Shown here: positions 1 through 64,000 of the stretch, piece after piece | Layout of the letters: every line of letters begins with the position of its first letter | Numbering within the stretch: position 1 is the first letter of the stretch | Assembly: GCA_009693115.1 (NCBI GenBank) | Contig: SHXW01000013.1 | Location: 1-64,000, forward strand | Reading direction: 5' to 3' | Origin: Dehalococcoidia bacterium | GTDB lineage: Bacteria > Chloroflexota > Dehalococcoidia > Lucifugimonadales > Lucifugimonadaceae | DNA: 64,000 nt | Notes under the pieces: generated by a model | What the model was told of the DNA's origin: nothing | What the model saw: the letters and a program-made list of their open reading frames with translations, nothing else | The model's database searches: none | Translations under genes and position numbers: made by a program

Positions 1-559
1 TACGATGGGCCTCATCGCCGGATACTTCGGCGGGCAGGTAGACGAGGTCATCATGCGCATCGTGGACATCTGGGCCGCGCTGCCGTACATCATGGTGGCT
101 CTGGTCATGGTGGTGGTGCTGGGCCAGAAGTTCTGGGTGCTGATACTGCTGCTCGCGTTGCTGTCGTGGCCAGGCGCAGTACGTCTGGTGCGAGCGGAAA
201 CGTTGTCGCTGAAAACGCGCGACTTTGTGGCTCAGGCGCGTGTCGCTGGCGCATCCAACATAAGGATCATGGTGCGGCACATACTGCCGAGCGTGCTAAA
301 CCTCGTCGTTGTCTCCGCTACGCTTTCAATGGGCAGCATCATCCTCACAGAGGCGACCCTGAGCTTCCTTGGCGCGGGCATACCACCGCCAAACCCGTCC
401 TGGGGGGCGATGATCTCCGAGGGCCGTCGTTATCTGAACGATGCATGGTGGGTGTCAACGATCCCCGGGCTCTGCATTTTCCTCGTTGTGATGGCTGGGA
501 ATTTCTTTGGTGACTGGCTGAGGGATCACTTGGATCCGAGGCTCAGGCAGCTACGCTAG
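1..559 (+). CDS. Dipeptide/oligopeptide ABC transporter permease, DppC type (5' end outside window)
   Basis: This is the C-terminal part of an inner-membrane permease of the DppC/OppC family, which forms half of the import channel of a peptide ABC transporter. The frame is open to the left edge, so the start lies upstream. About 185 residues are visible, with four or so hydrophobic segments and the family's cytoplasmic EAA-type loop (ARVAGASNIRIMVRHILPSV), which contacts the ATPase. The ending DWLRDHLDPRLRQLR is nearly identical to the ends of the two dppC genes further on. No partner genes are visible on this side, so the substrate is unknown. Confidence 0.9.
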   Translation, partial: TMGLIAGYFGGQVDEVIMRIVDIWAALPYIMVALVMVVVLGQKFWVLILLLALLSWPGAVRLVRAETLSLKTRDFVAQARVAGASNIRIMVRHILPSVLNLVVVSATLSMGSIILTEATLSFLGAGIPPPNPSWGAMISEGRRYLNDAWWVSTIPGLCIFLVVMAGNFFGDWLRDHLDPRLRQLR

Positions 560-969
560 CGGATGCGTGTCCTCCTGCAGCCTAAAAGCGGACTCACCGT
601 TCGATTCAGGCCAGTGGTTTGCATACTGAGTGCGGATCCGTACGCCCCATAGAGATCCCCGCCATCATTAACACCTACGAAATTAGGGACACGCCGGGCT
701 AGCGAAGAACCGGATGCCGTAAATCTGACGCCGCCAGGCCGCTTTGAACGTCTCTCCCTTTGACCGGTACTCCATGGTCGGTGGCTAGAGTGAGGGGTTT
801 CAAAAGGCAGATCAAATCAAGGCCCCTGCTTCAAAGCCTCCCTGTCGCGAATACCTGTCCGCGCCCAAAGGGCTTCCGACTGGAAGGGAAGATTTTCCCG
901 CCAGTAGAGTCAATCACACGATCGCCATGAACACCTCTCCCCTCCGCTGCTTTCCGCTAACCTGATCCG
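560..969. other. Intergenic region, 410 bases, nothing recognised
   Basis: This lies between the end of the permease gene and the GTG start of glcE. No convincing open frame, RNA gene or strong hairpin is visible. The promoter of the glcE-glcF-ald group is expected here but no clear -35/-10 pair stands out. Confidence 0.5.
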
Positions 970-2259
970 GTGCCAGAAGCAATCGCCACATCAAATCAGG
1001 CTTACACCGTGGACGGCCTTACGCCTCATGCCGTCCTGCGGCCTGCGTCAGTCGAAGAACTGTCCTCTGTGTTGAAGACGCTCCACGCCGCTGACCAGAC
1101 GGCTATCCCATGGGGGGGCGGCACGCGAATGAGCGTAGGCAACGTGCCGGAGCGGTACGACGCCGCCCTCGACATCACGGGCCTTGTTGGAAACGTGGTT
1201 CACGAGCCGGGCGACATGACAGTGGTCGCCGATGCGGGCGTCCGAGTGGCGGATCTTAGCGCGTTGCTGGCTAACGCCAACCAGCGGCTCCCGTTCGATG
1301 TCCCTCAACCCGCAAAGGCCACCATTGGCGGCTCCGTCGCATCAAACGCCGCAGGATTCATGCGCAGCTCCTCCGGAGGCATCAGGGACTGGGTGATCGG
1401 AATGAAGGTGGTGCTGGCCGACGGGACGGTGACGAAGAGCGGTGGCAGAGTCGTCAAGAACGTACAGGGCTATGACATGCACCGCCTGCACACGGGCGCG
1501 TTCGGGACGCTGGGTGTGATCGCAGAGGTTGCGTTCAAGTTGACGCCGATACCTGCGAAGACCATGACAATCGCGGCAGGGTTCGATGCGCTCGGTCCTG
1601 CCGCGCTGACGGTGACGGCGTTGTTTAACGCACCATTCACACCTGAGGCCATGTCGCTGTTTTACGGCGAGGGCGCGGCGAAGGCGGCGGGGACGCGCAT
1701 ACCGAAGGGATTGGCCGGGCCTTGTCGGATCTTGCTACTGACAAGGGTGGCAGGAGGCGAGGCGGCTGTTATCAGGCAGGCCAATGAAACTATCAAGGCC
1801 GCGCGTGCAGAAGGCGCGTCGGCAATCGAATCTATTGAAGTTGCAGACGCCGACTCGCTCTGGCGGACAGCAGACACGAGCCCGGCCGGCGTCACGGTGT
1901 CGGCCCGCTCGACGTTGAGGCCGGGCAACGCGTTGAAAACGCTTATGGATCTGGACATCGCCCTTTCGAGCTGGCCGTCGCTCGTGTTGACGGCCCGCGT
2001 AGATTGCGGCTTCGGCACGCTGGTCACAAACTGGTGGGGGCGCAGCAATGAGGATGCACGTGAGGCTGTGGAAGCGAGCGTCCATGCGGCCCGGCGCAAT
2101 GGGGGAGCGACCGTGATAGAGATGTCTCCATCGGGCATCAAGCGTGGCATGGATGTGTTCGGAGAAGTTGGGTCAGCATTGTCGGTCATGCGCCGAATGA
2201 AGGAGCAGTATGACCCGGCGCGGATCTTGAACCCGGGCCGGTTTGCCGGCGGCATTTAG
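970..2259 (+). CDS. glcE: Glycolate oxidase FAD-binding subunit GlcE-like
   Basis: This is an FAD-dependent subunit of the glycolate (or other 2-hydroxy acid) dehydrogenase complex that oxidises glycolate to glyoxylate. The 429-residue protein has an N-terminal PCMH-type FAD domain: WGGGTRM at 48-54, TIGGSVASNAAG at 118-129, and the NVQGYDMHRLHTGAFG region at 164-179. The C-terminus ends in the typical DPARILNPGRF. It starts with GTG. glcF follows 77 bases later on the same strand. A GlcD subunit, the usual third partner, is not adjacent. The exact hydroxy-acid substrate is inferred from the pairing with glcF. Confidence 0.9.
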   Translation: MPEAIATSNQAYTVDGLTPHAVLRPASVEELSSVLKTLHAADQTAIPWGGGTRMSVGNVPERYDAALDITGLVGNVVHEPGDMTVVADAGVRVADLSALLANANQRLPFDVPQPAKATIGGSVASNAAGFMRSSSGGIRDWVIGMKVVLADGTVTKSGGRVVKNVQGYDMHRLHTGAFGTLGVIAEVAFKLTPIPAKTMTIAAGFDALGPAALTVTALFNAPFTPEAMSLFYGEGAAKAAGTRIPKGLAGPCRILLLTRVAGGEAAVIRQANETIKAARAEGASAIESIEVADADSLWRTADTSPAGVTVSARSTLRPGNALKTLMDLDIALSSWPSLVLTARVDCGFGTLVTNWWGRSNEDAREAVEASVHAARRNGGATVIEMSPSGIKRGMDVFGEVGSALSVMRRMKEQYDPARILNPGRFAGGI

Positions 2260-2276
2260 TTATTGGGCAGACCGCA

Positions 2277-2327
2277 ATCCCCTCTCCCTGGCATGCCCGG
2301 TTGGCGCGATGGGGAGAGAGAGGGGAT
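2277..2327 (+). terminator. Intercistronic hairpin between glcE and glcF
   Basis: An inverted repeat with 12 of 13 bases paired (arms 2277-2289 and 2315-2327) and a GC-rich loop. It has no T-tract, so it may be an attenuating or mRNA-stabilising hairpin, or one of the CCCTCTCC-type palindromes seen elsewhere in the window. Confidence 0.35.
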
Positions 2328-2336
2328 GGATGAGTT

Positions 2337-3827
2337 TTGCATCTCCAACTCAATCGACAACCTCTGGAACATTCCACAGTGACAATCCAATCTAAAAGTA
2401 CTCGGACCGCTGAGGGACACGTCGCTCCTCCGGGAACCTTCGCTGGCTTCCGCACAAAGGACGCGCCACAGGACGAGGACCTGTACAAGTGCGTCCACTG
2501 CGGGTTCTGCCTGAGCGCGTGCCCCACGTATCTGGAGACAGGGCTGGAGGCGGAGTCACCGCGCGGCCGCATCGCGCTGATGAAGGCGGTGCGCGAGGGC
2601 AGGCTGGAAATTACAAAGCAGGTGCTCGGCCATTGGGACATGTGCCTCCAGTGCCGGGCGTGCGAGGTGGCGTGCCCATCGGGCGTTCCGTACGGCCGGC
2701 TCATGGAGGGCACAAGGGCCGAGGTCGCCGCGCACATCAAGCGGCCTCTCACGGAGCGTATGGGACGCGCTGTCGGCTACCGGGGTGTGCTGGCGAACCC
2801 GGGCCAGTTGCGAATGGCGGGACGGGCAGTCAGGTTGTACCAGCGCACGCCGTTGCGGGTGATCGCTCGGGGCACGGGCCTGCTGAAGATATTGCCGGGC
2901 GGTCTCGATCATCTTGATCGCACGATGCCGCATATCGGCAACAAGTTTTTCGTCGCCGACGGCCGCGTCATCCCGGCTATCGGCGCGAGGCGCGCTCGCG
3001 TGGCGATGCTCGCAGGATGCGTGATGACCCTGATGCACTCCCCCGCCCTTGAGGCAGCCACGCGCGTGCTGGCGCGCAACGGCGTCGAGGTCGTGCTGAC
3101 CGCGGGCCAGGGATGCTGCGGAGCGCTGAACACCCACGCCGGCGAAAGGGAGTCAGCGCGGGAGATGGCCCGGCGCAACATAGACTCGTTCCTTGCGGCG
3201 AGTCCGGACGCGATCATCGTGGCTTCGGCGGGGTGCGGGTCTACGATGAAGGAATACGGCGACCTACTGCACTCGGACACCGGATACGGGGAAAAAGCGG
3301 AAAAGGCGTCGAAGCTGACGCGGGACATACATGAGTTCCTGGCGTCACTGCCTCTCATACCTCCGAGGGCCGGGGCGTCCTTCGAGAGCATTAAGAAGGC
3401 CGGCACCCCTGCCACCGCGCCGCTCCGCGTCACTTATCAGGACGCCTGCCACCTAGTGAGCGCGCAGCGGATCAAAAACGCGCCCCGGGATCTGCTGCGT
3501 GCAATACCGGGGGTCGAACTCGTGGAGATGCCCGAGTCGGCCATCTGCTGCGGGTCAGCGGGTACGTATTCGATCACACAGAAGGAAATGTCGCAGCGAC
3601 TGGGACGGCGCAAGGCCCAGAACGTCCTATCAGTGCAGCCTGACGTGGTGGCGACAGGCAACCCCGGTTGCGCGCTGCAACTTGAGAACTACCTGCGTGA
3701 CCTGACCGCGAAGGACAAGACGGCTCGCAAGCCGCAGGTGCGCTACGTTGTCGAATTGCTTGACGAGGCTTATCTCTCAGAGGAAGAGACGCTGTACGCT
3801 CAGCAGGCCGGAGGGCAGGACCAGTGA
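2337..3827 (+). CDS. glcF: Glycolate oxidase iron-sulfur subunit GlcF-like
   Basis: This is the electron-transfer subunit of the glycolate oxidase complex. Two ferredoxin-type 4Fe-4S motifs are visible, CVHCGFCLSACP (52-63) and CLQCRACEVACP (103-114). Two cysteine-rich CCG domains of the GlcF/HdrD type follow, carrying GCCGALN and CCGSAGTYS. The longest frame starts with TTG at 2337. A GTG at 2379 (residue 15) is an equally reasonable start, because the first 14 residues are not conserved-looking. The stop overlaps the GTG of alanine dehydrogenase (GTGA), so the two are translationally coupled. Confidence 0.92.
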   Translation: MHLQLNRQPLEHSTVTIQSKSTRTAEGHVAPPGTFAGFRTKDAPQDEDLYKCVHCGFCLSACPTYLETGLEAESPRGRIALMKAVREGRLEITKQVLGHWDMCLQCRACEVACPSGVPYGRLMEGTRAEVAAHIKRPLTERMGRAVGYRGVLANPGQLRMAGRAVRLYQRTPLRVIARGTGLLKILPGGLDHLDRTMPHIGNKFFVADGRVIPAIGARRARVAMLAGCVMTLMHSPALEAATRVLARNGVEVVLTAGQGCCGALNTHAGERESAREMARRNIDSFLAASPDAIIVASAGCGSTMKEYGDLLHSDTGYGEKAEKASKLTRDIHEFLASLPLIPPRAGASFESIKKAGTPATAPLRVTYQDACHLVSAQRIKNAPRDLLRAIPGVELVEMPESAICCGSAGTYSITQKEMSQRLGRRKAQNVLSVQPDVVATGNPGCALQLENYLRDLTAKDKTARKPQVRYVVELLDEAYLSEEETLYAQQAGGQDQ

Positions 3828-4942
3828 TCATCGGGTTACCAAAGGAGACCAAGGACAACGAGTACCGTGTGGCCATGACACCCGCGGGCGTGGGCCAGCT
3901 GACCGCAGCAGGCCACAAGATAATCGTGCAGGCCGGAGCAGGTGAAGGCAGCGGGATCTCGGACGGTGCGTACAGGGCGGCTGGCGCGGTACTAGCCTCC
4001 AGCCCGGAAGAGGTCTGGTCGCAGGCCGAACTGATCGTCAAGGTCAAGGAACCAATCCAGAGCGAGTGCCGCTTCCTGCGCCCGGGCCTGACGGTATTCA
4101 CATACCTCCATCTGGCCGGCGTACCCGGCCTGGCCGGGCAAATGGTCAAGTCAGGCGCAACGGCAATTGCATATGAAACGGTTGAACTGGCGAATGGGAC
4201 GTTCCCGCTGCTCGCCCCCATGAGCGAGATCGCCGGGAGGCTTGCAATACTTGCAGGCGCTCACTACCTCCAGCGCGCGGCAGGTGGGCCGGGCAAGCTG
4301 ATCGGAGGCATACCGGGGGTGCCCGCCGCGAAGGTAGCCATCATAGGCGCAGGGGTCGTGGGCCATAACGCAGCGAGGCTCGCCATGGCCTGCGGGGCCA
4401 GCGTGACCCTCCTAGACCGGAACACGGAGAAACTCCGTCAATTTGTCGCTTACGGCTACCCAGGTAGCGAACAGACGCTGGCCGCCACGACTGCCGCGAT
4501 GGCCGATGCGGTGGCTTCCGCTGACCTTGTGATCGGCGCAGTCTACGTCGGCGGCATGAAGGCGGCCCATGTAGTCACGCGGGAGATGGTGCGCGCCATG
4601 AAGCCACGCTCGGTGATCGTGGACGTCTCCATAGACCAGGGCGGCTGCGTTGAAACCTCACACCCGACGACCTACAGCGATCCTGTCTTCACCGAGGAAG
4701 GCGTTGTCCACTACTGCGTGGCCAACATGCCCGGCGCTGTCCCGCAGACTGCCACCCTGGCACTGACCAATGCCACACTGCCCTACGTTGCCGCGATAGC
4801 GTCGAAAGGCGTGGCGGCGGCGGCAAGGGACGACTCATCCCTGGCAAGTGGCGTGAACGTATACCGCGGGACGCTTGTGAGCGAGGCTGTCGGCAGGTCA
4901 GTCGGCATTACAGCGACGCCGCTGGCGCTAGCCATGAACTAG
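3824..4942 (+). CDS. ald: Alanine dehydrogenase
   Basis: This is an NAD-dependent alanine dehydrogenase (pyruvate + ammonia to L-alanine). The length of 372 residues is normal for the family. The residues used by characterised enzymes are present: R15, K75 in KVKEP, H96 in TYLHLAG and D271 in VSIDQGG. The Rossmann motif GAGVVGHNA is at 175-183. The GTG start overlaps the glcF stop by four bases, so it is co-translated with the glycolate oxidase genes. Some alanine dehydrogenases also aminate glyoxylate to glycine, which would fit this position. Confidence 0.95.
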   Translation: MIIGLPKETKDNEYRVAMTPAGVGQLTAAGHKIIVQAGAGEGSGISDGAYRAAGAVLASSPEEVWSQAELIVKVKEPIQSECRFLRPGLTVFTYLHLAGVPGLAGQMVKSGATAIAYETVELANGTFPLLAPMSEIAGRLAILAGAHYLQRAAGGPGKLIGGIPGVPAAKVAIIGAGVVGHNAARLAMACGASVTLLDRNTEKLRQFVAYGYPGSEQTLAATTAAMADAVASADLVIGAVYVGGMKAAHVVTREMVRAMKPRSVIVDVSIDQGGCVETSHPTTYSDPVFTEEGVVHYCVANMPGAVPQTATLALTNATLPYVAAIASKGVAAAARDDSSLASGVNVYRGTLVSEAVGRSVGITATPLALAMN

Positions 4943-5066
4943 GCCAGAGCGGCTATAATCCGGCGCAATTTGAACACGGGCAGGCATCGGTGGCGAGGCG
5001 CCTATTGCCGGAATATGCCTTCACCCCGGCTCTATCCCGAGGGTGGCGAACTTTCAGGAGGTTCAG

Positions 5067-5861
5067 ATGGAACTCGGACTTGCAGGCAAGGTAGCGATCA
5101 TCACGGGCGGCTCGGACGGGATCGGCAGGGCCGCAGCGCTCTCGATGGCAAAGGAGGGCGCAAAGGTCGCCATCTGCGCCCGCACGGCATCGAAACTGGA
5201 AGAGGCTGTGGCCGACATCCGCGCCCTGTCAAAGAACGCTGATGTGATGGCAATCCCAACGGACGTGCGCGACGAGGCTCAGGTGAAGCGAATGGTGGAC
5301 GAGGTAGTGAAGCGCTGGGGCCGCGTTGACGTGCTCGTGAACAACGCCGGGACATCAGCGGCCAAGAAATTCGAGGACTTGACGGATGAGGTCTTCGGCG
5401 AGGACTTTCAACTGAAGGTGTACGGCGCCATGTACTGCATCCGCGCCGTTTTGCCTCACCTCAAAAAGGCGAAGGGCGGCTCGATCATCAATGTGACGAC
5501 GCCAGGCGGAAAGGCCTCAGGCCCGGCATCGAACCCGACCTCGATGGCGCGGGCGGCAGGCATATCGATGACGAAGTCGCTGTCAAAGGAGTTCGCGGCG
5601 GAGAACATCCGGGTGAACACTGTCTGCATCGGCCTGATCAAGAGCGGCCAGCACAGGACGCGCTGGGAGGCCCGCCACAAACAGGACCCGTCGTTCACGC
5701 TGGATAAGCACTGGGCCGAGTTGGGCAAGACTGTGCCGTTGGGACGCGTGGGCGAATCCGAAGAGGCAGGCGACGTCATCGCCTTCTTGGCGTCAGACCG
5801 GGCGGCCTACGTGACCGGCACCGCGGTGAACATAGACGGCGGCGTTAGCCCGGTGGTGTAA
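5067..5861 (+). CDS. Short-chain dehydrogenase/reductase family protein with a non-canonical active site
   Basis: A classical-length SDR of 264 residues. The ATG at 5067 is chosen because a perfect AGGAGG (5056-5061) lies five bases upstream; an in-frame GTG at 5043 lacks this. The cofactor motif TGGSDGIGRA and the NNAGTSA motif are intact. The catalytic YxxxK is replaced: where Tyr and Lys are expected the sequence reads TSMAR, and the catalytic Ser position appears to be Thr (NVTTPGG). The C-terminal VNIDGG ending is typical. It probably binds NAD(P), but classical proton relay is doubtful. The substrate is unknown. Confidence 0.85.
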   Translation: MELGLAGKVAIITGGSDGIGRAAALSMAKEGAKVAICARTASKLEEAVADIRALSKNADVMAIPTDVRDEAQVKRMVDEVVKRWGRVDVLVNNAGTSAAKKFEDLTDEVFGEDFQLKVYGAMYCIRAVLPHLKKAKGGSIINVTTPGGKASGPASNPTSMARAAGISMTKSLSKEFAAENIRVNTVCIGLIKSGQHRTRWEARHKQDPSFTLDKHWAELGKTVPLGRVGESEEAGDVIAFLASDRAAYVTGTAVNIDGGVSPVV

Positions 5862-5929
5862 GGCGAGCAAGTCGCTGTCTTCCTGCTTCAGCCCACTGGG
5901 CATGCTGAGAACCGGAACCACTTGGTCTA

Positions 5930-5974
5930 CATCCAATCCACCCGCTCCAACTGATAGAGCGAGTGGATTGGATG
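5930..5974. terminator. Hairpin between convergent genes
   Basis: An 18-base stem with one mismatch (arms 5930-5947 and 5957-5974) and a 9-base loop lies between the convergent SDR and M20 genes, seven bases beyond the M20 stop. It likely serves as a bidirectional terminator. There is no clear T-run on either side. Confidence 0.55.
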
Positions 5975-5980
5975 GCGCAG

Positions 5981-7219
5981 CTATTGCAGATAATCCAGAG
6001 CGGCCCTGACAAAAATCTCCGTGCCGGTAGGGAGGCAGGACTCCTCGAAGTCGAAGCGGGCGTTGTGATGCGGCGCTGCGTTTGGCTTGCCCGCGCCCAG
6101 CAGGAAATAACAGCCGGGCACGCGGTTCAGGAACTCGGCCATGTCGTCACCCACGCTGACTGGCTCATGCTCGCCGACGTTCTCCTCACCGACTACTGCC
6201 GCGGCATGTTGTGCCACCCACATCGCCACTTCCGGGTTATTGATGACGGGCGGCGAGCCGTAGAGGTGGTCGAACTTCGCCTCGCAGCGCAGGCCCGAGG
6301 CAATACCCTGCGCGATGCGGGGCACTGCCTCGAAGATCCGCTGCCGGATCTCTGGTTTGTACGCGCGGATGGTCCCTTCTAGCGTCACGTTGTCAGCGAT
6401 GACGTTGGGCGCAGAGCCGCCGTGGACCTGGCCGAACGTGACGACGCCCATCTCATTCGGCGGGACTTCACGGCTGATGACGGTCTGCACTGCGGACATG
6501 ACGTGCGCCGAGGCGACGACCGGGTCCACAGACAGGTGCGGCAGCGCGCCATGGCCACCCTTGCCTGTGATGGTGAGCCTGAAGGCATCTGCGCTGGCAA
6601 AGACCGTGCCGCGGTTGACAAAGACCTTACCCGCAGGCATCTGGTTCCACAGGTGCAGGCCGATCACCCGGTCAGGCTGGTGTTTCTTAAGCAGGCCATC
6701 GTCGAACATGGCGAGCGCGCCCTGGACTACCTCCTCGGCTGGCTGGAAGGCAAAGACGATGCGGCCCTTGATGTGGGACTTGAGCTTCGCAAGGGTCTCC
6801 GCCGCGCCGAGGGCCATTGTTATGTGGCCGTCGTGGCCGCAGGCGTGCATCGTGCCGAGGGATGAGGCAAAGGGCAGGCCGGTGAGTTCATGGATCGGCA
6901 GGCCGTCGATATCGGCCCGGACCAAGAGCGTGGGGCCGTTGGGCGAATCGTCGGGAGCGTGCCCGCCCTGAGCCTGCTTGTTCCGAGTCCAGGCTCGCCC
7001 GGGGTGGGGAGCCGCGCCTTCAAGGACGGCCACAACGCCCGTCCTGCCCACACCCTCCTCTACCTTCAAACCAGCCGCCCGCAGCCGCTGGGCGATGAGG
7101 GCCGCGGTCTTCGTCTCCTGAAACGCCAGTTCGGGCATGGCATGGAGCCTGCGGCGCAGCGTGATGAGGTCGTTTTGCTTGTTTGCGATCTCGGTCCTGA
7201 TCAACTCGTCAATTTGCAT
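5981..7219 (-). CDS. M20 family amidohydrolase (hippurate/N-acyl amino acid hydrolase type)
   Basis: A di-zinc aminoacylase/amidohydrolase of about 412 residues, likely cleaving N-acyl amino acids in the cytoplasm. Visible motifs are RRRLHAMPELAF near the N-terminus, LLVRADIDGLPI, the metal-binding HACGHDGH, and the dimerisation-domain GKGGHGALPH. The frame is open 29 codons further upstream (to 7306), but the start at ATG 7219 aligns with the family. A stretch of about 20 residues after VVAVLEGA (APHPGRAWTRNKQAQ region) is longer than usual. It appears to be monocistronic and ends at the convergent hairpin 5930-5974. Confidence 0.9.
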   Translation of the reverse strand: MQIDELIRTEIANKQNDLITLRRRLHAMPELAFQETKTAALIAQRLRAAGLKVEEGVGRTGVVAVLEGAAPHPGRAWTRNKQAQGGHAPDDSPNGPTLLVRADIDGLPIHELTGLPFASSLGTMHACGHDGHITMALGAAETLAKLKSHIKGRIVFAFQPAEEVVQGALAMFDDGLLKKHQPDRVIGLHLWNQMPAGKVFVNRGTVFASADAFRLTITGKGGHGALPHLSVDPVVASAHVMSAVQTVISREVPPNEMGVVTFGQVHGGSAPNVIADNVTLEGTIRAYKPEIRQRIFEAVPRIAQGIASGLRCEAKFDHLYGSPPVINNPEVAMWVAQHAAAVVGEENVGEHEPVSVGDDMAEFLNRVPGCYFLLGAGKPNAAPHHNARFDFEESCLPTGTEIFVRAALDYLQ

Positions 7220-7350
7220 GGATTTCCCCATGTAGTGCGGTGGCATGGAAGGTCCGGCGAGTCTAGAGCCGGGCAGAGCGGCCGATTTCGAGGATGCTAG
7301 TTGCAACCATTACGGAATTTGGTGTGACAAATGGGAGCGGTTCGAAATTG

Positions 7351-7380
7351 TTTCGAGATTGTCATGCTGAGTGCAGAAGC
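7351..7380 (+). repeat. Interspersed mini-repeat copy (GTCATNCTGA type)
   Basis: A short element, GTCATGCTGAGTGCAGAAGC, that resembles sequences at 33554-33590, 37801-37828 and 39814-39842. All four lie between genes. The copies are diverged, so the family assignment is tentative. Confidence 0.35.
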
Positions 7381-7494
7381 GGTTCCCTGGTCCGACCGCG
7401 CCTGACCGTGGACGAAGATCCCCTACTCTCTAAATTTCGCCAGTCGCACAAGACCCTTCTCTCCACTCGGGATGATCGGGGGAGTGTAATCGTG

Positions 7495-8646
7495 TCAAAT
7501 TCGAAAGCGACGCCAGTCGCTTTCGAATCGTTCCTTGGCGCGCATCCCGGAGACCGAGGGCCTGGTGAATTTGACGTCGGGCCTGCCGGGTGCCAGAAAG
7601 CGCCCACTGACCGAACCGGACTGGGTGCCAGAGTAGGCGAGGTAGCAGAGGCCTTCTCCCGGGAATGCAGGCGGAGGTTCTGTACCGAGGATCCGCGAGG
7701 CTATGACGCGGGCGGTGAGGTCTCCCTCGGTGGAGGCGAAGACCCCGGCCTTGGGGATCGGGCGGCCGGTGGCCATGGGGACCATGTTGAGGTCACCTAT
7801 GGCGAAGACACCCGCCATGGATGTTTCCAGCGTGGCTGGGTTGACGGGGACCCACGGCTTGCCCCCTGTAAGACTGGCTTCAACAGCGACGGACGCCGGC
7901 CTGTGGGCCGGGATGGTGATAACGATATCGGCGTCCATCGAGGAGCCATCGGTAAACGCGGCGGAGCGACCGTCTTTCGAGATTTCATTGACGGCAGCCT
8001 TCGGGTGGAATGAGATGCCGCGCTTCGCCATGGCGAGAGCAAGCTCTTCACAAGCGGACTGCCCTGCGACAGGCAGAGGCGCATCTTCAGGCGTATAGAC
8101 GTGGATATCAACGTCCTTGCTGGCGCCAGTGCGTTTGAAGTGCCAGCGCATGATCATGGCCGCTTCATAGGGCGCGGGCGGGCATTTGTATGGTGTGGAT
8201 GAGACTGCAATGACTATGCGGCCGCGCCGGAAGCGGCTGAGCCGGCGGCGCAATCGCCGGGCACCATCAATGTTGTAGAAGGAGTGGGCATCCCTCGAGC
8301 CTGGGACGGCGTCCCAGTTGTATTCCGCTCCCAGCCCGACTATGACGTAGTCGTACTCTAGGACGCCGCGCTCGGTGCGCACTGTCTTGCTGGCAAGGTC
8401 CAAATGTTTGATTTCACTTTGAATAAAGTTGACGCCCCGGTGGGCCAGGCGGCCAAGTGAGCGGCTGGTCTTTTCTGCCTCGCGCTCACCCACAATAAGG
8501 AGCGGCATCGCACCGCAGACGTAAGTGCGAGCGTTGCGGTCTATGAGTGTGACTTCATGCTCTACTGGAAGCAGGGAGCGGGCCGTGATCGCAGCCTTAG
8601 CACCCCCGAAGCCGCCTCCGAGTATCAGTATTTTCTTACCTGGCAA
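7495..8646 (-). CDS. NAD(P)/FAD-dependent oxidoreductase, sulfide:quinone reductase/FCSD-like
   Basis: A flavoprotein of 383 residues in the SQR/flavocytochrome c sulfide dehydrogenase/NDH-2 group. The FAD motif ILGGGFGGA is at the N-terminus. A cysteine lies in YKCPPAPYEAA, the position that forms the redox disulfide in FCSD/SQR proteins. The GVFAIGDLN motif lies near the C-terminus. The start is TTG with AGAGG seven bases upstream. A quinone- or sulfur-linked role is inferred from the cysteine; other redox-active cysteines typical of SQR are not obvious, so sulfide as substrate is uncertain. Confidence 0.8.
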   Translation of the reverse strand: MPGKKILILGGGFGGAKAAITARSLLPVEHEVTLIDRNARTYVCGAMPLLIVGEREAEKTSRSLGRLAHRGVNFIQSEIKHLDLASKTVRTERGVLEYDYVIVGLGAEYNWDAVPGSRDAHSFYNIDGARRLRRRLSRFRRGRIVIAVSSTPYKCPPAPYEAAMIMRWHFKRTGASKDVDIHVYTPEDAPLPVAGQSACEELALAMAKRGISFHPKAAVNEISKDGRSAAFTDGSSMDADIVITIPAHRPASVAVEASLTGGKPWVPVNPATLETSMAGVFAIGDLNMVPMATGRPIPKAGVFASTEGDLTARVIASRILGTEPPPAFPGEGLCYLAYSGTQSGSVSGRFLAPGRPDVKFTRPSVSGMRAKERFESDWRRFRI

Positions 8647-8733
8647 TGTATAACCTCTGCTGTGTGAATTCTCAGGGTCAGGCGCGGAAGATTATCTCAC
8701 TCTCACCCGTCTCGCACTGCGGGCCTGTGTAAG

Positions 8734-10125
8734 ATGGCGGCTTTAGACATGTGGAGGCATACGTTGGGTTGCATAGACCAGTCCTGCGACACGATGGTCG
8801 CTTTGCCGGGGGTGACGGCGGGCGGGCAGGTGGTCTTCGCCAAGAATTCTGACAGGCCGCAAGACGAGTGCCAGCCCCTCGTCATGAGGCCCAGGGCGAT
8901 CAATGGCTCAGGCAACACATTTCAGTGTCAATTTGTGAACGTACCTCAAGTTGGTACAACGTGGCGGCATGTTGGGTCGAGACCATGGTGGGGCATGGGG
9001 TACGAGCACGGCTTCAACGAGCATCAGGTCGTGATCGGCAACGAGGCATTGCCTTCCAAGTTGAGAATTGCGAAGGAGCCGAAGCTCATCGGGATGGAGA
9101 TCCTCCGCTTGGCACTCGAGAGGGCCAGATCCGCGGCTGAGGCAGTGGACGTGATCACGGGGCTCGTCAAAGTGCACGGTCAGGGGAAGTTCGAGAACGC
9201 AGCAGGTGTGCGGACCTACGACAACATCTATCTCTGCGCGGACCAGCGGGGGGCATATGTAGTTGAATGTGTGGGACACGAGTGGGCGGTGAAACGGTTG
9301 CGGGCTCGTGGTGGCGGCGCCTTGCAAAGCCCAACGGCTGCCAGCGGGTTCGCATCGATCAGCAACATCGGGATGATCGGCCCGGACGCGGACGTGGTAT
9401 CGGATGGGGCGAAAAGCATGGCGACACGGGAGGCGTTGTACGAGCCGGGGTCTGGCAAAGGATTTTCGTTTGCAGACGCGTTTGCAGACAGGGAGAACTC
9501 AGAGAGCGGGAAAGCACGACAGTGCAGGTCGTTCGCTTTGCTCGGGAAGGCAGCGGGCGGGATCGACACACATACCATGATGGCTACTCTGAGCGACCAC
9601 TCGGACGGGTCAAACCCTGGCGAGCCGTGGGTCGAAGATGTGCGCGGGCCTGTTTCGTTGTGTGTGCATAGGCGCACGCCTGAGAACCCCGGGTCGACGG
9701 CGGCCTCGCTTGTGGCGGACCTGTGCTCGGATGGGTCGAGGCTTCCCGTCTACTGGTGCGGACTGTATTCACCTTGCATGACTCTTTTCTACCCGGTGTT
9801 CATAGAGGGCGACTTGCCGCAGCCGCTATCTGTTGGCGGTCAAACACAAACGGCCGACAGCCCGTGGTGGCTGTTCTACAGGCTGACCCATGACGGACTC
9901 AATGCAGAACCCGAGCGGCGTGCCGAAGTGCGGGCGGCATGGAGGCCGCTGCAGTCGGAGCTGATGGGGTCGGCGTATGAGATGGCTCGGCGAGGGCGGG
10001 ACATGATCGGCGGCGGCAGAAAGGATGAGGCGGCAAGGATGCTGACAACGTACATGGCGGAGAATGTGTCCAGAATGCTGGATGTGGCAAGAGGCCTGCT
10101 GCGTGTAAAGACCGTGGCTCGCTAG
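8734..10125 (+). CDS. Secernin-like C69 family peptidase
   Basis: An Ntn-hydrolase of the dipeptidase C69/secernin family, 463 residues. The N-terminus carries CDTMVALPG, where C18 is the likely nucleophile exposed after propeptide removal, followed by VVFAKNSDRP. These are characteristic of secernins. MGYEHGFNEHQVVIGNEA is also conserved. There is no signal peptide, so it is probably cytoplasmic. The gene is divergent from the flavoprotein, with about 90 bases between the starts. Dipeptidase activity is known for bacterial C69 enzymes but unproven for secernin-type members. Confidence 0.85.
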   Translation: MAALDMWRHTLGCIDQSCDTMVALPGVTAGGQVVFAKNSDRPQDECQPLVMRPRAINGSGNTFQCQFVNVPQVGTTWRHVGSRPWWGMGYEHGFNEHQVVIGNEALPSKLRIAKEPKLIGMEILRLALERARSAAEAVDVITGLVKVHGQGKFENAAGVRTYDNIYLCADQRGAYVVECVGHEWAVKRLRARGGGALQSPTAASGFASISNIGMIGPDADVVSDGAKSMATREALYEPGSGKGFSFADAFADRENSESGKARQCRSFALLGKAAGGIDTHTMMATLSDHSDGSNPGEPWVEDVRGPVSLCVHRRTPENPGSTAASLVADLCSDGSRLPVYWCGLYSPCMTLFYPVFIEGDLPQPLSVGGQTQTADSPWWLFYRLTHDGLNAEPERRAEVRAAWRPLQSELMGSAYEMARRGRDMIGGGRKDEAARMLTTYMAENVSRMLDVARGLLRVKTVAR

Positions 10126-10237
10126 GTGGGATATAGGTCATCCGGGAATTAACGAATCAGGCTCAAGACGCGCTGTACTAGAAACCTTCCCGAATACCCC
10201 CGTCGCGAGAGGGACGTTTCATTGAAAGGAGACGCAG

Positions 10238-10696
10238 GTGGATGTAGAAGTACAAGGTCTGCTGAACGAGCTTACGGCTGTCCACAAGAAGGCCAGGACA
10301 ACGGTCGAGAAACTTGGTGAAACTGGCATTCACTGGCGGCCCCCGGCGTCTGACACGAATCAAGCGGCGGTGATAGTGACGCACATGTGCGGCAGCGAGG
10401 CGCAGTGGATAGGCGAATATGCGGGCGGTGTCCCATCAGACCGCAGCAGGGAATCGGAGTTCGGGTCGCCTCAAACGACGGTAAAGGGGCTGCTCTCTCT
10501 GCTCGACAAGGCTGAGGTGTCGAGCCAGGCGGCACTTTCGAAGCACAATTCGGCGTCCTTGAGCAAGCCCGCAACTACGGGTCGGGCCGATTATAAGGGC
10601 ACTGTGCGCGACTGCGTCCTGCACGCTCTGACTCATGAGTCTGAACATGTAGGGCATCTGGAGTTGACCCTGCAATTGTGGATGGCGAAGAAGTGA
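10238..10696 (+). CDS. DinB family protein
   Basis: A 152-residue four-helix-bundle protein of the DinB/YfiT superfamily, which contains metal-dependent thiol transferases and stress-induced proteins. The three-His pattern is plausible: VTHMCGSEAQW, then LHALTHESEHVGHLELTLQLW near the C-terminus, which is the best-conserved DinB signature. The start is GTG with AGGAGA nine bases upstream. The substrate cannot be predicted. Confidence 0.85.
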   Translation: MDVEVQGLLNELTAVHKKARTTVEKLGETGIHWRPPASDTNQAAVIVTHMCGSEAQWIGEYAGGVPSDRSRESEFGSPQTTVKGLLSLLDKAEVSSQAALSKHNSASLSKPATTGRADYKGTVRDCVLHALTHESEHVGHLELTLQLWMAKK

Positions 10697-10759
10697 CCCG
10701 ACAAGGCGGTTCACATACTGCGCAGACCGACGCAGATTGAGACGGGTGAGCGGGCCAAG

Positions 10760-11572
10760 ATGACAGTGAGGCTAAACAGGGACAAGGCTCTTGGGGCGGC
10801 GCTTGAAGCGTCGGAGGCGGCGGCGCGGGTGCTGCTGGGCATGTCTGCGCCGGGGGAGAGCGGCACGCTCAAGCAATGGATGAAGTCTCCCGGAGCACTT
10901 GTGACAGAGGCGGACATTGAATCGGACAGGGCCATTTCTGAGACTCTGAAACGGGCCGGTGTGCCGGGCCGCATCCTGTCCGAGGAGAGCAGATCCGGGC
11001 GTGCATCGGATGAGTTGACATGGCTGATCGACCCGCTCTGCGGGACAGTACCGTATTCCACAGGGATGCAGCACTGGGGCGTGAACATTGCGCTGAGGCG
11101 CGGGGGAACGCTGGAGTTGGCGGTGCTGGCGCTGCCGCCGCTTGGAGAGACGCTGTCGGCGGTCAGGGGTAAGGGCGTGAAGAGGAACGGCAAGGGGTGG
11201 TCGCCGCGTGCGCCGGGGATGAGGCTCTCAGATGTAACGGTGGGGCTGGAGGTTGACGGCGGCGAGATGTGGACAAGGCTGTTGCAGCGCGGGCTCGGGT
11301 GGGTGCCGAAGTGTGGGCAGGTGAATACGTTTGCGTCTGCGGCTTACCCGCTGGGTCTGGTGTGTCTGGGGCGGCTTTCAGCGTTCGTGATTTACGGCGT
11401 AGAGTCCGTCCACCTCGCGTCAGGAGCGGCTATTGCACTTGAGCTCGGCCTGGAGGTTACGGACGGAAAGGGCGACCATATCGACTGGTCAGGGGACCAT
11501 GAACGGCCCTGTGTGGTGGTGGGATGGCCTGAAGTGCATGCGCAATTGATCGAGGCGATGGGCAGGTCATAG
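10760..11572 (+). CDS. Inositol monophosphatase family protein with altered metal site
   Basis: A 270-residue protein of the IMPase/FBPase/CysQ phosphatase fold. ALVTEADIESD and ILSEES match the first metal-binding motifs. The central DPxDGTxNF motif reads DPLCGTVPY, so the second metal-binding Asp is Cys. The C-terminal WDxAAG motif reads VHLASGAA, losing its Asp. Two of the usual magnesium ligands are therefore missing, and catalysis by the standard mechanism is doubtful. It lies 63 bases after the DinB gene in the same direction and may be co-transcribed. Confidence 0.8.
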   Translation: MTVRLNRDKALGAALEASEAAARVLLGMSAPGESGTLKQWMKSPGALVTEADIESDRAISETLKRAGVPGRILSEESRSGRASDELTWLIDPLCGTVPYSTGMQHWGVNIALRRGGTLELAVLALPPLGETLSAVRGKGVKRNGKGWSPRAPGMRLSDVTVGLEVDGGEMWTRLLQRGLGWVPKCGQVNTFASAAYPLGLVCLGRLSAFVIYGVESVHLASGAAIALELGLEVTDGKGDHIDWSGDHERPCVVVGWPEVHAQLIEAMGRS

Positions 11573-11875
11573 CCGAAGTCCCCCTTTGCCCGGTCGGTGC
11601 GGCCGGATCATCCCCGCCATCGCATGGACGGCGGTTCAGGCCGTTGATGAAAAGCGTACACATGCCTTCAGCAAAGGCTGGAGACCGTCGCTTGACGCGG
11701 AGGCGTGTAACCGGCACATTATCAGCCAGCCATGTGCAGCCGGATCCGGTCAAACCAAAATAGACACGCCCGACAATAGTGTTCGACGCTTCGGATGGAG
11801 ATCATCGACCCCAAAGGTGGCCTGTTTCGCCGTAGTCAGCGCCGCATTTGTCGCTAACAGTCAAAGGAGAGGCAC
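11573..11875. other. Intergenic region upstream of the first peptide transporter operon
   Basis: About 300 bases without a convincing gene or hairpin. It must contain the promoter of the ABC operon. AAAGGAGAGG at its right edge is the ribosome binding site of the solute-binding protein. Confidence 0.5.
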
Positions 11876-13732
11876 ATGAGGAACCTGAATCAGAGTTGGA
11901 AAACGCTCGCCCTAGTATCGGCCGCCATTGCGGCAACTTTGGCCGCTGCGTGCGGCGGCGATGCTCCTACCGCGACGCCGCTGCCACCGGCTCCGACAGC
12001 GAAACCCGCTCCTGCCGCCGCTCCGACGTCAACCAGTGTCCCTCCTGTAGTGGCCCCGACCTCCGCGTCCACGCCCACGGCAGCGGCGGCCCTACCCACC
12101 GCCACTGCCTTGCCAACGGCTGTGCCTGTGAAGAACCTGCCTCAGCCGAAGAACCCCAAGGGCATGATCACCATCGTGGTCCAGACCGTCGCTGCCGAGC
12201 CAGGCATAGGCCACGCAGGTGGCGGCGAGGCGTCCGTCTACTGGGGTTCAGGCGAAACGCTGTTCACGACCAAGGAAGGCCCGGTGTTTGGAGAGCCGTG
12301 GCTTGCCAGGAGTTGGACGCTCGCGCCAGACATGAGCAAGGTGACGATAACCCTCCAGAAAGGCGTCCAGTTCCACAAGGGCTACGGCGAGATGACGGCG
12401 GCCGACGTGGCCTGGAGCATCAATGACGCCTCGGCTCGAACCACCCCGACGTCCATCCACCCGCAAGCAGGCGACCTTTCCCCGACATTCAAGGCATGGA
12501 CCGTTGTGGATGACCACACGGTCGATGCCCCGTTCGTGATTTATAGCCCGGCGTGGCAGACAAACGCCCTCTCGGACGGCTGGCAGCCCACGGGCATCTT
12601 CTCCAAGAAGGCCTTTGATACTCAGGGTGAAGATTGGATGAAGAAAAACATCGTCCAAACCGGCGCGTACGAGGTCACAGAATGGACCGAGGCGAAACAG
12701 GCCGTCCTAAAGGCCGTGAAGAACCACTGGCGGCAGTCACCAAAGATAGACCAGCTGACCTATCTGGCCATACCGGAGGCGTCAATCCGCCTGGCCATGA
12801 TCAAGACGGGAGAGGCCGACGTTGCCGAACTCGCTCTGAAGGACGTCCCGGCGCTGCTCAAGGACGGGTACGCGTTGACCGGAACGACAAACGGCTCTGA
12901 AATGAACCTGCCATTCGGCGGGAATCTGTGGGAAACAAGGAATGCCAATACCGGCGATCCCTTGCTGCGGCCTGGCCTCGATTCGTCGAAACCATGGATC
13001 GGCGATCCGGTCAGTGGCACGTCGCTAGAGCGGGCGACCATGGTCCGCAAGGCTCTGTCGATGGCGCTTGACCGGGAGACCCTTAATGACATGCTGGCCG
13101 CCGGCCTCGGCTGGCCCAGCTACATAGCGATGTTCAACCCCCGTATGCCGCAATATCAGACCAAGTGGAACATGCCATACGACCCGGCAGGAGCGAAAAA
13201 GCTGCTGGCTGAAGCGGGGTACCCGGCAGGGTTCAAGATCTCCATCTTCGGAGAGAACTCGAACCAGATCCGCGCTGACATGGCCAAGGCGGTCTCAGGT
13301 TACTGGCAGAAGCTTGGCTTGGACGTGACGGTGGAGTCTTACGCTTATGCCACCTGGCGTCCACACCTGGTGAACCGCACGGCCTCGATCCCGTTTATCA
13401 ACTCCTGTGACGACGGGCGCTTCCCCCGGCCTTGGGACTGGGCAGCAGGCAGGACTCTGACGAGCCTGAGCCGCGGCGGGTTCAGCTGCGGTGTGGAATC
13501 TCCGTTCATCGCCGAGAGCTGGCTGAAGGCTTCCAGTGAGCCCGACATCCAGAAGAGGCTTGCCATTAACAATTCGGTTGGCCAATACCTGTACGACACG
13601 CAGTTGGTGCCGAGCATTATCACCATTCCGGTGGTGGTGGTGTACAACCCTGCCGCCATCAAAGAGTGGAAGATGCACCCGAGCCTCTCCGGGCCGCTCA
13701 ACACGGCCGAGAACATTGTGCCGGCGCGATAG
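11876..13732 (+). CDS. Peptide ABC transporter solute-binding lipoprotein (SBP family 5), copy 1
   Basis: An extracytoplasmic solute-binding protein of the DppA/OppA family (618 residues). It delivers peptides or similar solutes to the permeases encoded next. The N-terminus has a lipoprotein signal ending LAAACGG (Cys about residue 26). A Pro/Thr/Ala-rich linker of about 70 residues follows, then the binding domain. Family features include FHKGYGEMTAADVAWSIND and a middle region VRKALSMALDRETLND. AGGAGA upstream supports the ATG. It heads an SBP-permease-permease operon. Confidence 0.93.
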   Translation: MRNLNQSWKTLALVSAAIAATLAAACGGDAPTATPLPPAPTAKPAPAAAPTSTSVPPVVAPTSASTPTAAAALPTATALPTAVPVKNLPQPKNPKGMITIVVQTVAAEPGIGHAGGGEASVYWGSGETLFTTKEGPVFGEPWLARSWTLAPDMSKVTITLQKGVQFHKGYGEMTAADVAWSINDASARTTPTSIHPQAGDLSPTFKAWTVVDDHTVDAPFVIYSPAWQTNALSDGWQPTGIFSKKAFDTQGEDWMKKNIVQTGAYEVTEWTEAKQAVLKAVKNHWRQSPKIDQLTYLAIPEASIRLAMIKTGEADVAELALKDVPALLKDGYALTGTTNGSEMNLPFGGNLWETRNANTGDPLLRPGLDSSKPWIGDPVSGTSLERATMVRKALSMALDRETLNDMLAAGLGWPSYIAMFNPRMPQYQTKWNMPYDPAGAKKLLAEAGYPAGFKISIFGENSNQIRADMAKAVSGYWQKLGLDVTVESYAYATWRPHLVNRTASIPFINSCDDGRFPRPWDWAAGRTLTSLSRGGFSCGVESPFIAESWLKASSEPDIQKRLAINNSVGQYLYDTQLVPSIITIPVVVVYNPAAIKEWKMHPSLSGPLNTAENIVPAR

Positions 13733-13763
13733 CCAGGTTGTGGCTGACAACCAGTGATACCGA

Positions 13764-13791
13764 CGGGGGCCGCTTCGTCCAGCGGCCCCCG
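13764..13791 (+). terminator. Hairpin between SBP copy 1 and its permease gene
   Basis: A perfect 10-bp GC stem (13764-13773 with 13782-13791), an 8-base loop, then TTTC. It lies 32 bases after the SBP stop and 108 bases before dppB. It is likely a partial terminator or mRNA-stabilising hairpin that keeps binding-protein levels above permease levels. Confidence 0.7.
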
Positions 13792-13898
13792 TTTCAACCA
13801 GAGAGTTCCCAGTCCCTCGCGGACAGGTGTTTCTTCGGACACCGGTTAGCATTTCTGCCGTCCAGCAAGTCTGTGGACACCGTACCTGAGGATGTGGT

Positions 13899-14837
13899 TT
13901 GAGAGCCTTCCTGGCGAGACGGTTGGTGATGGCCCTTCTATCGCTGCTGGGCGCCACGTTCCTCGTCTTCGGGATCTCTCAGTTGGCGCAGGATCCCCTG
14001 CTCCTGTATGCCAAGCCCAGTGGTTACGGGGTCTCCCCCGAACAGGTCGCGGCATTGCGCCACAAGCTGGGCATAGACCGGCCAATCCCGGTGCAGTACG
14101 TCCTCTGGCTGGGCCGCATATTCAAGGGAGACCTTGGCAATTCGATTCAGGACGAACTGCCTGTCAGGTTCAAACTCAGCCAGCGCATACCCACCACTCT
14201 GAAACTGGGGGTCGCCTCGTGGGTGCTGGCGACGATGATCGGTGTGCCAATGGGCGTGCTCGCCGCTGTTCAGCGCGGGAGGGGCTGGGACACGGTCGGG
14301 CGCGTCTTTGCATTGTTCGGGCAGGCTGTCCCCGGCTTCTGGCTCGGAATCATGCTGGTCCTGGTCTTCTCAGTGCATCTGAACTGGCTGCCCAGCGCTA
14401 CGGCTGGCAATGGGTTCTTCAGCGTCAAGCATTACTTGATGCCTGTGTTCGTGCTGGGTACGGCCACTGCCGCCAGCTACCTGCGCATCACGCGCTCGGC
14501 CATGCTGGACGTACTCGACTCCGAGTATGTGAAAATGGCGCGCTCCAAAGGCGTAAACGGCATGACAGTGATCTGGAAGCACGCCTTCCGGAACGCCCTC
14601 ATCCCGCCAATAACAGTCTCAGCCGTGCTCCTGGGTTCGTTCATTACAGGCTCGGTTATCACTGAAACCGTATTCGCCCTGCCGGGGCTTGGCAGCATGG
14701 CTGTCCAGGCGGTGTCCACGAACGACTTCCCGTTGCTTTCGGCGGCTGCGCTTTTTTTCAGTCTGATATGGGTCAGCGTGGACTTCTTTTCCGACCTCGT
14801 TTACGTCGTGATTGACCCGAGGATCAGGCTCACATGA
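13899..14837 (+). CDS. Peptide ABC transporter permease, DppB type, copy 1
   Basis: An inner-membrane permease of 312 residues with about six transmembrane segments and the DppB signature N-terminus (RAFLARRLVMALLSLLGATF). The EAA-like loop EYVKMARSKGVNGMTVIWKH is near residue 210. The start is TTG, with TGAGGA upstream. The end overlaps the next gene by ATGA, showing translational coupling with dppC. Confidence 0.92.
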   Translation: MRAFLARRLVMALLSLLGATFLVFGISQLAQDPLLLYAKPSGYGVSPEQVAALRHKLGIDRPIPVQYVLWLGRIFKGDLGNSIQDELPVRFKLSQRIPTTLKLGVASWVLATMIGVPMGVLAAVQRGRGWDTVGRVFALFGQAVPGFWLGIMLVLVFSVHLNWLPSATAGNGFFSVKHYLMPVFVLGTATAASYLRITRSAMLDVLDSEYVKMARSKGVNGMTVIWKHAFRNALIPPITVSAVLLGSFITGSVITETVFALPGLGSMAVQAVSTNDFPLLSAAALFFSLIWVSVDFFSDLVYVVIDPRIRLT

Positions 14838-15787
14838 ACGAGCAGGCACGCGACAAAACAGCAGCCCAGCCATCTTCCGACAGTGTTCGCTCGCAGGTGG
14901 CGGTAGGAACACAGAGGACCGGCCGGTTCAAGTGGAGCAACGTTCGGCGTTACCCGCTCATATCCGGATTCGTCCTTGTGGTTCTCATCCTGGTCGGAGT
15001 CCTGGCCCCGATCATAGAACCGAAAGACCCCAACGATCAGGATTTGCGGGCGCGGGCGGCGCCGGGGTTCTGGAACCCGGCATGGTATGACGAACACCCA
15101 AAGGTGACGCAACGTTACTTTCTGGGAGCGGACGAAGTGGGGCGGGATGTGCTGAGCCGGATGATGGACGGCGCGAAGATATCGCTCCTCGTTGTCGTGG
15201 TGGCGCTCGGCGCAGGCATGACCGTCGGAACGGTTCTCGGCCTCTTCTCCGGCTACTTCTCAGGAATGATCGACTCCACCATCTTGCTCGTGTGGAACAT
15301 CTGGGCCGCTATCCCGTTCCTGCTGGTCGCACTCGCGATTGCCTCGGTAGTTGGCAGCAGCCTGGCGATGGTCATGGGCCTGCTGGCGATGGTGTCGTGG
15401 TCAGCATTTGTGCGCAACGTGAGGGCCGAAGTGCTGGTTCTGCGGGACAGGGATTTCGTGCAACAGGCGCGCATTTCGGGCGCATCGCCTGTCCGCATCC
15501 TGTGGAAGCACATTCTTCCGAACGTGATCAACACGGTCATCGTGATCGCGACGCTGCGCGTCGGTGGCCTGATCCTGGCCGAGGCATCTTTGAGCTTTCT
15601 AGGCGTCGGGATACCCGGGCCTCAGGCGACATGGGGGAACATGGTCGCCGACGGTCGCGGCTTCCTCGCCGACGCATGGTGGATCGCCCTCTGGCCCGGG
15701 CTTGCGATCTTCACGGTCGTTATGTCGCTGAACTTCATCGGTGACTGGCTAAGGGACCGTTGGGACCCACGGCTGCGGCAGGTCTAG
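14834..15787 (+). CDS. Peptide ABC transporter permease, DppC type, copy 1
   Basis: The second channel subunit, 317 residues. It has an N-terminal cytoplasmic tail, a first membrane helix (LISGFVLVVLILVGVLAPII), and further helices around the loop ARISGASPVRILWKH. The C-terminus is DRWDPRLRQV. It overlaps dppB by four bases. No dppD/dppF ATPase genes follow; the next operon begins after about 165 bases. Confidence 0.93.
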   Translation: MNEQARDKTAAQPSSDSVRSQVAVGTQRTGRFKWSNVRRYPLISGFVLVVLILVGVLAPIIEPKDPNDQDLRARAAPGFWNPAWYDEHPKVTQRYFLGADEVGRDVLSRMMDGAKISLLVVVVALGAGMTVGTVLGLFSGYFSGMIDSTILLVWNIWAAIPFLLVALAIASVVGSSLAMVMGLLAMVSWSAFVRNVRAEVLVLRDRDFVQQARISGASPVRILWKHILPNVINTVIVIATLRVGGLILAEASLSFLGVGIPGPQATWGNMVADGRGFLADAWWIALWPGLAIFTVVMSLNFIGDWLRDRWDPRLRQV

Positions 15788-15953
15788 TCAAGACAACTCA
15801 CCGTCGGAGACACGAAGTTGCGGAGACGAGTCCGCTGCGCTACGCTTCCGGGAATTTGCTGGCTGACGCTGGCGGGAAAGACATCTTGTCTTCTGTCAGC
15901 AGGAAGAACCAGTCACCATGAGTGCCCGCCATCAAGCCAAGAGGGAGACAGTT

Positions 15954-17852
15954 ATGCGCCGCTTCATGTTCAGGCCTGCAATCTTTGTGGCCGTTGTCGC
16001 AGGTCTAATTAGCCTGGCGGCTGCCGCCTGCGGCGGCGAAGCGGCGCCAGTAGCGACTCAGGCGCCAGTGATCCATACGGTCGTTGTCCAAAAGGTGGTT
16101 GAGAAGGTAGTCGAGAAGATCGTCGAGAAGCCGGTCGAGAAGATCGTCGAGAAAATCGTCGAGAAAATCGTCGAGAAGCCGGTCGAGCGGACGGTCCTAG
16201 TGGAAAAGGTCGTCATTCAGACCGCCACACCAGCGCCCGCGCCAACCGCTGCTCCGGTGACATCAGTCGGCAGCGTCACGGCTGCGGTGGACAACATATT
16301 CAACCCGATTGGGACACCGAGGTTCAACGCGGTGCAGTCACCGCACCTGAAGCTGGGCTTTGTCGAAGCCCCGTACCGCATGGTGCGTGGGGCGAATGGC
16401 GCCATCGCTCCTCAAGAGTGGCTTGGAATGGGTTGGAAGATGGGACCGGCCAATGCCTATGTGGACGTGACGATCCGCAAGGGCGTGAAGTTCCAGAAGG
16501 GCTACGGCGAAGTGACGGCTGATGACTGGGTCTTCAGCTTCAACGACCCGAACCCGGCCGTCACCCCCGGCGCGACGAATGACATGGGAGGCGATCTCGC
16601 GGCGCTGTTCAAGGCCGCCGAAAAGATCGATGCCAACACAGTCCGCCTACCGTTCAACGTCTTCCAGTCCAACTGGCTCGAACGGTATATGTCCTCCTTC
16701 TGGGAGGGCCACGTCATCTACTCGAAGAAGCTGTTTGATGAGAAGGGCCCTGAAGGGATGCGCGACATCCTGGTGGGCACCGGGCCGCTCCAGATCGTGC
16801 GATACGAAGCGAAGAAAGAAGTGGTCATGGAGGCGTTCCCGGACTACTGGAGCACGCCCTCCGCTGTGAAGAACGTAAGAGTCATCGAAGTGATCGAGAC
16901 CTCCACCAGGAAAGCGATGCTCCAAACAGGACTGGTTGAGATCACTCACCTGCCTATCAAGGATCGCGTAGACGTGCTGAAGGAAGGCATGAAGCTCGCG
17001 AATGAGGGCTTTCTCAGCGAGAACGCAATCGCATTCGGTGGGAACTGGTGGGAGGCCACGCACATCCAGTCTGGCAAGCCAGTTACCCGCACGCTCGACC
17101 TGACCAAGCCTTTCATTGGTGACATCAATGACGCCGCAGGGTGGGAGAGGGCTCGGAAGGTGCGCGAGGCGCTCGCGGTTTCCATCGATCGCGAAGCCAT
17201 CAACAAGGGCATCTTCCTAGGGCAGGGACAGCCGGGCTACACTCCCGGTTGGCCGACCTCGGAGCCGGGGTTCAAGGACGCATGGAAGTACTCGTTCGAC
17301 CTTAAGGCCGCGAAACAACTCCTGATCGACGCCGGGTATCCGAAGGGGTTCAAGGTTGACTGGTGGGTGGGCCCTTCCGGCGATGGCGTTACGATGGGCG
17401 AGGCAATTGGCGGTTCATGGCAGGCCGACCTGGGCGTGACAGTAGAGTTCGACCGAACTGTTTACGGGACCATATTCCGCCCGAGCGTCGTTAACCGCAC
17501 CGTGAACAAGATCTGGTGGTGCGGTACTGACGGAATCAACTTCCCCGTCGTCTGGCCTAAGGGATTCCTCCTCAGCACGATGAGCGACGGTGGTTTCATG
17601 TGCGGCTCAGAGCACAAGAAGTTCGGAGACATCTTCCTTGCCATGGCTGGCTCGTCCGACCAGGCCAAGCTGAAGCTGCAGGCCGAAGAGTACTTCACCG
17701 AGATGCGGCGGACGCTTGTTCAAGTCGGGGTGGTTGACCTGCCGCAGTACCCGGTTTACAACCCCAACAAGATCGCGGAATGGAAGATGCTGCCTGAAGG
17801 GAAGGGCGTTGTCGGAGGTTTGAACAGCCTCTTCGCCGTGAAGATGAAGTAG
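15954..17852 (+). CDS. Peptide ABC transporter solute-binding lipoprotein (SBP family 5), copy 2
   Basis: A paralogue of the first SBP (632 residues from this start). ATG 15954 is preferred over ATG 15918 because AGGGAGA lies just upstream and it places the signal peptide at the N-terminus. The lipobox reads LAAAACGG. Between the lipid anchor and the binding domain lies an unusual charged spacer of about 40 residues built from repeats of VEKxVEK, instead of the Pro/Thr linker of copy 1. The body has KFQKGYGEVTADDWVFSFND, as in the paralogue. Confidence 0.92.
   Translation: MRRFMFRPAIFVAVVAGLISLAAAACGGEAAPVATQAPVIHTVVVQKVVEKVVEKIVEKPVEKIVEKIVEKIVEKPVERTVLVEKVVIQTATPAPAPTAAPVTSVGSVTAAVDNIFNPIGTPRFNAVQSPHLKLGFVEAPYRMVRGANGAIAPQEWLGMGWKMGPANAYVDVTIRKGVKFQKGYGEVTADDWVFSFNDPNPAVTPGATNDMGGDLAALFKAAEKIDANTVRLPFNVFQSNWLERYMSSFWEGHVIYSKKLFDEKGPEGMRDILVGTGPLQIVRYEAKKEVVMEAFPDYWSTPSAVKNVRVIEVIETSTRKAMLQTGLVEITHLPIKDRVDVLKEGMKLANEGFLSENAIAFGGNWWEATHIQSGKPVTRTLDLTKPFIGDINDAAGWERARKVREALAVSIDREAINKGIFLGQGQPGYTPGWPTSEPGFKDAWKYSFDLKAAKQLLIDAGYPKGFKVDWWVGPSGDGVTMGEAIGGSWQADLGVTVEFDRTVYGTIFRPSVVNRTVNKIWWCGTDGINFPVVWPKGFLLSTMSDGGFMCGSEHKKFGDIFLAMAGSSDQAKLKLQAEEYFTEMRRTLVQVGVVDLPQYPVYNPNKIAEWKMLPEGKGVVGGLNSLFAVKMK
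16093..16200 (+). repeat. Tandem 12-base repeat encoding the (V/I)-V-E-K spacer
   Basis: Near-identical 12-base units of the form GTCGAGAAGATC or GTCGAGAAGCCG run in frame through the SBP gene. They encode alternating Val/Ile-Val/Pro-Glu-Lys residues. Such in-frame repeats can change copy number by slippage and so alter spacer length. Confidence 0.7.
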
Positions 17853-17921
17853 TCGGAAAAGGGCCGGCGGCGCCAGCCAGCCATTCGACATGCGGACGCC
17901 AGATGGCAAGTGAGAGAAGAC

Positions 17922-17964
17922 GAACAGAGGAGGGCAGGGTATATCGCCCCGCCCTCCTCTGTTC
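17922..17964 (+). terminator. Hairpin between SBP copy 2 and its permease gene
   Basis: A perfect 14-bp stem (17922-17935 with 17951-17964) encloses a 15-base loop, 69 bases after the SBP stop and 72 bases before the permease start. It occupies the same operon position as the hairpin at 13764-13791, suggesting a shared regulatory function. Only a short TT follows, so read-through is expected. Confidence 0.7.
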
Positions 17965-18036
17965 TTGCGCACACTGGCAATAACCCATGTCCATCACCAC
18001 CCAAAAGGGGTTTCTCAGGGAAAGCAGGCTGGCTCC

Positions 18037-18972
18037 GTGTCCAGGTTCATCGCGAGAAGGGTTGGCTATGCGTTGATCGCCCTGATAGGCGCGACGATGC
18101 TTGTCTTCGGACTATCGCGGATGGTGGGGGATCCGCGGGACCTCTACATACAGGAGGGCGGTTACGGCACTTCGCCAGAAACACGCGCTGTGCTTGAGAA
18201 GCAATTGAACCTCGACAAGCCATTTGTATTGCAGTACGGGCTATGGCTGGGGCGTGTCCTCCGGGGCGACCTGGGCAACTCGGTATTCACGCGGACGCCC
18301 GTGAGCAGGCAAATCAGAGAGAGCGCCCCGCGCACGCTCAAGCTCGGGCTGGTCTCGTGGGTGATCGCAACTGGGATGGGCATCCCGCTCGGCATCGCGG
18401 CAGCGGTCTATCGGGGGACGGTGTGGGACAAGCTGGCACGAGGTTTCGCTCTGCTTGGACAGGCGGCTCCACCATTCTGGCTGGGGATCATGGGCATACT
18501 GCTCTTTTCGGTGAAGCTCAGGTGGCTGCCAGCTGGTACGGAGGGAGAGGGCCTGGCGATCCGAAATTTCATCATGCCAGCGTTTACGCTTGGCTGGCTG
18601 GCATCGGCCGGGTATATGCGGATCACGCGATCGGCCATGCTGGAGGTGCTGGACTCAGAGTTTGTAAAGCTGGCGCGGGCGAAGGGCGTGGGCAGGGGGA
18701 CGGTTATCTGGAAACACGCTTTCCGAAATGCACTGATACCGCCACTGACGATCTCGGCGTTATTGCTGGCGGGCTTCATAACGGGCGCGGTCGTCATTGA
18801 AACCGTGTTCGCGTGGCCTGGCATGGGCCGCCTTGCAGTGGACGCAGTATCGAACAACGACTACCCGCTGATGACGGGTGCGGTACTGGTATTCGCTGTG
18901 GTGTACCTAGTGATGAATCTGGTTACTGACGTTGCCTACGCGTATGTGGATCCCAGGATCAGGTACAGCTAG
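18037..18972 (+). CDS. Peptide ABC transporter permease, DppB type, copy 2
   Basis: A DppB-family permease of 311 residues, closely related to copy 1. GTG 18037 is chosen because the protein then begins SRFIARRVGYALIALIGAT, matching the N-terminus of copy 1. A longer frame from 17965 adds an unlikely His-rich stretch. The coupling loop EFVKLARAKGVGRGTVIWKH is conserved. It forms the channel with the dppC gene 76 bases downstream. Confidence 0.92.
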   Translation: MSRFIARRVGYALIALIGATMLVFGLSRMVGDPRDLYIQEGGYGTSPETRAVLEKQLNLDKPFVLQYGLWLGRVLRGDLGNSVFTRTPVSRQIRESAPRTLKLGLVSWVIATGMGIPLGIAAAVYRGTVWDKLARGFALLGQAAPPFWLGIMGILLFSVKLRWLPAGTEGEGLAIRNFIMPAFTLGWLASAGYMRITRSAMLEVLDSEFVKLARAKGVGRGTVIWKHAFRNALIPPLTISALLLAGFITGAVVIETVFAWPGMGRLAVDAVSNNDYPLMTGAVLVFAVVYLVMNLVTDVAYAYVDPRIRYS

Positions 18973-19048
18973 GACATGATGACAGTGTTCCCAAATGCCT
19001 CCATCACCTCCGCGGCCGTATCCGGTCAGGCATGTGAGGGGCGTTGAA

Positions 19049-19975
19049 ATGGGACAGGAGACTGCAGCGCAGAAAGTCCAGATAGGTGCAGGCACCGTGA
19101 TTCGGCCATCGCCGGGGAAAGGCGTTGCCCGACGTGCCATGGCGTGGTCGGGGAGGTATCCGCTCCTGCCAGGCCTGATTCTGCTCGTGATGACAGTGTG
19201 CGGGGTCCTAGCCCCGTGGATCGCGCCCCATGACCCGATCAGGCCGAATTACGCCGCGATAGCGCAGCCACCGGCCTGGAGCGCCGATGGCACGTCTCAG
19301 TTCTTGTTAGGCACCGATCACCTCGGCCGCGACATGCTGACACGGCTGGTATACGGGGCGAGAGTATCACTAATGGTGGTGCTGATCTCGACAACCAGTG
19401 GCATGTTGATCGGGACAATTCTCGGGCTGGTCGCTGGTTATTTTGGCGGGAACATTGACGAAATCATCTCGCGCATTGTGGACATCTGGCTGGCAATCCC
19501 GTTCCTGCTGGTGGCTATGATCATCGTGATCGTGCTGGGGCAGAGCTTCCCACTCATGCTATTGCTGCTGGCGCTTCTGGCGTGGTCGCCGTTTGTGAGG
19601 AACGTTCGGGCGGAGGTGTTGTCCCTGCGGGAGCGGGATTATGTCGCGAGCGCGAAGATTTCGGGGGCGGCATCAGCGCGCATCCTGCTCAAGCACATGC
19701 TGCCGAACGTGACGAACACGATCATGGTTATCGCCACCCTGAGGGTGGGGCAGTTGATCTTGGCGGAGTCCATCCTGAGTTTTCTAGGCGTCGGCGTACC
19801 GCCCCCTACGCCCGCCTGGGGTTCGATGGTCGCTGATGGACGCAACTATCTGAATACAGCGTGGTGGATAAGCTCCCTTCCAGGAGTCGCCATCCTACTC
19901 GTCGTCATGGCGTTCAACTTCACGGGCGACTGGGTGCGCGACAGGACTGACCCGCGCCTGCGTCAGCTGGGGTAG
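19049..19975 (+). CDS. Peptide ABC transporter permease, DppC type, copy 2
   Basis: A DppC-family permease of 308 residues from the ATG at 19049, which is preceded by GAGGGG; an in-frame ATG at 18995 adds a proline-rich stretch and is less likely. It has a typical first helix, a coupling loop AKISGAASARILLKH and the ending DRTDPRLRQLG. It is the last gene of the second transporter operon. Again no ATPase gene follows, since the next gene is convergent. Confidence 0.92.
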   Translation: MGQETAAQKVQIGAGTVIRPSPGKGVARRAMAWSGRYPLLPGLILLVMTVCGVLAPWIAPHDPIRPNYAAIAQPPAWSADGTSQFLLGTDHLGRDMLTRLVYGARVSLMVVLISTTSGMLIGTILGLVAGYFGGNIDEIISRIVDIWLAIPFLLVAMIIVIVLGQSFPLMLLLLALLAWSPFVRNVRAEVLSLRERDYVASAKISGAASARILLKHMLPNVTNTIMVIATLRVGQLILAESILSFLGVGVPPPTPAWGSMVADGRNYLNTAWWISSLPGVAILLVVMAFNFTGDWVRDRTDPRLRQLG

Positions 19976-20090
19976 ACGGCAGCGCTTTTCATGAGTGGGC
20001 CTGGCAGCGTGGAAGGTCAGCCTTCTTGCCTCCACCACGGCCATCTTCCGAGGGGAAGTGGGTGGCACGACGGTATCCAGCCCGTAGCGG

Positions 20091-21074
20091 TCAACAGGCC
20101 AGCGTGATCTTGACGGCGTTGTCCTTGCGGGACGCGGCAATGTCGAAGCCTTCTTGAACTTTCGAGAGCGGCAGAGTGTGCGTGGCGATGTGAGCCATGT
20201 CGATCTGTCCGCTGTTGATCCATTCAAGCGACTGCCGGTAGCTGGCGAGGCCGGGTTCTTCCTGAGAGCCCCATGGGATGAATGCGCTTGCCCGTTTTCG
20301 GAACATGGCCATGTGGTTCCATGGGACGGGTTCAGGTGATTCGGGAAGGCCGAAAAGCACGACGAGGCCCTGATCGCGTACCATCTCGAACGCCTGCGTG
20401 AGCGTCGGTATGGAGCCGACAGCCTCAACCACGACGTCGGCGCCCTGCCCCGCGGTGAGATCCATGACAGCCTTCGTGGCTTCACCACCCTTGACGGTCA
20501 AGGTCTTGTCGGCCCCGAATTTCGTGCCCAGTCCTGCGCGGTGGGCAACGGGGTCTAGCGCGATTACGCGTTCTGCACCGAGGCGTTTGAGGACGAAATC
20601 CCAGAAGAGGCCAGCGCTGCCCTGCCCCAGTACGGCTACGGTCTTGCCGAAGAGGGATGGCATCCGCTTCCCTGCGTAGATGACGGTTCCGAGCTGCTGG
20701 GCCATTAACTGGTGCTGCTCCGGCTTTGCGCTGGAAATATGGGTGATGGCGGTGGCTTTGACAGCCTGGTAGCCAGCCATGCACCTCGATTCCCAGAACA
20801 TTGGCGCGCAGAGGACGCGGTCGCCCTCTTTGAACCCTAGGGCATTTGACGCTGCGACGATGCCCGTGGACTCGTGGCCGGGCGCTCCCGGGGTCATAGG
20901 CCACGATGTGTTGAGGCCGGAATAGACGAAATGCAGGTCGCTACCGCAGATGGATGCGAAGTTTGTCTTGAGGAGTACACCGCCCTCAGGGCACTCTGGC
21001 AAGGGAGTCTCAATCGTGATGAGCTTCCCTTTGCCGACAGCCTGAGCAGCGAGCATCCCGGGGGCGACTGGCAT
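20091..21074 (-). CDS. Zinc-type medium-chain alcohol dehydrogenase family protein
   Basis: An MDR-superfamily NAD(P)-dependent dehydrogenase, about 327 residues from ATG 21074 (the frame is open to 21179). Catalytic zinc ligands are visible in SICGSDLHF and GHESTGIV. The cofactor domain has VLGQGSAGLFWDF and then VIALDPVAHRA. The structural-zinc four-Cys loop of classical ADHs is absent, as in some sugar/polyol or threonine dehydrogenase relatives. The substrate is unknown. Confidence 0.85.
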   Translation of the reverse strand: MPVAPGMLAAQAVGKGKLITIETPLPECPEGGVLLKTNFASICGSDLHFVYSGLNTSWPMTPGAPGHESTGIVAASNALGFKEGDRVLCAPMFWESRCMAGYQAVKATAITHISSAKPEQHQLMAQQLGTVIYAGKRMPSLFGKTVAVLGQGSAGLFWDFVLKRLGAERVIALDPVAHRAGLGTKFGADKTLTVKGGEATKAVMDLTAGQGADVVVEAVGSIPTLTQAFEMVRDQGLVVLFGLPESPEPVPWNHMAMFRKRASAFIPWGSQEEPGLASYRQSLEWINSGQIDMAHIATHTLPLSKVQEGFDIAASRKDNAVKITLAC

Positions 21075-21184
21075 TTTCTTGTGCAGCCTTTCGAAGTGTT
21101 GCCGGTCATAATGTTGGGAAATGGAAAGTAACCTGCCGAGGCTATGTGAGAATGAACTAGAGCCCATCGTCAGGCTCACGGCGC

Positions 21185-21991
21185 TCAGTCCGAAGCTTCA
21201 GATGCTCCTCGTCCCAGTGGTGACGCCATAGGGATTGACCGTTGGCGGAGAGCTTCGTAGAGGACGACGCCCGCGGCCACCGAGGCATTGAGAGATGCGA
21301 GTTGCCCTCTAAGCGGAATGGCCGCGAGAAGATCACACCGTTCTTTTACAAGCCGGGAGATCCCTTCGCCCTCGCTGCCGACTACGACTGCTGTAGGGCG
21401 TGTGAGGTCTACTCCCGTGTAAGCGCGCTCCCCTGCCATGTCCAGCCCTACGACCCATATATCGGCCTTCTTGATCTGGTCAATGGCCCTGCTGAGGTTG
21501 GTGACCCGGGCAACTGTCACGTGCTCCAGTGCACCAGCAGAGGCCCGTATCGCGCCGGGGGTCACTCCAACGGCGCGGTGTTCGGGTATGACCATACCGT
21601 GCGCGCCGGATGCGTCGACGCTGCGGGCGATGGCTCCGAGGTTTTGCGGGTCCTGAATGCCATCGAGCACGACTATGAGCGGGGCAGAACCGCTCGACTT
21701 CGCGCTTTCGATGAGCCCGTCAAGAGGGGCGTACTGCGCATCAGCTACAAATGCGATGACTCCCTGGTGGTGTTTTGTCGAGGCGCGGCGGTCGAGTTCG
21801 GCGCGGTTCACCGACTCAATGGGGATGCCTGCAGCATGCGCGCTAGTAGTGATCTCTTCGACCTGCGCGCCAGGTTCGACCCCATCTGCGATAAGGATCA
21901 GGTGGGTCTCCCGGCCAGCGCGCAGCGCCTCGAGGACTGCACGGCGGCCTTCGATAGTCGGGGATTTGCGGGCGCGGGAAAAGCGTGACAT
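21185..21991 (-). CDS. rlmB: 23S rRNA (guanosine-2'-O-)-methyltransferase, RlmB/TrmH family
   Basis: A SPOUT-class rRNA 2'-O-ribose methyltransferase of 268 residues. The N-terminal substrate-binding domain starts IEGRRAVLEALRAGRE. The three SPOUT motifs are DGIQDPQNLGAIARS, VVVGSEGEGISRL and IPLRGQLASLNASVAAGVVLYE, the last forming the trefoil-knot SAM site. RlmB modifies G2251 of 23S rRNA in E. coli; the exact target here is inferred. Confidence 0.92.
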   Translation of the reverse strand: MSRFSRARKSPTIEGRRAVLEALRAGRETHLILIADGVEPGAQVEEITTSAHAAGIPIESVNRAELDRRASTKHHQGVIAFVADAQYAPLDGLIESAKSSGSAPLIVVLDGIQDPQNLGAIARSVDASGAHGMVIPEHRAVGVTPGAIRASAGALEHVTVARVTNLSRAIDQIKKADIWVVGLDMAGERAYTGVDLTRPTAVVVGSEGEGISRLVKERCDLLAAIPLRGQLASLNASVAAGVVLYEALRQRSIPMASPLGRGASEASD

Positions 21992-22084
21992 AGCACTGCA
22001 GTGTAGACGACGAACAGGCGGGTGCTAGACTCGCCCGGTCATGATGGGTTTGGTTTGACCGATTGCCGGGAGCAGGTGATAGCG

Positions 22085-22873
22085 ATGGTTGAGTACAGGG
22101 TGAACGCGTTGAAAAGGAAGATCGCCTCGGGCGGGGTCGGGGTGATGGCGAACGGGTTGAACAACGCAGAGATGTGCGATTTTATCGGCCAGTTTGGCTT
22201 CGATTCCGCGTTCATCGACTTTGAACACGGGAACCCATCATGGGCCGAGCTTGCCGGTATCTCCCGCGCATGTGACCTATGGGACATGGCGACTGTGGTC
22301 AGGGTGAACAGATTGGACCCGGCGCAAATCCTCCGCACATTGGATCAGGGCGCAATGGGGATTGTCGTCCCTCATGTGATTACGATTGAGGATGCACAAC
22401 TGGCAGCGAGGTCTTGCCGCTACCCCCCAGCGGGGATCAGAGGTGTGGCAGGAGGCAGAAGGCAGTACGGTGCCAAAGACTACTTCCGCCGGGCTGATGA
22501 AGAGGTGATGTGCATCGCCCTGATCGAGGACCATGAGGCGGTCAAGAATATCCGCGACCTCGTGAAAGTGGACGGTGTAGATGTGTATTACGTTGCGCCA
22601 TCAGACATGGCGGCTAGCATGGGCCACCTCGGCAATCCAGGACACCCCGACGTACAAGAGGCAATTGATACGGCGATAAAGGTTGTGGTGAAGGCAGGGC
22701 GCGTGGCCGGTACGCTGGTGAACGACGCGAACATGGACAAGTTCCTGGACAAGGGAGTCCGATGCGTCGGTGTGTCGTGGATGAGTTGGGTGGGAACAGG
22801 AGCGAATACGTTCCTCGGACGGGCCAGAGCACGGCCCGTTGCAGGCGGCATGGCGCGCGGAAGCGCACAGTAG
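22085..22873 (+). CDS. HpcH/HpaI aldolase family protein
   Basis: A class II pyruvate aldolase-like enzyme of about 262 residues that cleaves or forms 4-hydroxy-2-oxo acids with a divalent metal. The start ATG 22085 follows AGGTGA. Motifs are FDSAFIDFEHG, MGIVVPHVITIEDA, GIRGVAGGRRQYG (a GxRG motif), CIALIEDHEAVKN (metal-binding Glu) and VAPSDMAASMG (metal-binding Asp region). It fits a sugar-acid or aromatic degradation role, in keeping with the enolase-type enzymes further on. Confidence 0.88.
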   Translation: MVEYRVNALKRKIASGGVGVMANGLNNAEMCDFIGQFGFDSAFIDFEHGNPSWAELAGISRACDLWDMATVVRVNRLDPAQILRTLDQGAMGIVVPHVITIEDAQLAARSCRYPPAGIRGVAGGRRQYGAKDYFRRADEEVMCIALIEDHEAVKNIRDLVKVDGVDVYYVAPSDMAASMGHLGNPGHPDVQEAIDTAIKVVVKAGRVAGTLVNDANMDKFLDKGVRCVGVSWMSWVGTGANTFLGRARARPVAGGMARGSAQ

Positions 22874-23000
22874 GGTGAACTGAGGTGGGCTGCAGCGTGC
22901 AATGCACTTGCATGTCAACACCCTGTCCCTCTCAATTCTCTGGAGACATCACCCATCGCTTTCGCCTGACGAAAGGACTGAGGGCCCGGAAAAGGTTGAT

Positions 23001-23033
23001 CACCCAGACCGCCTCCCATCGACTGTCTGGGTG
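23001..23033. other. Hairpin upstream of nitroreductase
   Basis: A perfect 9-bp stem (23001-23009 with 23025-23033) lies between the aldolase stop and the nitroreductase start. There is no T-tract. It could end the aldolase transcript or form part of the nitroreductase leader. Confidence 0.3.
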
Positions 23034-23118
23034 CATGGAGAAACTAGAATCCAAATATCAGGCTCTGGCAACACTGCGTCTTCATTTGAGGATGGTTTTT
23101 TGGCTCGGAGGTTATGGA

Positions 23119-23721
23119 ATGGCTATTGCAGTTGGCATGGTGCCACAAGCAAAGCAGGCAATATTGGACGCACTACGAAACCGCCGGACGTGCAGGTCTT
23201 TTACGAGTGAACCCGTGCCGCGGGGGGTGGTCGACGCCATGCTCGAAGCGGCAACGTGGGCACCGAACCACCGTCTAACGAACCCCTGGCGGTTTTTTGT
23301 CGTCGAAAACGGTGGCCCGGTGCGGCACAAGATCGCAGAACTGGTTCACGAGTGGACTTACCAGAATGTGAAAAACCCGAATGAGGAACGACGGGTGCAG
23401 AGCGCAGAGCAGGCAAAACAAGAGGTGCTCATAGCACCTGTGATGCTCTATGTCTTCACTGTGCCCGGACGTGACGAAGAGGAGACGACAGAGAATTACG
23501 CGGCTACTTGTTGCGCAGTGCAGAACCTTCAGATCGCGGCCCATGCTCACGGCGTGGCAGTCGGGTGGTCGACAGGCAAGCCGGCGAAACCTGCCGCCCT
23601 GCCCTCCCTACTCGGAGCGGATCCGTCCTGGCGGCTGGTCGCGGCACTGTTCTCCGGGTACCCGGCGCAGGAATTGAAGCAGGAGCGGAAGCCTGTCAGT
23701 GAAGTGACCAAATGGTTGTGA
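23119..23721 (+). CDS. Nitroreductase family protein
   Basis: An FMN-dependent NAD(P)H oxidoreductase of about 200 residues. The open frame runs upstream to 22885, but ATG 23119 has CGGAGG seven bases before it and gives the family-typical N-terminus (AILDALRNRRTCRSFTSEPV, containing the FMN phosphate-binding arginines). APNHRLTNPWRF and GVAVGWSTG are typical of the YdjA-like branch. The physiological substrate is unknown. Confidence 0.88.
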   Translation: MAIAVGMVPQAKQAILDALRNRRTCRSFTSEPVPRGVVDAMLEAATWAPNHRLTNPWRFFVVENGGPVRHKIAELVHEWTYQNVKNPNEERRVQSAEQAKQEVLIAPVMLYVFTVPGRDEEETTENYAATCCAVQNLQIAAHAHGVAVGWSTGKPAKPAALPSLLGADPSWRLVAALFSGYPAQELKQERKPVSEVTKWL

Positions 23722-24010
23722 TGGCGCACCACATCGCGAAATTCGCGCACTCCTGAATCCCGCTCTGCGTGAGACGGATGGGTCTGGTGCCCTAGAGTTT
23801 CCTCGGACCCCTGACTATTACAAGGTTCACGTACCGAAAATAGCGGGGCCATTGATTGACACTGATGGCGCAGGATGAAAGCATTCCGACACTGTTGCGC
23901 CCGGATTGATTCTCCGGTCCGCCACCCTATCCCGGCGGATCTGCATAGCCGTGGGCGCGGGCCTGAAGTGGCTGCGCCTCCTTTCCCTACGAACCGTATG
24001 GAGGAAGCAA

Positions 24011-25471
24011 ATGGCCCAACTATTCCAGAATTTCATCGGCGGGGCGTGGGTTGACGGCTCGTCAGGCAAGGTGTTGATCAGCACAAACCCGGCGAACAGA
24101 GATGACATCATCGGGGAGTTTCCATCGTCCACGCCTGATGACGTAAGAAAGGCCATCGCGGCCGCGGTAACTGCCAAAAAGGCATGGGCAGGGACTTCGA
24201 GTGTGGCCCGCGGGCAGTTCCTGATGAAGGCGGCGGCATACCTGCAGAGCAAAGCCGAGGACTATGCGCAGGCAGTGACGCGGGAGTGCGGTAAGTCGAT
24301 CGTCGAGGCACGCGGCGAGGTGGGTCGCGCCGTGGCGCTATTGCAGTATTACGGGGTGGACGGAATGAACCCCGTGGGTGCTGTCGTACCCTCCATGAAC
24401 CCTAACGTCCTGCTATATACGAACCGGTCGCCGCTCGGTGTCGTGAGCCTGATAACGCCCTGGAACTTCCCGCTGGCGATCCCGGTCTGGAAGATGGCGC
24501 CTGCGCTTGTCTACGGCAACGTCATCGTGCTGAAGCCCGCTTCAGCTGCCCCGCACATCGCCGCGCTGATCGCGCGCATGTGGGAGGCGGTTGACCTGCC
24601 GAAAGGTGTGTTCAACCTCGTCTCCGGATCGGGAGGGGCGGTCGGCAATGAAATGGTGTCGAACACGGGCATCAATGCGGTCTCGTTCACTGGGTCATCG
24701 AAGGTCGGCCACGGGATCGCGTTGGGAGCGGCGGGCCGGAACATCCGCTATCAGCTTGAGATGGGCGGTAAGAACCCGGTGATAGTGCTTCCTGACGCGG
24801 ATCTGGAGCAGGCGGCGGAGATAACAGTCAGCGGGGCTTTCAAGTATTCGGGTCAAAAATGCACGGCGACTTCGCGGGCGATTGTCGTCGGGGGCGTGAT
24901 CGAGGAGTTCACTAGCCTCTTGCTGGAGAAGGTGAAGAAGCTGAAGGTGGGACCGGGGTCGGACGCGGCGTCGGTGATCGTACCTGTGATTGACGAGGGA
25001 TCAAGGGATAACGTCATAGCCGCTGTCAAGCGCGGTCGCGAAGAAGGCGGCGTGGTACTGACCGGTGGCGGCATCCCCAAGGGGGACGGCTTGGACAGGG
25101 GCACATATGTGCAACCGACGGTGCTTTCAAAGGTGCGGCCAGACGCATTTGTGGCCTGCGAGGAGATCTTCGGGCCCGTACTCACGATCATCCCAGCGCG
25201 CAACGCCGACGAGGGGATCGAAATTGCGAACAGTGTGGTCTACGGCTTGAGCGCAGGGATTTTTACGCGCAACCTGAACTCGGCGCTGGACTTCGCGAAC
25301 AGGATTGAAGCGGGGATCGTTAAGGTGAATGGCGAGACGGCGGGTGTGGAACCTCAGGTGCCGTTCGGCGGGATGAAGGCATCATCGTCTGGCTCGCGTG
25401 AGCAGGGCAAGGCGGCGATCGAGTTTTTCACGGAGATGAAGACGATCTACGTGGACAGGTCTAGGACGTAG
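24011..25471 (+). CDS. NAD(P)-dependent aldehyde dehydrogenase
   Basis: A 486-residue ALDH-superfamily enzyme that oxidises an aldehyde to the acid. ATG 24011 has GGAGG six bases upstream; the frame extends upstream but without homology-like sequence. The catalytic elements are intact: general-base Glu in LEMGGKNPVIV and nucleophile Cys in YSGQKCTATS. TPWNFPLAIPVWKMAPAL and EEIFGPVLTII are family motifs. The neighbouring sugar-acid enzymes suggest a semialdehyde such as 2-oxoglutarate semialdehyde, but this is inference. Confidence 0.93.
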   Translation: MAQLFQNFIGGAWVDGSSGKVLISTNPANRDDIIGEFPSSTPDDVRKAIAAAVTAKKAWAGTSSVARGQFLMKAAAYLQSKAEDYAQAVTRECGKSIVEARGEVGRAVALLQYYGVDGMNPVGAVVPSMNPNVLLYTNRSPLGVVSLITPWNFPLAIPVWKMAPALVYGNVIVLKPASAAPHIAALIARMWEAVDLPKGVFNLVSGSGGAVGNEMVSNTGINAVSFTGSSKVGHGIALGAAGRNIRYQLEMGGKNPVIVLPDADLEQAAEITVSGAFKYSGQKCTATSRAIVVGGVIEEFTSLLLEKVKKLKVGPGSDAASVIVPVIDEGSRDNVIAAVKRGREEGGVVLTGGGIPKGDGLDRGTYVQPTVLSKVRPDAFVACEEIFGPVLTIIPARNADEGIEIANSVVYGLSAGIFTRNLNSALDFANRIEAGIVKVNGETAGVEPQVPFGGMKASSSGSREQGKAAIEFFTEMKTIYVDRSRT

Positions 25472-25474
25472 TGC

Positions 25475-25498
25475 CCACCTCCCCCCTGCGGGAGGTGG
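25475..25498. terminator. Hairpin between convergent genes
   Basis: A perfect 9-bp stem (25475-25483 with 25490-25498) lies just after the ALDH stop and before the convergent enolase-superfamily gene. It is likely a bidirectional terminator without a U-tract. Confidence 0.5.
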
Positions 25499-25507
25499 CG
25501 TAAATGC

Positions 25508-26584
25508 CTACGACATGGCCGCCTGTTTCAGCGCAGCCTCGTTGACGGTGAGACCTATGCCGGGCCGGTTGGGAATGGTGATCGTGCCGTCTTTGAACTC
25601 CCAGGGATCCGTGAAGAGTTCATCGAGGTCTGGGCGCGGGCCAGTGTATTCGTGCGGGCGGCTGGAGTTGGGGCTGGTGGCGCACAGATGCAGGCTCGCG
25701 GCATTGCCTACGCTCGGCTGAGTCATGTGCGGAACCATCGCCATGTCCCACGTCTCGGCCAGCGCCTTGATGCGCAGGGCCTCAGTGATGCCGCCGCATT
25801 TCACGATGTCAGGCTGGAGGAGGTCCGGACGTGCGATGGTGATGAGGTCGCGGAACTGCCAGCGCGTGTACTCATGCTCTCCGGCTGAGATCGGCACATC
25901 CAATGCCTCGGCCACTTCGCGTATGCCCAGATAGTTCGTGGGCGAGACGGGCTCTTCGAAGTGGTATATGCCAAGCTCTTCGAACTTGCGGCCCTGACGG
26001 ATGGCCATCGAGACGGAGTAGCCGTTGTTGGCGTCGAACGAGAGGGGCGTTGATTCCGGCAGGAACTCCCGGCAGAGGCGGAACATTTCGAGGTCTTTGG
26101 CCGGGTCAATGTCCTGCTGGTAACGCCAATCCATACGTATCTTGACCGCCTTGAACCCCTGGGCTTGGGCCTTCTGGACTTCCCCGAGCATCTGTTGCGG
26201 GGTCATGTCTGCGCCGCCGCCGATGGACTTGTACATGGTGAATTTCGTGCGGGCCGCGCCGCCTATGAGCTGGCACACGGGCATGTTGGCGGCCTTGCCC
26301 TTGATGTCCCAGAGAGCGATGTCCACACCTGCGATGCAGCTTGGCTGCGTGCCACCGGTGCCAAGCTTGTAGGTACCGTAAAACATTGCGTCCCACAGGC
26401 GTTCGGTGTCCCGCGGGTCTTTGCCCATGATGAGGGGTTTCAGAGCGGTCTCAACGAAGTGGCACATGATCTTGATGTTCATGGGCGAACACTCACCGAC
26501 ACCCTCAATGCCTTCGTCCGTGAACACGCGTACGAGTGCGGTGCGGGTCTTGAGCGGGTAGGCGCGTACATCTGTGATTTTCAT
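25508..26584 (-). CDS. Mandelate racemase/muconate lactonizing enzyme family protein, copy A
   Basis: An enolase-superfamily enzyme of 358 residues that abstracts an alpha proton from a carboxylate with Mg. The capping domain begins KITDVRAYPL. In the barrel, the Lys motif is KAVKIRMD, the metal ligands are in SFDANNGYS, YHFEEPV and SAGEHEYTR, and the catalytic His is in VPHMTQPS. This resembles sugar-acid dehydratases of the MR subgroup. It is divergent from the epimerase gene 26685, with about 100 bases between starts, so the pair may share control. Confidence 0.92.
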   Translation of the reverse strand: MKITDVRAYPLKTRTALVRVFTDEGIEGVGECSPMNIKIMCHFVETALKPLIMGKDPRDTERLWDAMFYGTYKLGTGGTQPSCIAGVDIALWDIKGKAANMPVCQLIGGAARTKFTMYKSIGGGADMTPQQMLGEVQKAQAQGFKAVKIRMDWRYQQDIDPAKDLEMFRLCREFLPESTPLSFDANNGYSVSMAIRQGRKFEELGIYHFEEPVSPTNYLGIREVAEALDVPISAGEHEYTRWQFRDLITIARPDLLQPDIVKCGGITEALRIKALAETWDMAMVPHMTQPSVGNAASLHLCATSPNSSRPHEYTGPRPDLDELFTDPWEFKDGTITIPNRPGIGLTVNEAALKQAAMS

Positions 26585-26684
26585 TAGCGTCCTATTTCGA
26601 AACCGTGGTGTTCAATCGTCGGATTGCGCCGGGAGGCGTTAGGATAGCCCACTCATACCCACAAGACAGCATGAAAGGCAAGCA

Positions 26685-27629
26685 ATGAAGGTAGTCGTAA
26701 CGGGCGGATCGGGCCGCGCAGGAGAGTACATCATCGCCGAGCTTGCGGCGCACGGGCACCAGGTCGTGAATGCTGATATCGCACCGCCCAGGCCGATCAG
26801 CGGTACAGGCCAGGGCGGGCCAGATGCCGGTCCTGCCCTGTTCTGGCAGGTTGATGTGACCGACTATGGCGACGTCGTGAACGCGTTCGCGGGCGCAGAC
26901 GCTGTCATTCACATGGCGGCTGTCGCTGCGCCGAACCACATGCCGGAGCACCGGCTCTTTCGAATCAATATGCTTTCGAACTGGAACGTGCTGGAGGCGT
27001 GCGAGGTGCATGGCATCCGCAAAGTGGTGATGGCCTCTTCTATCAATGCTCTCGGGTCAGGATGGGGCGAACACAAATACGCCCCACAGTACTTCCCAGT
27101 GGACGAGGCACACCCGACGCGCGTCGAGGACGCGTATTCCCAGTCGAAGTGGCTGGGCGAGCAGATGGCAGAGGCATTTGTACGCCGGGGACACATTCAC
27201 CAGATCGCCAACATGCGGTTCCACGCGCTCTGGGATCCTGCCACGGCAGAGCGGCACCTGAATCAGGGCGACAAGAAAGCGGTGTCAGGCCGCAATGGCA
27301 TGGGCTTCTGGAGCTGGGTGGGACGGCACGATGCTGCGCGGGCGTGCAGACTGGCGGTCGAGAAGGAATTCCATGGAGCGGAGGCGTTTTTTATCAACTC
27401 GTCAGACACAGTGCTGGACATTCCGACTACGGAAGCGATCAAGAAGGAGTACCCCGGTGTGCCATTCAGGAAGCCCATCGAGGGTTTCGGCACGGCTTTG
27501 GACATTTCAAGGGCGAAGCGGTTGCTCGGGTGGGAACCGATCGAAAGCTGGCGGGATGGGACGGTCCGAGCACCAGAGCCTGTGAAGGGAGCGAATCCTA
27601 CTCAGTATCAGGCACCATGGACGCGCTGA
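26685..27629 (+). CDS. NAD-dependent epimerase/dehydratase family protein
   Basis: An extended SDR of 314 residues. The Rossmann motif VVVTGGSGRAGEYI is at the N-terminus. The active-site YSQSK has the intact YxxxK, preceded by ASSINALGSG. AAAGG upstream supports the ATG. It lies divergent to enolase copy A. Similar SDRs act as sugar-acid/uronate dehydrogenases or nucleotide-sugar epimerases; the neighbourhood favours the former. Confidence 0.88.
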   Translation: MKVVVTGGSGRAGEYIIAELAAHGHQVVNADIAPPRPISGTGQGGPDAGPALFWQVDVTDYGDVVNAFAGADAVIHMAAVAAPNHMPEHRLFRINMLSNWNVLEACEVHGIRKVVMASSINALGSGWGEHKYAPQYFPVDEAHPTRVEDAYSQSKWLGEQMAEAFVRRGHIHQIANMRFHALWDPATAERHLNQGDKKAVSGRNGMGFWSWVGRHDAARACRLAVEKEFHGAEAFFINSSDTVLDIPTTEAIKKEYPGVPFRKPIEGFGTALDISRAKRLLGWEPIESWRDGTVRAPEPVKGANPTQYQAPWTR

Positions 27630-27915
27630 AGCGCTTCACGATCTGATATCCCCAAGTCCAAAGAGTCCAATCACGAACTTCAAGGATTACACCTTGGAGC
27701 CACTTTCTTCTTCCTCGCTGCTCTCGGGGCCAGAATTACGTGTCAGCATTGAGGTTCATAACAAAGCCCCTGAACAAGCTCGAAGAAAGCGGTTGTGCGA
27801 ACCGGAAACTGGAAGCGGCAAGCGCGCCGAGGTAGAATCTCGGCATATTTAGCCGACATGCTGGGATACGAGCAAAACGGTTGATCTCGATATCGCAAGC
27901 CGGAGGACAGGCCTG

Positions 27916-29289
27916 ATGACGACTTTGGCCAGAGCAACAGCCAAGACTGACATCAATCTCGTCGCCCACCTCATGAGGCGGGCGGCATTCGGGCTGCCTG
28001 CGTGGAGGCTGGAGGAGGTGGCGAGGAAGCCATACGAGGAGATCGTCGAAGATTTGCTCGATATCGAAAGGTTCCCGCGGCCCGACGAGGACCTGCTCGA
28101 ACGATTCCTTATCGAACACGCTGATGAAGAGTCATACCACCTGGAGTCCAAGCGCTGGATATTCCGGATGATCAACTCGCAAAGGCCGCTTGAAGAGAAG
28201 ATGACTCTCTTCTGGCACAACCGTTTGGCCACGGCTGTTTCAAAGACTAATAACGCCCGCATGATGATTGCGCACATCCAGATGCTGCGGGATTTCGGCA
28301 TGGGCAACTACCACACTCTCCTGCACCGCCTCTCGCGCGACCCTGCGATGATCTGGTGGCTGGACCAGGAGATGAACCACAACCAGGACACGAATGAGAA
28401 CTGGGGCCGTGAACTCCTTGAACTGTTCGCCATGGGACGCGGCAACTACTCCGAGGATGACGTGCGCAGCGCAGCCCGCGCCTTCTCAGGGTGGACGATC
28501 GAGCAGACCATCCCGCGCTACCCGAACGGCTGGTACGACACAAACTTCGTTTATCGCGAAGACGACCACGACCACGGCCAGAAGACGTTCCTCGGCGAAA
28601 CGGGCGACTTCAACGGTGACGACATCCTGAACATCGTCGTGAGGCACCCTGCGACGGCGCAGTTCGTGGTGGCCAACCTGCACAGGTTCTTCGTGTCCGA
28701 CACCCCTGACCAGAAGGCTATCGACACTCTGGCGCAGGCCTACTTTGACTCCAAGTACGAGATCCGCGCCGTGCTGCGAGTCCTGTTCAACTCTGACTTC
28801 TTCAAGCAGTCGCGCTTCCAGCGGGTGCGGTGGCCGGTCGAGTCGGTCGTGGGAACGGCAGTGCTGACAGGCGAGAATACGGACCCGTTCGAGATGGGCC
28901 TGGACAAGCTCGACGATGCCGCCTCCGTCATGGGCCAGGAACTGATCAACCCGCCGACGGTCGAGGGCTGGCACACAGGGCGGGAGTGGATAGACGCCGG
29001 CTATCTGATCCAGCGCGTGAACTTCGCGGCGGAGCGGTTCGGCAACGCGGAAACGCCGGGGATCTCGAAAATCGTCCAGCGCATTGGCGCGGGGAAGTCC
29101 TCCCTGAAGGCCGAGGCCCTCATTAAGGCGTGTGAGTACGAGATGGGGTGTATCGAGCTTGGCGAGAAGGCGCGCGCGACTATTCTGAAAGAACTTGGCA
29201 CAAACGTCGCCGTGGATGCGTCCTTCCCGAAGAAGATCGCGTACACGCTTCAGTTGATCGGGTCGTCACGGGAATACCAGCTGGGGTGA
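27916..29289 (+). CDS. DUF1800 family protein
   Basis: A 457-residue protein of the DUF1800 family, whose biochemical function is not known. The family N-terminus AHLMRRAAFGLP is visible, followed by FWHNRLATA and WGRELLELFAMGRGNYSEDDV, and later GWHTGREWIDAG. There is no obvious signal peptide. DUF1800 genes are usually paired with a DUF1501 gene; here the partner, four bases downstream, encodes an NHL propeller instead. The start is preceded by a good GGAGG. Confidence 0.88.
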   Translation: MTTLARATAKTDINLVAHLMRRAAFGLPAWRLEEVARKPYEEIVEDLLDIERFPRPDEDLLERFLIEHADEESYHLESKRWIFRMINSQRPLEEKMTLFWHNRLATAVSKTNNARMMIAHIQMLRDFGMGNYHTLLHRLSRDPAMIWWLDQEMNHNQDTNENWGRELLELFAMGRGNYSEDDVRSAARAFSGWTIEQTIPRYPNGWYDTNFVYREDDHDHGQKTFLGETGDFNGDDILNIVVRHPATAQFVVANLHRFFVSDTPDQKAIDTLAQAYFDSKYEIRAVLRVLFNSDFFKQSRFQRVRWPVESVVGTAVLTGENTDPFEMGLDKLDDAASVMGQELINPPTVEGWHTGREWIDAGYLIQRVNFAAERFGNAETPGISKIVQRIGAGKSSLKAEALIKACEYEMGCIELGEKARATILKELGTNVAVDASFPKKIAYTLQLIGSSREYQLG

Positions 29290-29293
29290 AGAT

Positions 29294-30472
29294 ATGACAA
29301 CCACTCTTGAACGCCACGGGAAGACAGCCGCCAACGGCAAAGCGGTCGGTGGCCCGCCCGCCACCGGCCCGGACATTGACGCCGCCAGCCACGCCCTCGA
29401 GACGCGGGGCGCCGACGAGTACCCGCTCCTGATGAGGATGGGGCACTCGTTCGAGGCTGTCGTGGGTCAGCGCCTGCTCGTGGACGGCTTCTACGGCGCG
29501 CTGGACGTGGCGATCGGCGGCGACGGCTGGTACTACGTCCTGAACAAGATGGTCTCCGGCGAGTTGTACCCGCGCGTCAGGATCGCCGTCTGCAACATCA
29601 ATGACGAGTTCCCGCGCAACATCGTGCCGATGATCGACGGGAAGCCGGACGAGCCGCTCAACGAGATGTTCAAGTCCCCGGTGTGCTGCGACTCTGACGG
29701 CAAGGGCACGTTCTTCTTCACAGACGAGCACGCTAACAAGGTAGTGATGATCTCGACCAAGGGCGAGACTCTCGGCTGGTGGGGCGAGGCAGGCACGAAG
29801 CCCGGACAGTTCAACGCGCCGGCCGGCATCATCCACGCGAAGGACGGGACGCTGTGGGTCGTGAACTCGAAGGACTCGCGCGTCCAGCAGTTCACCCGGG
29901 ATGGAAAGTTCATCAAAGGCTTCGGCAAGGCAGGCACGGGGCCGGGCGAGTTGAACTACCCTTGGGGCATCGCCGTCGACCCGGTGAACGGGACGGTGCT
30001 GGTGGCCGACTGGCGGAACGACCGCATCCAGCGCTTTTCGCCTGACGGCGAGCCGTTGCAGGTCATAGACACGCCCGGTCGCGGCCGGGGGCCGTTGAAG
30101 CGGCCAAGCGGCGTCGCCGTTGACGCTCACGGCGACATCTATATCGTCGACCGCGGCAACGACCGCGTGCTCCAGTTCAACCCGCGAGGCATGTTCATCG
30201 AGTCGTTCATCGGCGACGCCTACATGACCGAACGTGGCGCAGACAAGCTGATGGCGAACCCGAACATGTGCCGCTGGCGTGACCACATGCTCGACCTGGA
30301 CCGCGAAAAACGGTTCTGGAAGCCCTCGATGGTGAAGGTTGACAGCGAGTTCCGCGTGCATGTGGTGGACGCGGGCCGCTTCCGGCTCCAGATATACCGT
30401 AAGCGGTTCCGGGTCCTGCAGCCCGGCCAGGCGGACTCTGCTGAAACGTTCACCGCGCCCTTCCTGAACTGA
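29294..30472 (+). CDS. NHL-repeat beta-propeller protein
   Basis: A 392-residue protein consisting mainly of NHL repeats, recognisable as GQFNAPAGIIHAKDGTLWVVNSKDSRVQQF, then PGELNYPWGIAVDP..GTVLVADWRNDRIQRF and PSGVAVDAHGDIYIVDRGNDRVLQF (each shown in part). Such propellers bind partners or act as lactonase-like enzymes. There is no signal peptide, so it is probably cytoplasmic like its DUF1800 partner. The four-base gap indicates one operon. Confidence 0.9.
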   Translation: MTTTLERHGKTAANGKAVGGPPATGPDIDAASHALETRGADEYPLLMRMGHSFEAVVGQRLLVDGFYGALDVAIGGDGWYYVLNKMVSGELYPRVRIAVCNINDEFPRNIVPMIDGKPDEPLNEMFKSPVCCDSDGKGTFFFTDEHANKVVMISTKGETLGWWGEAGTKPGQFNAPAGIIHAKDGTLWVVNSKDSRVQQFTRDGKFIKGFGKAGTGPGELNYPWGIAVDPVNGTVLVADWRNDRIQRFSPDGEPLQVIDTPGRGRGPLKRPSGVAVDAHGDIYIVDRGNDRVLQFNPRGMFIESFIGDAYMTERGADKLMANPNMCRWRDHMLDLDREKRFWKPSMVKVDSEFRVHVVDAGRFRLQIYRKRFRVLQPGQADSAETFTAPFLN

Positions 30473-30555
30473 CCTGACACCATCCACAGATGGCACAGAT
30501 TACACAGATACAGAATTAACTCTGGCGGCAGTTCGCTGAAATCACCACGAGCCTG

Positions 30556-31725
30556 TCAGACCACGGTTTTCGTACGGTCAGCGATGCCCTGCCAGTCGAT
30601 CTCGCGGCCGAGGCCGGGGCGGTCCGTGACGTAGAACCAGCCGTTCTCCACGCGGTGGGTGTCCTTGATGAGACCGGCCACAGCCTTGCGCAAAGAGCGG
30701 TCGGGAGACGTCGCGGGCCAGGCTGGGACTTCCCACCAGTCGTCGTTGCGGATTGCGGCTACGACATGCGGGTTGCCGCCGTGGCAGTTCATGCCGAACA
30801 TCTCAGCAAGGTTGGCGAGCTTCACCTGTCCCGTGATGCCGAGGCCGGTCTGGCGGACGATGTCTATGGCCCCGGCGGTGAGGTACGGGACGGCGAGGTA
30901 GGGGTTGCCGGGGATGGACTCAAGGGCCATGACGGGCATGTCCAGAGCGTCGGAGAGCTTCTTCAGCCCGCGGATATCGGTCTCCTGAAGCGGCTCCTCG
31001 ATCCAGAGGTAGCCTAGGTCCTGTAGAGCGCGTCCCACTCGTATGGCCTCGTCCACGGTGTACTGCTGCACCGGGTCGTGCATGAGGGCGAAACCGTCGC
31101 CGCAGACCTGCCGGATTTCTTTTGAAAGTGCGATGTTCTCCTCGACGCCGAGGATTGAGTGATCCTTGAAGCCCTTAAAGCCGTCCCGCTTCGCCTTTTC
31201 GGCCGCGGCGAGGCAGTCATCGAACGGCACGCCGGTCTCGGTCAGGTAGGCGGGGATGCGGTCTCGGAACCCTCCAAGGAGTTTGTGGACGGGCATGCCC
31301 GCCTTGAGGCCCGCGAGATCCCACATGAGTTCGTCAATGAGAGCCAGCGGCGCGGTGGAGGGCATGTGGAAATAACGGCGGGCCATCCACATCTTGTGCC
31401 AGATGTGCTCGCGGTCAAGGGCGTCCGCGCCGACCAGTTCCGGCGCCCACTGGGCCTTGAACGTCCGGGCCTCCCACTCCAGGTGCTCGCGCCCGAAGCT
31501 CGTCGCCAGCAGGCCGGTGGTCTCAATGTTGTCCGATGTTCGAATACGCAGGAACGATGCGTACGCGGGCTGCGCCGGCCCGGTCACGCCCTCGCCGTCA
31601 AACGGACGGTGAGCGAACTTGAAGCGGTGCGAGCCGGGGTAGCGCTGCATGGTGCGCAGTGGCCGCCACTCGGGGACGACGGGACCGGCATCAAGGATCA
31701 GGATGTCCAGTGATTCGATTTTCAT
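30556..31725 (-). CDS. Mandelate racemase/muconate lactonizing enzyme family protein, copy B
   Basis: A second enolase-superfamily paralogue, 389 residues, distinct from copy A. The N-terminal domain is extended, with a FAHRPFDGEGVTG segment. Barrel motifs are GFKGFKDHS (catalytic Lys), LMHDPVQQYT (metal Asp), LWIEEPLQE (metal Glu) and VMALESIPG (third metal ligand). The last catalytic motif reads NCHGGNPHVV. The specificity is unknown. It is convergent with the NHL gene and appears monocistronic. Confidence 0.9.
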   Translation of the reverse strand: MKIESLDILILDAGPVVPEWRPLRTMQRYPGSHRFKFAHRPFDGEGVTGPAQPAYASFLRIRTSDNIETTGLLATSFGREHLEWEARTFKAQWAPELVGADALDREHIWHKMWMARRYFHMPSTAPLALIDELMWDLAGLKAGMPVHKLLGGFRDRIPAYLTETGVPFDDCLAAAEKAKRDGFKGFKDHSILGVEENIALSKEIRQVCGDGFALMHDPVQQYTVDEAIRVGRALQDLGYLWIEEPLQETDIRGLKKLSDALDMPVMALESIPGNPYLAVPYLTAGAIDIVRQTGLGITGQVKLANLAEMFGMNCHGGNPHVVAAIRNDDWWEVPAWPATSPDRSLRKAVAGLIKDTHRVENGWFYVTDRPGLGREIDWQGIADRTKTVV

Positions 31726-31752
31726 ATCGCCTCTTTGAGATCAGACAATGAG

Positions 31753-32022
31753 TTATTCCCGCTTGTCTTTGTCAAGGCCAGCGCGTAGCCCATTCAAGAA
31801 TCCCCAGATAGTAATACCGCCACCTACTACGATTCCAACAATCCCTGCAGTCCTTATGGACTGCCAATTCTGGCACTCCCGCTGGAGGCTGGCGTCGAAC
31901 ACGCGTCCAAACTGACCGAGGAACGATTCGCATGCTGCTATGCGACTTGAACTTGCTGCGAAGGCGATAACGCCTCCTACTAGCAAAAGGAGGCCTACTG
32001 ACGCCAGAGGACTGAATTTCAT
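31753..32022 (-). CDS. Small two-helix membrane protein, function unknown
   Basis: An 89-residue protein with two hydrophobic segments (about 8-25 and 58-76), separated by a polar loop with two Cys and followed by a charged tail LDKDKRE. An AGGAG about nine bases before the ATG supports expression. I recognise no family. It lies 27 bases beyond the start of the enolase copy B gene, in the same orientation, so it could be the first gene of that transcript. Confidence 0.65.
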   Translation of the reverse strand: MKFSPLASVGLLLLVGGVIAFAASSSRIAACESFLGQFGRVFDASLQRECQNWQSIRTAGIVGIVVGGGITIWGFLNGLRAGLDKDKRE

Positions 32023-32250
32023 CTGACTTCTCTCCTAGGAACTGCCGGGATCTTCGTGTTTATTTATCTCGATCTCGCTGTGCTCGCTCGCGAATCCTCA
32101 CTTCTAAACCAAGTCCGTGACGCCTGCCCGCGGGCCGGTGTCTGCTGGCATACTTGTCGGGTTCTCCGCCGCCGGGCGTGAGAGTAACACCGCCTCGACA
32201 CACGGTGCGAGCATCCGCCGACCGTTTACAAGACAGGCTTACAGATTTCA

Positions 32251-33480
32251 ATGGAATTCCTGATCCGTCCTCCCGAAGAACAGGAAATGACTGCGTTCCG
32301 CATCGCGCTCGCCCGCGGCTTTGGCCGACACCCGCGCCCGGAGCCGGAGGACACAGAGCTTTTTCTGAAACTCTTCGAGCGTGAACGCTCGCTGGCCGTC
32401 TTCGACGCCGACAGGATCATCGGGACGACTGGCATCTTTTCGTTCGAGATGTCCCTGCCGGGCGGCGCAGTGATGCCCGTAGCGGGTGTGACGATGGTAA
32501 CGGTGGCGGCGACGCACCGCAGGCGCGGCATCCTCCGCCAGATCATGGCCCGCCAGCTATCCGACGTCCGCGACCGCGGAGAGCCAGCCGCGGCATTGTG
32601 GGCTTCGGAAAGTTCCATCTACGGCCGGTTTGGTTACGGGCTGGCGATACAGCACGAGCGGTGGTCTATCGACCGCAGGCTCGCTGTCCTGGCCCACTCT
32701 CCAGCCGTGAACGGACAGGTTCGGTGGGTCGCCGAGACGGAAGCACGCCAGTTATTTCCTCAGGTGTGGGCGCGGGCGCGCCTCGTGAAGCCGGGCATGA
32801 TCGCCCGGAGCGGGAAGGTATGGGACAACCTGTTCCATGATCCAGAGCACCGCAGGTTAGGCGGCAGCGCGTACTTCTTCGCCGTGTATGAAGAGGCAGG
32901 CCGCGCCGAAGGCTATGTGTCATACCGGATCAAGATGAATTACGAGGACGGCTCGGATGCTCACGTCGTCATGGTTGGCGACCTGACCGCCACGACTGAC
33001 GCTGCGTACGCGGCGCTCTGGAGGCTTCTCCTGAACATTGATCTGACCGCGAAGGTGGAGTCGTGGGGCCGCGCTGTTGACGAGCCACTCTGGTGGATGC
33101 TGGAAGGGCCGCGCCGACTCCAGCGAATACCACACGACGCTATCTGGCTGCGATTATTGGATGTCCCAGCAGCGCTTTCGAGGCGCACGTATTTGACACC
33201 CGGCAGGCTCGTGATCGAAGTGAAGGATGAGTTCTGCCCATGGGTTGCCGGCAGGTACGCGCTTGATGCCGGGCCGGACGGCGCGCAGTGCAAGGTCACA
33301 ACGGCGGAGCCGGACATCGTCCTCGGGGCGGCAGAGCTGGCGGCGGTATACATGGGCGGACACAGGATGTCGCCGCTGGCGCGCGCTGGACGAGCCGAGG
33401 AGCGGACGCACCGTGCGCTCGCCAAGGCCGACGCCATGTTCGCATGGGACGTCGCACCGTACTTCCCGCACGGGTTCTAA
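32251..33480 (+). CDS. GNAT N-acetyltransferase, Eis-like
   Basis: A 409-residue acetyltransferase with the Eis architecture: N-terminal GNAT domain with the acetyl-CoA loop VTVAATHRRRGI (84-95), a second GNAT-like domain, and a C-terminal SCP2-like domain. In Eis a Tyr and the C-terminal carboxylate act in catalysis; here Y124 in SSIYGRFGYG and a C-terminal Phe (HGF end) match. Eis enzymes acetylate amines such as aminoglycosides or lysines; the natural substrate is unknown. Confidence 0.88.
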   Translation: MEFLIRPPEEQEMTAFRIALARGFGRHPRPEPEDTELFLKLFERERSLAVFDADRIIGTTGIFSFEMSLPGGAVMPVAGVTMVTVAATHRRRGILRQIMARQLSDVRDRGEPAAALWASESSIYGRFGYGLAIQHERWSIDRRLAVLAHSPAVNGQVRWVAETEARQLFPQVWARARLVKPGMIARSGKVWDNLFHDPEHRRLGGSAYFFAVYEEAGRAEGYVSYRIKMNYEDGSDAHVVMVGDLTATTDAAYAALWRLLLNIDLTAKVESWGRAVDEPLWWMLEGPRRLQRIPHDAIWLRLLDVPAALSRRTYLTPGRLVIEVKDEFCPWVAGRYALDAGPDGAQCKVTTAEPDIVLGAAELAAVYMGGHRMSPLARAGRAEERTHRALAKADAMFAWDVAPYFPHGF

Positions 33481-33496
33481 CGATCGCCATCTACAC

Positions 33497-33529
33497 CAAC
33501 ACCCTCTCCCTGACAGGGAGAGGGTGTTG
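33497..33529. terminator. Perfect hairpin after the acetyltransferase gene
   Basis: A 15-bp perfect stem (33497-33511 with 33515-33529) and a 3-base loop lie 17 bases after the stop, between convergent genes (acetyltransferase and ftsZ). It belongs to the CCCTCTCC-type palindromes and lacks a T-run. Confidence 0.6.
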
Positions 33530-33553
33530 AAGAGCGCAGGAAGCGGGCCAGAC

Positions 33554-33590
33554 ATCCTCAGAGAATGTCATGCTGACCTTGATTCAGGAG
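33554..33590 (+). repeat. Interspersed mini-repeat copy (GTCATNCTGA type)
   Basis: Contains GTCATGCTGACC and resembles the elements at 7351, 37801 and 39814. It sits between convergent genes. Confidence 0.3.
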
Positions 33591-33620
33591 ATCTACGTCA
33601 GTACAAGAAGCAACCGGCCT

Positions 33621-34820
33621 CTAACGGCGGAAGAAGGACGTGGGTGCTGAGGCTGGCTGGGCCTTTACGGACGGCTGCGTGGTGCTGGCCGAGTTGAGTG
33701 ATGGGCTGCCGGGGCCAAAACCATTGCCGGAGGGGCGCACCAGTTTGCCAGCCGCCGGGTGGTGGCGCAGGAACGGCGGGACGGCCATGTCGTCCTCGTT
33801 TTCCATCACCTTGCGTGCCTCTGCAGCACGATCCTTCGGCTGATCGCCCTCGACTGGGAAGCCTGTAGCTATGAGAGTGACTTTGATTTCGGACTCCATT
33901 TTGGGGTCTGTCACAGTCCCGAAGATGATGTTGGCATCTGGGTGGCAGCGGCTCGAGATGGCCTCGGCAGCCTGGTTGACCTCTGACAGAGTCATGTCTG
34001 CGCCGCCAGCGAAGCTAAGGAGAACCCCTGTCGCGCCGTCTATCGAGACTTCCAAGAGTGGGCTGGAGAGGGCTTCCTCCGCAGCCTGCACTGCCCTGTT
34101 TTCACCCTTGCCGTGGCCTATGGCCATCCAGGCGGGACCTGCATTTTCCATGATGGCGCGGACATCAGCGAAGTCCAGGTTTATTTCGCCGGGCGTGAGG
34201 ATGAGATCAGTGATGGCCTGGACGCCCTGACGCAGGATGTTATCTGCCGCCCGGAAAGCGTTGTCCAGAGTGAGGCGCTCGTCGCTCATGGCAAGCAGGC
34301 GATCGTTGGGGACGACGATCAGTGTGTCCACCTTCTGCCGCAGTTGTTCGATGCCGGCGAGGGCCTTCTTCATGCGCTGTGACCCTTCGAACCCGAAGGG
34401 CTTCGTCACGACTCCGACAACAAGTGCGCCGACCTCCTGCGCTATTTCGGCGACTATGGGGGCCGCACCCGTTCCCGTGCCTCCTCCCATGCCGGCAGCC
34501 ACGAAGATGAGATCCGCTCCCTGGAGGCTGGCCTTGATCTGTTCACGGCTTTCGTCCGCGCAGTTGCGTCCCTTTGACGGGTCGCCACCGACGCCGAGGC
34601 CACGCGCAGTCGAGTCTCCGATGCGGATGCGTGTTGGGACCGACATGCGCTCGAGGGCCTGTTGGTCAGTATTGACGACGAGATACTCGACCTCCGGGAT
34701 ACGGTCGCGGAACATGCGTGACACAGCATTGGATCCGCCACCGCCCACGCCGATGACCTTGATCGTCGCGGTGCCGATGTTCTTGGGCATACCGGGCATG
34801 GTCACGGGCTGGTCAACCAT
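33621..34820 (-). CDS. ftsZ: Cell division protein FtsZ
   Basis: The tubulin-like GTPase that polymerises into the division ring. ATG 34820 is chosen because AGGAG is seven bases upstream; the frame extends upstream without homology. It has about 399 residues. IKVIGVGGGGSNAVSRM starts the GTPase domain, the tubulin signature GGGTGTGAAP follows, and LDFADVRAIM contains the T7-loop-side Asp region. A variable linker and a short C-terminal tail follow. No ftsA, ftsQ or mur genes are adjacent, so it lies outside a dcw cluster. Confidence 0.96.
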   Translation of the reverse strand: MVDQPVTMPGMPKNIGTATIKVIGVGGGGSNAVSRMFRDRIPEVEYLVVNTDQQALERMSVPTRIRIGDSTARGLGVGGDPSKGRNCADESREQIKASLQGADLIFVAAGMGGGTGTGAAPIVAEIAQEVGALVVGVVTKPFGFEGSQRMKKALAGIEQLRQKVDTLIVVPNDRLLAMSDERLTLDNAFRAADNILRQGVQAITDLILTPGEINLDFADVRAIMENAGPAWMAIGHGKGENRAVQAAEEALSSPLLEVSIDGATGVLLSFAGGADMTLSEVNQAAEAISSRCHPDANIIFGTVTDPKMESEIKVTLIATGFPVEGDQPKDRAAEARKVMENEDDMAVPPFLRHHPAAGKLVRPSGNGFGPGSPSLNSASTTQPSVKAQPASAPTSFFRR

Positions 34821-35165
34821 GTGCGTCTCCTGCGTGCGGGGTGGCCGCGATCGCCGTATCACCGGGCCTCGCGGTACGGGTGCTCCCCGCCCATGACGAG
34901 TGTCCAGTTCCGGCATGTTGCTATCTGGTGATGCGAACGATTCTAAGAAGGAGCGCACGCAGGTTTCGTCAGTAGAGCGCGACGTGTTTCAACGGATTTA
35001 CGAACCTGCCTGACGGTACGGTTGGCGCACAGAGTTCACGGAAGTCGTCCTCTTTTCCGCTGGGAGAGGTCAAGGGTGAGGAAATTAATTGATCCGGGGC
35101 GGTTGAATCCAGGATGCGCAGACGCTACAGTCCCGCAAACAAAAAATGACTCGAGTGGGCAATAG
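34821..35165. other. Intergenic region upstream of ftsZ, nothing recognised
   Basis: About 345 bases that should contain the leftward ftsZ promoter. No convincing gene, RNA or hairpin is seen. Confidence 0.5.
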
Positions 35166-35812
35166 TCTGACGGAAGCGAGGAAGTCACCGATGCGCTCGA
35201 TGCCGGGCCGTACGAAGGCGCATGGTTCTTAAACGCTGCGTGCTTTGCACTTCCCTACCAGAAAGTTGACGAGAGTCCTGGCATGCCCTCTCTGCTCATC
35301 TCAAAGCCAGACGATGCCGATGATCCGTACGCCCTCCGGCAAACCATGTACGCCTGCATGAACCTCGAAATGGATGACACCTATGAACCAATCCCAGCCA
35401 CGCCACAACGCGGGATCCGATGGACGCGTCAGGCAGGGTGTCCACGTCGGCCACATATAGGTACCGTTCAATAAGGGCGTCACACGTGCCGGATCGGTCG
35501 CTGCCTTGGAAGAGGTGGTCGAGAGGGCGAAGGAAGTGCGCGTCTCAGACTCGATTGAGTTGGACCGCAGAGCGCTCAATAGATGTGCTCACGTCGTATT
35601 CGGTGCACAGAGACAGGCTGAGCTAGTCGCGTGAGATGCGTTACCTCTGTGAGGGTGGGCACGTTGCGGTGGAGGGGAGGCTTCCTTACACTTGGGCGGT
35701 TTTCGGACTGGACTCTTCGGCCCTCCGCACTCTGAACGTCATTCCGACATCGGACTTTGTTCAAGACTGGCTGGTTCAGGATGCCGGGTATGTAAGTGAC
35801 CGGGCCGCGTGA
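35166..35812 (+). pseudogene. Probable decayed gene, family unknown
   Basis: Three consecutive open stretches in three different plus-strand frames run through this interval: 35166-35474, 35384-35634 (with an in-frame TAG at 35458) and 35636-35812. Each gives a protein-like translation (for example GPYEGAWFLNAACFALPY, then AALEEVVERAKEVRVSDSIE, then NVIPTSDFVQDWLVQDAGY). No stretch is a plausible gene alone. The simplest reading is a gene broken by frameshifts, but the family was not recognised and this could be chance. Confidence 0.4.
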
Positions 35813-35895
35813 TGGTGTAGATAGTGATGCGTCCTGGAAACCAGGACGTTGCAAGATGCGCCCCTGCCGAGCCGGGACGCTATAAGGAGAGATAG

Positions 35896-37539
35896 ATGAA
35901 CGGCTACGAGGCAATGGCGAAGATCATGAAGATCGAGGGCATCGAGTGGATGGCCTGCTACCCGTCGAACCCTCTCATAGAGGCGACGGCGAAGGAGGGC
36001 ATCCGCCCTATCCTGTTCCGCCACGAGCGCGGGGGCATCATGGCCGCAGACGGGTTCTCGCGCCAGTCCCGCAACCACAAGTACGGGGCCTTCTGCTCAC
36101 AGGGCGGGCCGGGCGTCGAGAACTCGATGGGCGGCATCGCTCAGGCATGGGCCGACTGCGTGCCGATCATCTACTTCCCTGACGGCGCAGATCGCTACAA
36201 GGCTACGGTGAAGCCCACGTTCCGGGCGCCGTACAACTACCAGCACATCGCGAAGTTCGCCGAGGCGTTGACCGCCCCCGGCGACATCGTCTACTTCGCC
36301 CGCCGCGCCTTCCACGCGCTGAAGAACGGCCGTCCGGGCCCTGTTGTGCTTGAGATGCCGCGCGATGTGATGACCGGAGAGGTGACCAACCTGTCGGGCT
36401 ACGAGCCCGCAAAACGCATGGTGTCGCAGCCCTCCGCAGGCGAGGTCAAAGACGCTGTGACGCACCTCTTGAAGGCTAAAAAGCCGGCGATTTGGGCGGG
36501 CCAGGGCGTGCTTTACGCCAACGCCATGGACGAGCTGCGTGAATTCGCAGAACTGACGCAGATCCCCATCATGACGACGATGGAGGGGAAAAGCGCGATA
36601 GACGAGGAGCACCCCCTCTGTCTCGGCGCAGGCAACCGCACAGCACCAAAGCCAGTTTTCGTATGGCTGAAGGAGTCGGACGTCCTGTTTGCTGTCGGAG
36701 CGTCATTGACGATCACGAACTATGGTCTGCAGGTGCCTGACGGCAAGTTCATCATCCACAACACGAATAATCCGGATGATGTGAACAAGGACTACAAAGT
36801 GCAGATCGGTCTGCTCGGCGACTCCAAGGCCACGCTGCGGGCGATGATAGAAGAGGTCAAAGCACAGATCGGGCCGCAGGGGCGCAAGAAGGACACCTCT
36901 GTGCAAGAGGCGGTGGCGCAGGTGAGGAAAGAATGGATGGCCGAGTGGTCAGCCCGCCTGAACTCGGACCTTGAGCCCATCCTCCCCTACCGGCTCGTGA
37001 ACGAGATCAACAAGAACCTTGACCGCAAGAACTCGGTGGTGACGCATGACGCCGGGCACCCGCGGGACGAGATCATGCCCTTTTACACGGCATCCGTGCC
37101 GGGTTCCTACATAGGCTGGGGCAAGACAACGCACCTTGGCTACGGCCTGCCCCTGATGATCGGGTCGAAGATGGCGAACCCTAACAAGTTCTGCCTCAAC
37201 TTCATGGGAGACGGTGCCTTCGGGATGTCTGGCCTGGACCTGGAGACTTCCGTGCGCGCTGGCCTGCCGATCACGACTGTCGTGCTGAACAACGGGACGA
37301 TGGGCGGCTATAACAAAGCTCTACCCGTAGCGATGGAGAAGTACAACGTCGGCAACATGACGGGGGACTACGCGAAGATCGCCGAGGGCCTTGGTGCTGT
37401 AGGAATCAAGGTGTCAAAGGTAACCGAGATCGGCCCGGCCCTGAAAAAGGCTCAACAGTTGAACAAGGAAGGGAAGACCGTGTTGCTGGACGTGAAGACA
37501 CAGCAGCAGATGGACTTCAGCATCTACCCCCTGAAGTAG
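35896..37539 (+). CDS. Thiamine diphosphate-dependent enzyme (acetolactate synthase-like), copy 1
   Basis: A 547-residue enzyme of the acetolactate synthase/benzoylformate decarboxylase fold. The N-terminal Pyr domain has FRHERGG, placing the catalytic Glu. The central domain is DHS-like. The C-terminal TPP-binding motif runs from GDGAFGM to the NNGTMGG. AAGGAGAG before the ATG supports the start. Without a quinone- or regulatory-subunit partner, a decarboxylase or lyase acting on a 2-oxo acid is more likely than amino-acid synthesis. Confidence 0.9.
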   Translation: MNGYEAMAKIMKIEGIEWMACYPSNPLIEATAKEGIRPILFRHERGGIMAADGFSRQSRNHKYGAFCSQGGPGVENSMGGIAQAWADCVPIIYFPDGADRYKATVKPTFRAPYNYQHIAKFAEALTAPGDIVYFARRAFHALKNGRPGPVVLEMPRDVMTGEVTNLSGYEPAKRMVSQPSAGEVKDAVTHLLKAKKPAIWAGQGVLYANAMDELREFAELTQIPIMTTMEGKSAIDEEHPLCLGAGNRTAPKPVFVWLKESDVLFAVGASLTITNYGLQVPDGKFIIHNTNNPDDVNKDYKVQIGLLGDSKATLRAMIEEVKAQIGPQGRKKDTSVQEAVAQVRKEWMAEWSARLNSDLEPILPYRLVNEINKNLDRKNSVVTHDAGHPRDEIMPFYTASVPGSYIGWGKTTHLGYGLPLMIGSKMANPNKFCLNFMGDGAFGMSGLDLETSVRAGLPITTVVLNNGTMGGYNKALPVAMEKYNVGNMTGDYAKIAEGLGAVGIKVSKVTEIGPALKKAQQLNKEGKTVLLDVKTQQQMDFSIYPLK

Positions 37540-37609
37540 AGCGCCCCTCAACCCGGGCCACGTCGCGTGGAAAGGGCCTGGCCCTGCCATCCTGCGCAAA
37601 TTGATGGAT

Positions 37610-37645
37610 CCCGTGTCACCTTCCCACCGAGGAAGGTGACACGGG
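37610..37645. terminator. Perfect 13-bp hairpin
   Basis: Arms 37610-37622 and 37633-37645 pair perfectly around a 10-base loop. It is probably the transcription end signal of the upstream TPP gene or of the convergent epimerase. Confidence 0.5.
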
Positions 37646-37685
37646 CGAGGGCTGCACATTGAACCTGTGATTTGGGGACATCCTT

Positions 37686-37729
37686 AAGCACAAAGCCGGG
37701 CGGAGTTATCTCCGCCCGGCTTTGTGCTT
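37686..37729. terminator. Perfect 20-bp hairpin
   Basis: A very stable stem (37686-37705 with 37710-37729) has a four-base TTAT loop. It is the longest perfect palindrome seen between genes here. There is only a minimal T-run, but its position between convergent genes fits a bidirectional terminator. Confidence 0.65.
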
Positions 37730-37800
37730 CTGTGGTTCCGATCGAGTCCGCCAGACCCTATGCCTGAATGCCGACAATCTCAGTGCGCAATAGGAACACT

Positions 37801-37828
37801 GGATTCTTCGCAATGCTCAAGATGACGC
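37801..37828 (-). repeat. Interspersed mini-repeat copy (GTCATNCTGA type)
   Basis: On the minus strand this reads GTCATCTTGAGCATTGCGAA, similar to the elements at 7351, 33554 and 39814. Confidence 0.35.
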
Positions 37829-37861
37829 GTCGTTGTTTGAAGAGGGAGTCCTTGTTCCACC

Positions 37862-38755
37862 CTAACGGGCGCGCCATTGGGGAAGGGGCGGGCCGGATGT
37901 TTTGTTTTGTCCGGGGCCTACTGCAACGCGCAGTTCGTCAGGGTCAAACTGGTCGGATGATGCCTGCGGTTTCCAGCCGATTACCTTCTCGGCGTGGGAG
38001 ATATCCCGCCAGCTTGTCGAGTTGTCAGAGATGGCATCGAAAATGTCGAACTTGACCGATTCCGGCGCGTCTATGCACGCCTCTATCATGCGTACAGCGT
38101 CCATCTGATCGAGCCAGCCGGGAAGGTGGCGGACGAGTTTCGGTCTATTGGTGTCGAGCACCGCGCCGAGGCGGATACACAGGACTGACAGGCCGTGCTT
38201 GTCTGAGAACCACCGGCATGCTGCCTCGCCCAGGACCTTTGCTGCGCCATAGGGCGAATCAGGCCTCGGCGGGTCCCGGTGCGTCAACAACTGCCACGGG
38301 CGGTTGTCCTGCGCGGGCGTCGTGCCTGCGGCGTTCGGAGCGAAAGCGAGGGCCTTGTCATACTCCCCCCGGGCTAGAGCGCCATAGGGCGAACCTTCGT
38401 ACCACTCGTAGCCGCACATGGTGCTGCCGGTGGACATGAATACGACGCGCTTCACGCCCGCCTCATGGGCGGCCTTGAGGACGTTGATGGTGCCTCCTGC
38501 GGTGACGCGTATCTGTTCGTCCCAATCATCGATGAAGCCGTGCGTGGCTGCGGACAAGTGGAGGACGGTATGGATGCTCCCGAATGCCGGCCTGATGGCC
38601 TTCAGGTCTGAAACATCGGCCTGGGTGCAAGGGATGTCCTTTATGGCGCGTCGGTTAAGGGCGGAGAGGTCGTATTTGCCGCCAAGATGTTTGATTACCA
38701 GGCCGCCGATGAGGCCGCTTGCACCTGTGATAAGCACCTTCTTCTTTGCGGGCAT
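37862..38755 (-). CDS. NAD-dependent epimerase/dehydratase family protein
   Basis: An extended SDR of 297 residues with VLITGASGLIGGL at the N-terminus and the active-site YGAAK. The C-terminal part has WRDISHAEKVIGWKPQ. GGAGA upstream supports the ATG. It is a paralogue of the next gene on the same strand, sharing DAPESVKFDIF and RDISHAE. Likely substrates are sugars or sugar acids. Confidence 0.88.
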   Translation of the reverse strand: MPAKKKVLITGASGLIGGLVIKHLGGKYDLSALNRRAIKDIPCTQADVSDLKAIRPAFGSIHTVLHLSAATHGFIDDWDEQIRVTAGGTINVLKAAHEAGVKRVVFMSTGSTMCGYEWYEGSPYGALARGEYDKALAFAPNAAGTTPAQDNRPWQLLTHRDPPRPDSPYGAAKVLGEAACRWFSDKHGLSVLCIRLGAVLDTNRPKLVRHLPGWLDQMDAVRMIEACIDAPESVKFDIFDAISDNSTSWRDISHAEKVIGWKPQASSDQFDPDELRVAVGPGQNKTSGPPLPQWRAR

Positions 38756-38886
38756 TCGTTTCTCCTTCTGTGAAAAGGCCGGACAAGACAGACTTGTCCG
38801 TAGAGTTCCTTCGACATCGAACTGATGCGGGCATTATCAGCTAGACCAGCAGTCAGCGGCCAACTTCATCTCGACCTGGAGATGCG

Positions 38887-39711
38887 TCATCTGCGGTGGT
38901 CCTCTGCCCTGTCCTGCGGGCGGTATCCAAGGACATGTTCTGCGTGCGAGATGTCCCGCACGCCCCAGCGGTTATCCGAGCCGGAGTAGAAGATGTCGAA
39001 CTTTAGCGACTCCGGCGCGTCCACGCACAATCGCACAAGCTGGGCGGCATCGCGCTGGCTTGTCCATAGGGAGAATGAGCGTTCGCCGGGCGCATCAACG
39101 TCGCCAGGGTTAATGTTCCCCGTCGGGTTCAAGGGAGTGTCCGGACGGTTGACGGCCGAGAAACGGATGACGAGCACAGAGATGCCGTGGACGTCCGAGT
39201 AATAGCGGCCCAACGATTCTCCCCAGACCTTCGAGGCGGCGTACAGGCCGGAGGGCCGAACGGGCCAAGTGTGGTCAATCTTCCTATAACCGCCGGGCTG
39301 CCCGGGGTGCCTCCCTGCGATCACGGCTGCCAGCGGTGGCTCCTGTTCGTAATTCCACGTGACCTGGCCCGTCGAAGCGAAAATCACGCGCTTCACTCCG
39401 GCGTCACGGGCCGCCTCGAACACGTTGTACGTGCCGATGAGGTTGGACTCTCTGATCCTGTCCCACAAGTCGCCCGCTCCTGCGTTGGCGCCTAGGTGGA
39501 CGACCTGGTCCCGGCCCTCGACGGCCCTGCGGACGGCGGCGAAGTCGTTGATGTTGCCGATTATGACGCTCTTGCCCTTCGAAGGGTCAGACGCGAGGTC
39601 GAAGCCCGTCAGCGCATAGCGATCCGGAGAGTCCGACATGTTTTTCCAGACGGCTGTGCCAATGAGGCCTGACGCGCCTGTTATAAGGATGTTCTGCTTG
39701 TTAGGAGTCAT
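38887..39711 (-). CDS. NAD-dependent epimerase/dehydratase family protein
   Basis: An extended SDR of about 274 residues from ATG 39711; the frame extends to 39780 without homology-like sequence. It has ILITGASGLIGTA, FASTGQVTWNYE and the active-site YAASK. It is tandem with its paralogue downstream and divergent from enolase copy C, whose start is about 280 bases away. The pattern of hexuronate dehydrogenase-like SDR beside a dehydratase fits sugar-acid oxidation, though the substrate is unproven. Confidence 0.88.
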   Translation of the reverse strand: MTPNKQNILITGASGLIGTAVWKNMSDSPDRYALTGFDLASDPSKGKSVIIGNINDFAAVRRAVEGRDQVVHLGANAGAGDLWDRIRESNLIGTYNVFEAARDAGVKRVIFASTGQVTWNYEQEPPLAAVIAGRHPGQPGGYRKIDHTWPVRPSGLYAASKVWGESLGRYYSDVHGISVLVIRFSAVNRPDTPLNPTGNINPGDVDAPGERSFSLWTSQRDAAQLVRLCVDAPESLKFDIFYSGSDNRWGVRDISHAEHVLGYRPQDRAEDHRR

Positions 39712-39813
39712 ACGTACTGAACCACTATCCCTTCTCCGCTTAAGGGAGAGAGGTGGGGTAAGGGGCCAGAGCGAAGGCAAGCTTACACGAGGCGGGTAAA
39801 ATGCCTGCTGCCA

Positions 39814-39842
39814 TCGTTCCGCTTCGAATCAGGATGACGGTG
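39814..39842 (-). repeat. Interspersed mini-repeat copy (GTCATNCTGA type)
   Basis: On the minus strand this reads GTCATCCTGATTCGAAGCGG, similar to the other three copies. It lies in the divergent region between the epimerase and enolase copy C genes. Confidence 0.35.
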
Positions 39843-39990
39843 CTCTGTCTATATCCTTAACGAACCTTTCCAAATCCCTCAGTGGTAGATGGAAAGATGT
39901 GAGGGGTGACAAGCACCGATTTCCACCGCACTTTGGGCCGCCCGGCACGATATAGACAGATCCGGATGACGGCGAAATAGAGAGGCAACC

Positions 39991-41166
39991 ATGAAAACCA
40001 CCGGGTTCCGCACCCTCGTCCTCGGCACACCCTGGCGCAACCTTACCTATTGCATCATCGAGACTGACGAAGGCATCGCGGGCATCGGAGAGGCCCGAGT
40101 CCTCGGTAAGACACATACCGTCACCGAGTACCTGAAGGACGCCCAGCGCCACTTCATAGGCCACGACCCCTTCAACATCGAGGCTCTCTACCGACGCATG
40201 ACGCTGCTCGACTTCGGGAAGCCGGGCGAGGTCGTTTATACGGGCCTGGCGCTCGTTGAGCTTGCGTTCTGGGACATCATCGGCAAGGCCACGAAGCAGC
40301 CCGTGTACCGTCTCCTCGGCGGGCAGGTGAAGGACCGCATCCCCGCCTACGCCAACGGTTGGTACACGGTCGAGAGGTCGCCAGAGCAGTTCGCAGTCGC
40401 GGCACGGCGTGTCATCGAGCGCGGGTACCGCGGCATGAAGTTCGATCCCTTTGGCAACGGGGATATGGAGCTTGAACGCGATCAGTTCTACAAGTCGCTG
40501 GACCTGATCGAGGCCGTATCGTCAGTCGCAGGGACACGGGCGCAGATGATGATCGAGATGCATGGCCGGTTCGCTCCGCATCAGGCGCGCGAGATCGCCC
40601 GGCACATCGAGAAGTACAACGTGGCGTGGGTCGAAGAGCCGTGCCGCCCGGGGGACATACCGGCGATGGGACGCATGCGGGCGCACACATCCCTGCCGAT
40701 AGCGACGGGCGAGCGCTTATACGGCGCAATGGAGTTCCGGGAGCTCTGGGCGACCGGGTATACGGACATCGTGCAGCCGGACATCACGCAATGCGGAGGC
40801 ATCCTGGAGACGAAGAAGATCGCCTCGACTGCCGAGACGCATTCGATCATGGTTGCGCCGCACAACGTCGGCGGAATCGTCTCGACAATGGCGGCCTTGC
40901 ACCTGTCATTGACGCTGCGGAACGCAAAGGTTCTGGAGCATTTCAATGACTTCGCCGACCCTCATGTGAAGAAGGCGGGCACGGGCTACCCGGAGGTTGT
41001 GGACGGCTGGTTCCCCGTGCCGACAAAGCCGGGCTGGGGTATCGAGCTCGACGAGGAGTTCATCAGGGCGAACCCTCCGAACCGGACGCCTTCCGGCGCC
41101 ATAGCCGACCCGGGCTTGAATATGTTCTCCAATCCCGACTGGGCCAAGCGTGGTCAGGAGAGGTAA
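39991..41166 (+). CDS. Mandelate racemase/muconate lactonizing enzyme family protein, copy C (galactonate dehydratase-like)
   Basis: The third enolase-superfamily enzyme, 391 residues. The capping domain has IETDEGIAGIGEA. Barrel motifs are GYRGMKFDPFG (Lys region), MIEMHGRF (metal ligand), AWVEEPCRP (metal Glu), IATGERLYG (third ligand) and VAPHNVGG (catalytic His). This pattern resembles D-galactonate or related sugar-acid dehydratases. AGAGG precedes the ATG. Specificity is inferred only. Confidence 0.92.
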   Translation: MKTTGFRTLVLGTPWRNLTYCIIETDEGIAGIGEARVLGKTHTVTEYLKDAQRHFIGHDPFNIEALYRRMTLLDFGKPGEVVYTGLALVELAFWDIIGKATKQPVYRLLGGQVKDRIPAYANGWYTVERSPEQFAVAARRVIERGYRGMKFDPFGNGDMELERDQFYKSLDLIEAVSSVAGTRAQMMIEMHGRFAPHQAREIARHIEKYNVAWVEEPCRPGDIPAMGRMRAHTSLPIATGERLYGAMEFRELWATGYTDIVQPDITQCGGILETKKIASTAETHSIMVAPHNVGGIVSTMAALHLSLTLRNAKVLEHFNDFADPHVKKAGTGYPEVVDGWFPVPTKPGWGIELDEEFIRANPPNRTPSGAIADPGLNMFSNPDWAKRGQER

Positions 41167-41460
41167 CAACCGTCGCACCGCTCCGTTCAACAGGCTCACG
41201 GAGCACAGGCAAGGTTTATTTTGCGGTGCGGGAGATCAGGGGCAGCGCCGTCTCTGACAACAAAATCCACAGACGGCCGGAATAGCGTATCCTAGATGGC
41301 GCAGGTTGTTCGATGGCCTTCCAAAGCTATGACGCCCCCCGCCAACTGCAGCGGCAGGTTTCTGTAGTCGTGGCTCGCCTCCAATTCTGCGCCCCGCCAT
41401 TTCTGTGGCGCGGCACAATTCTCCGGTCGGCAAAAGCCCCCGAATAGAAGGACAACGACG

Positions 41461-42747
41461 ATAACTACCAGTTCATTTTCCAGCCTCGAACTCATCGAGG
41501 CTCTTCAGCGCGCCGTCAAGGCCGAGAACTACGAAGAGCCCACTCAGATCCAGCAACAGGCCATCCCCCCCCTGCTGCAGGGACGAGACCTCCTGGCTTG
41601 CGCACAGACCGGCTCCGGCAAAACCGCAGCCTTCGCGCTGCCCATCCTCCAGCGCCTTGCCACTTCAAACAAGCGCCCTGTCAGGTTCACGCCCCAGGCC
41701 CTTGTGCTGGCGCCCACTCGTGAGTTGGCCACACAGATCGCAGACAGCTTCAAGACCTACGGCCGCTACCTACCGATGGTGAGCACGGCAATCTACGGCG
41801 GTGTGGGACAGGATCGGCAGGTCAGCCAGCTGACGCGAGGTGTTGACGTGCTGGTCGCCACGCCAGGTCGCCTGGTTGACCTGATGGAACAGCGATATGT
41901 GTATCTGGACCAGGTCGAGGTGTTCGTCCTCGATGAGGCCGACCGCATGCTCGACCTCGGGTTCATCGTGGATGTCCGCAGGATCATCCGCACGCTGCCC
42001 ACAACGCGCCAGACGATGCTCTTCTCGGCGACCATGCCCCCCGCTGTTGCCTCCCTCGCGCACAGCCTCCTCAACGATCCGGTCACTGTCATGGTGACGA
42101 CGGCCACAGAGTCCGCCCCAAAGATCGAAGAAAGCGTGATGTTCGTTGACCGCAATCACAAGGCCGCCGCGTTGAGCGATGTGTTGAAGCGACCTGAAGT
42201 GACACGCGCCTTGATCTTTACCCGCACGAAGCACGGCGCAGACCGGTTGGTCCGTCAACTTGGCGAATTCCGCATCACCGCTGACGCCATGCATGGCAAC
42301 AAGTCCCAGAATGTCAGAGAGCGGACACTTCAGGACTTCAAGAGCGGCCGGGTACGGTTCCTGGTTGCCACTGATATCGCCGCCCGCGGGATCGACGTCG
42401 AGGCCATCACTCACATCGTCAATTACGACCTGCCTGATGAGCCCGAATCGTACGTCCACCGCATCGGCCGCACCGCACGCGCCGGTGCAACCGGAGCCGC
42501 CATCTCCCTGTGTTCAATGGAGGAGGAGACGAACCTCCGGAACATCGAGAGGTCTCTTCGCCGCCGTATCCCGGTGGTGGAGTCCGATGGACGCCCGTCG
42601 GCAGCCCCCGTGCTTCCGATGCCCCCGGCTGCGGTCCTGGCCGGAGCCAACCGCCCCAAGATGGTCTTTACGACAAACCGGCGGCTGGCTGCACGCCAGT
42701 TCGAAAGAAAGCCGTCGTTCGGCGCAGGCGTCCGGCGGACAGGATAG
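41461..42747 (+). CDS. DEAD-box RNA helicase (RhlE-like) lacking a canonical start codon
   Basis: An ATP-dependent RNA helicase. Homology begins upstream of the first GTG (41704). The Q motif (EPTQIQQQAI) and Walker A (AQTGSGKTAAF) are encoded from about 41530. The frame is open from 41368 but contains no ATG, GTG or TTG before 41704. The most likely start is ATA at 41461, nine bases after AGAAGG (41446-41451). Other motifs are PTRELATQI, VLDEADRMLDLGF, LFSATMP and HRIGRTARAG. About 428 residues. A point change of ATG to ATA, or a genuine rare start, would explain it. Confidence 0.9.
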   Translation: MTTSSFSSLELIEALQRAVKAENYEEPTQIQQQAIPPLLQGRDLLACAQTGSGKTAAFALPILQRLATSNKRPVRFTPQALVLAPTRELATQIADSFKTYGRYLPMVSTAIYGGVGQDRQVSQLTRGVDVLVATPGRLVDLMEQRYVYLDQVEVFVLDEADRMLDLGFIVDVRRIIRTLPTTRQTMLFSATMPPAVASLAHSLLNDPVTVMVTTATESAPKIEESVMFVDRNHKAAALSDVLKRPEVTRALIFTRTKHGADRLVRQLGEFRITADAMHGNKSQNVRERTLQDFKSGRVRFLVATDIAARGIDVEAITHIVNYDLPDEPESYVHRIGRTARAGATGAAISLCSMEEETNLRNIERSLRRRIPVVESDGRPSAAPVLPMPPAAVLAGANRPKMVFTTNRRLAARQFERKPSFGAGVRRTG

Positions 42748-42911
42748 GGAAGCCTCTCTCTCTACTGGAAAGGTCAATGAGGGAGGGTTTCCGTCACTCT
42801 AGAGCCCATTCTTGCGCTCTGACGCCGCACTGCTAAATGGGCTGGTGGGCCTCCGCCCATCAATAGGATTATCCCGAAAATGCCGTTCGGCATCTTTACA
42901 TCAACGAAAGA

Positions 42912-42964
42912 GGCCCCGGCCCTGAGCGCCCATGACAAGTCGAAGGCGCTCAGGGACCGGGGCC
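42912..42964. terminator. Strong hairpin between helicase and RNase P RNA genes
   Basis: Arms 42912-42930 and 42945-42964 pair over 19 positions with one bulged base. It lies directly beyond the 3' end of the leftward RNase P RNA and downstream of the rightward helicase, so it can end both transcripts. On the minus strand TCTTTC follows the stem. Confidence 0.75.
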
Positions 42965-42969
42965 ATGTT

Positions 42970-43506
42970 TTGTTCAAGCAAGGTGGACTGTAAGCCGAGT
43001 TCTGTGGCGCCACCGCTACGGGTTTACAGCCCTAAGGCCTTCATCCCCGCCGTGCGGCGTCTGGCAGCCATCCGTCTAGTCACCGGTTCGCACCGGAGAT
43101 CAAGCAGCCAACCCGGAGGCTCGCCGGGCCAGCGATACGCCTCCCTATTTGGCCTTGCACCGGGTGGGGTTTGCCCTGCCCCGTCTGTTACCAGCCGGGC
43201 GGTGCGCTCTTGCCGCACCATTTCACCCTTACCCCGGCTCCGCTCCACATCGCCGGACACTGCTGGGTAATGCCTTCACCCTTGGCCCTCTCTGGTGGAG
43301 AGGGGAGTGTCTGATGATCCGGAGCAGGAGCCGGGGCGGTATGTTTCTGTTGCACTTTCCGTCGGGTCACCCCGCCCTGCCGTTAGCAGGCACCCTGGCT
43401 CGATGGTGCTCGGACTTTCCTCCCCCATTTCGGCCCTTGTTCCGTCATCCCGGCAAGCCGGGGCTCAGGGGGCCGTACTGGCGGCGGCTGCCCGTCCACC
43501 TTGCTC
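42970..43506 (-). ncRNA. rnpB: RNase P RNA
   Basis: The catalytic RNA of RNase P, which matures tRNA 5' ends. On the minus strand the 5' region has GAGGAAAGTCCGAGC followed by the conserved ACAGAAA region, and the 3' end has ACAGAACTCGGCTTAC, all hallmarks of bacterial RNase P RNA (P4 helix strands and J regions). The P1 helix is identifiable: 11 bases at 43494-43504 pair perfectly with 42978-42988. At about 530 bases it is longer than the usual 350-450. A palindrome at 43286-43304 lies within an expanded region. A weak -10 (TATGCT) lies just upstream. Confidence 0.92.
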
Positions 43507-43701
43507 GTCCTCAGCATAGACCCATGGTCAAGCGCTGGGGGGATTGGAACCGAGCACCGGCCGCTGTGCCTTTCTGAGCACAGCTAGAACCCCTTGACGA
43601 ATTTTCACATTGCCTGCCAACCCTCCCCTTGCCAGGGATAGTAGGCATACGACCTCTCACCCCAATATCTCCCACAAGGAAGAGGGAACGTTCAGGCGGG
43701 T

Positions 43702-45204
43702 TCAGGCGGCAGGAGCGTGCTCGGCCTGCTGCTGCTTCATTACGACTTCGAGCCGGTCCGTGTAGAGGACAACGCGCTCGATGAGGGATGCCATGTCGGG
43801 CGCAACAACCAGGGCCGTGACACCCGCAGCAAGGGGTGCAGCCTGATCGCGCGGGCGACTGCCCTCCCGCGCGGCGCGCAGCGTCGCGAGCGCTGCGGCG
43901 ACGTTCGGATATCTGGCACGCCCGGCAGTGAGGAGCCGCAACGTCTGGACGAAGTCCCGCCCGGCGGCTTCGAGATTGCGATGTGGAACAGCGCTCCCAA
44001 CGGGCGCAGGCGAGGCTGCACCACTCGACAGGACAGATGCGCCACAGGGTTTACCAGACGCCCCATCCATCTCTGGAACGGTTGTTATTGCATTGGGGAT
44101 GAGATCCACAAGGACCGGCAGGCCGATGCGTGCGCGGACCTGCTTCTCCAGGTCTTCTGCGTGCCACGATGGGTGTGCGGGGCTGTTCATGCCCTTCGAG
44201 AGCCTTGGTGCGCGGGCACGGCATTCGTAGTACCGATAGATGGCGGACTGTTTCGCTCCGTCCTTGTTTGACCAAACCCTGCGTCGAGTCAGGCCAAAGG
44301 CGCCAGCCCCGCAGACACCGCACTTGACGAGGCCTCCGAGGGTGAACGGCTCTGCCGAGCGACCGCGCCGGTGTGGCTTCCTGCTCTGGATGAGGGTCTG
44401 GGCTTGAGTGAAAACGGTGCGGTCTACGATGGGCTGATGTGCGCCTCCGATGAAGTTACCGTAGCGGGCATACACGCCAGCATAGGCGCGGTTGCGCAGG
44501 ATGCTGGCTATCGCAACGGGCGTCCATGGCAGGCCCTTGCGTGTTCTGCTGCCATCACCATTGAGATGGTTGGCTATCCGGCGGAGGCCGATGCCCTGCC
44601 CTTGCTTAGTGGTGGCCGGCGGCTGAGACGGAAACGCTGAGATGACGCCCTGAGAGGACACACCGGTATACAAGGCGAAGATACTGCGGACGGTGTCCGA
44701 CTCCTCTGGTACAGGCTTTAGCTGCCCATCCAAACCGACAGAGTAGCCGTACGGGGTGCGGCCCAAGACCTCTCCACGGGCAGCCTTGGCGAGGATAGAT
44801 TTACGAACGCGCTTGTTCCGGTCCTGGAGCGGGCCTCGCAGGCCGAGCCGCTCGAGCCCGTTGAGCACGATATCGGGATACTGAGAGTCCAGGCAGCGAA
44901 TCTCAGAGCCTGTCTCCTTGATTTCCAGGACGCGGGCCGCCAGAGTTTCCAGATCATGTGCAAGGTGCCTGGAGTCTGGCACCAGAATGAGCGCGGGACG
45001 CGCCTTGACGATTCCAATGAGCTCGCGATAGGCGTCTGCTTGTTGCTGGCCTTCGCCCGGTGTGAACAAGCCGGCAAGCTGGTGCCCGTTCTTTTCGCAG
45101 TAACGCCTTATGGCGTCTGCGTCGGGGTTGGTTTGACTCACCTGTGAGGACGCCGCGCCCGCTACGAGCTGCGGCAATGTGAGGAAGAGACCTGCTGCGC
45201 GCAT
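43702..45204 (-). CDS. Serine recombinase family protein with eroded catalytic domain
   Basis: A 500-residue homologue of large serine recombinases. The recombinase domain (about 150-260, with GEVLGRTPYGYSVG and RRIANHLNGDG) and the zinc beta-ribbon (LGGLVKCGVCGAG, YYECRARA) are well preserved. In the N-terminal resolvase domain the YxRxS motif is degraded: Ser and a downstream Gln can be aligned (SQVSQ), but Tyr and Arg are replaced by Gly and Ala. DRLSR reads DSRHLAH. Strand exchange is therefore doubtful. It sits between the zinc-ribbon gene and rnpB. Confidence 0.82.
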   Translation of the reverse strand: MRAAGLFLTLPQLVAGAASSQVSQTNPDADAIRRYCEKNGHQLAGLFTPGEGQQQADAYRELIGIVKARPALILVPDSRHLAHDLETLAARVLEIKETGSEIRCLDSQYPDIVLNGLERLGLRGPLQDRNKRVRKSILAKAARGEVLGRTPYGYSVGLDGQLKPVPEESDTVRSIFALYTGVSSQGVISAFPSQPPATTKQGQGIGLRRIANHLNGDGSRTRKGLPWTPVAIASILRNRAYAGVYARYGNFIGGAHQPIVDRTVFTQAQTLIQSRKPHRRGRSAEPFTLGGLVKCGVCGAGAFGLTRRRVWSNKDGAKQSAIYRYYECRARAPRLSKGMNSPAHPSWHAEDLEKQVRARIGLPVLVDLIPNAITTVPEMDGASGKPCGASVLSSGAASPAPVGSAVPHRNLEAAGRDFVQTLRLLTAGRARYPNVAAALATLRAAREGSRPRDQAAPLAAGVTALVVAPDMASLIERVVLYTDRLEVVMKQQQAEHAPAA

Positions 45205-45425
45205 GTGGCTACCCTTTCTTGAACTCAGGGCGAGCCTAGCGGTCCCCCGTCCTGACAGAAAAGCGTGTCACGTGCAGGTTTTGATGATTTTTGACGTGCT
45301 GATTAGGTCATGGGGTGCGCGGACTGGAATAGTCGACGCGCAGCATGGGCGACGATCCTTCGCGCACCCTTCAGCATTCAGCCTGGCTGAGTACCATCCC
45401 TGCCACAGAGAATTGGCGTGGTCGC

Positions 45426-46127
45426 CTATTCGGCGAGGAGGATACGACCGCAGCTGGAACAAGAGATGAGACCATCTGAAACGCGCATCTTGGAAACCTC
45501 GCGTAGAGGTAGCCGCACGCGGCAGCCCTGACAAACGCCGCGTTCTACTTTTACAACGGCCATGCCAGATTTGCGCCGCATGAGCGACTCATAGAACTTC
45601 AGGTCGTCCTCGGGGATGCCTGATGCTTCCTTACTGCGTTTCTTACTGATCCCGTCGCATTCTTTCGAAAGACGGTTCTTGTCCGAAGACAACTGCTGCT
45701 CGGTTATCTTCCACGCATCTTCCTGGTCAGCGAGCTGTTTTCCGAGGTCATCGTGACGGCGCCTGGCTTCCTCGGCAGAGGCCAGAGTAGGGCCAAGGCC
45801 CTGTTCGAGAGTGGCGTACTGCCTGCGGGCTGCGGCGTGCTCCGTCTCTACGGCCTGAAGTTCACGGACGTTGGTGATCGCGCCGCTGTAAAGGCGTTCC
45901 TCGAGCTGACTCAGGCGATCTTTGACCTGGGCAAGTTCTTGTTCCATCTTGGCGTGTTCAACGCGGGCTTCAAGCTCCCTAACGCGTGACTTTTCCGCCT
46001 TTTCCTTTAGCTCCGGGAGGCCGCCACGTGCCTCCAACTTTTCGGACGTATCACGAAACTCTCGCCTGCGTACGGCGTATGCCTGGTCTGTTGACTGCAA
46101 TGACAGGAGGAGGGCGGCTAAACTCAA
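45426..46127 (-). CDS. Coiled-coil C4-type zinc-ribbon protein (DUF164/CdsZ-like)
   Basis: A 233-residue protein. Residues about 20-160 form a long heptad-rich coiled coil. The C-terminus has two Cys pairs, CQGC and CSSC, forming a zinc ribbon. This family is often found near rnpB in bacteria; here the recombinase homologue separates the two. The start appears to be TTG. The molecular function is not firmly known; a nucleic acid or chaperone-like role has been proposed. Confidence 0.88.
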   Translation of the reverse strand: MSLAALLLSLQSTDQAYAVRRREFRDTSEKLEARGGLPELKEKAEKSRVRELEARVEHAKMEQELAQVKDRLSQLEERLYSGAITNVRELQAVETEHAAARRQYATLEQGLGPTLASAEEARRRHDDLGKQLADQEDAWKITEQQLSSDKNRLSKECDGISKKRSKEASGIPEDDLKFYESLMRRKSGMAVVKVERGVCQGCRVRLPLREVSKMRVSDGLISCSSCGRILLAE

Positions 46128-46394
46128 GATCGCCTGCCTATGAAGTACTGGTGCGCCGCTATGTGCCGGGCTGCTTTGTGCCGGCCCGTAGTGAGGCGCG
46201 AGATGAGTATTCGCTTGTTCCTGGATCCGACGGTGCGTCCGCGCCCCGGAGGATGTGAAATTAAGTTTAGGACTCTCCTCAGTCTAGGAACGTGCAAACA
46301 GGGTGTCAACAAAACTGCCTTTCTTTAGGATGCGCCCTGTCCTGCGCGGGGACGCCCAGCGCCCAAGCGCGGTGTAAAGTCAGAAGGAAGAGTA

Positions 46395-47954
46395 ATGACG
46401 GAGGAGAAGCACGCTGTGACTACGGCGAACCAGAATCTCGCGTTTACTGCGCCTAAATTCGCGCTCGACAGGCCACGGACGCGCATGGTCGTGACAATCG
46501 GTCCTGCGACCAGGGGGCTGGAAACGATCAAGGACCTGATGCGCAGGGGCGTGTCCGTTATCCGTATGAACCTTTCACACGGCACGAGACCTGATTGGGA
46601 CGCTGACACCCGCACTATCAGACAGGCAGCAGCAGACTTGAATATAGCTGTCGGTATTCTGGCTGATCTGCCCGGCCCCAAGAGGCGCACGGGAGCGGTG
46701 GTGGGTGGGGGTGTCAACCTTGTACGGGACGCGCTCCTAGTGCTGACATCTGGCAATAGGCACGATGGGGTGATGCGCATTGCCATAAACCCGGGCGGCC
46801 TTGAACACGACGTGAAGCCCGGCGCGTTGGTGTGGCTCGATGACGGCAAGATCAAGCTGAGAGTGGAACGCATCGAGGGCGAGGATGTGGTCTGCCGGGT
46901 CGCTGTTGGCGAGTTGCTGAAGGGCCAGAAGGGCGTGGCGACACCGGGGTCCGTTTCTAACCTTGGCTATATGACCGATGAAACCGTGGAGGCGTTGAAG
47001 TTCGCAGCAGAGTCCGATATCGATTTTGTCGGTGTTTCCTACTGCCGAAGCGTGGCTGATCTAGATCTTGTCCGCAAGGCGCTCCGAGATCAGCACCACA
47101 GGGCCGCCCCGCCGCCCGCCCTGATCGCGAAAATAGAACTCGGCCAGGCGGTCGACAGCCTCGACGCGATCGTTGCCGCACTTGAGGCGAATGACGGCCT
47201 CATGGTGGCGCGCGGCGACCTGGGCGTGGAACTGCCTATCGAGCTTGTGCCGGGCGCACAGAAAAAGATCATTCAGGCCGCGAACCGTGCCGGCAAAGTG
47301 GTCATCACAGCAACCCAGATGCTGGAATCAATGACCACAAACGACCTGCCACTGCGCGCCGAGGTGACCGACGTATATAACGCCGTGCTGGACGGGACGG
47401 ATGCAGTGATGCTGTCCGGCGAGACTTCAATAGGAAAGTACCCGCTGGAGACCGTTGAGTTCATGGCCAAGATCGCGAAGGAGGCTGAAAAGGCGCTTGA
47501 CCATGACAGCCTCCAACAGCGCAGGTATGCCGGCATGCAATCGAGCGGACACACCGCAATGGACGAGGCGATTGCGCACAGCGCATTCAGTGTGGCGAAG
47601 ACGCTTCAGGCAAAGGTGATCGTGGCGTTTACCGAAGGCGGCAGTACGGCGGCCAGAGTGGCGTCATTCCGCCCGAGAGCCCTGGTACTGGCGCTTGTAC
47701 GGCACCAGTACGCGGCGCGGAGGCTGTCTCTCAGGTGGGGCGTGATGCCGATCGAGGTACCGCCTTTGAGGACTATCGAGGTGATGTTCTATGAAGGATC
47801 GCACGCAGCATTGCTTACTGGCCTAGCCGCGCACGGAGACCAGGTGGTTGTGGTGATGGGCGTTCCCATAGGCTTCGCAGGTAACACGAACCTGCTCCGC
47901 GTGATGCGCCTGCCGGAACCGAGACCAACTCAGGCTGCCGATGTTTCAGCCTGA
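46395..47954 (+). CDS. pyk: Pyruvate kinase
   Basis: The glycolytic enzyme that converts phosphoenolpyruvate and ADP to pyruvate and ATP. It has 519 residues, with an N-terminal extension of about 25 before RTRMVVTIGPAT. MNLSHGTR and DLPGPKRRTG form the substrate/metal site. Catalytic loops are IAKIELGQAVDSLDAIV (Lys-Ile-Glu), DGLMVARGDLGVELP and VITATQMLESMT. The C-terminal allosteric domain follows TDVYNAVLDGTDAVMLSGET. AGGAAGAG precedes the ATG. Confidence 0.96.
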   Translation: MTEEKHAVTTANQNLAFTAPKFALDRPRTRMVVTIGPATRGLETIKDLMRRGVSVIRMNLSHGTRPDWDADTRTIRQAAADLNIAVGILADLPGPKRRTGAVVGGGVNLVRDALLVLTSGNRHDGVMRIAINPGGLEHDVKPGALVWLDDGKIKLRVERIEGEDVVCRVAVGELLKGQKGVATPGSVSNLGYMTDETVEALKFAAESDIDFVGVSYCRSVADLDLVRKALRDQHHRAAPPPALIAKIELGQAVDSLDAIVAALEANDGLMVARGDLGVELPIELVPGAQKKIIQAANRAGKVVITATQMLESMTTNDLPLRAEVTDVYNAVLDGTDAVMLSGETSIGKYPLETVEFMAKIAKEAEKALDHDSLQQRRYAGMQSSGHTAMDEAIAHSAFSVAKTLQAKVIVAFTEGGSTAARVASFRPRALVLALVRHQYAARRLSLRWGVMPIEVPPLRTIEVMFYEGSHAALLTGLAAHGDQVVVVMGVPIGFAGNTNLLRVMRLPEPRPTQAADVSA

Positions 47955-48044
47955 GTTGGCATCACCCGAATTGTCCCCTTTGCCGATGAGAACGGAGATC
48001 TTCCCGCAACCGGCGTCAAATCTATAGTCGCCGCTTCATCCACC

Positions 48045-49652
48045 ATGCTATTCGCAGACAACATAACCAAATCCTTCAGCGACCAGGACCTCTTCACCGG
48101 TGTTTCCTTCAACATAGGCGATGGTGAACGCGTCGCACTGGCGGGCCACAACGGCGCGGGCAAGACAACACTGCTCCGGATGCTGGCCGGAGAGGACAAC
48201 CCGACCACCGGCCATGCCGGGCACCGGAACGGCTCGTTGGGCTATCTCAAACAGGAATCGGGATTCGACCCTGAGAACACGCTTGAGCAGGAAATGTGGA
48301 CGGCGTTCCCTGAAGCGCGGGCTGCTGCTCTTGGCCTCGAGGAGATTGAACGGCTCATCAGTGCGGACGACAACGACGGCGCTGCCCTGATCCTGCGTCA
48401 GACCGAGTTATTCGAGCGATTCTCTTTCCTGGATGGTTACACCATCAAGGCGCGAGTCAGCCGCGTGCTCAAGGGCCTCGGCTTCAAGGCCGAGGACAAC
48501 ATCAAACGGTGCCGAGAGTTCAGCGGCGGCTGGCGCATGCGCATCTCGCTGGCGAAGGTGCTGGTACGGCGTCCTGACCACATGCTCCTGGACGAGCCGA
48601 CCAACCATCTGGACACAGCCGCCCGCGAATACCTGGCACGTGAACTTACTGGTTACGAGGGCACCCTGGTGATCGTCACTCACGACGGCGCCTTCCTCGA
48701 CAAGGTCGCCACCCGTGTGCTGGAGGTGAGTGACACCGGCGTCGTCTCCTACACGGGAAATTACACCGAATACCTACAACAAAAAGAGCAGAGGCGAATC
48801 CAGATCGAGTTGGCGGCCGAACGACAAGAACGTCAGCTTGCCAGGCAGCAGGTGTTCATAGACCGTTTCCGGGCCACCGCTTCCAAGGCCGCGCAGGTGC
48901 AGGGCAGGGAGAAGCAGCTGGCGAAAGTGGAACGCATCGCAAAGCCGCGGGTGGATGCCGCTGCCAGGTTCACCATCACATCCCACGGCAGGGTTGAGCA
49001 GAAGGTCCTCACCCTGACCTCTATCAGCCATGCCTACGAAGATGACCTGGTGCTGGTGGACGTCAACCTGACCATAGAGCGCGGGCAGAAGGTCGTTCTG
49101 GCAGGGCCGAACGGCAGCGGCAAGAGCACACTGCTACGCATCGCAGCCGGTCAGGTGCGCCCGCTGGAGGGGAGCGTCGAATGGGCAGGCCGCGCCCTTC
49201 ACGGTTATTACGAACAGCATCAGGACGAGGCACTGGATCCTCGACGCACTGTCCTGGAAGAGGTGCAGTCTTCTGCGGGCAATGCCATCGAGGGAGAGGT
49301 CCGAAGCGTCCTGGGTAAGTTCCTGTTTACCGGCGATGATGTCTTCAAGCCGGTTTCGGTGCTCTCTGGTGGAGAGCGCAGCCGTGTGGCGCTGGCCAAG
49401 TTTCTCCTCCAACCCACCAATGTATTGCTGCTCGACGAGCCGACCAACCACCTGGACACAGCCACACGCAAGAGCCTGGTGGAGGCGCTCAAAAGCTACG
49501 ATGGCACGATCATCTGCGCCTCACACGATCAGGTGCTACTGGATACGGTGGCCACCCACGTCTATGAGATTCGAAACGGCGAGTGTGTGAGCAAGCGGAC
49601 GGTGGAGCCGCCATCAATGCCGGTTCCTGTGCTGAAGCAGCGCAAGAAATGA
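48045..49652 (+). CDS. ABC-F family ATP-binding protein
   Basis: A soluble tandem ATPase of 535 residues without membrane domains, typical of ABC-F translation factors. Each half has a Walker A (GHNGAGKTT; GPNGSGKST), a signature (FSGGWRMR; LSGGERSR) and LLDEPTNHLD. The linker between halves (about 240-310) is charged and helical (EQRRIQIELAAERQERQ), matching the ribosome-binding PtIM. It likely acts on ribosomes, in translation fidelity or antibiotic protection. Subtype not assigned. Confidence 0.93.
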   Translation: MLFADNITKSFSDQDLFTGVSFNIGDGERVALAGHNGAGKTTLLRMLAGEDNPTTGHAGHRNGSLGYLKQESGFDPENTLEQEMWTAFPEARAAALGLEEIERLISADDNDGAALILRQTELFERFSFLDGYTIKARVSRVLKGLGFKAEDNIKRCREFSGGWRMRISLAKVLVRRPDHMLLDEPTNHLDTAAREYLARELTGYEGTLVIVTHDGAFLDKVATRVLEVSDTGVVSYTGNYTEYLQQKEQRRIQIELAAERQERQLARQQVFIDRFRATASKAAQVQGREKQLAKVERIAKPRVDAAARFTITSHGRVEQKVLTLTSISHAYEDDLVLVDVNLTIERGQKVVLAGPNGSGKSTLLRIAAGQVRPLEGSVEWAGRALHGYYEQHQDEALDPRRTVLEEVQSSAGNAIEGEVRSVLGKFLFTGDDVFKPVSVLSGGERSRVALAKFLLQPTNVLLLDEPTNHLDTATRKSLVEALKSYDGTIICASHDQVLLDTVATHVYEIRNGECVSKRTVEPPSMPVPVLKQRKK

Positions 49653-49742
49653 GCCTGACGGTGAGACGGCGGCCCCGCACAGGCGCTAGTTGCACCACAA
49701 GGACACACACAGTCGCGGCGCAACCGAAAGGCGAACGGCAGC

Positions 49743-50450
49743 GTGATTAACCAGGGCTTTGAATTCAACCTCTACTTCATCAGGCACGGAGAGTCGGAGT
49801 CGAACGCGACACCTGGGATCGCCGCGGGTAGCAATTACGACGCGCCAATGACCGAGCGCGGACACAGACAAGCTCTCGCCCTAGGCCAGCGGTTCAAACG
49901 CGAGGGCGTAGCGTTCGAGCGCATCTACTCGTCATCGCTCATCCGGGCGGTACAGACCACAGAGGGCATGCTGAACGGCATGGGCCTTTCACACGTAAAG
50001 TTCACCCGCGTAGACCAGATCATCGAAAGACAGATTCCGGCATGGCGGGGCAGGCTCGCCTCAGATGTGATAACACCCGAAGTCCTACTTATGTCGGCCG
50101 CCATGGGGAAGTGGTTCCAACCGGCGGATGGAGAGTCGTTCCGGGCGGTGGAACGGCGGGCATCGAACTGGCTTGAGGATGAGCTGCTGTTCAATCCGGC
50201 GTGGTCAGAACGGCCCGGCAGCCACCGGATAGCAGTCATCGGACACGGGCACACCTTGCGTTGCCTGTTCCACTACATTATGGGGTTCGATCACGGCATG
50301 ATCGAGCGAGTCCAGATTGACAATACGAGCGTGTCCAGGTTCCGGTTCGGGCGGAACGGCTGGGTGGTGAACTCTCTTAACGACGCATCGCACACATACG
50401 ACATTGGCGATGTGAACCGCGAACGCGCTGACGCTCAGGCGACCGCGTAG
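49743..50450 (+). CDS. Histidine phosphatase (phosphoglycerate mutase-like) family protein
   Basis: A 235-residue phosphatase of the histidine acid/PGM superfamily. The phospho-His motif FIRHGESESN is near residue 13, with the second arginine in YSSSLIRAVQTTEG and the distal His in VIGHGHTLRCL. The start is GTG. Substrates of this group are small phosphates; specificity is not predictable. It is on the same strand as the ABC-F gene, 90 bases away. Confidence 0.88.
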   Translation: MINQGFEFNLYFIRHGESESNATPGIAAGSNYDAPMTERGHRQALALGQRFKREGVAFERIYSSSLIRAVQTTEGMLNGMGLSHVKFTRVDQIIERQIPAWRGRLASDVITPEVLLMSAAMGKWFQPADGESFRAVERRASNWLEDELLFNPAWSERPGSHRIAVIGHGHTLRCLFHYIMGFDHGMIERVQIDNTSVSRFRFGRNGWVVNSLNDASHTYDIGDVNRERADAQATA

Positions 50451-50557
50451 CGAACGCTGGATATTTCAAGTGCCATGCGCGACGGGGCAGGGCCAGACGG
50501 GGTTCACTTTCACGCGATAGTGACACGGCGCCAATTACGGACAGGAAACTCTACGGG

Positions 50558-51061
50558 ATGATCCCAACCATCCCGGTTCCTCTCAAAAAGACGAGTCCGT
50601 CAACGAGGTGGACTTGAAGCGCGTCGTCCAGTTCGCAGGCAGGAATGGTGCGACCGAGATGTGCCTCCCCGTATACGGGCGAGTTCTACCAGCCAGATGA
50701 CTGGGAACGCGAGTACGCCGCGAGCCCAGTCGAGGCGGTCACCGGGACATTACCCCTCATCGCACAGGTGACCCGTCCTGGTGCCAGGGTGGCTGTAGCA
50801 CAGGCGAAGCACTAGGGCCAGATCAACGCGGATGTGGTCTCAACTGTCGTCCCGCACATCTGCCGCCTGAGAGGTGTTGACATCCTGAGGTACTTAAGCC
50901 GCGTGGCGGAGGCGATAATCACCCCGTTACTGGTACAGGACTTCAACCGCGGAGGCCCGACCTTTGGGCCTGTGGAGATACTTCAACTCAACAGGCAATA
51001 CCCGAACTTCAAGTACGCCAGGCAGGGCATCATTCGCAGCGGGGCGGTTCATGGCCGCTGA
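50558..51061 (+). pseudogene. Dihydrodipicolinate synthase/DapA-family pseudogene
   Basis: Translation in shifting plus-strand frames gives a recognisable DapA-family series. It begins MIPTIPVPL, then DESVNEVDLKRVVQFAGRNG, then a stretch with DDWEREYAA, and then, after an in-frame TAG at about 50813, VPHICRLRGVDILRYLSRV and PLLVQDFNRGGPTFGP. At least two frameshifts and one stop break it, and the C-terminal half with the catalytic Lys region is missing. Intact members are aldolases or hydrolyases of about 300 residues. It lies directly upstream of the TPP enzyme. Confidence 0.75.
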
Positions 51062-51089
51062 TTTGACCATGAAAGGGACAGAAGGTCAC

Positions 51090-52709
51090 ATGAAACTCGC
51101 CGAAATGATCGTCAAAGACGCAAAAGACCGCGGGTTAAGCCACTTCTTTGGCATTCCTGGCGGCGGTGCACCGCTTGACATGATGGAGGCTGGGAGACGC
51201 CACGGCCTGCAGTTCGTTTCCGTATCCCATGAATCATCCGCCGCTCTCATGGCCGGCTACCACGGCGAAATGCACGGGACGGCGGGGCTTGCCCTATCTG
51301 TCAAGGGTGTTGGGGCCGGCAACCTGACCGGCGGAGCAACAAACGCCTACTTCGAGCGGCTTCCTGTGGTCTGCCTGTGCGAGTGTTCGCCCACTTCCGT
51401 ACACCAGAAGGACATGGTTCAGCATTGCGACCACGCAAGCATGTTCGGCGGCATCACAAAATACAGGGCGACACTCGGCCAAGACGCGCCTGAAACGCTG
51501 CGGGAGGCAGTCTTCTCAGCGTCGGACGGGCGTCCGGGGCCGGTGCTGTTGAACCTGCCCTCCGACCTGGGCCTGCTGGAATGCGGCCCAGCAGGCCCAG
51601 CGATGACCGTGAAGCCGGGAGCGCCCCCGGCCGCAGAGAGGTTGGCGGCTTTCAAAACACTGCTGGGTTCCGCCCGCAAGCCCCTGGTGATCGCAGGTGC
51701 TGACGTCATACGTGGCGACGCCAGGCCCGAACTGCTCGCCTTCATCAACAACATCGAGGCCGCCGTGATGGTGACGATGGACGCCCGCGGCGTCTTCCCT
51801 GAATCGAATCCGCGATGGGCCGGCGTACTGATGGGAACTTTCGGGCCGAACATCATAGAAACCGAGATGCTCGGGCGGGCAGATATTATCGTCCTCGTTG
51901 GTGTGGACTCCATGATGTCCCACGCTCCGTGGAAGAGCGACATCCAGGTGATTGAACTTTCGGCGAGGGCGGAATACCACAGCATGGCGCCCGACACGAA
52001 GGTACGGGTTGATGGCGATCTCAAATCGTCGTTTAAGGCGCTCGCAGACCAGAAACAGCCCGGCTTCACAGAGAACGAGATAGGGTCGGCCCGGCGCAAG
52101 GTCCTACAGCAGTTCGTACGGCCGGGGAGCGCCACGCTTGCGGCGCACGATGTGATCAAGGAGGTGCGCGCTGCCCTCCCGGAAGAAGGCACATTGTTCA
52201 CCGAAACTGGCGCGTTCGTGTGCCTCCTTGAACACGTCTGGCCCGTGAATGAACCGGGGACTTATTACGGCACGTCCGGTGGGCGCACGATGGGACTGAT
52301 GCTCCCGGCCATACTTGGCGCAAAACTGGCCCGCCCAGACCTCCCCATGATCGGCATCGGGGCAGACGGCAGCCTCTTGATGCGCCTCGGTGAATTGGAA
52401 GTCTTCGCGCGTACAGGGATCTCCGTGCCACTCGTGATAATCAACGACCGCTCTCTCGGCACGATGAAGTCTCGGCAGAAGTCCCGCGGCTTGCCCGACT
52501 ACGGGCTCGACCTCCAGGATGTGGACTTCGCAAAAGTCGCGCAGGCCTGCGGATTAAATGGCGCGACAGCCCGCACGCCCGAAGAGCTTCGCCAGGCACT
52601 GAAGGTCGCATCCAGCGCCGACCGCACGACGCTAATCGACGCCCGAGTGGATCCTCAGGCTTATCAGGATAGCTTCGGCCCGATGATAGGCGTGCTCGCG
52701 CCCCGCTGA
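51090..52709 (+). CDS. Thiamine diphosphate-dependent enzyme (acetolactate synthase-like), copy 2
   Basis: A 539-residue enzyme of the same superfamily as copy 1 but only distantly similar. ATG 51090 (GAAGGT five bases before) is preferred; the frame runs upstream into the pseudogene, where translation is not homologous. The catalytic Glu region is SVSHESSAALMAGY. The C-terminal TPP motif begins GADGSLLM and ends INDRSLGTM. It probably decarboxylates or condenses a 2-oxo acid. The lost dapA-type neighbour suggests a former sugar-acid pathway. Confidence 0.9.
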   Translation: MKLAEMIVKDAKDRGLSHFFGIPGGGAPLDMMEAGRRHGLQFVSVSHESSAALMAGYHGEMHGTAGLALSVKGVGAGNLTGGATNAYFERLPVVCLCECSPTSVHQKDMVQHCDHASMFGGITKYRATLGQDAPETLREAVFSASDGRPGPVLLNLPSDLGLLECGPAGPAMTVKPGAPPAAERLAAFKTLLGSARKPLVIAGADVIRGDARPELLAFINNIEAAVMVTMDARGVFPESNPRWAGVLMGTFGPNIIETEMLGRADIIVLVGVDSMMSHAPWKSDIQVIELSARAEYHSMAPDTKVRVDGDLKSSFKALADQKQPGFTENEIGSARRKVLQQFVRPGSATLAAHDVIKEVRAALPEEGTLFTETGAFVCLLEHVWPVNEPGTYYGTSGGRTMGLMLPAILGAKLARPDLPMIGIGADGSLLMRLGELEVFARTGISVPLVIINDRSLGTMKSRQKSRGLPDYGLDLQDVDFAKVAQACGLNGATARTPEELRQALKVASSADRTTLIDARVDPQAYQDSFGPMIGVLAPR

Positions 52710-52854
52710 TCGGCGGGCGAGGCCACATGTCGCCTGGCCCTTGCATGGACTCCGCACCGAAGAGCACGGGCCGGGCCTGGTGAAGTCAGTGCTTGTATCC
52801 CAAGAGATCGCTATTTCCGGTGTCCGGATACTCAAGGCGCACAAACCTGACCGG

Positions 52855-54297
52855 TCAGCCCCCCGACAGGGATGCTGCGGGGGCGGGGCGGGTCTCTATT
52901 TGGTCTAGCGCAGAGCGGAGCGCGGCTACGGTCTCTGTGTCCGTAGGCTCCCGGCCGTAGCAAGCAGCATTGAACCGTTCCGTAACGCTTTCAACGGGCG
53001 CACCGGGCAGAGCTCCTCTAAGCGCGCTTACGCGCTCGGCGGGCGTCAAGGCAGGGTCGTACCTCATGCCGTGTTTGATGGCGGCGGAGAGGTAGTCGAA
53101 GTAGAGCCTGAACACTTCGCCTATGCCCGGCTCGCCGTCAGGGTAGTGCCACGTCAACGCCGGCTCTTTATGGCGGCGCATCCAGCCCGGCAGCAGGCCC
53201 TTGAGGAGTTTTGCCAGGTCAGCCGACGCGTCGGTTTCCCCTTCGATCTTCTCCCTGTCCTCGGAGGAGTCTTTAGCCTTCCTCTGCAACACTCGCCGGA
53301 AGGTCAGCGCAAGCACGAGGAAAATGGCGATGACGAGCACTATCAGGAGCGGGTATTGGAGGATGTTCACAAGAGTTTCACCCAGATGGGAACCCTCGCC
53401 CACCACCGTCTGTTCTCCATACGCTGCGGGCCCCACCCCCGGCACCATGGGATCAAGTTGGATGTTCTCTCCCGATGGATTTAGAAGCCCCCTGACCCAC
53501 ATCCAGAACGCGAGCATGCCGGCAACGAGCAGTTCGAGCGGGTAACGGATAATCCACAGGAGACTATCTACGAAAAAACCCCAACCGCGGTACAAAATCC
53601 TGACACCAACTGACCCGTAGATGCCACCGACCACGCCGAGCAGGAGTCCCACCCCAAGAACGGCAAGTACCGAGACGGTAATGACTCGCACCCAGGATGC
53701 GCCCCTCGCTCTTGCGCCATGTTCTGGCAGCCGGGCCACTGACATACCGGCCAGGCTGACGGCGAAGAACGGGACGAGGACCGCCCGGGCGGCCAGATTG
53801 TGGCCGCTGGCCTGCTCTACGAGGATGGCGACTGCAATGACAGCCATCCCGATCTTGAAGCTACGCTGGAGCCGCTCTTCGACATAACGGTCTGCGACCT
53901 GGCCCGCTGCCCGCCGCCAGAGGAGGATTGCGCCAACAAGAGCGACGATAATGCCGGCCCAGCGCCCAGCCGGGGCATCTCCCCCTATGAGGTGGACGGA
54001 CCACAACATGTCAAATCCGCCATGCCCCTCGTACCTGCCGGCTGCCACGGCCAGGTAAACGCATGCGAGTCCTGCAAGACCCAGGGTGATGGCCAGGTTG
54101 ACGGGTTCGCCGCGCATCCCCATCGTGATCCAGCCCGTGTACATGCCTGCCGCGAGGAGCAGGAAGACGGTAATCCACGGAAGCGGAGAGCCGCCCTGCC
54201 CTGCGATGAGACCAATTATGCCGATCAGGGCAAAGAGCCAGCAACTTTCGGTGATGGCCATACAGGCGTAAATGATCTTGCTGCGATGCTCACCCAT
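52855..54297 (-). CDS. Multi-pass membrane protein with C-terminal DUF4129-like domain
   Basis: A 480-residue membrane protein. About eight hydrophobic segments lie in the first 300 residues and one near 340-360 (PLLIVLVIAIFLVLALTF). The cytoplasmic C-terminus (RLYFDYLSAAIKHGMRYDPALTP then ERFNAACYGREP, shown in part) resembles DUF4129. The ATG at 54297 overlaps the stop of the DUF58 gene by eight bases (ATGGGTGA), showing coupling. Related operons encode a TgpA-like protein with a transglutaminase core; none is seen here. Confidence 0.8.
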   Translation of the reverse strand: MGEHRSKIIYACMAITESCWLFALIGIIGLIAGQGGSPLPWITVFLLLAAGMYTGWITMGMRGEPVNLAITLGLAGLACVYLAVAAGRYEGHGGFDMLWSVHLIGGDAPAGRWAGIIVALVGAILLWRRAAGQVADRYVEERLQRSFKIGMAVIAVAILVEQASGHNLAARAVLVPFFAVSLAGMSVARLPEHGARARGASWVRVITVSVLAVLGVGLLLGVVGGIYGSVGVRILYRGWGFFVDSLLWIIRYPLELLVAGMLAFWMWVRGLLNPSGENIQLDPMVPGVGPAAYGEQTVVGEGSHLGETLVNILQYPLLIVLVIAIFLVLALTFRRVLQRKAKDSSEDREKIEGETDASADLAKLLKGLLPGWMRRHKEPALTWHYPDGEPGIGEVFRLYFDYLSAAIKHGMRYDPALTPAERVSALRGALPGAPVESVTERFNAACYGREPTDTETVAALRSALDQIETRPAPAASLSGG

Positions 54298-55633
54298 TCT
54301 GAGCGCCCTCCGGGTAAGCGAAAGGGCCGCCCTTACCGTCCGGCCGGGCGCCGGGGCGTTTGAACATGGCATCATCGGACGTTTCGCCGAACATTTCGCG
54401 AGCGTCTATGACGTTGAGTCCGTCGGGATTTGGCGCCTCGCCCTGTCCTGCCCACATGAGCAGCACGGGATGCCCTCTCGACTGAAGCTGAGTAAGGGCG
54501 TGGATCGTGCCCGGTTTGAAAATACCGCTTATGTAGACAAGCGTGGATCCGAACGGCACGGAACGCGCCGCCTCACCAAAAATCATCTCTTCGATGGTTC
54601 TGATGGTCATGGGGCGGACCATCGCGAGGGCTTTAAGGATTTCGGGCAGTTGGCCCTGCCCTGCCGCAGGGGGAATGACCATGCGTGCGTCCTCGCTCGT
54701 TGGAACGCCGTTTGCGATCAAGCCAATACGGTAGCCCAGGTCAACAGCGCGCACGGCGACGGAGGCTGCGCCAGTGACAGTGCGTTCAAGGACATCGGAC
54801 ACATAACCGTCCCATGGGTGCTCCGTCGTGGTGGCATCGAGGAGGATGACTGCGTATTGGGAGACACTGGGGTCATAGGTGCGTACGAATATTTGCTGCA
54901 GGCGTGCGGAGGCTTTCCAGTCAACGCTCTTCATTGGGTCACCGGGCCGATACTCGCGCAGGCCGCTGGGGCGGTTGATGTCTGCCCAGAGTCGGACGTG
55001 GGTGCGTGCGTCGCCTACAGGGCGCGCTGCGGGGAGGTAAAGGTCCGGCAGAGGGAGCGCAAGTGGGTAGACGACGATGGACGGGCCTGTCTCGGTGTAT
55101 TCACGCCGGGACTGGTAAAGACCGAACAGGTCGCCGCTTTCAAGCTTGGCGACACCAAACCTGTAGTACCCACGTTTACGGGCGAGGACACGATAGCGGT
55201 TACGGACGCGCTCGTAGCGGCCCAGGCTCGTGGTGACCGTTACCTCAGATCCACCGAGGGCTTGCTGGTACGAGGTGTCCGCCTCTGGAATTTCCAGACC
55301 ATCGGGGATGAAATCGCGCACCCTGATCCAGGGCACAGGGAGGGGTTTGCGGTTTTCCAGTGTGATCGTGAGTTCGATTTCGTCGCCAGCGAAGATATGG
55401 CTCTGTGTGATCTCACGCCTGTGCGATACCTCCTCCAGAGAGAGGCGGGACCAGAGCCGTCCGATGACTGTCACGACAAGGGCCAGCGCGCCCATGGCAG
55501 CTACGATGGGCTGGTGTGTCACAGCGCCAACGATAACGACGGCGACAAGGAGAAGGACAAAGAGGTCTTGAACTATATGCGCGGCGTCCGGATCTCGCCG
55601 GGAATATTTGAGGACGTTGGGGAACATCAGCAT
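54290..55633 (-). CDS. DUF58 domain-containing protein
   Basis: A protein of about 447 residues with two N-terminal membrane helices (about 22-60) and the DUF58 domain. The signature GLREYRPGDPMKSVDWKASA lies in the second half. The C-terminal part has a von Willebrand A-like fold (VILLDATTT; possible MIDAS-like site). It works with MoxR-type ATPases, encoded upstream. Start at ATG 55633; the frame runs to 55666. Confidence 0.88.
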   Translation of the reverse strand: MLMFPNVLKYSRRDPDAAHIVQDLFVLLLVAVVIVGAVTHQPIVAAMGALALVVTVIGRLWSRLSLEEVSHRREITQSHIFAGDEIELTITLENRKPLPVPWIRVRDFIPDGLEIPEADTSYQQALGGSEVTVTTSLGRYERVRNRYRVLARKRGYYRFGVAKLESGDLFGLYQSRREYTETGPSIVVYPLALPLPDLYLPAARPVGDARTHVRLWADINRPSGLREYRPGDPMKSVDWKASARLQQIFVRTYDPSVSQYAVILLDATTTEHPWDGYVSDVLERTVTGAASVAVRAVDLGYRIGLIANGVPTSEDARMVIPPAAGQGQLPEILKALAMVRPMTIRTIEEMIFGEAARSVPFGSTLVYISGIFKPGTIHALTQLQSRGHPVLLMWAGQGEAPNPDGLNVIDAREMFGETSDDAMFKRPGARPDGKGGPFAYPEGAQNG

Positions 55634-55917
55634 CGTCGCGAACCTTGATCGAACAGGCGGTTCCATTGTTCGGGACTATCTTCAGGCGCCGATCTCAGTC
55701 AGTACGGCCCTTGGGCAACCGCAGGGATCGGCCTGCGCTGTCATTCTCACCCAGCGCGAAGCGAGTTGTAAGGAACTTTCCGATCGCTTCACCCTCGCCA
55801 TCCCCCACCGAAATTAATGGGAGTACGGCATCGCGTATTGAGATCATCCAGAGATCGCCTGATGCCGCTGGTGAAGAGATGCCAAAGCAGCTTCCGAATG
55901 ATATTTTCCAGACGGCC

Positions 55918-56904
55918 CTACCGTTCCATGGGTACAGGGGTGGCGGCGACCACTTCGGCCACGACGCTGTCACGGCTCTTTCCCCGCAGTCGCGCCGACG
56001 AGTCTATGACTATCCGATGGGCGAGCACAGGAGCGGCAAGGGCCTTCACATCGTCCGGGAGGACGTAAGTCCTGCCCTGCATGGCGGCACGCGCCTGCGC
56101 GGCGTGCTGAAGGGCGAGCGATGCACGCGGGCTCGCGCCAAGGCGCAAGCCCGCATGCTGCCGTGTGGCCGAGATGATGCCAAGGATGTAGTCGCGCACC
56201 GTGCCGTCAACACGGACTGCTCTCACTGCTGCCTGGGCGGCTGATATATCTTCCGGCCCGGCGACTGGCGAGAGAGCGGCCAGATCCGCTATTCCGTGGA
56301 AACGCATGAGCATGGCAGCCTCTTCGTCCTTTGCCGGGTAACCGAGGGAAACGCGGACGAGGAAGCGGTCAAGCTGAGCTTCAGGCAGCGGGAAGGTGCC
56401 CTCCATTTCAATGGGGTTCAGCGTGGCGATGACGATAAACGGTTCTGGCAGGGGCATTGTCACGCCGTCTATCGACGCCTGGCGCTCCTGCATGGCTTCG
56501 AGGAGAGCGGACTGCGTGCGCGGCGTGGCGCGGTTGATTTCGTCGGCGAGGACGACCTGGGAAAAGATGGGGCCGGGCCGGAACTCGAACTGGCCGGACT
56601 TCATGTTGTAGTAGTTCACCCCCAGCACATCGGCGGGGACCATGTCGGGCGTGAACTGGAGGCGACGGAACTGGCAGCGGAGCGAAGCCGCCAGGGCTTT
56701 CGAGAGTGTCGTTTTACCCGTGCCTGGGACGTCTTCGATTAGCACGTGGCCGCGGCAGAGGATGGCAATCAGCGCGAGATCTATGGGGTCGCTCTTGCCG
56801 ACGATGATCCGTTGGACGTTTTCCCGCACGGACTGCGCCAGACGCTGCGCCGGGTTGGGCCCGCCGGGCGGTGGTTGATGCTGAGGGAAGGTAGTGACTG
56901 CCAA
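55918..56904 (-). CDS. MoxR-family AAA+ ATPase
   Basis: A 328-residue AAA+ chaperone-like ATPase. Walker A is in VPGTGKTTLSKALA and Walker B in VVLADEINRATPRTQSALLEAM, with sensor 1 in IATLNPIEMEGTFPLPEAQLDRF. The C-terminal lid is typical. The start is TTG, with AGAGG four bases upstream. MoxR ATPases assist maturation of VWA-domain partners; here the DUF58 and membrane genes follow, about 285 bases after this gene's stop. Confidence 0.93.
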   Translation of the reverse strand: MAVTTFPQHQPPPGGPNPAQRLAQSVRENVQRIIVGKSDPIDLALIAILCRGHVLIEDVPGTGKTTLSKALAASLRCQFRRLQFTPDMVPADVLGVNYYNMKSGQFEFRPGPIFSQVVLADEINRATPRTQSALLEAMQERQASIDGVTMPLPEPFIVIATLNPIEMEGTFPLPEAQLDRFLVRVSLGYPAKDEEAAMLMRFHGIADLAALSPVAGPEDISAAQAAVRAVRVDGTVRDYILGIISATRQHAGLRLGASPRASLALQHAAQARAAMQGRTYVLPDDVKALAAPVLAHRIVIDSSARLRGKSRDSVVAEVVAATPVPMER

Positions 56905-57168
56905 GAAACCTCTGTCTTTCCCCTTCCTCCCGTCCCGGCTTGCTGGGACGGGAGGAAGGGAATTGATCGCTGAAGGTGTAGAGAAACGAAGAACTCATGC
57001 TGATTGTGATTCAGCACCTTTGGGTCAATTTTCAGGAGTGATTCCTGATTGTCACCCACGAACTGAGAGTACAGAGCCCTTCGGCAATTCAGGGCGAGAG
57101 CCTGACCCCTGGTACTGGCCCTTTTCTACCAAGAGGTGTTTTGTTGTCACACCCAATCCGAAGAGGGA

Positions 57169-58071
57169 TCAGACGACTGTGACCGTGTTTACGAGTGTGC
57201 CGATGTTTTCAATCTCGACGCTGACCCTGTCGCCTGCCTTCAGCGTGAAGGTGGGGGGCGGGATGGTGCCTGTACCGGTTAGGACTGTCGTACCGTCCGG
57301 GACGGGGTTGTGGCGCTGAAGCCAGTCGGCTATTTCAACACATGTGCGCTTCATCTTTGCCGTGTTGCTTTCGCCTGAGAAGACCTCTTTGCCGCGTCGT
57401 TCAATCCTGAGCACCACGCGCAACTTCTGGGGGTTGCCGGCGGTCTCAGGAGTTACGAAGCACGGACCGATCGAGCACGATCTGTCGTACATCTTGGCCT
57501 GGGGCAGGTAGAGCGGGTTTGCTCCCTCGATGGACCGGCTAGACATGTCATTGCCAGAGGTATAGCCGACGATCTTGCCGCCGAAGATGACGAAGGCAAG
57601 TTCCGGCTCCGGCACGTCCCAGGTCGAGTCCTTCCGGATGCCGACCTTGCCGAACGGCGGCACGATGCGCTCTGCTGTCGCCTTGAAGAAGACCTCGGGA
57701 CGGTCTGCGACATAAATCTTCGCGTAGATGTCCGGCGTGCCGCTCTCGGCCTGGCGCTCTCGCATCGAGTCCTGATAGGTAACGCCCGCCGCCCATACCT
57801 CGGGCGCGTAGATCGGGAGCGCGAGCCGGGGGTCGCGGCCCTTCTCAGAGCTCACGAGAAGATCTGCCAACATGAATGCAGCACCCTTCGCCCTTTTCAC
57901 CAGACCGCCCGCGATTTCGTCCATGCCTTTACCCGAAATTTCGGCTGCTCTAAGCAGAGCGAGTACCGAATTGGCGTGAGGCGACACTGCCGTGAGGTCT
58001 GCAATGCGGCCGGGTGCCGCTTCGACGCCCAAATGGAGATGTCCGTCGATCGTGAACTGGTAGTAACGCAT
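57169..58071 (-). CDS. Fumarylacetoacetate hydrolase family protein
   Basis: A 300-residue enzyme of the FAH fold that cleaves or dehydrates 2-oxo acids with a divalent metal. Motifs are AAGVTYQDSMRERQ, PEVFFKAT, and WDVPEPELAFVI (metal-binding Glu residues), followed by GYTSGNDMSSRSIEG and LTGTGTIPPP. This resembles 2-keto-3-deoxy-arabinonate dehydratase-type members, which fits the sugar-acid enzymes in the window, but specificity is inferred. Confidence 0.88.
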   Translation of the reverse strand: MRYYQFTIDGHLHLGVEAAPGRIADLTAVSPHANSVLALLRAAEISGKGMDEIAGGLVKRAKGAAFMLADLLVSSEKGRDPRLALPIYAPEVWAAGVTYQDSMRERQAESGTPDIYAKIYVADRPEVFFKATAERIVPPFGKVGIRKDSTWDVPEPELAFVIFGGKIVGYTSGNDMSSRSIEGANPLYLPQAKMYDRSCSIGPCFVTPETAGNPQKLRVVLRIERRGKEVFSGESNTAKMKRTCVEIADWLQRHNPVPDGTTVLTGTGTIPPPTFTLKAGDRVSVEIENIGTLVNTVTVV

Positions 58072-58172
58072 ATGCTCTTTCTCAACTATGGGAACCAGCG
58101 GCCCGGTGTAGGGCCGAAATGTTTCGCCGTGATACTGTCCCGGCCAGAGTCTAAAACTCGCCGGATATTAGG

Positions 58173-59765
58173 GTGATGAGGGGTGGAAGTCAAAGACCCG
58201 CAAGCATGAGAGTTCTACCGCAATGGTTTCCGCGCCATGGCCCCGCCGATCCACGTATTACCCTTGCAGAAATCATCCTCTGGCCCAGCGGCGGCCATCT
58301 CTCCAAGACAGAGTCCCGTTGCGAATTGCTTAAACGTCTCCTGATCTCAATTTTACCGGTGCTCGCGCTATTCGCGGCTGTCGTAGGGCACTGGCCCTCG
58401 CGGTCTGCCAGTGCGCATTACGACGCGTCGCCTGCGCCAGATATCCGCGTCTTGCAACAGTCACACCGCATCTTCTTTGGCAAGGAAATCTTGGTAACAG
58501 TGAAAGCACAGAGTGACGCCGGGGAGATCGTCGGGGTGACTGCCCGTTACCGACCGCGGGGGCCTGACCGCATCTCCGTTTATGGCTACCCGTCGTTTAC
58601 TCCGGGACCGGCCATTACAGCCACTTTCAATATCAAGACGGGCGAGGGCGCGTACTTCCCGCCCGGGACGGATTTTGACATCTACTTTGAACTGTCCGAC
58701 TCCTCCGGTAACGTGACACAGACCGATACGCAGACAATCGAATACCTCGACCCGGCCTACAAGTGGAAACGGATGTCGCGCCGGACTCTCACTGCCGTCT
58801 ACCACAACATGCCGGATGACCGGGTGGCGCGCCTGCTGGATGACGCTTCGGAAGAATTGCCCCACCTGGCGCGTTTCACGGGCGCTCCGGCGGACCAGCC
58901 GTATAAAGCGGTGCTGTTCAAGACGGTGTCCGATGCGTCCTCATCCTTCCCACGTGTGAGCGAGGCGGCGACAGACCGGCAGTTCTTTGCAGGGTTCGCC
59001 CAGCCCGAGTACGGGCTGTTCGTGCTTGGTGCCCCGGAAGAAGGGTCTTTCAAGCACGAGCTGACACACATGCTTGTGGAAGCGGCCGTTACATCGCCAT
59101 TGGCGGCACAAATGCCCGCGTGGTTGAACGAGGGCATGGCCGTGTGGTCGGAGGGCGACGGGCTGGCCTCCCTGAACTCGAGGATTGGTCAGGCGGCAAG
59201 GGACGGTCGGCTGCTCCGCATCCGGTCCATGGGCACGGTCCCCGCCACAGGCCCTGAGATAGCGCTGTTTTACCCTGAGTCCGGAGCCTTCGTTGGTTAT
59301 CTCTACGCGCGTTTCGGCCCTGACGGGCTGGCTGCGCTCCTACGCGCAATGAACGAAGGACGTAGGGTGCACGATGCCACGCGACAGGCGTGGGATGTAT
59401 CGCTAGACGATGTCGAAAACGACTGGAGGCTGTCTCTGGGCGCCGCGCCGCTACCGACGCCGAGACTCACGCGTGTGCATGCGTCTCCCTTCGCTCAGGG
59501 TGCCACAGGCACTACCCCACCCGCTATTCTGCCTTCACCAACTGCCGGGCCTGCATCTGCCCCCGTGTCAACGGATCTGCCTATCGGAACTCCGCGATCT
59601 GCCCCTATGGGTACGTCCATCGTCTCTTCTCCGGCGTCTTCTGCTCCACCTGTGGATTCATCAGGGTTCCCGGCATGGGCGTTGGTCCTGGCCGTGGTCA
59701 CAACATTCGCCGCCGCCCTTACAGGCCGCTGGGCCATCCTCTCCCGCAGGGGGCGCGGGAACTAA
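58173..59765 (+). CDS. Secreted or membrane-anchored gluzincin-type metallopeptidase (peptidase MA-like)
   Basis: A protein of up to 530 residues. A hydrophobic segment (LLISILPVLALFAAVVGHW, about 54-72) is a probable signal anchor; the true start may lie later than the GTG at 58173. A beta-rich region follows, then a peptidase MA-like domain with HELTH (HExxH) and WLNEGMAVW, supplying the third zinc ligand. A Pro/Thr/Ser-rich stretch precedes a C-terminal membrane helix (WALVLAVVTTFAAAL). The protease substrate is unknown. Confidence 0.85.
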   Translation: MMRGGSQRPASMRVLPQWFPRHGPADPRITLAEIILWPSGGHLSKTESRCELLKRLLISILPVLALFAAVVGHWPSRSASAHYDASPAPDIRVLQQSHRIFFGKEILVTVKAQSDAGEIVGVTARYRPRGPDRISVYGYPSFTPGPAITATFNIKTGEGAYFPPGTDFDIYFELSDSSGNVTQTDTQTIEYLDPAYKWKRMSRRTLTAVYHNMPDDRVARLLDDASEELPHLARFTGAPADQPYKAVLFKTVSDASSSFPRVSEAATDRQFFAGFAQPEYGLFVLGAPEEGSFKHELTHMLVEAAVTSPLAAQMPAWLNEGMAVWSEGDGLASLNSRIGQAARDGRLLRIRSMGTVPATGPEIALFYPESGAFVGYLYARFGPDGLAALLRAMNEGRRVHDATRQAWDVSLDDVENDWRLSLGAAPLPTPRLTRVHASPFAQGATGTTPPAILPSPTAGPASAPVSTDLPIGTPRSAPMGTSIVSSPASSAPPVDSSGFPAWALVLAVVTTFAAALTGRWAILSRRGRGN

Positions 59766-59796
59766 CATTGCAGCCCGTGCCTGTCAGGAGCCAGAA

Positions 59797-60951
59797 ATGC
59801 CGGCCAGCCTCAAAAAGCCCCGCGCCGTCCTTGTCTATTCAGACGAGCAGTCCCGGCTGGACATGGGGCCATCGCACCCACTCAAACCAATCCGCCTGCG
59901 CCACGCGCACGATCTGATGAGGGCGAGCGGCCTGCTCTCTGCTTCGAACGTTCGAGAAGTGCCGCCGCAGCCCGCCTCACAGCAGGAAATCGAGAGGTAT
60001 CACACCCGCGGGTACGTCGAGGCCGTGAAGGCGGTGAGCCGCGGCGAGTGGTCAATGGAGATGGGCCGCTACGGCTTCGGCATGGCGGACAATCCTCCCG
60101 TGCCGGGCATCTACGAGGCCGCAGCGTTGGCCGCAGGAGGGTGCATTCTCGCGTGCGAGATGGTGACATCGGGGCAGGCTGACGCGGCCTTTGCAATGGC
60201 GGGCGGCGTACATCACCACGCCATGGCGTCGCGCGCCGCTGGCTTCGGGGTGTTCAACGACGCAGTGATCGCAATCAAAGGGATTGCCGACAGGGGACTG
60301 CGCGTGGCATATGTGGACATTGACTGCCACCACGGTGACGGAGTGCAGGCCGGGTTTTACGATGACCCTCGGGTGCTGACGGTTTCAGTCCACGAGTCGG
60401 GGCAGTACCTGTTCCCAGGGACGGGGTTCGTAAACGAGACCGGGCACGGCTCAGGCGAGGGGTACTCGGTAAACGTCCCGCTCGCGCCGTACACGACGGA
60501 CGAACTGTGGCTCCGAGCCTTCGACGCCATCATCCCGCCACTAGTGCGCGCTTTCAAACCCGATCTGCTGTTCTGCCAGCTGGGCATCGACACGCACTAC
60601 AAGGACCCGATCACGCACATGCGCCTGACGACTCAGGGGTTCGCCGACGCCGTGCGGCGGCTGAAGCTGCTCGGCGATAAGTGTCCGAAGGGGTGGGTCG
60701 CGGTCGGCGGCGGCGGGTACGACATGGGCGCAGTGGCCCGCGCCTGGACAATGGCTTTCGCTGTTATGGCCGGGTTCGACCTGCCAGAGCGCGTCCCACC
60801 GGGGTTCAAGGCCCTGAACGGGCTGACGACGTTCGCTGATGAGCCTCCGCCCGCGCTGGACGCGGACACAGAGTCGCAAATCAACGCCCACACGGACCGG
60901 GTGATCGCTGCGGTCAAGGAGACCGTATTCCCGCTCTTCGGGCTGGCCTAA
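59797..60951 (+). CDS. AcuC-type histone deacetylase superfamily protein
   Basis: A zinc-dependent deacetylase of 384 residues. ATG 59797 has AGGAG six bases upstream; longer in-frame extension overlaps the preceding peptidase gene and is spurious. Zinc ligands D176, H178 and D265 are in DIDCHHGDG and LGIDTHYKDP. Tandem His residues lie in GGVHHHA. The catalytic Tyr is in GGGGYDMG. Bacterial AcuC deacetylates acetyl-CoA synthetase; other members act on polyamines, so the target is unknown. Confidence 0.93.
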   Translation: MPASLKKPRAVLVYSDEQSRLDMGPSHPLKPIRLRHAHDLMRASGLLSASNVREVPPQPASQQEIERYHTRGYVEAVKAVSRGEWSMEMGRYGFGMADNPPVPGIYEAAALAAGGCILACEMVTSGQADAAFAMAGGVHHHAMASRAAGFGVFNDAVIAIKGIADRGLRVAYVDIDCHHGDGVQAGFYDDPRVLTVSVHESGQYLFPGTGFVNETGHGSGEGYSVNVPLAPYTTDELWLRAFDAIIPPLVRAFKPDLLFCQLGIDTHYKDPITHMRLTTQGFADAVRRLKLLGDKCPKGWVAVGGGGYDMGAVARAWTMAFAVMAGFDLPERVPPGFKALNGLTTFADEPPPALDADTESQINAHTDRVIAAVKETVFPLFGLA

Positions 60952-60997
60952 AAGGGCTACGAGCAATCCCCCCTCCTATGGGGAGAGGGTGTCTCGG

Positions 60998-62935
60998 CTA
61001 CACCTCTCTGAACTCGCCTTCGACCGTGCCGTCTGGCTTCTTGCCGGACTGACCGTCTGAGCCACCAGCCGCGTCAGGGCCGGCCGGTCCAGAAGCATCG
61101 CCGGGACCTGCAGCGCTCCGGGCGGCGGCGTAGACAGCCTCGCCGACCTTCTGCAACGAAGTCTGGAGCATGCTGACCGCTGCGGCTAGCGTGCCGGTTT
61201 CGGCCTTCTGATCAGAGAGTAGTTCCCGCACGCGTTTGATATTCGCCTCGATATCCGTCTTTAGCGCGGCCGGGACCTTATCGGCGTTGTCCTTGAGGAG
61301 TTTTTCCGCTTGATGGGCAGCCGATTCAGCCTGGTTGCGTGTCTCAACAGCATCGCGCTTCGCCTTGTCCTCCTCGGCGTGCGCCTCGGCTTCGCGCAGC
61401 AGGCGGTCCACCTCGCTCTTGTTCATTCCGGAACGGCCCGTGATCGTGATGTGCTGTTCCTTGTTCGTGGCGCGGTCGCGTGCCGACACTGTGAGTATGC
61501 CATCTACATCTATGGCGAACTTCACCTCCACCTGCGGCACTCCACGGGGAGCGGGCATGATGCCGTCAAGGGTAAAGCGACCTATGGAGACGCTGTCCGC
61601 GGCCATCTGGCGTTCGCCCTGCAGGACATGGATCTCGACTGTGGTCTGACCGTCTGCGGCTGTTGTAAAGACCTCGGTCTTTTCTGTCGGGATCGTCGTA
61701 TTGCGCTTGATGAGGGGCGTGAGGATGCTCCCCAGCGTCTCCACGCCGAGTGTCAGGGGCGTCACATCCAGGAGGAGGATGTCCTTGACCTCTCCCTGAA
61801 GCACGCCACCCTGAATGGCCGCACCGATGGCGACGACCTCGTCCGGGTTTATGGACTGGTTGGGCTCTCTGGCAAAGATCTGCTTCGCCTTCGCTATCAC
61901 CGCTGGCATGCGCGTCATGCCGCCGACCAGCACAATTTCGTCGATCTTGTCTGCTGTCAGACCGGCGTCCTTCAGGGCCTGCCGTGTGGGGCCCGCTGTG
62001 CGCTCGATAAGGTCTTCAGTAAGTTGCTCCAGCTTGGTCCTGGTCAGTGTCCTCTGGAGGTGTTTGGGGCCGGAAGCGTCGGCCGAGATGAAGGGCAGGT
62101 TGATGTCGGTCTGGGTGACCGTGGAGAGTTCTATCTTGGCGCGCTCGGACTCAACCCGCAGCCGCTGGTGCGCGGATGGATCCTTGCGAAGGTCTATGCC
62201 CGTCTCGTTCTTGAATTCATCAGCGATCCACGTCACTACCCGGGCGTCGAAGTCGTCTCCGCCCAGGTGGGTGTCACCGTTGGTGGATTTGACCTCAAAG
62301 ACGCCTTCGCCGAGCTGGAGGACGGTGACGTCGAATGTGCCGCCGCCGAGGTCGTAGACGACGATGGTCTCGTCGGCCTTTTTCTTGTCCAGGCCGTATG
62401 CGAGCGCGGCCGCGGTGGGCTCATTGATGATGCGAAGGACTTCAAGTCCGGCGATCTTGCCCGCGACCTTTGTGGCCTCGCGCTGGGAGTCGTTGAAATA
62501 AGCGGGAACGGTGATCACGGCCTGCGTGACAGGCTCGCCGAGCTTGGTCTCAGCATCCTCTTTCATCTTGCGCAGGATCATCGCCGAGATTTCTGCCGGA
62601 GCGACGGTCTTGCCGCCAAAGACGATCCCGGCGTCGCTATTGTCCCGTCGTGCGACCTTGAACGAGACGCGCTTGATGTCCTCCTGCACGGAAGGGTCGT
62701 CCAGGCGGCGGCCCATGAACCGCTTGGCGGAGTAAACGGTGTTCTCTGGGTTGGTGATGGACTGACGGCGCGCCAGTTCGCCGACGAAGCGCTCGCTCGT
62801 CTTAGTGTTGATGGCGACTACGGACGGCGTGGTACGCCGGCCTTCCTTGTTCTCGATGACCTTCGGCTGGCCCGCTTCCATCACGGCCATGCAGGAGTTC
62901 GTCGTGCCGAGGTCTATCCCGATGATCTTTGCCAT
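60998..62935 (-). CDS. dnaK: Chaperone protein DnaK (Hsp70)
   Basis: An ATP-dependent Hsp70 of 645 residues. Signature motifs are [11 protein letters not shown] at the N-terminus, [14 protein letters not shown], and [10 protein letters not shown]. The interdomain linker is [13 protein letters not shown], followed by the peptide-binding domain and a Gly/Asp-rich tail. The ATG has a good AGGAGA-containing leader. grpE lies 132 bases upstream. A long antisense frame across this gene is a known artefact of dnaK. Confidence 0.97.
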
Positions 62936-63067
62936 TTAATTCCTATCTCCTATGACCCGTTCGCCTGTGCCTTTTCGTTTGGCTCAGGAAGCTGTGGTCA
63001 GGTTCTGCGCCTCCCAAACCAGGGAAGTACGAAATCTAGCGTTACGTGGTGTTCTGTCTTTGTTTCC

Positions 63068-63688
63068 CTATGTCGATGCTGACTGTGGGCCATCCTCGTC
63101 GCCCGGCGGAGCGACGGCCACCGACACCTGCGCCGGCCTGATGACTTCGTTTCCCTTCACATATCCGCTCCGCAGTTCGTGTACGACGGCCCCTGCCTCA
63201 TACTCGACCGTGGGCGTACTCAGGAGCGCCTCGTGCCGCCTCGGGTCGAACGCGTCGCCGGCGGCAACTTTCATGCGCTCGATGCCCTCTGAGGCGAGTG
63301 ATGCGGCCAGACTGCGCTGAATGGCGATAACTCCGTTGACCCAGTTGGCCTCTACCCCTGCCGACGCCTTCTGAGTTAAGGCGGCATCGAACAGATCCAT
63401 GACTTCTAGGACACGGGTGGCAAAGCGGCGTACCGCGCCCCGGCGGGCGTCATCAACCTCTTCTTGGGTGCGGTTGCGGTAGTTGATGAAATCTGCCTGG
63501 ACGCGCTGCGCCAGCTTGCGGAACTGCTCTTTTTCGCGAAGGGCCTCGGCAAGTTCAGGAAGCTGCGTCGGCGCACCGGGCATGTCCGGTTCCGTGGGCC
63601 GCTCGCCGGAAGGGCCCTGAGACGCTCCACTGGCCGGCGGTGTACCGCCACTGGTCACGTTTTCCTGTCTGTCGTCACCTATTGCCAC
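63068..63688 (-). CDS. grpE: Nucleotide exchange factor GrpE
   Basis: The ADP-release factor for DnaK. GTG 63688 is chosen because GGAG lies eight bases upstream; the frame is open to 63799. The 206-residue protein has a disordered N-terminus, a coiled coil (LREKEQFRKLAQRVQADFINYRNRTQEE, shown in part), and the C-terminal beta-domain with GDAFDPRRHEALL. It lies between the HspR-like gene and dnaK on the same strand. Confidence 0.93.
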   Translation of the reverse strand: MAIGDDRQENVTSGGTPPASGASQGPSGERPTEPDMPGAPTQLPELAEALREKEQFRKLAQRVQADFINYRNRTQEEVDDARRGAVRRFATRVLEVMDLFDAALTQKASAGVEANWVNGVIAIQRSLAASLASEGIERMKVAAGDAFDPRRHEALLSTPTVEYEAGAVVHELRSGYVKGNEVIRPAQVSVAVAPPGDEDGPQSAST

Positions 63689-63805
63689 TGATATTGCTCC
63701 AGCTTGTCTGTAATCGTCCTGGTGTCTGGGAATGATGCCATCGCCCCCAACCATCTCCAGAGGTGAGATGGAGGCTGGCCCATTGCCATCGAGTTGCAAC
63801 CAGTC

Positions 63806-64000
63806 TCACTGGGTGCCAGGGTCGTTATGAGAAGACGGCTCACCCTGACCTATGTGATCAATGAGGCGACTGAGTTCTTGTGATGCGAGGCGGGCCGTGC
63901 GGGTGCCGGCCACCTCGCTGCTTCGCTCCAAAACTTCGATGACTTCCTGCATGACGCCAACCATGCTGAGCACGAGGCGCACGCCTTCGACATTCAAGCC
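63806..64000 (-). CDS. MerR/HspR-family regulator, C-terminal part (cut by window end)
   Basis: Sixty-four residues are visible, starting GLNVEGVRLVLSM, which matches the end of a MerR-family DNA-binding domain of the HspR type, followed by a helical segment. The start lies beyond 64000. The position just upstream of grpE-dnaK suggests a heat-shock repressor controlling this operon. No CIRCE-type inverted repeat was seen between it and grpE. Confidence 0.65.
   Translation of the reverse strand, partial: GLNVEGVRLVLSMVGVMQEVIEVLERSSEVAGTRTARLASQELSRLIDHIGQGEPSSHNDPGTQ

Follow-up and report, generated by a model that had tools for sequence, protein, structure and literature searches.

A class-wide large serine recombinase homologue lacking its catalytic residues beside DUF164 and rnpB in Dehalococcoidia

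The window analysed in this work is a 64,000-nucleotide stretch of the genome of a Dehalococcoidia bacterium (contig SHXW01000013.1, positions 1 to 64,000), and it carries at 43702..45204, on the minus strand and starting with ATG, a gene for a 500-aa, apparently catalytically dead homologue of the large serine recombinases (LSRs). Its family occurs class-wide at a conserved position next to a DUF164 zinc-ribbon gene and rnpB, has lost the catalytic residues, is under purifying selection and is co-inherited with its neighbours. The family is probably a domesticated, non-cutting pseudo-integrase that binds DNA sequence-specifically and has been inherited vertically after capture of an LSR.

Domains, predicted structure and loss of the active site

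A recombinase homologue between a zinc-ribbon gene and rnpB had been proposed in an earlier note on this DNA and was confirmed, with the open reading frame at exactly 43702-45204(-); in its product a resolvase fold and an αE helix can be recognised, as can the recombinase domain, the zinc ribbon and C-terminal helices. Pfam searches returned PF07508 (Recombinase; 5.6e-13, 49.5 bits vs a cut-off of 21.1) and PF13408 (zinc ribbon; 8.5e-7, 29.7 bits vs 25.3), with PF00239 (Resolvase) below its cut-off (14.4 bits vs 23.3), and integrase family phrog_95 of PHROGs matched at 1.6e-37. Among 40 sampled family members, PF07508 was present in 40/40, the zinc ribbon in 39/40 and PF00239 in 13/40, the last two at E<=0.001. 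Judged from these matches together with the structure model, the window protein is by descent a member of the large serine recombinase superfamily, its N-terminal resolvase domain being recognised by the predicted fold.

Along the minus strand, the protein consists of a resolvase-fold N-terminal domain without catalytic residues (residues 1-124, 44833..45204, assigned by pLDDT and fold match), an alpha-E helix region leading into the DNA-binding domains (residues 125-143, 44776..44832, structure model), the PF07508 recombinase DNA-binding domain (residues 144-280, 44365..44775, Pfam and structure model), the PF13408 zinc ribbon with three of four cysteines (residues 281-360, 44125..44364) and a partly disordered C-terminal part (residues 361-500, 43705..44124, structure model and fold alignment), in which two helices (405-426 and 432-448) and a closing pair of beta strands align with the C-termini of large serine integrases. 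A low-confidence insert at residues ~181-203 (44596..44664, minus strand) is shorter or absent in relatives according to alignments and pLDDT. The window copy is unlike its relatives in this extra insert (residues 181-203), in its 221-bp gap to DUF164 and in its long branch. The DNA-binding and zinc-ribbon parts had been described as intact, which stands in that both domains were recognised and fails at one zinc ligand: Cys295, Cys298 and Cys328 are present and the fourth cysteine has given way to another residue, perhaps a His within NSPAHPSW. The fourth zinc cysteine is missing in 45/161 family members.

The structure model (mean pLDDT 81, pTM 0.57) reached pLDDT >90 over the bulk of the N-terminal and DNA-binding regions, residues 11-30 excepted, and fell below 50 at residues 188-192, 363-401 and 451-466; by fold search, the low-confidence parts may adopt other folds. 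The best PDB matches were DNA-bound serine integrases over their full length (9y66, Z 17.5; 9iub, 14.1; 4kis, 13.9), the large full-length rmsd probably reflecting domain arrangement. The N-terminal domain aligned with TP901-1 at Z 12.5 (rmsd 3.1 Å, 115 residues) and with gamma-delta resolvase 1zr2 at Z 11.0 (rmsd 2.7 Å, 97 residues). Fold and domain order (resolvase, alpha-E, recombinase domain, zinc ribbon, C-terminal helices) are equal to those of the SPbeta YokA/SprA (9y66, 9dxh), A118/LI (4kis), Bxb1 (9iub) and phiC31 (9rah) integrases; unlike these structure-solved enzymes, the window protein lacks the catalytic residues, and its gene is chromosomal and vertically inherited, with no element or att sites seen. 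The CcrA/CcrB and XisF recombinases of NCBIfam matched the DNA-binding part weakly (best 3.1e-9), but the window protein lay far under their cut-offs (36 bits vs 900 for CcrB). PADLOC defence models gave 0 families at E<=0.01 with the window protein, and a role in anti-phage defence was rejected.

Active-site positions are given in what we take to be gamma-delta resolvase numbering, with columns fixed on the ordinary LSRs of the phylum, and R8, S10, R45, R68 and R71 were scored as the catalytic set. The window protein begins MRAAGLFLTL, so aligned that the YxRxS of active enzymes is replaced by LxLxL: LFLTL (residues 6-10, 45175..45189, minus strand) stands in place of Y6, R8 and S10, and HLAH (residues 80-83, 44956..44967, minus strand) at the R68-xx-R71 position puts a His in place of each arginine. 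The catalytic Tyr and Arg are gone, as had been claimed, and the loss is wider, extending to Ser10, R68 and R71. By its catalytic residue set, the window protein would not be a functional serine recombinase, and strand cleavage has presumably been lost. An upstream start restoring the catalytic motif was rejected, since none occurs in the 21 in-frame codons before the window ATG; the N-termini of the family all begin at an equal place.

All five catalytic residues were found together in 0/161 non-redundant family members vs 19/21 ordinary LSRs of the phylum, which are the nearest catalytic relatives in the phylum search (for example in f53); the two remaining controls keep three and zero. Two LSR matches in that search contain an internal TGA. 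Among the 161 members, 63 keep none of the residues, 67 one, 29 two, 2 three and 0 more, and Ser10 is kept in 13. An alignment-independent motif search, in which the place in the protein was not fixed, found an R68-x-x-R71-like string in 12/161 members vs 21/21 LSRs. His is the commonest family residue in the R68 column (75/183). Members from f58 are intermediate, with position 10 occupied by Thr in several and by other residues elsewhere, and position 68 mostly by His, and two of them (G117 and G168) match PF00239 above the cut-off. Relatives with an intact YxRxS formally exist, a few class members reading YFRES or YVRAS, but R45, R68 and R71 are kept by none of them.

Net charge of the N-terminal domain was -6 in the family vs +1 in LSRs (161 members and 19 LSRs, after omission of two LSR rows), and median net charge of the DNA-binding part was +18 vs +16 (161 members, 19 LSRs). 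New residues conserved in the N-terminal domain across the order (C36, H41, P76, H80, L81, C104 and D111-P112-x-Q114; C36 in 56/61 and C104 in 55/61 members within the order) suggest that this domain may have gained a new surface or ligand.

Occurrence and neighbourhood

A profile of 38 members was searched against 294 class genomes, and rows down to 5.3e-73 were taken as the strong tier, in which the family gene was present in at least 150 different Dehalococcoidia genomes (one row each, among the matches listed). At 1e-25 the same profile matched 198/294 genomes (127/184 genera), a count that includes ordinary LSRs, and a first search of 100 relatives gave a match in 86 (41/51 genera), which may include them also. 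Across 201 genomes of the phylum, the best match outside the class was 1.6e-54. Family and ordinary LSRs were separated by a score gap, with 183 family ORFs at >=255 bits vs 21 ordinary Chloroflexota LSRs at <=180 bits. The best of 38 hits on viral contigs scored 154.8 bits to the family profile, under the family's 255, and no plasmid or phage record covered 80% of the window protein. When contigs of named genomes were scanned, 109/114 pattern matches proved to encode a relative; the 80 loci among the matches listed have titles naming Chloroflexi/Chloroflexota, Dehalococcoidia, the SAR202 cluster and Tepidiforma, and other titles in the scan were Bacterium HR29, bacterium UCB2, Anaerolinea sp. 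and Thermoflexaceae. The genomes include many MAGs, and the genome sets overlap, the genomes searched and the named loci sharing assemblies, so that the order, class and named-locus counts are not independent.

In the window, a DUF164/CT398-type coiled-coil zinc-ribbon gene (45426..46127, minus strand; PF24481 4.9e-10, PF02591 2e-8) lies upstream of the recombinase homologue across a 221-bp spacer (45205..45425), and rnpB, the class A RNase P RNA (42975..43503, minus strand; RF00010, 268 bits, E 2.2e-86), lies downstream across a 198-bp spacer (43504..43701). The divergent neighbour at 46395..47954 (plus strand), which we take to be pyruvate kinase by its sequence type, is retained in most relatives of the order. 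At 41401-42747, a frame presumably belonging to the DEAD-box-type helicase family carries GSGKT and PTRELA together and stays open beyond its listed GTG (41704) on the upstream side, where no listed start codon precedes the two motifs.

In most relatives, DUF164 and the recombinase homologue overlap by 4 bp or nearly touch. Adjacency was counted with HMMs built from the hits of this analysis. Of 60 regions within the order, 55 had DUF164 immediately upstream in the same orientation and 54 had rnpB downstream, at <=300 bp in 47; DUF164 adjoined the family gene in 33 of 40 further class regions. Of the 80 named loci listed, 77 have DUF164 upstream in the same orientation, and two of the three exceptions begin at a contig edge; rnpB was detected in 56. 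When 14 loci without HMM-found rnpB were scanned with Rfam, no rnpB appeared there either, and one contained an SRP RNA. At L128:4278-4545, a large SRP RNA, not rnpB, is directly downstream of the recombinase homologue, and at L245:6783-6914 a c-di-AMP riboswitch is downstream of the family gene.

Outside the strong tier, 55 genomes were examined, of which 41 had DUF164, 49 rnpB and 39 both. In 23 of these 39, both genes had the same orientation, with DUF164 at most 3 kb upstream of rnpB, bearing out the earlier statement that the two often adjoin; in 11 they were on different contigs and in 5 apart on one contig. The distance from zinc ribbon to rnpB without the family gene was 60 bp in G081, from the window's order, 55 bp in G111 and 61 bp in G146, and about 530 bp in the f53 genomes G112, G147 and G193. 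A profile search detected no gene remnants in 20 regions that lack the family. The separation of DUF164 from rnpB had been read as a local insertion, which was rejected: position and active-site loss are both kept across the class and are ancient. Because the adjacency of DUF164 and rnpB also occurs in genomes without the gene, the best explanation is that an LSR inserted into a pre-existing neighbourhood and that losses followed later, and the class-wide position together with this empty arrangement argues for ancient entry, lost catalysis and vertical inheritance.

Because of this neighbourhood, the main rival is that the protein has an RNA or protein partner instead of DNA sites, working with the DUF164 protein or in the expression or assembly of RNase P RNA. 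The 4-bp overlap with DUF164 in many loci, the frequent place directly before rnpB and protein distances that track DUF164 (below) speak for such a role, but DUF164 and rnpB adjoin in genomes without the family gene too, and the gene persists where no rnpB was found nearby, Tepidiforma included. Moreover, 11 of 12 genomes without DUF164 adjacent to the family gene have no DUF164 match anywhere, so a DUF164 partner is not required everywhere. Where the family gene lies far from DUF164 (f41, f46 and f92; Pfam), no neighbour common to all three was found, and a Maf/tRNA-methyltransferase fusion-like ORF is upstream on the opposite strand in f46 and f92. Sequence directly before mature rnpB is conserved in three subclades, which suggests that rnpB may have its own promoter. 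On balance, a partner role of this kind is rather unlikely, though it deserves more weight than the other alternatives.

Inheritance and selection

In a quickly searched tree, for which LSRs served as outgroup and no root was inferred, a branch with 100% SH-aLRT support separates the family from 14 LSRs. In Mantel tests, family protein distances track those of DUF164 with rho 0.784 (n=146) and those of pyruvate kinase with rho 0.662 (n=44), with 0/999 permutations as high in either comparison. Selection was measured for each domain: median NG86 dN/dS was 0.28 for the N-terminal, 0.157 for the DNA-binding and 0.357 for the C-terminal part (416 pairs, which overlap, are non-independent and include duplicate assemblies), and was <1 in all domains of all pairs tested. 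Purifying selection thus acts on all domains of the family gene, and the N-terminal domain is maintained despite its lost chemistry. Flanking att-like repeats, which the earlier note had suggested looking for, were not found around the window gene, where the only repeats are a 15-nt 87% direct repeat at 43450/45071 (in rnpB and in the gene, respectively) and a second pair, of 14 nt, inside rnpB; this is expected if the element itself disappeared long ago.

It is improbable that the family supplies accessory or regulatory subunits to active serine recombinases, or to mobile elements, that share its cells. Homology would allow it, mixed tetramers with dead subunits are conceivable, and the genome of the window has one separate resolvase-domain ORF on another contig (G000:C40:241-672, 1e-36), but a PF00239 match is missing from 17/22 family-bearing genomes, and in a further one, G168, the sole match is the family member itself; with the family mostly in genomes of this kind, such service is unlikely. 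A still-active recombinase using other residues, for which the kept fold and the Ser10 of 13/161 members could be cited, is very hard to reconcile with at most three of five catalytic residues in any member and none in 63, an N-terminal domain turned acidic, the lack of att repeats in the window and vertical inheritance. A decaying relic without function, in keeping with the lost catalytic residues and the odd insert, 221-bp spacer and long branch of the window copy, is already contradicted by reading frames kept class-wide and by a highest dN/dS of any domain or pair <1, and is just as improbable.

Proposed role and significance

Under the preferred reading, that of a domesticated pseudo-integrase, an LSR would have been captured between DUF164 and rnpB in the ancestor of most Dehalococcoidia, would have lost its nucleophile and arginine set, and would then have been inherited vertically as a dead, single-copy chromosomal gene. 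The recombinase domain and zinc ribbon are kept and would still bind DNA, and the folded N-terminal scaffold, which forms dimers and tetramers in active relatives, is kept as well; the protein may accordingly be a dimer, possibly a site-bridging tetramer, with a role as regulator or DNA-organising factor. The earlier proposal of a domesticated DNA-binding protein left from an integrated element holds for a domesticated relative of the recombinases of such elements; its DNA-binding half is a prediction from the retained domains.

Several further ideas about the target and role were dropped. Regions upstream of DUF164 and before rnpB showed promoter-like blocks only, with no shared palindrome by eye, and were not taken as binding-site footprints. 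One conserved DNA target, as argued from conserved arginines, was dropped after a divergence-matched LSR control: 14 divergent family members (mean identity 0.31) kept 5 basic columns and 14 LSRs (0.37) kept 3, and at identity 0.45 an LSR clade of 9 kept 10 and 79 family members kept 9, so that conservation is not clearly greater in the family and does not prove a single target. Replacement of HU or ParB was rejected for want of a clear link between their occurrence and gene presence in 25 genomes. The usual nucleoid proteins seem scarce in the class, HU-type PF00216 being found in 3/25 genomes and ParB_N above cut-off in 9/25.

In searches of the open-licence PMC literature, the titles and abstract openings listed contained no description of such a family, and nothing apparently relevant on inactive or domesticated serine recombinases or on recombinases of Dehalococcoidia, SAR202 or Chloroflexi. 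For DUF164 and RNase P, the only paper found there was PMC3372290, in which rnpB of Borrelia burgdorferi is downstream of a flgZ homologue. The window's neighbour gene belongs to the same DUF164/FlgZ (HP0958) zinc-ribbon family, but the part of the Borrelia flgZ-rnpB account available to this search mentions no recombinase homologue (PMC3372290).

An LSR present across a whole class in one copy, passed on vertically and always inactive, would be a clear example of domestication within the superfamily. Serine integrases are otherwise mobile, enzymatic and quickly exchanged. The family would offer a natural means of separating DNA binding and synapsis from cleavage, and a named relative with a strain record and a complete genome, Tepidiforma flava (NZ_CP115149.1), makes the protein accessible. 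More tentatively, and with somewhat less confidence than in domestication as such, most Dehalococcoidia, including the deep-ocean SAR202 lineages and the cultured Tepidiforma, may rely on this pseudo-integrase as a core chromosomal protein that binds or bridges DNA, in which the synapsis machinery would have been retained to control genes or organise the chromosome and cutting dropped.
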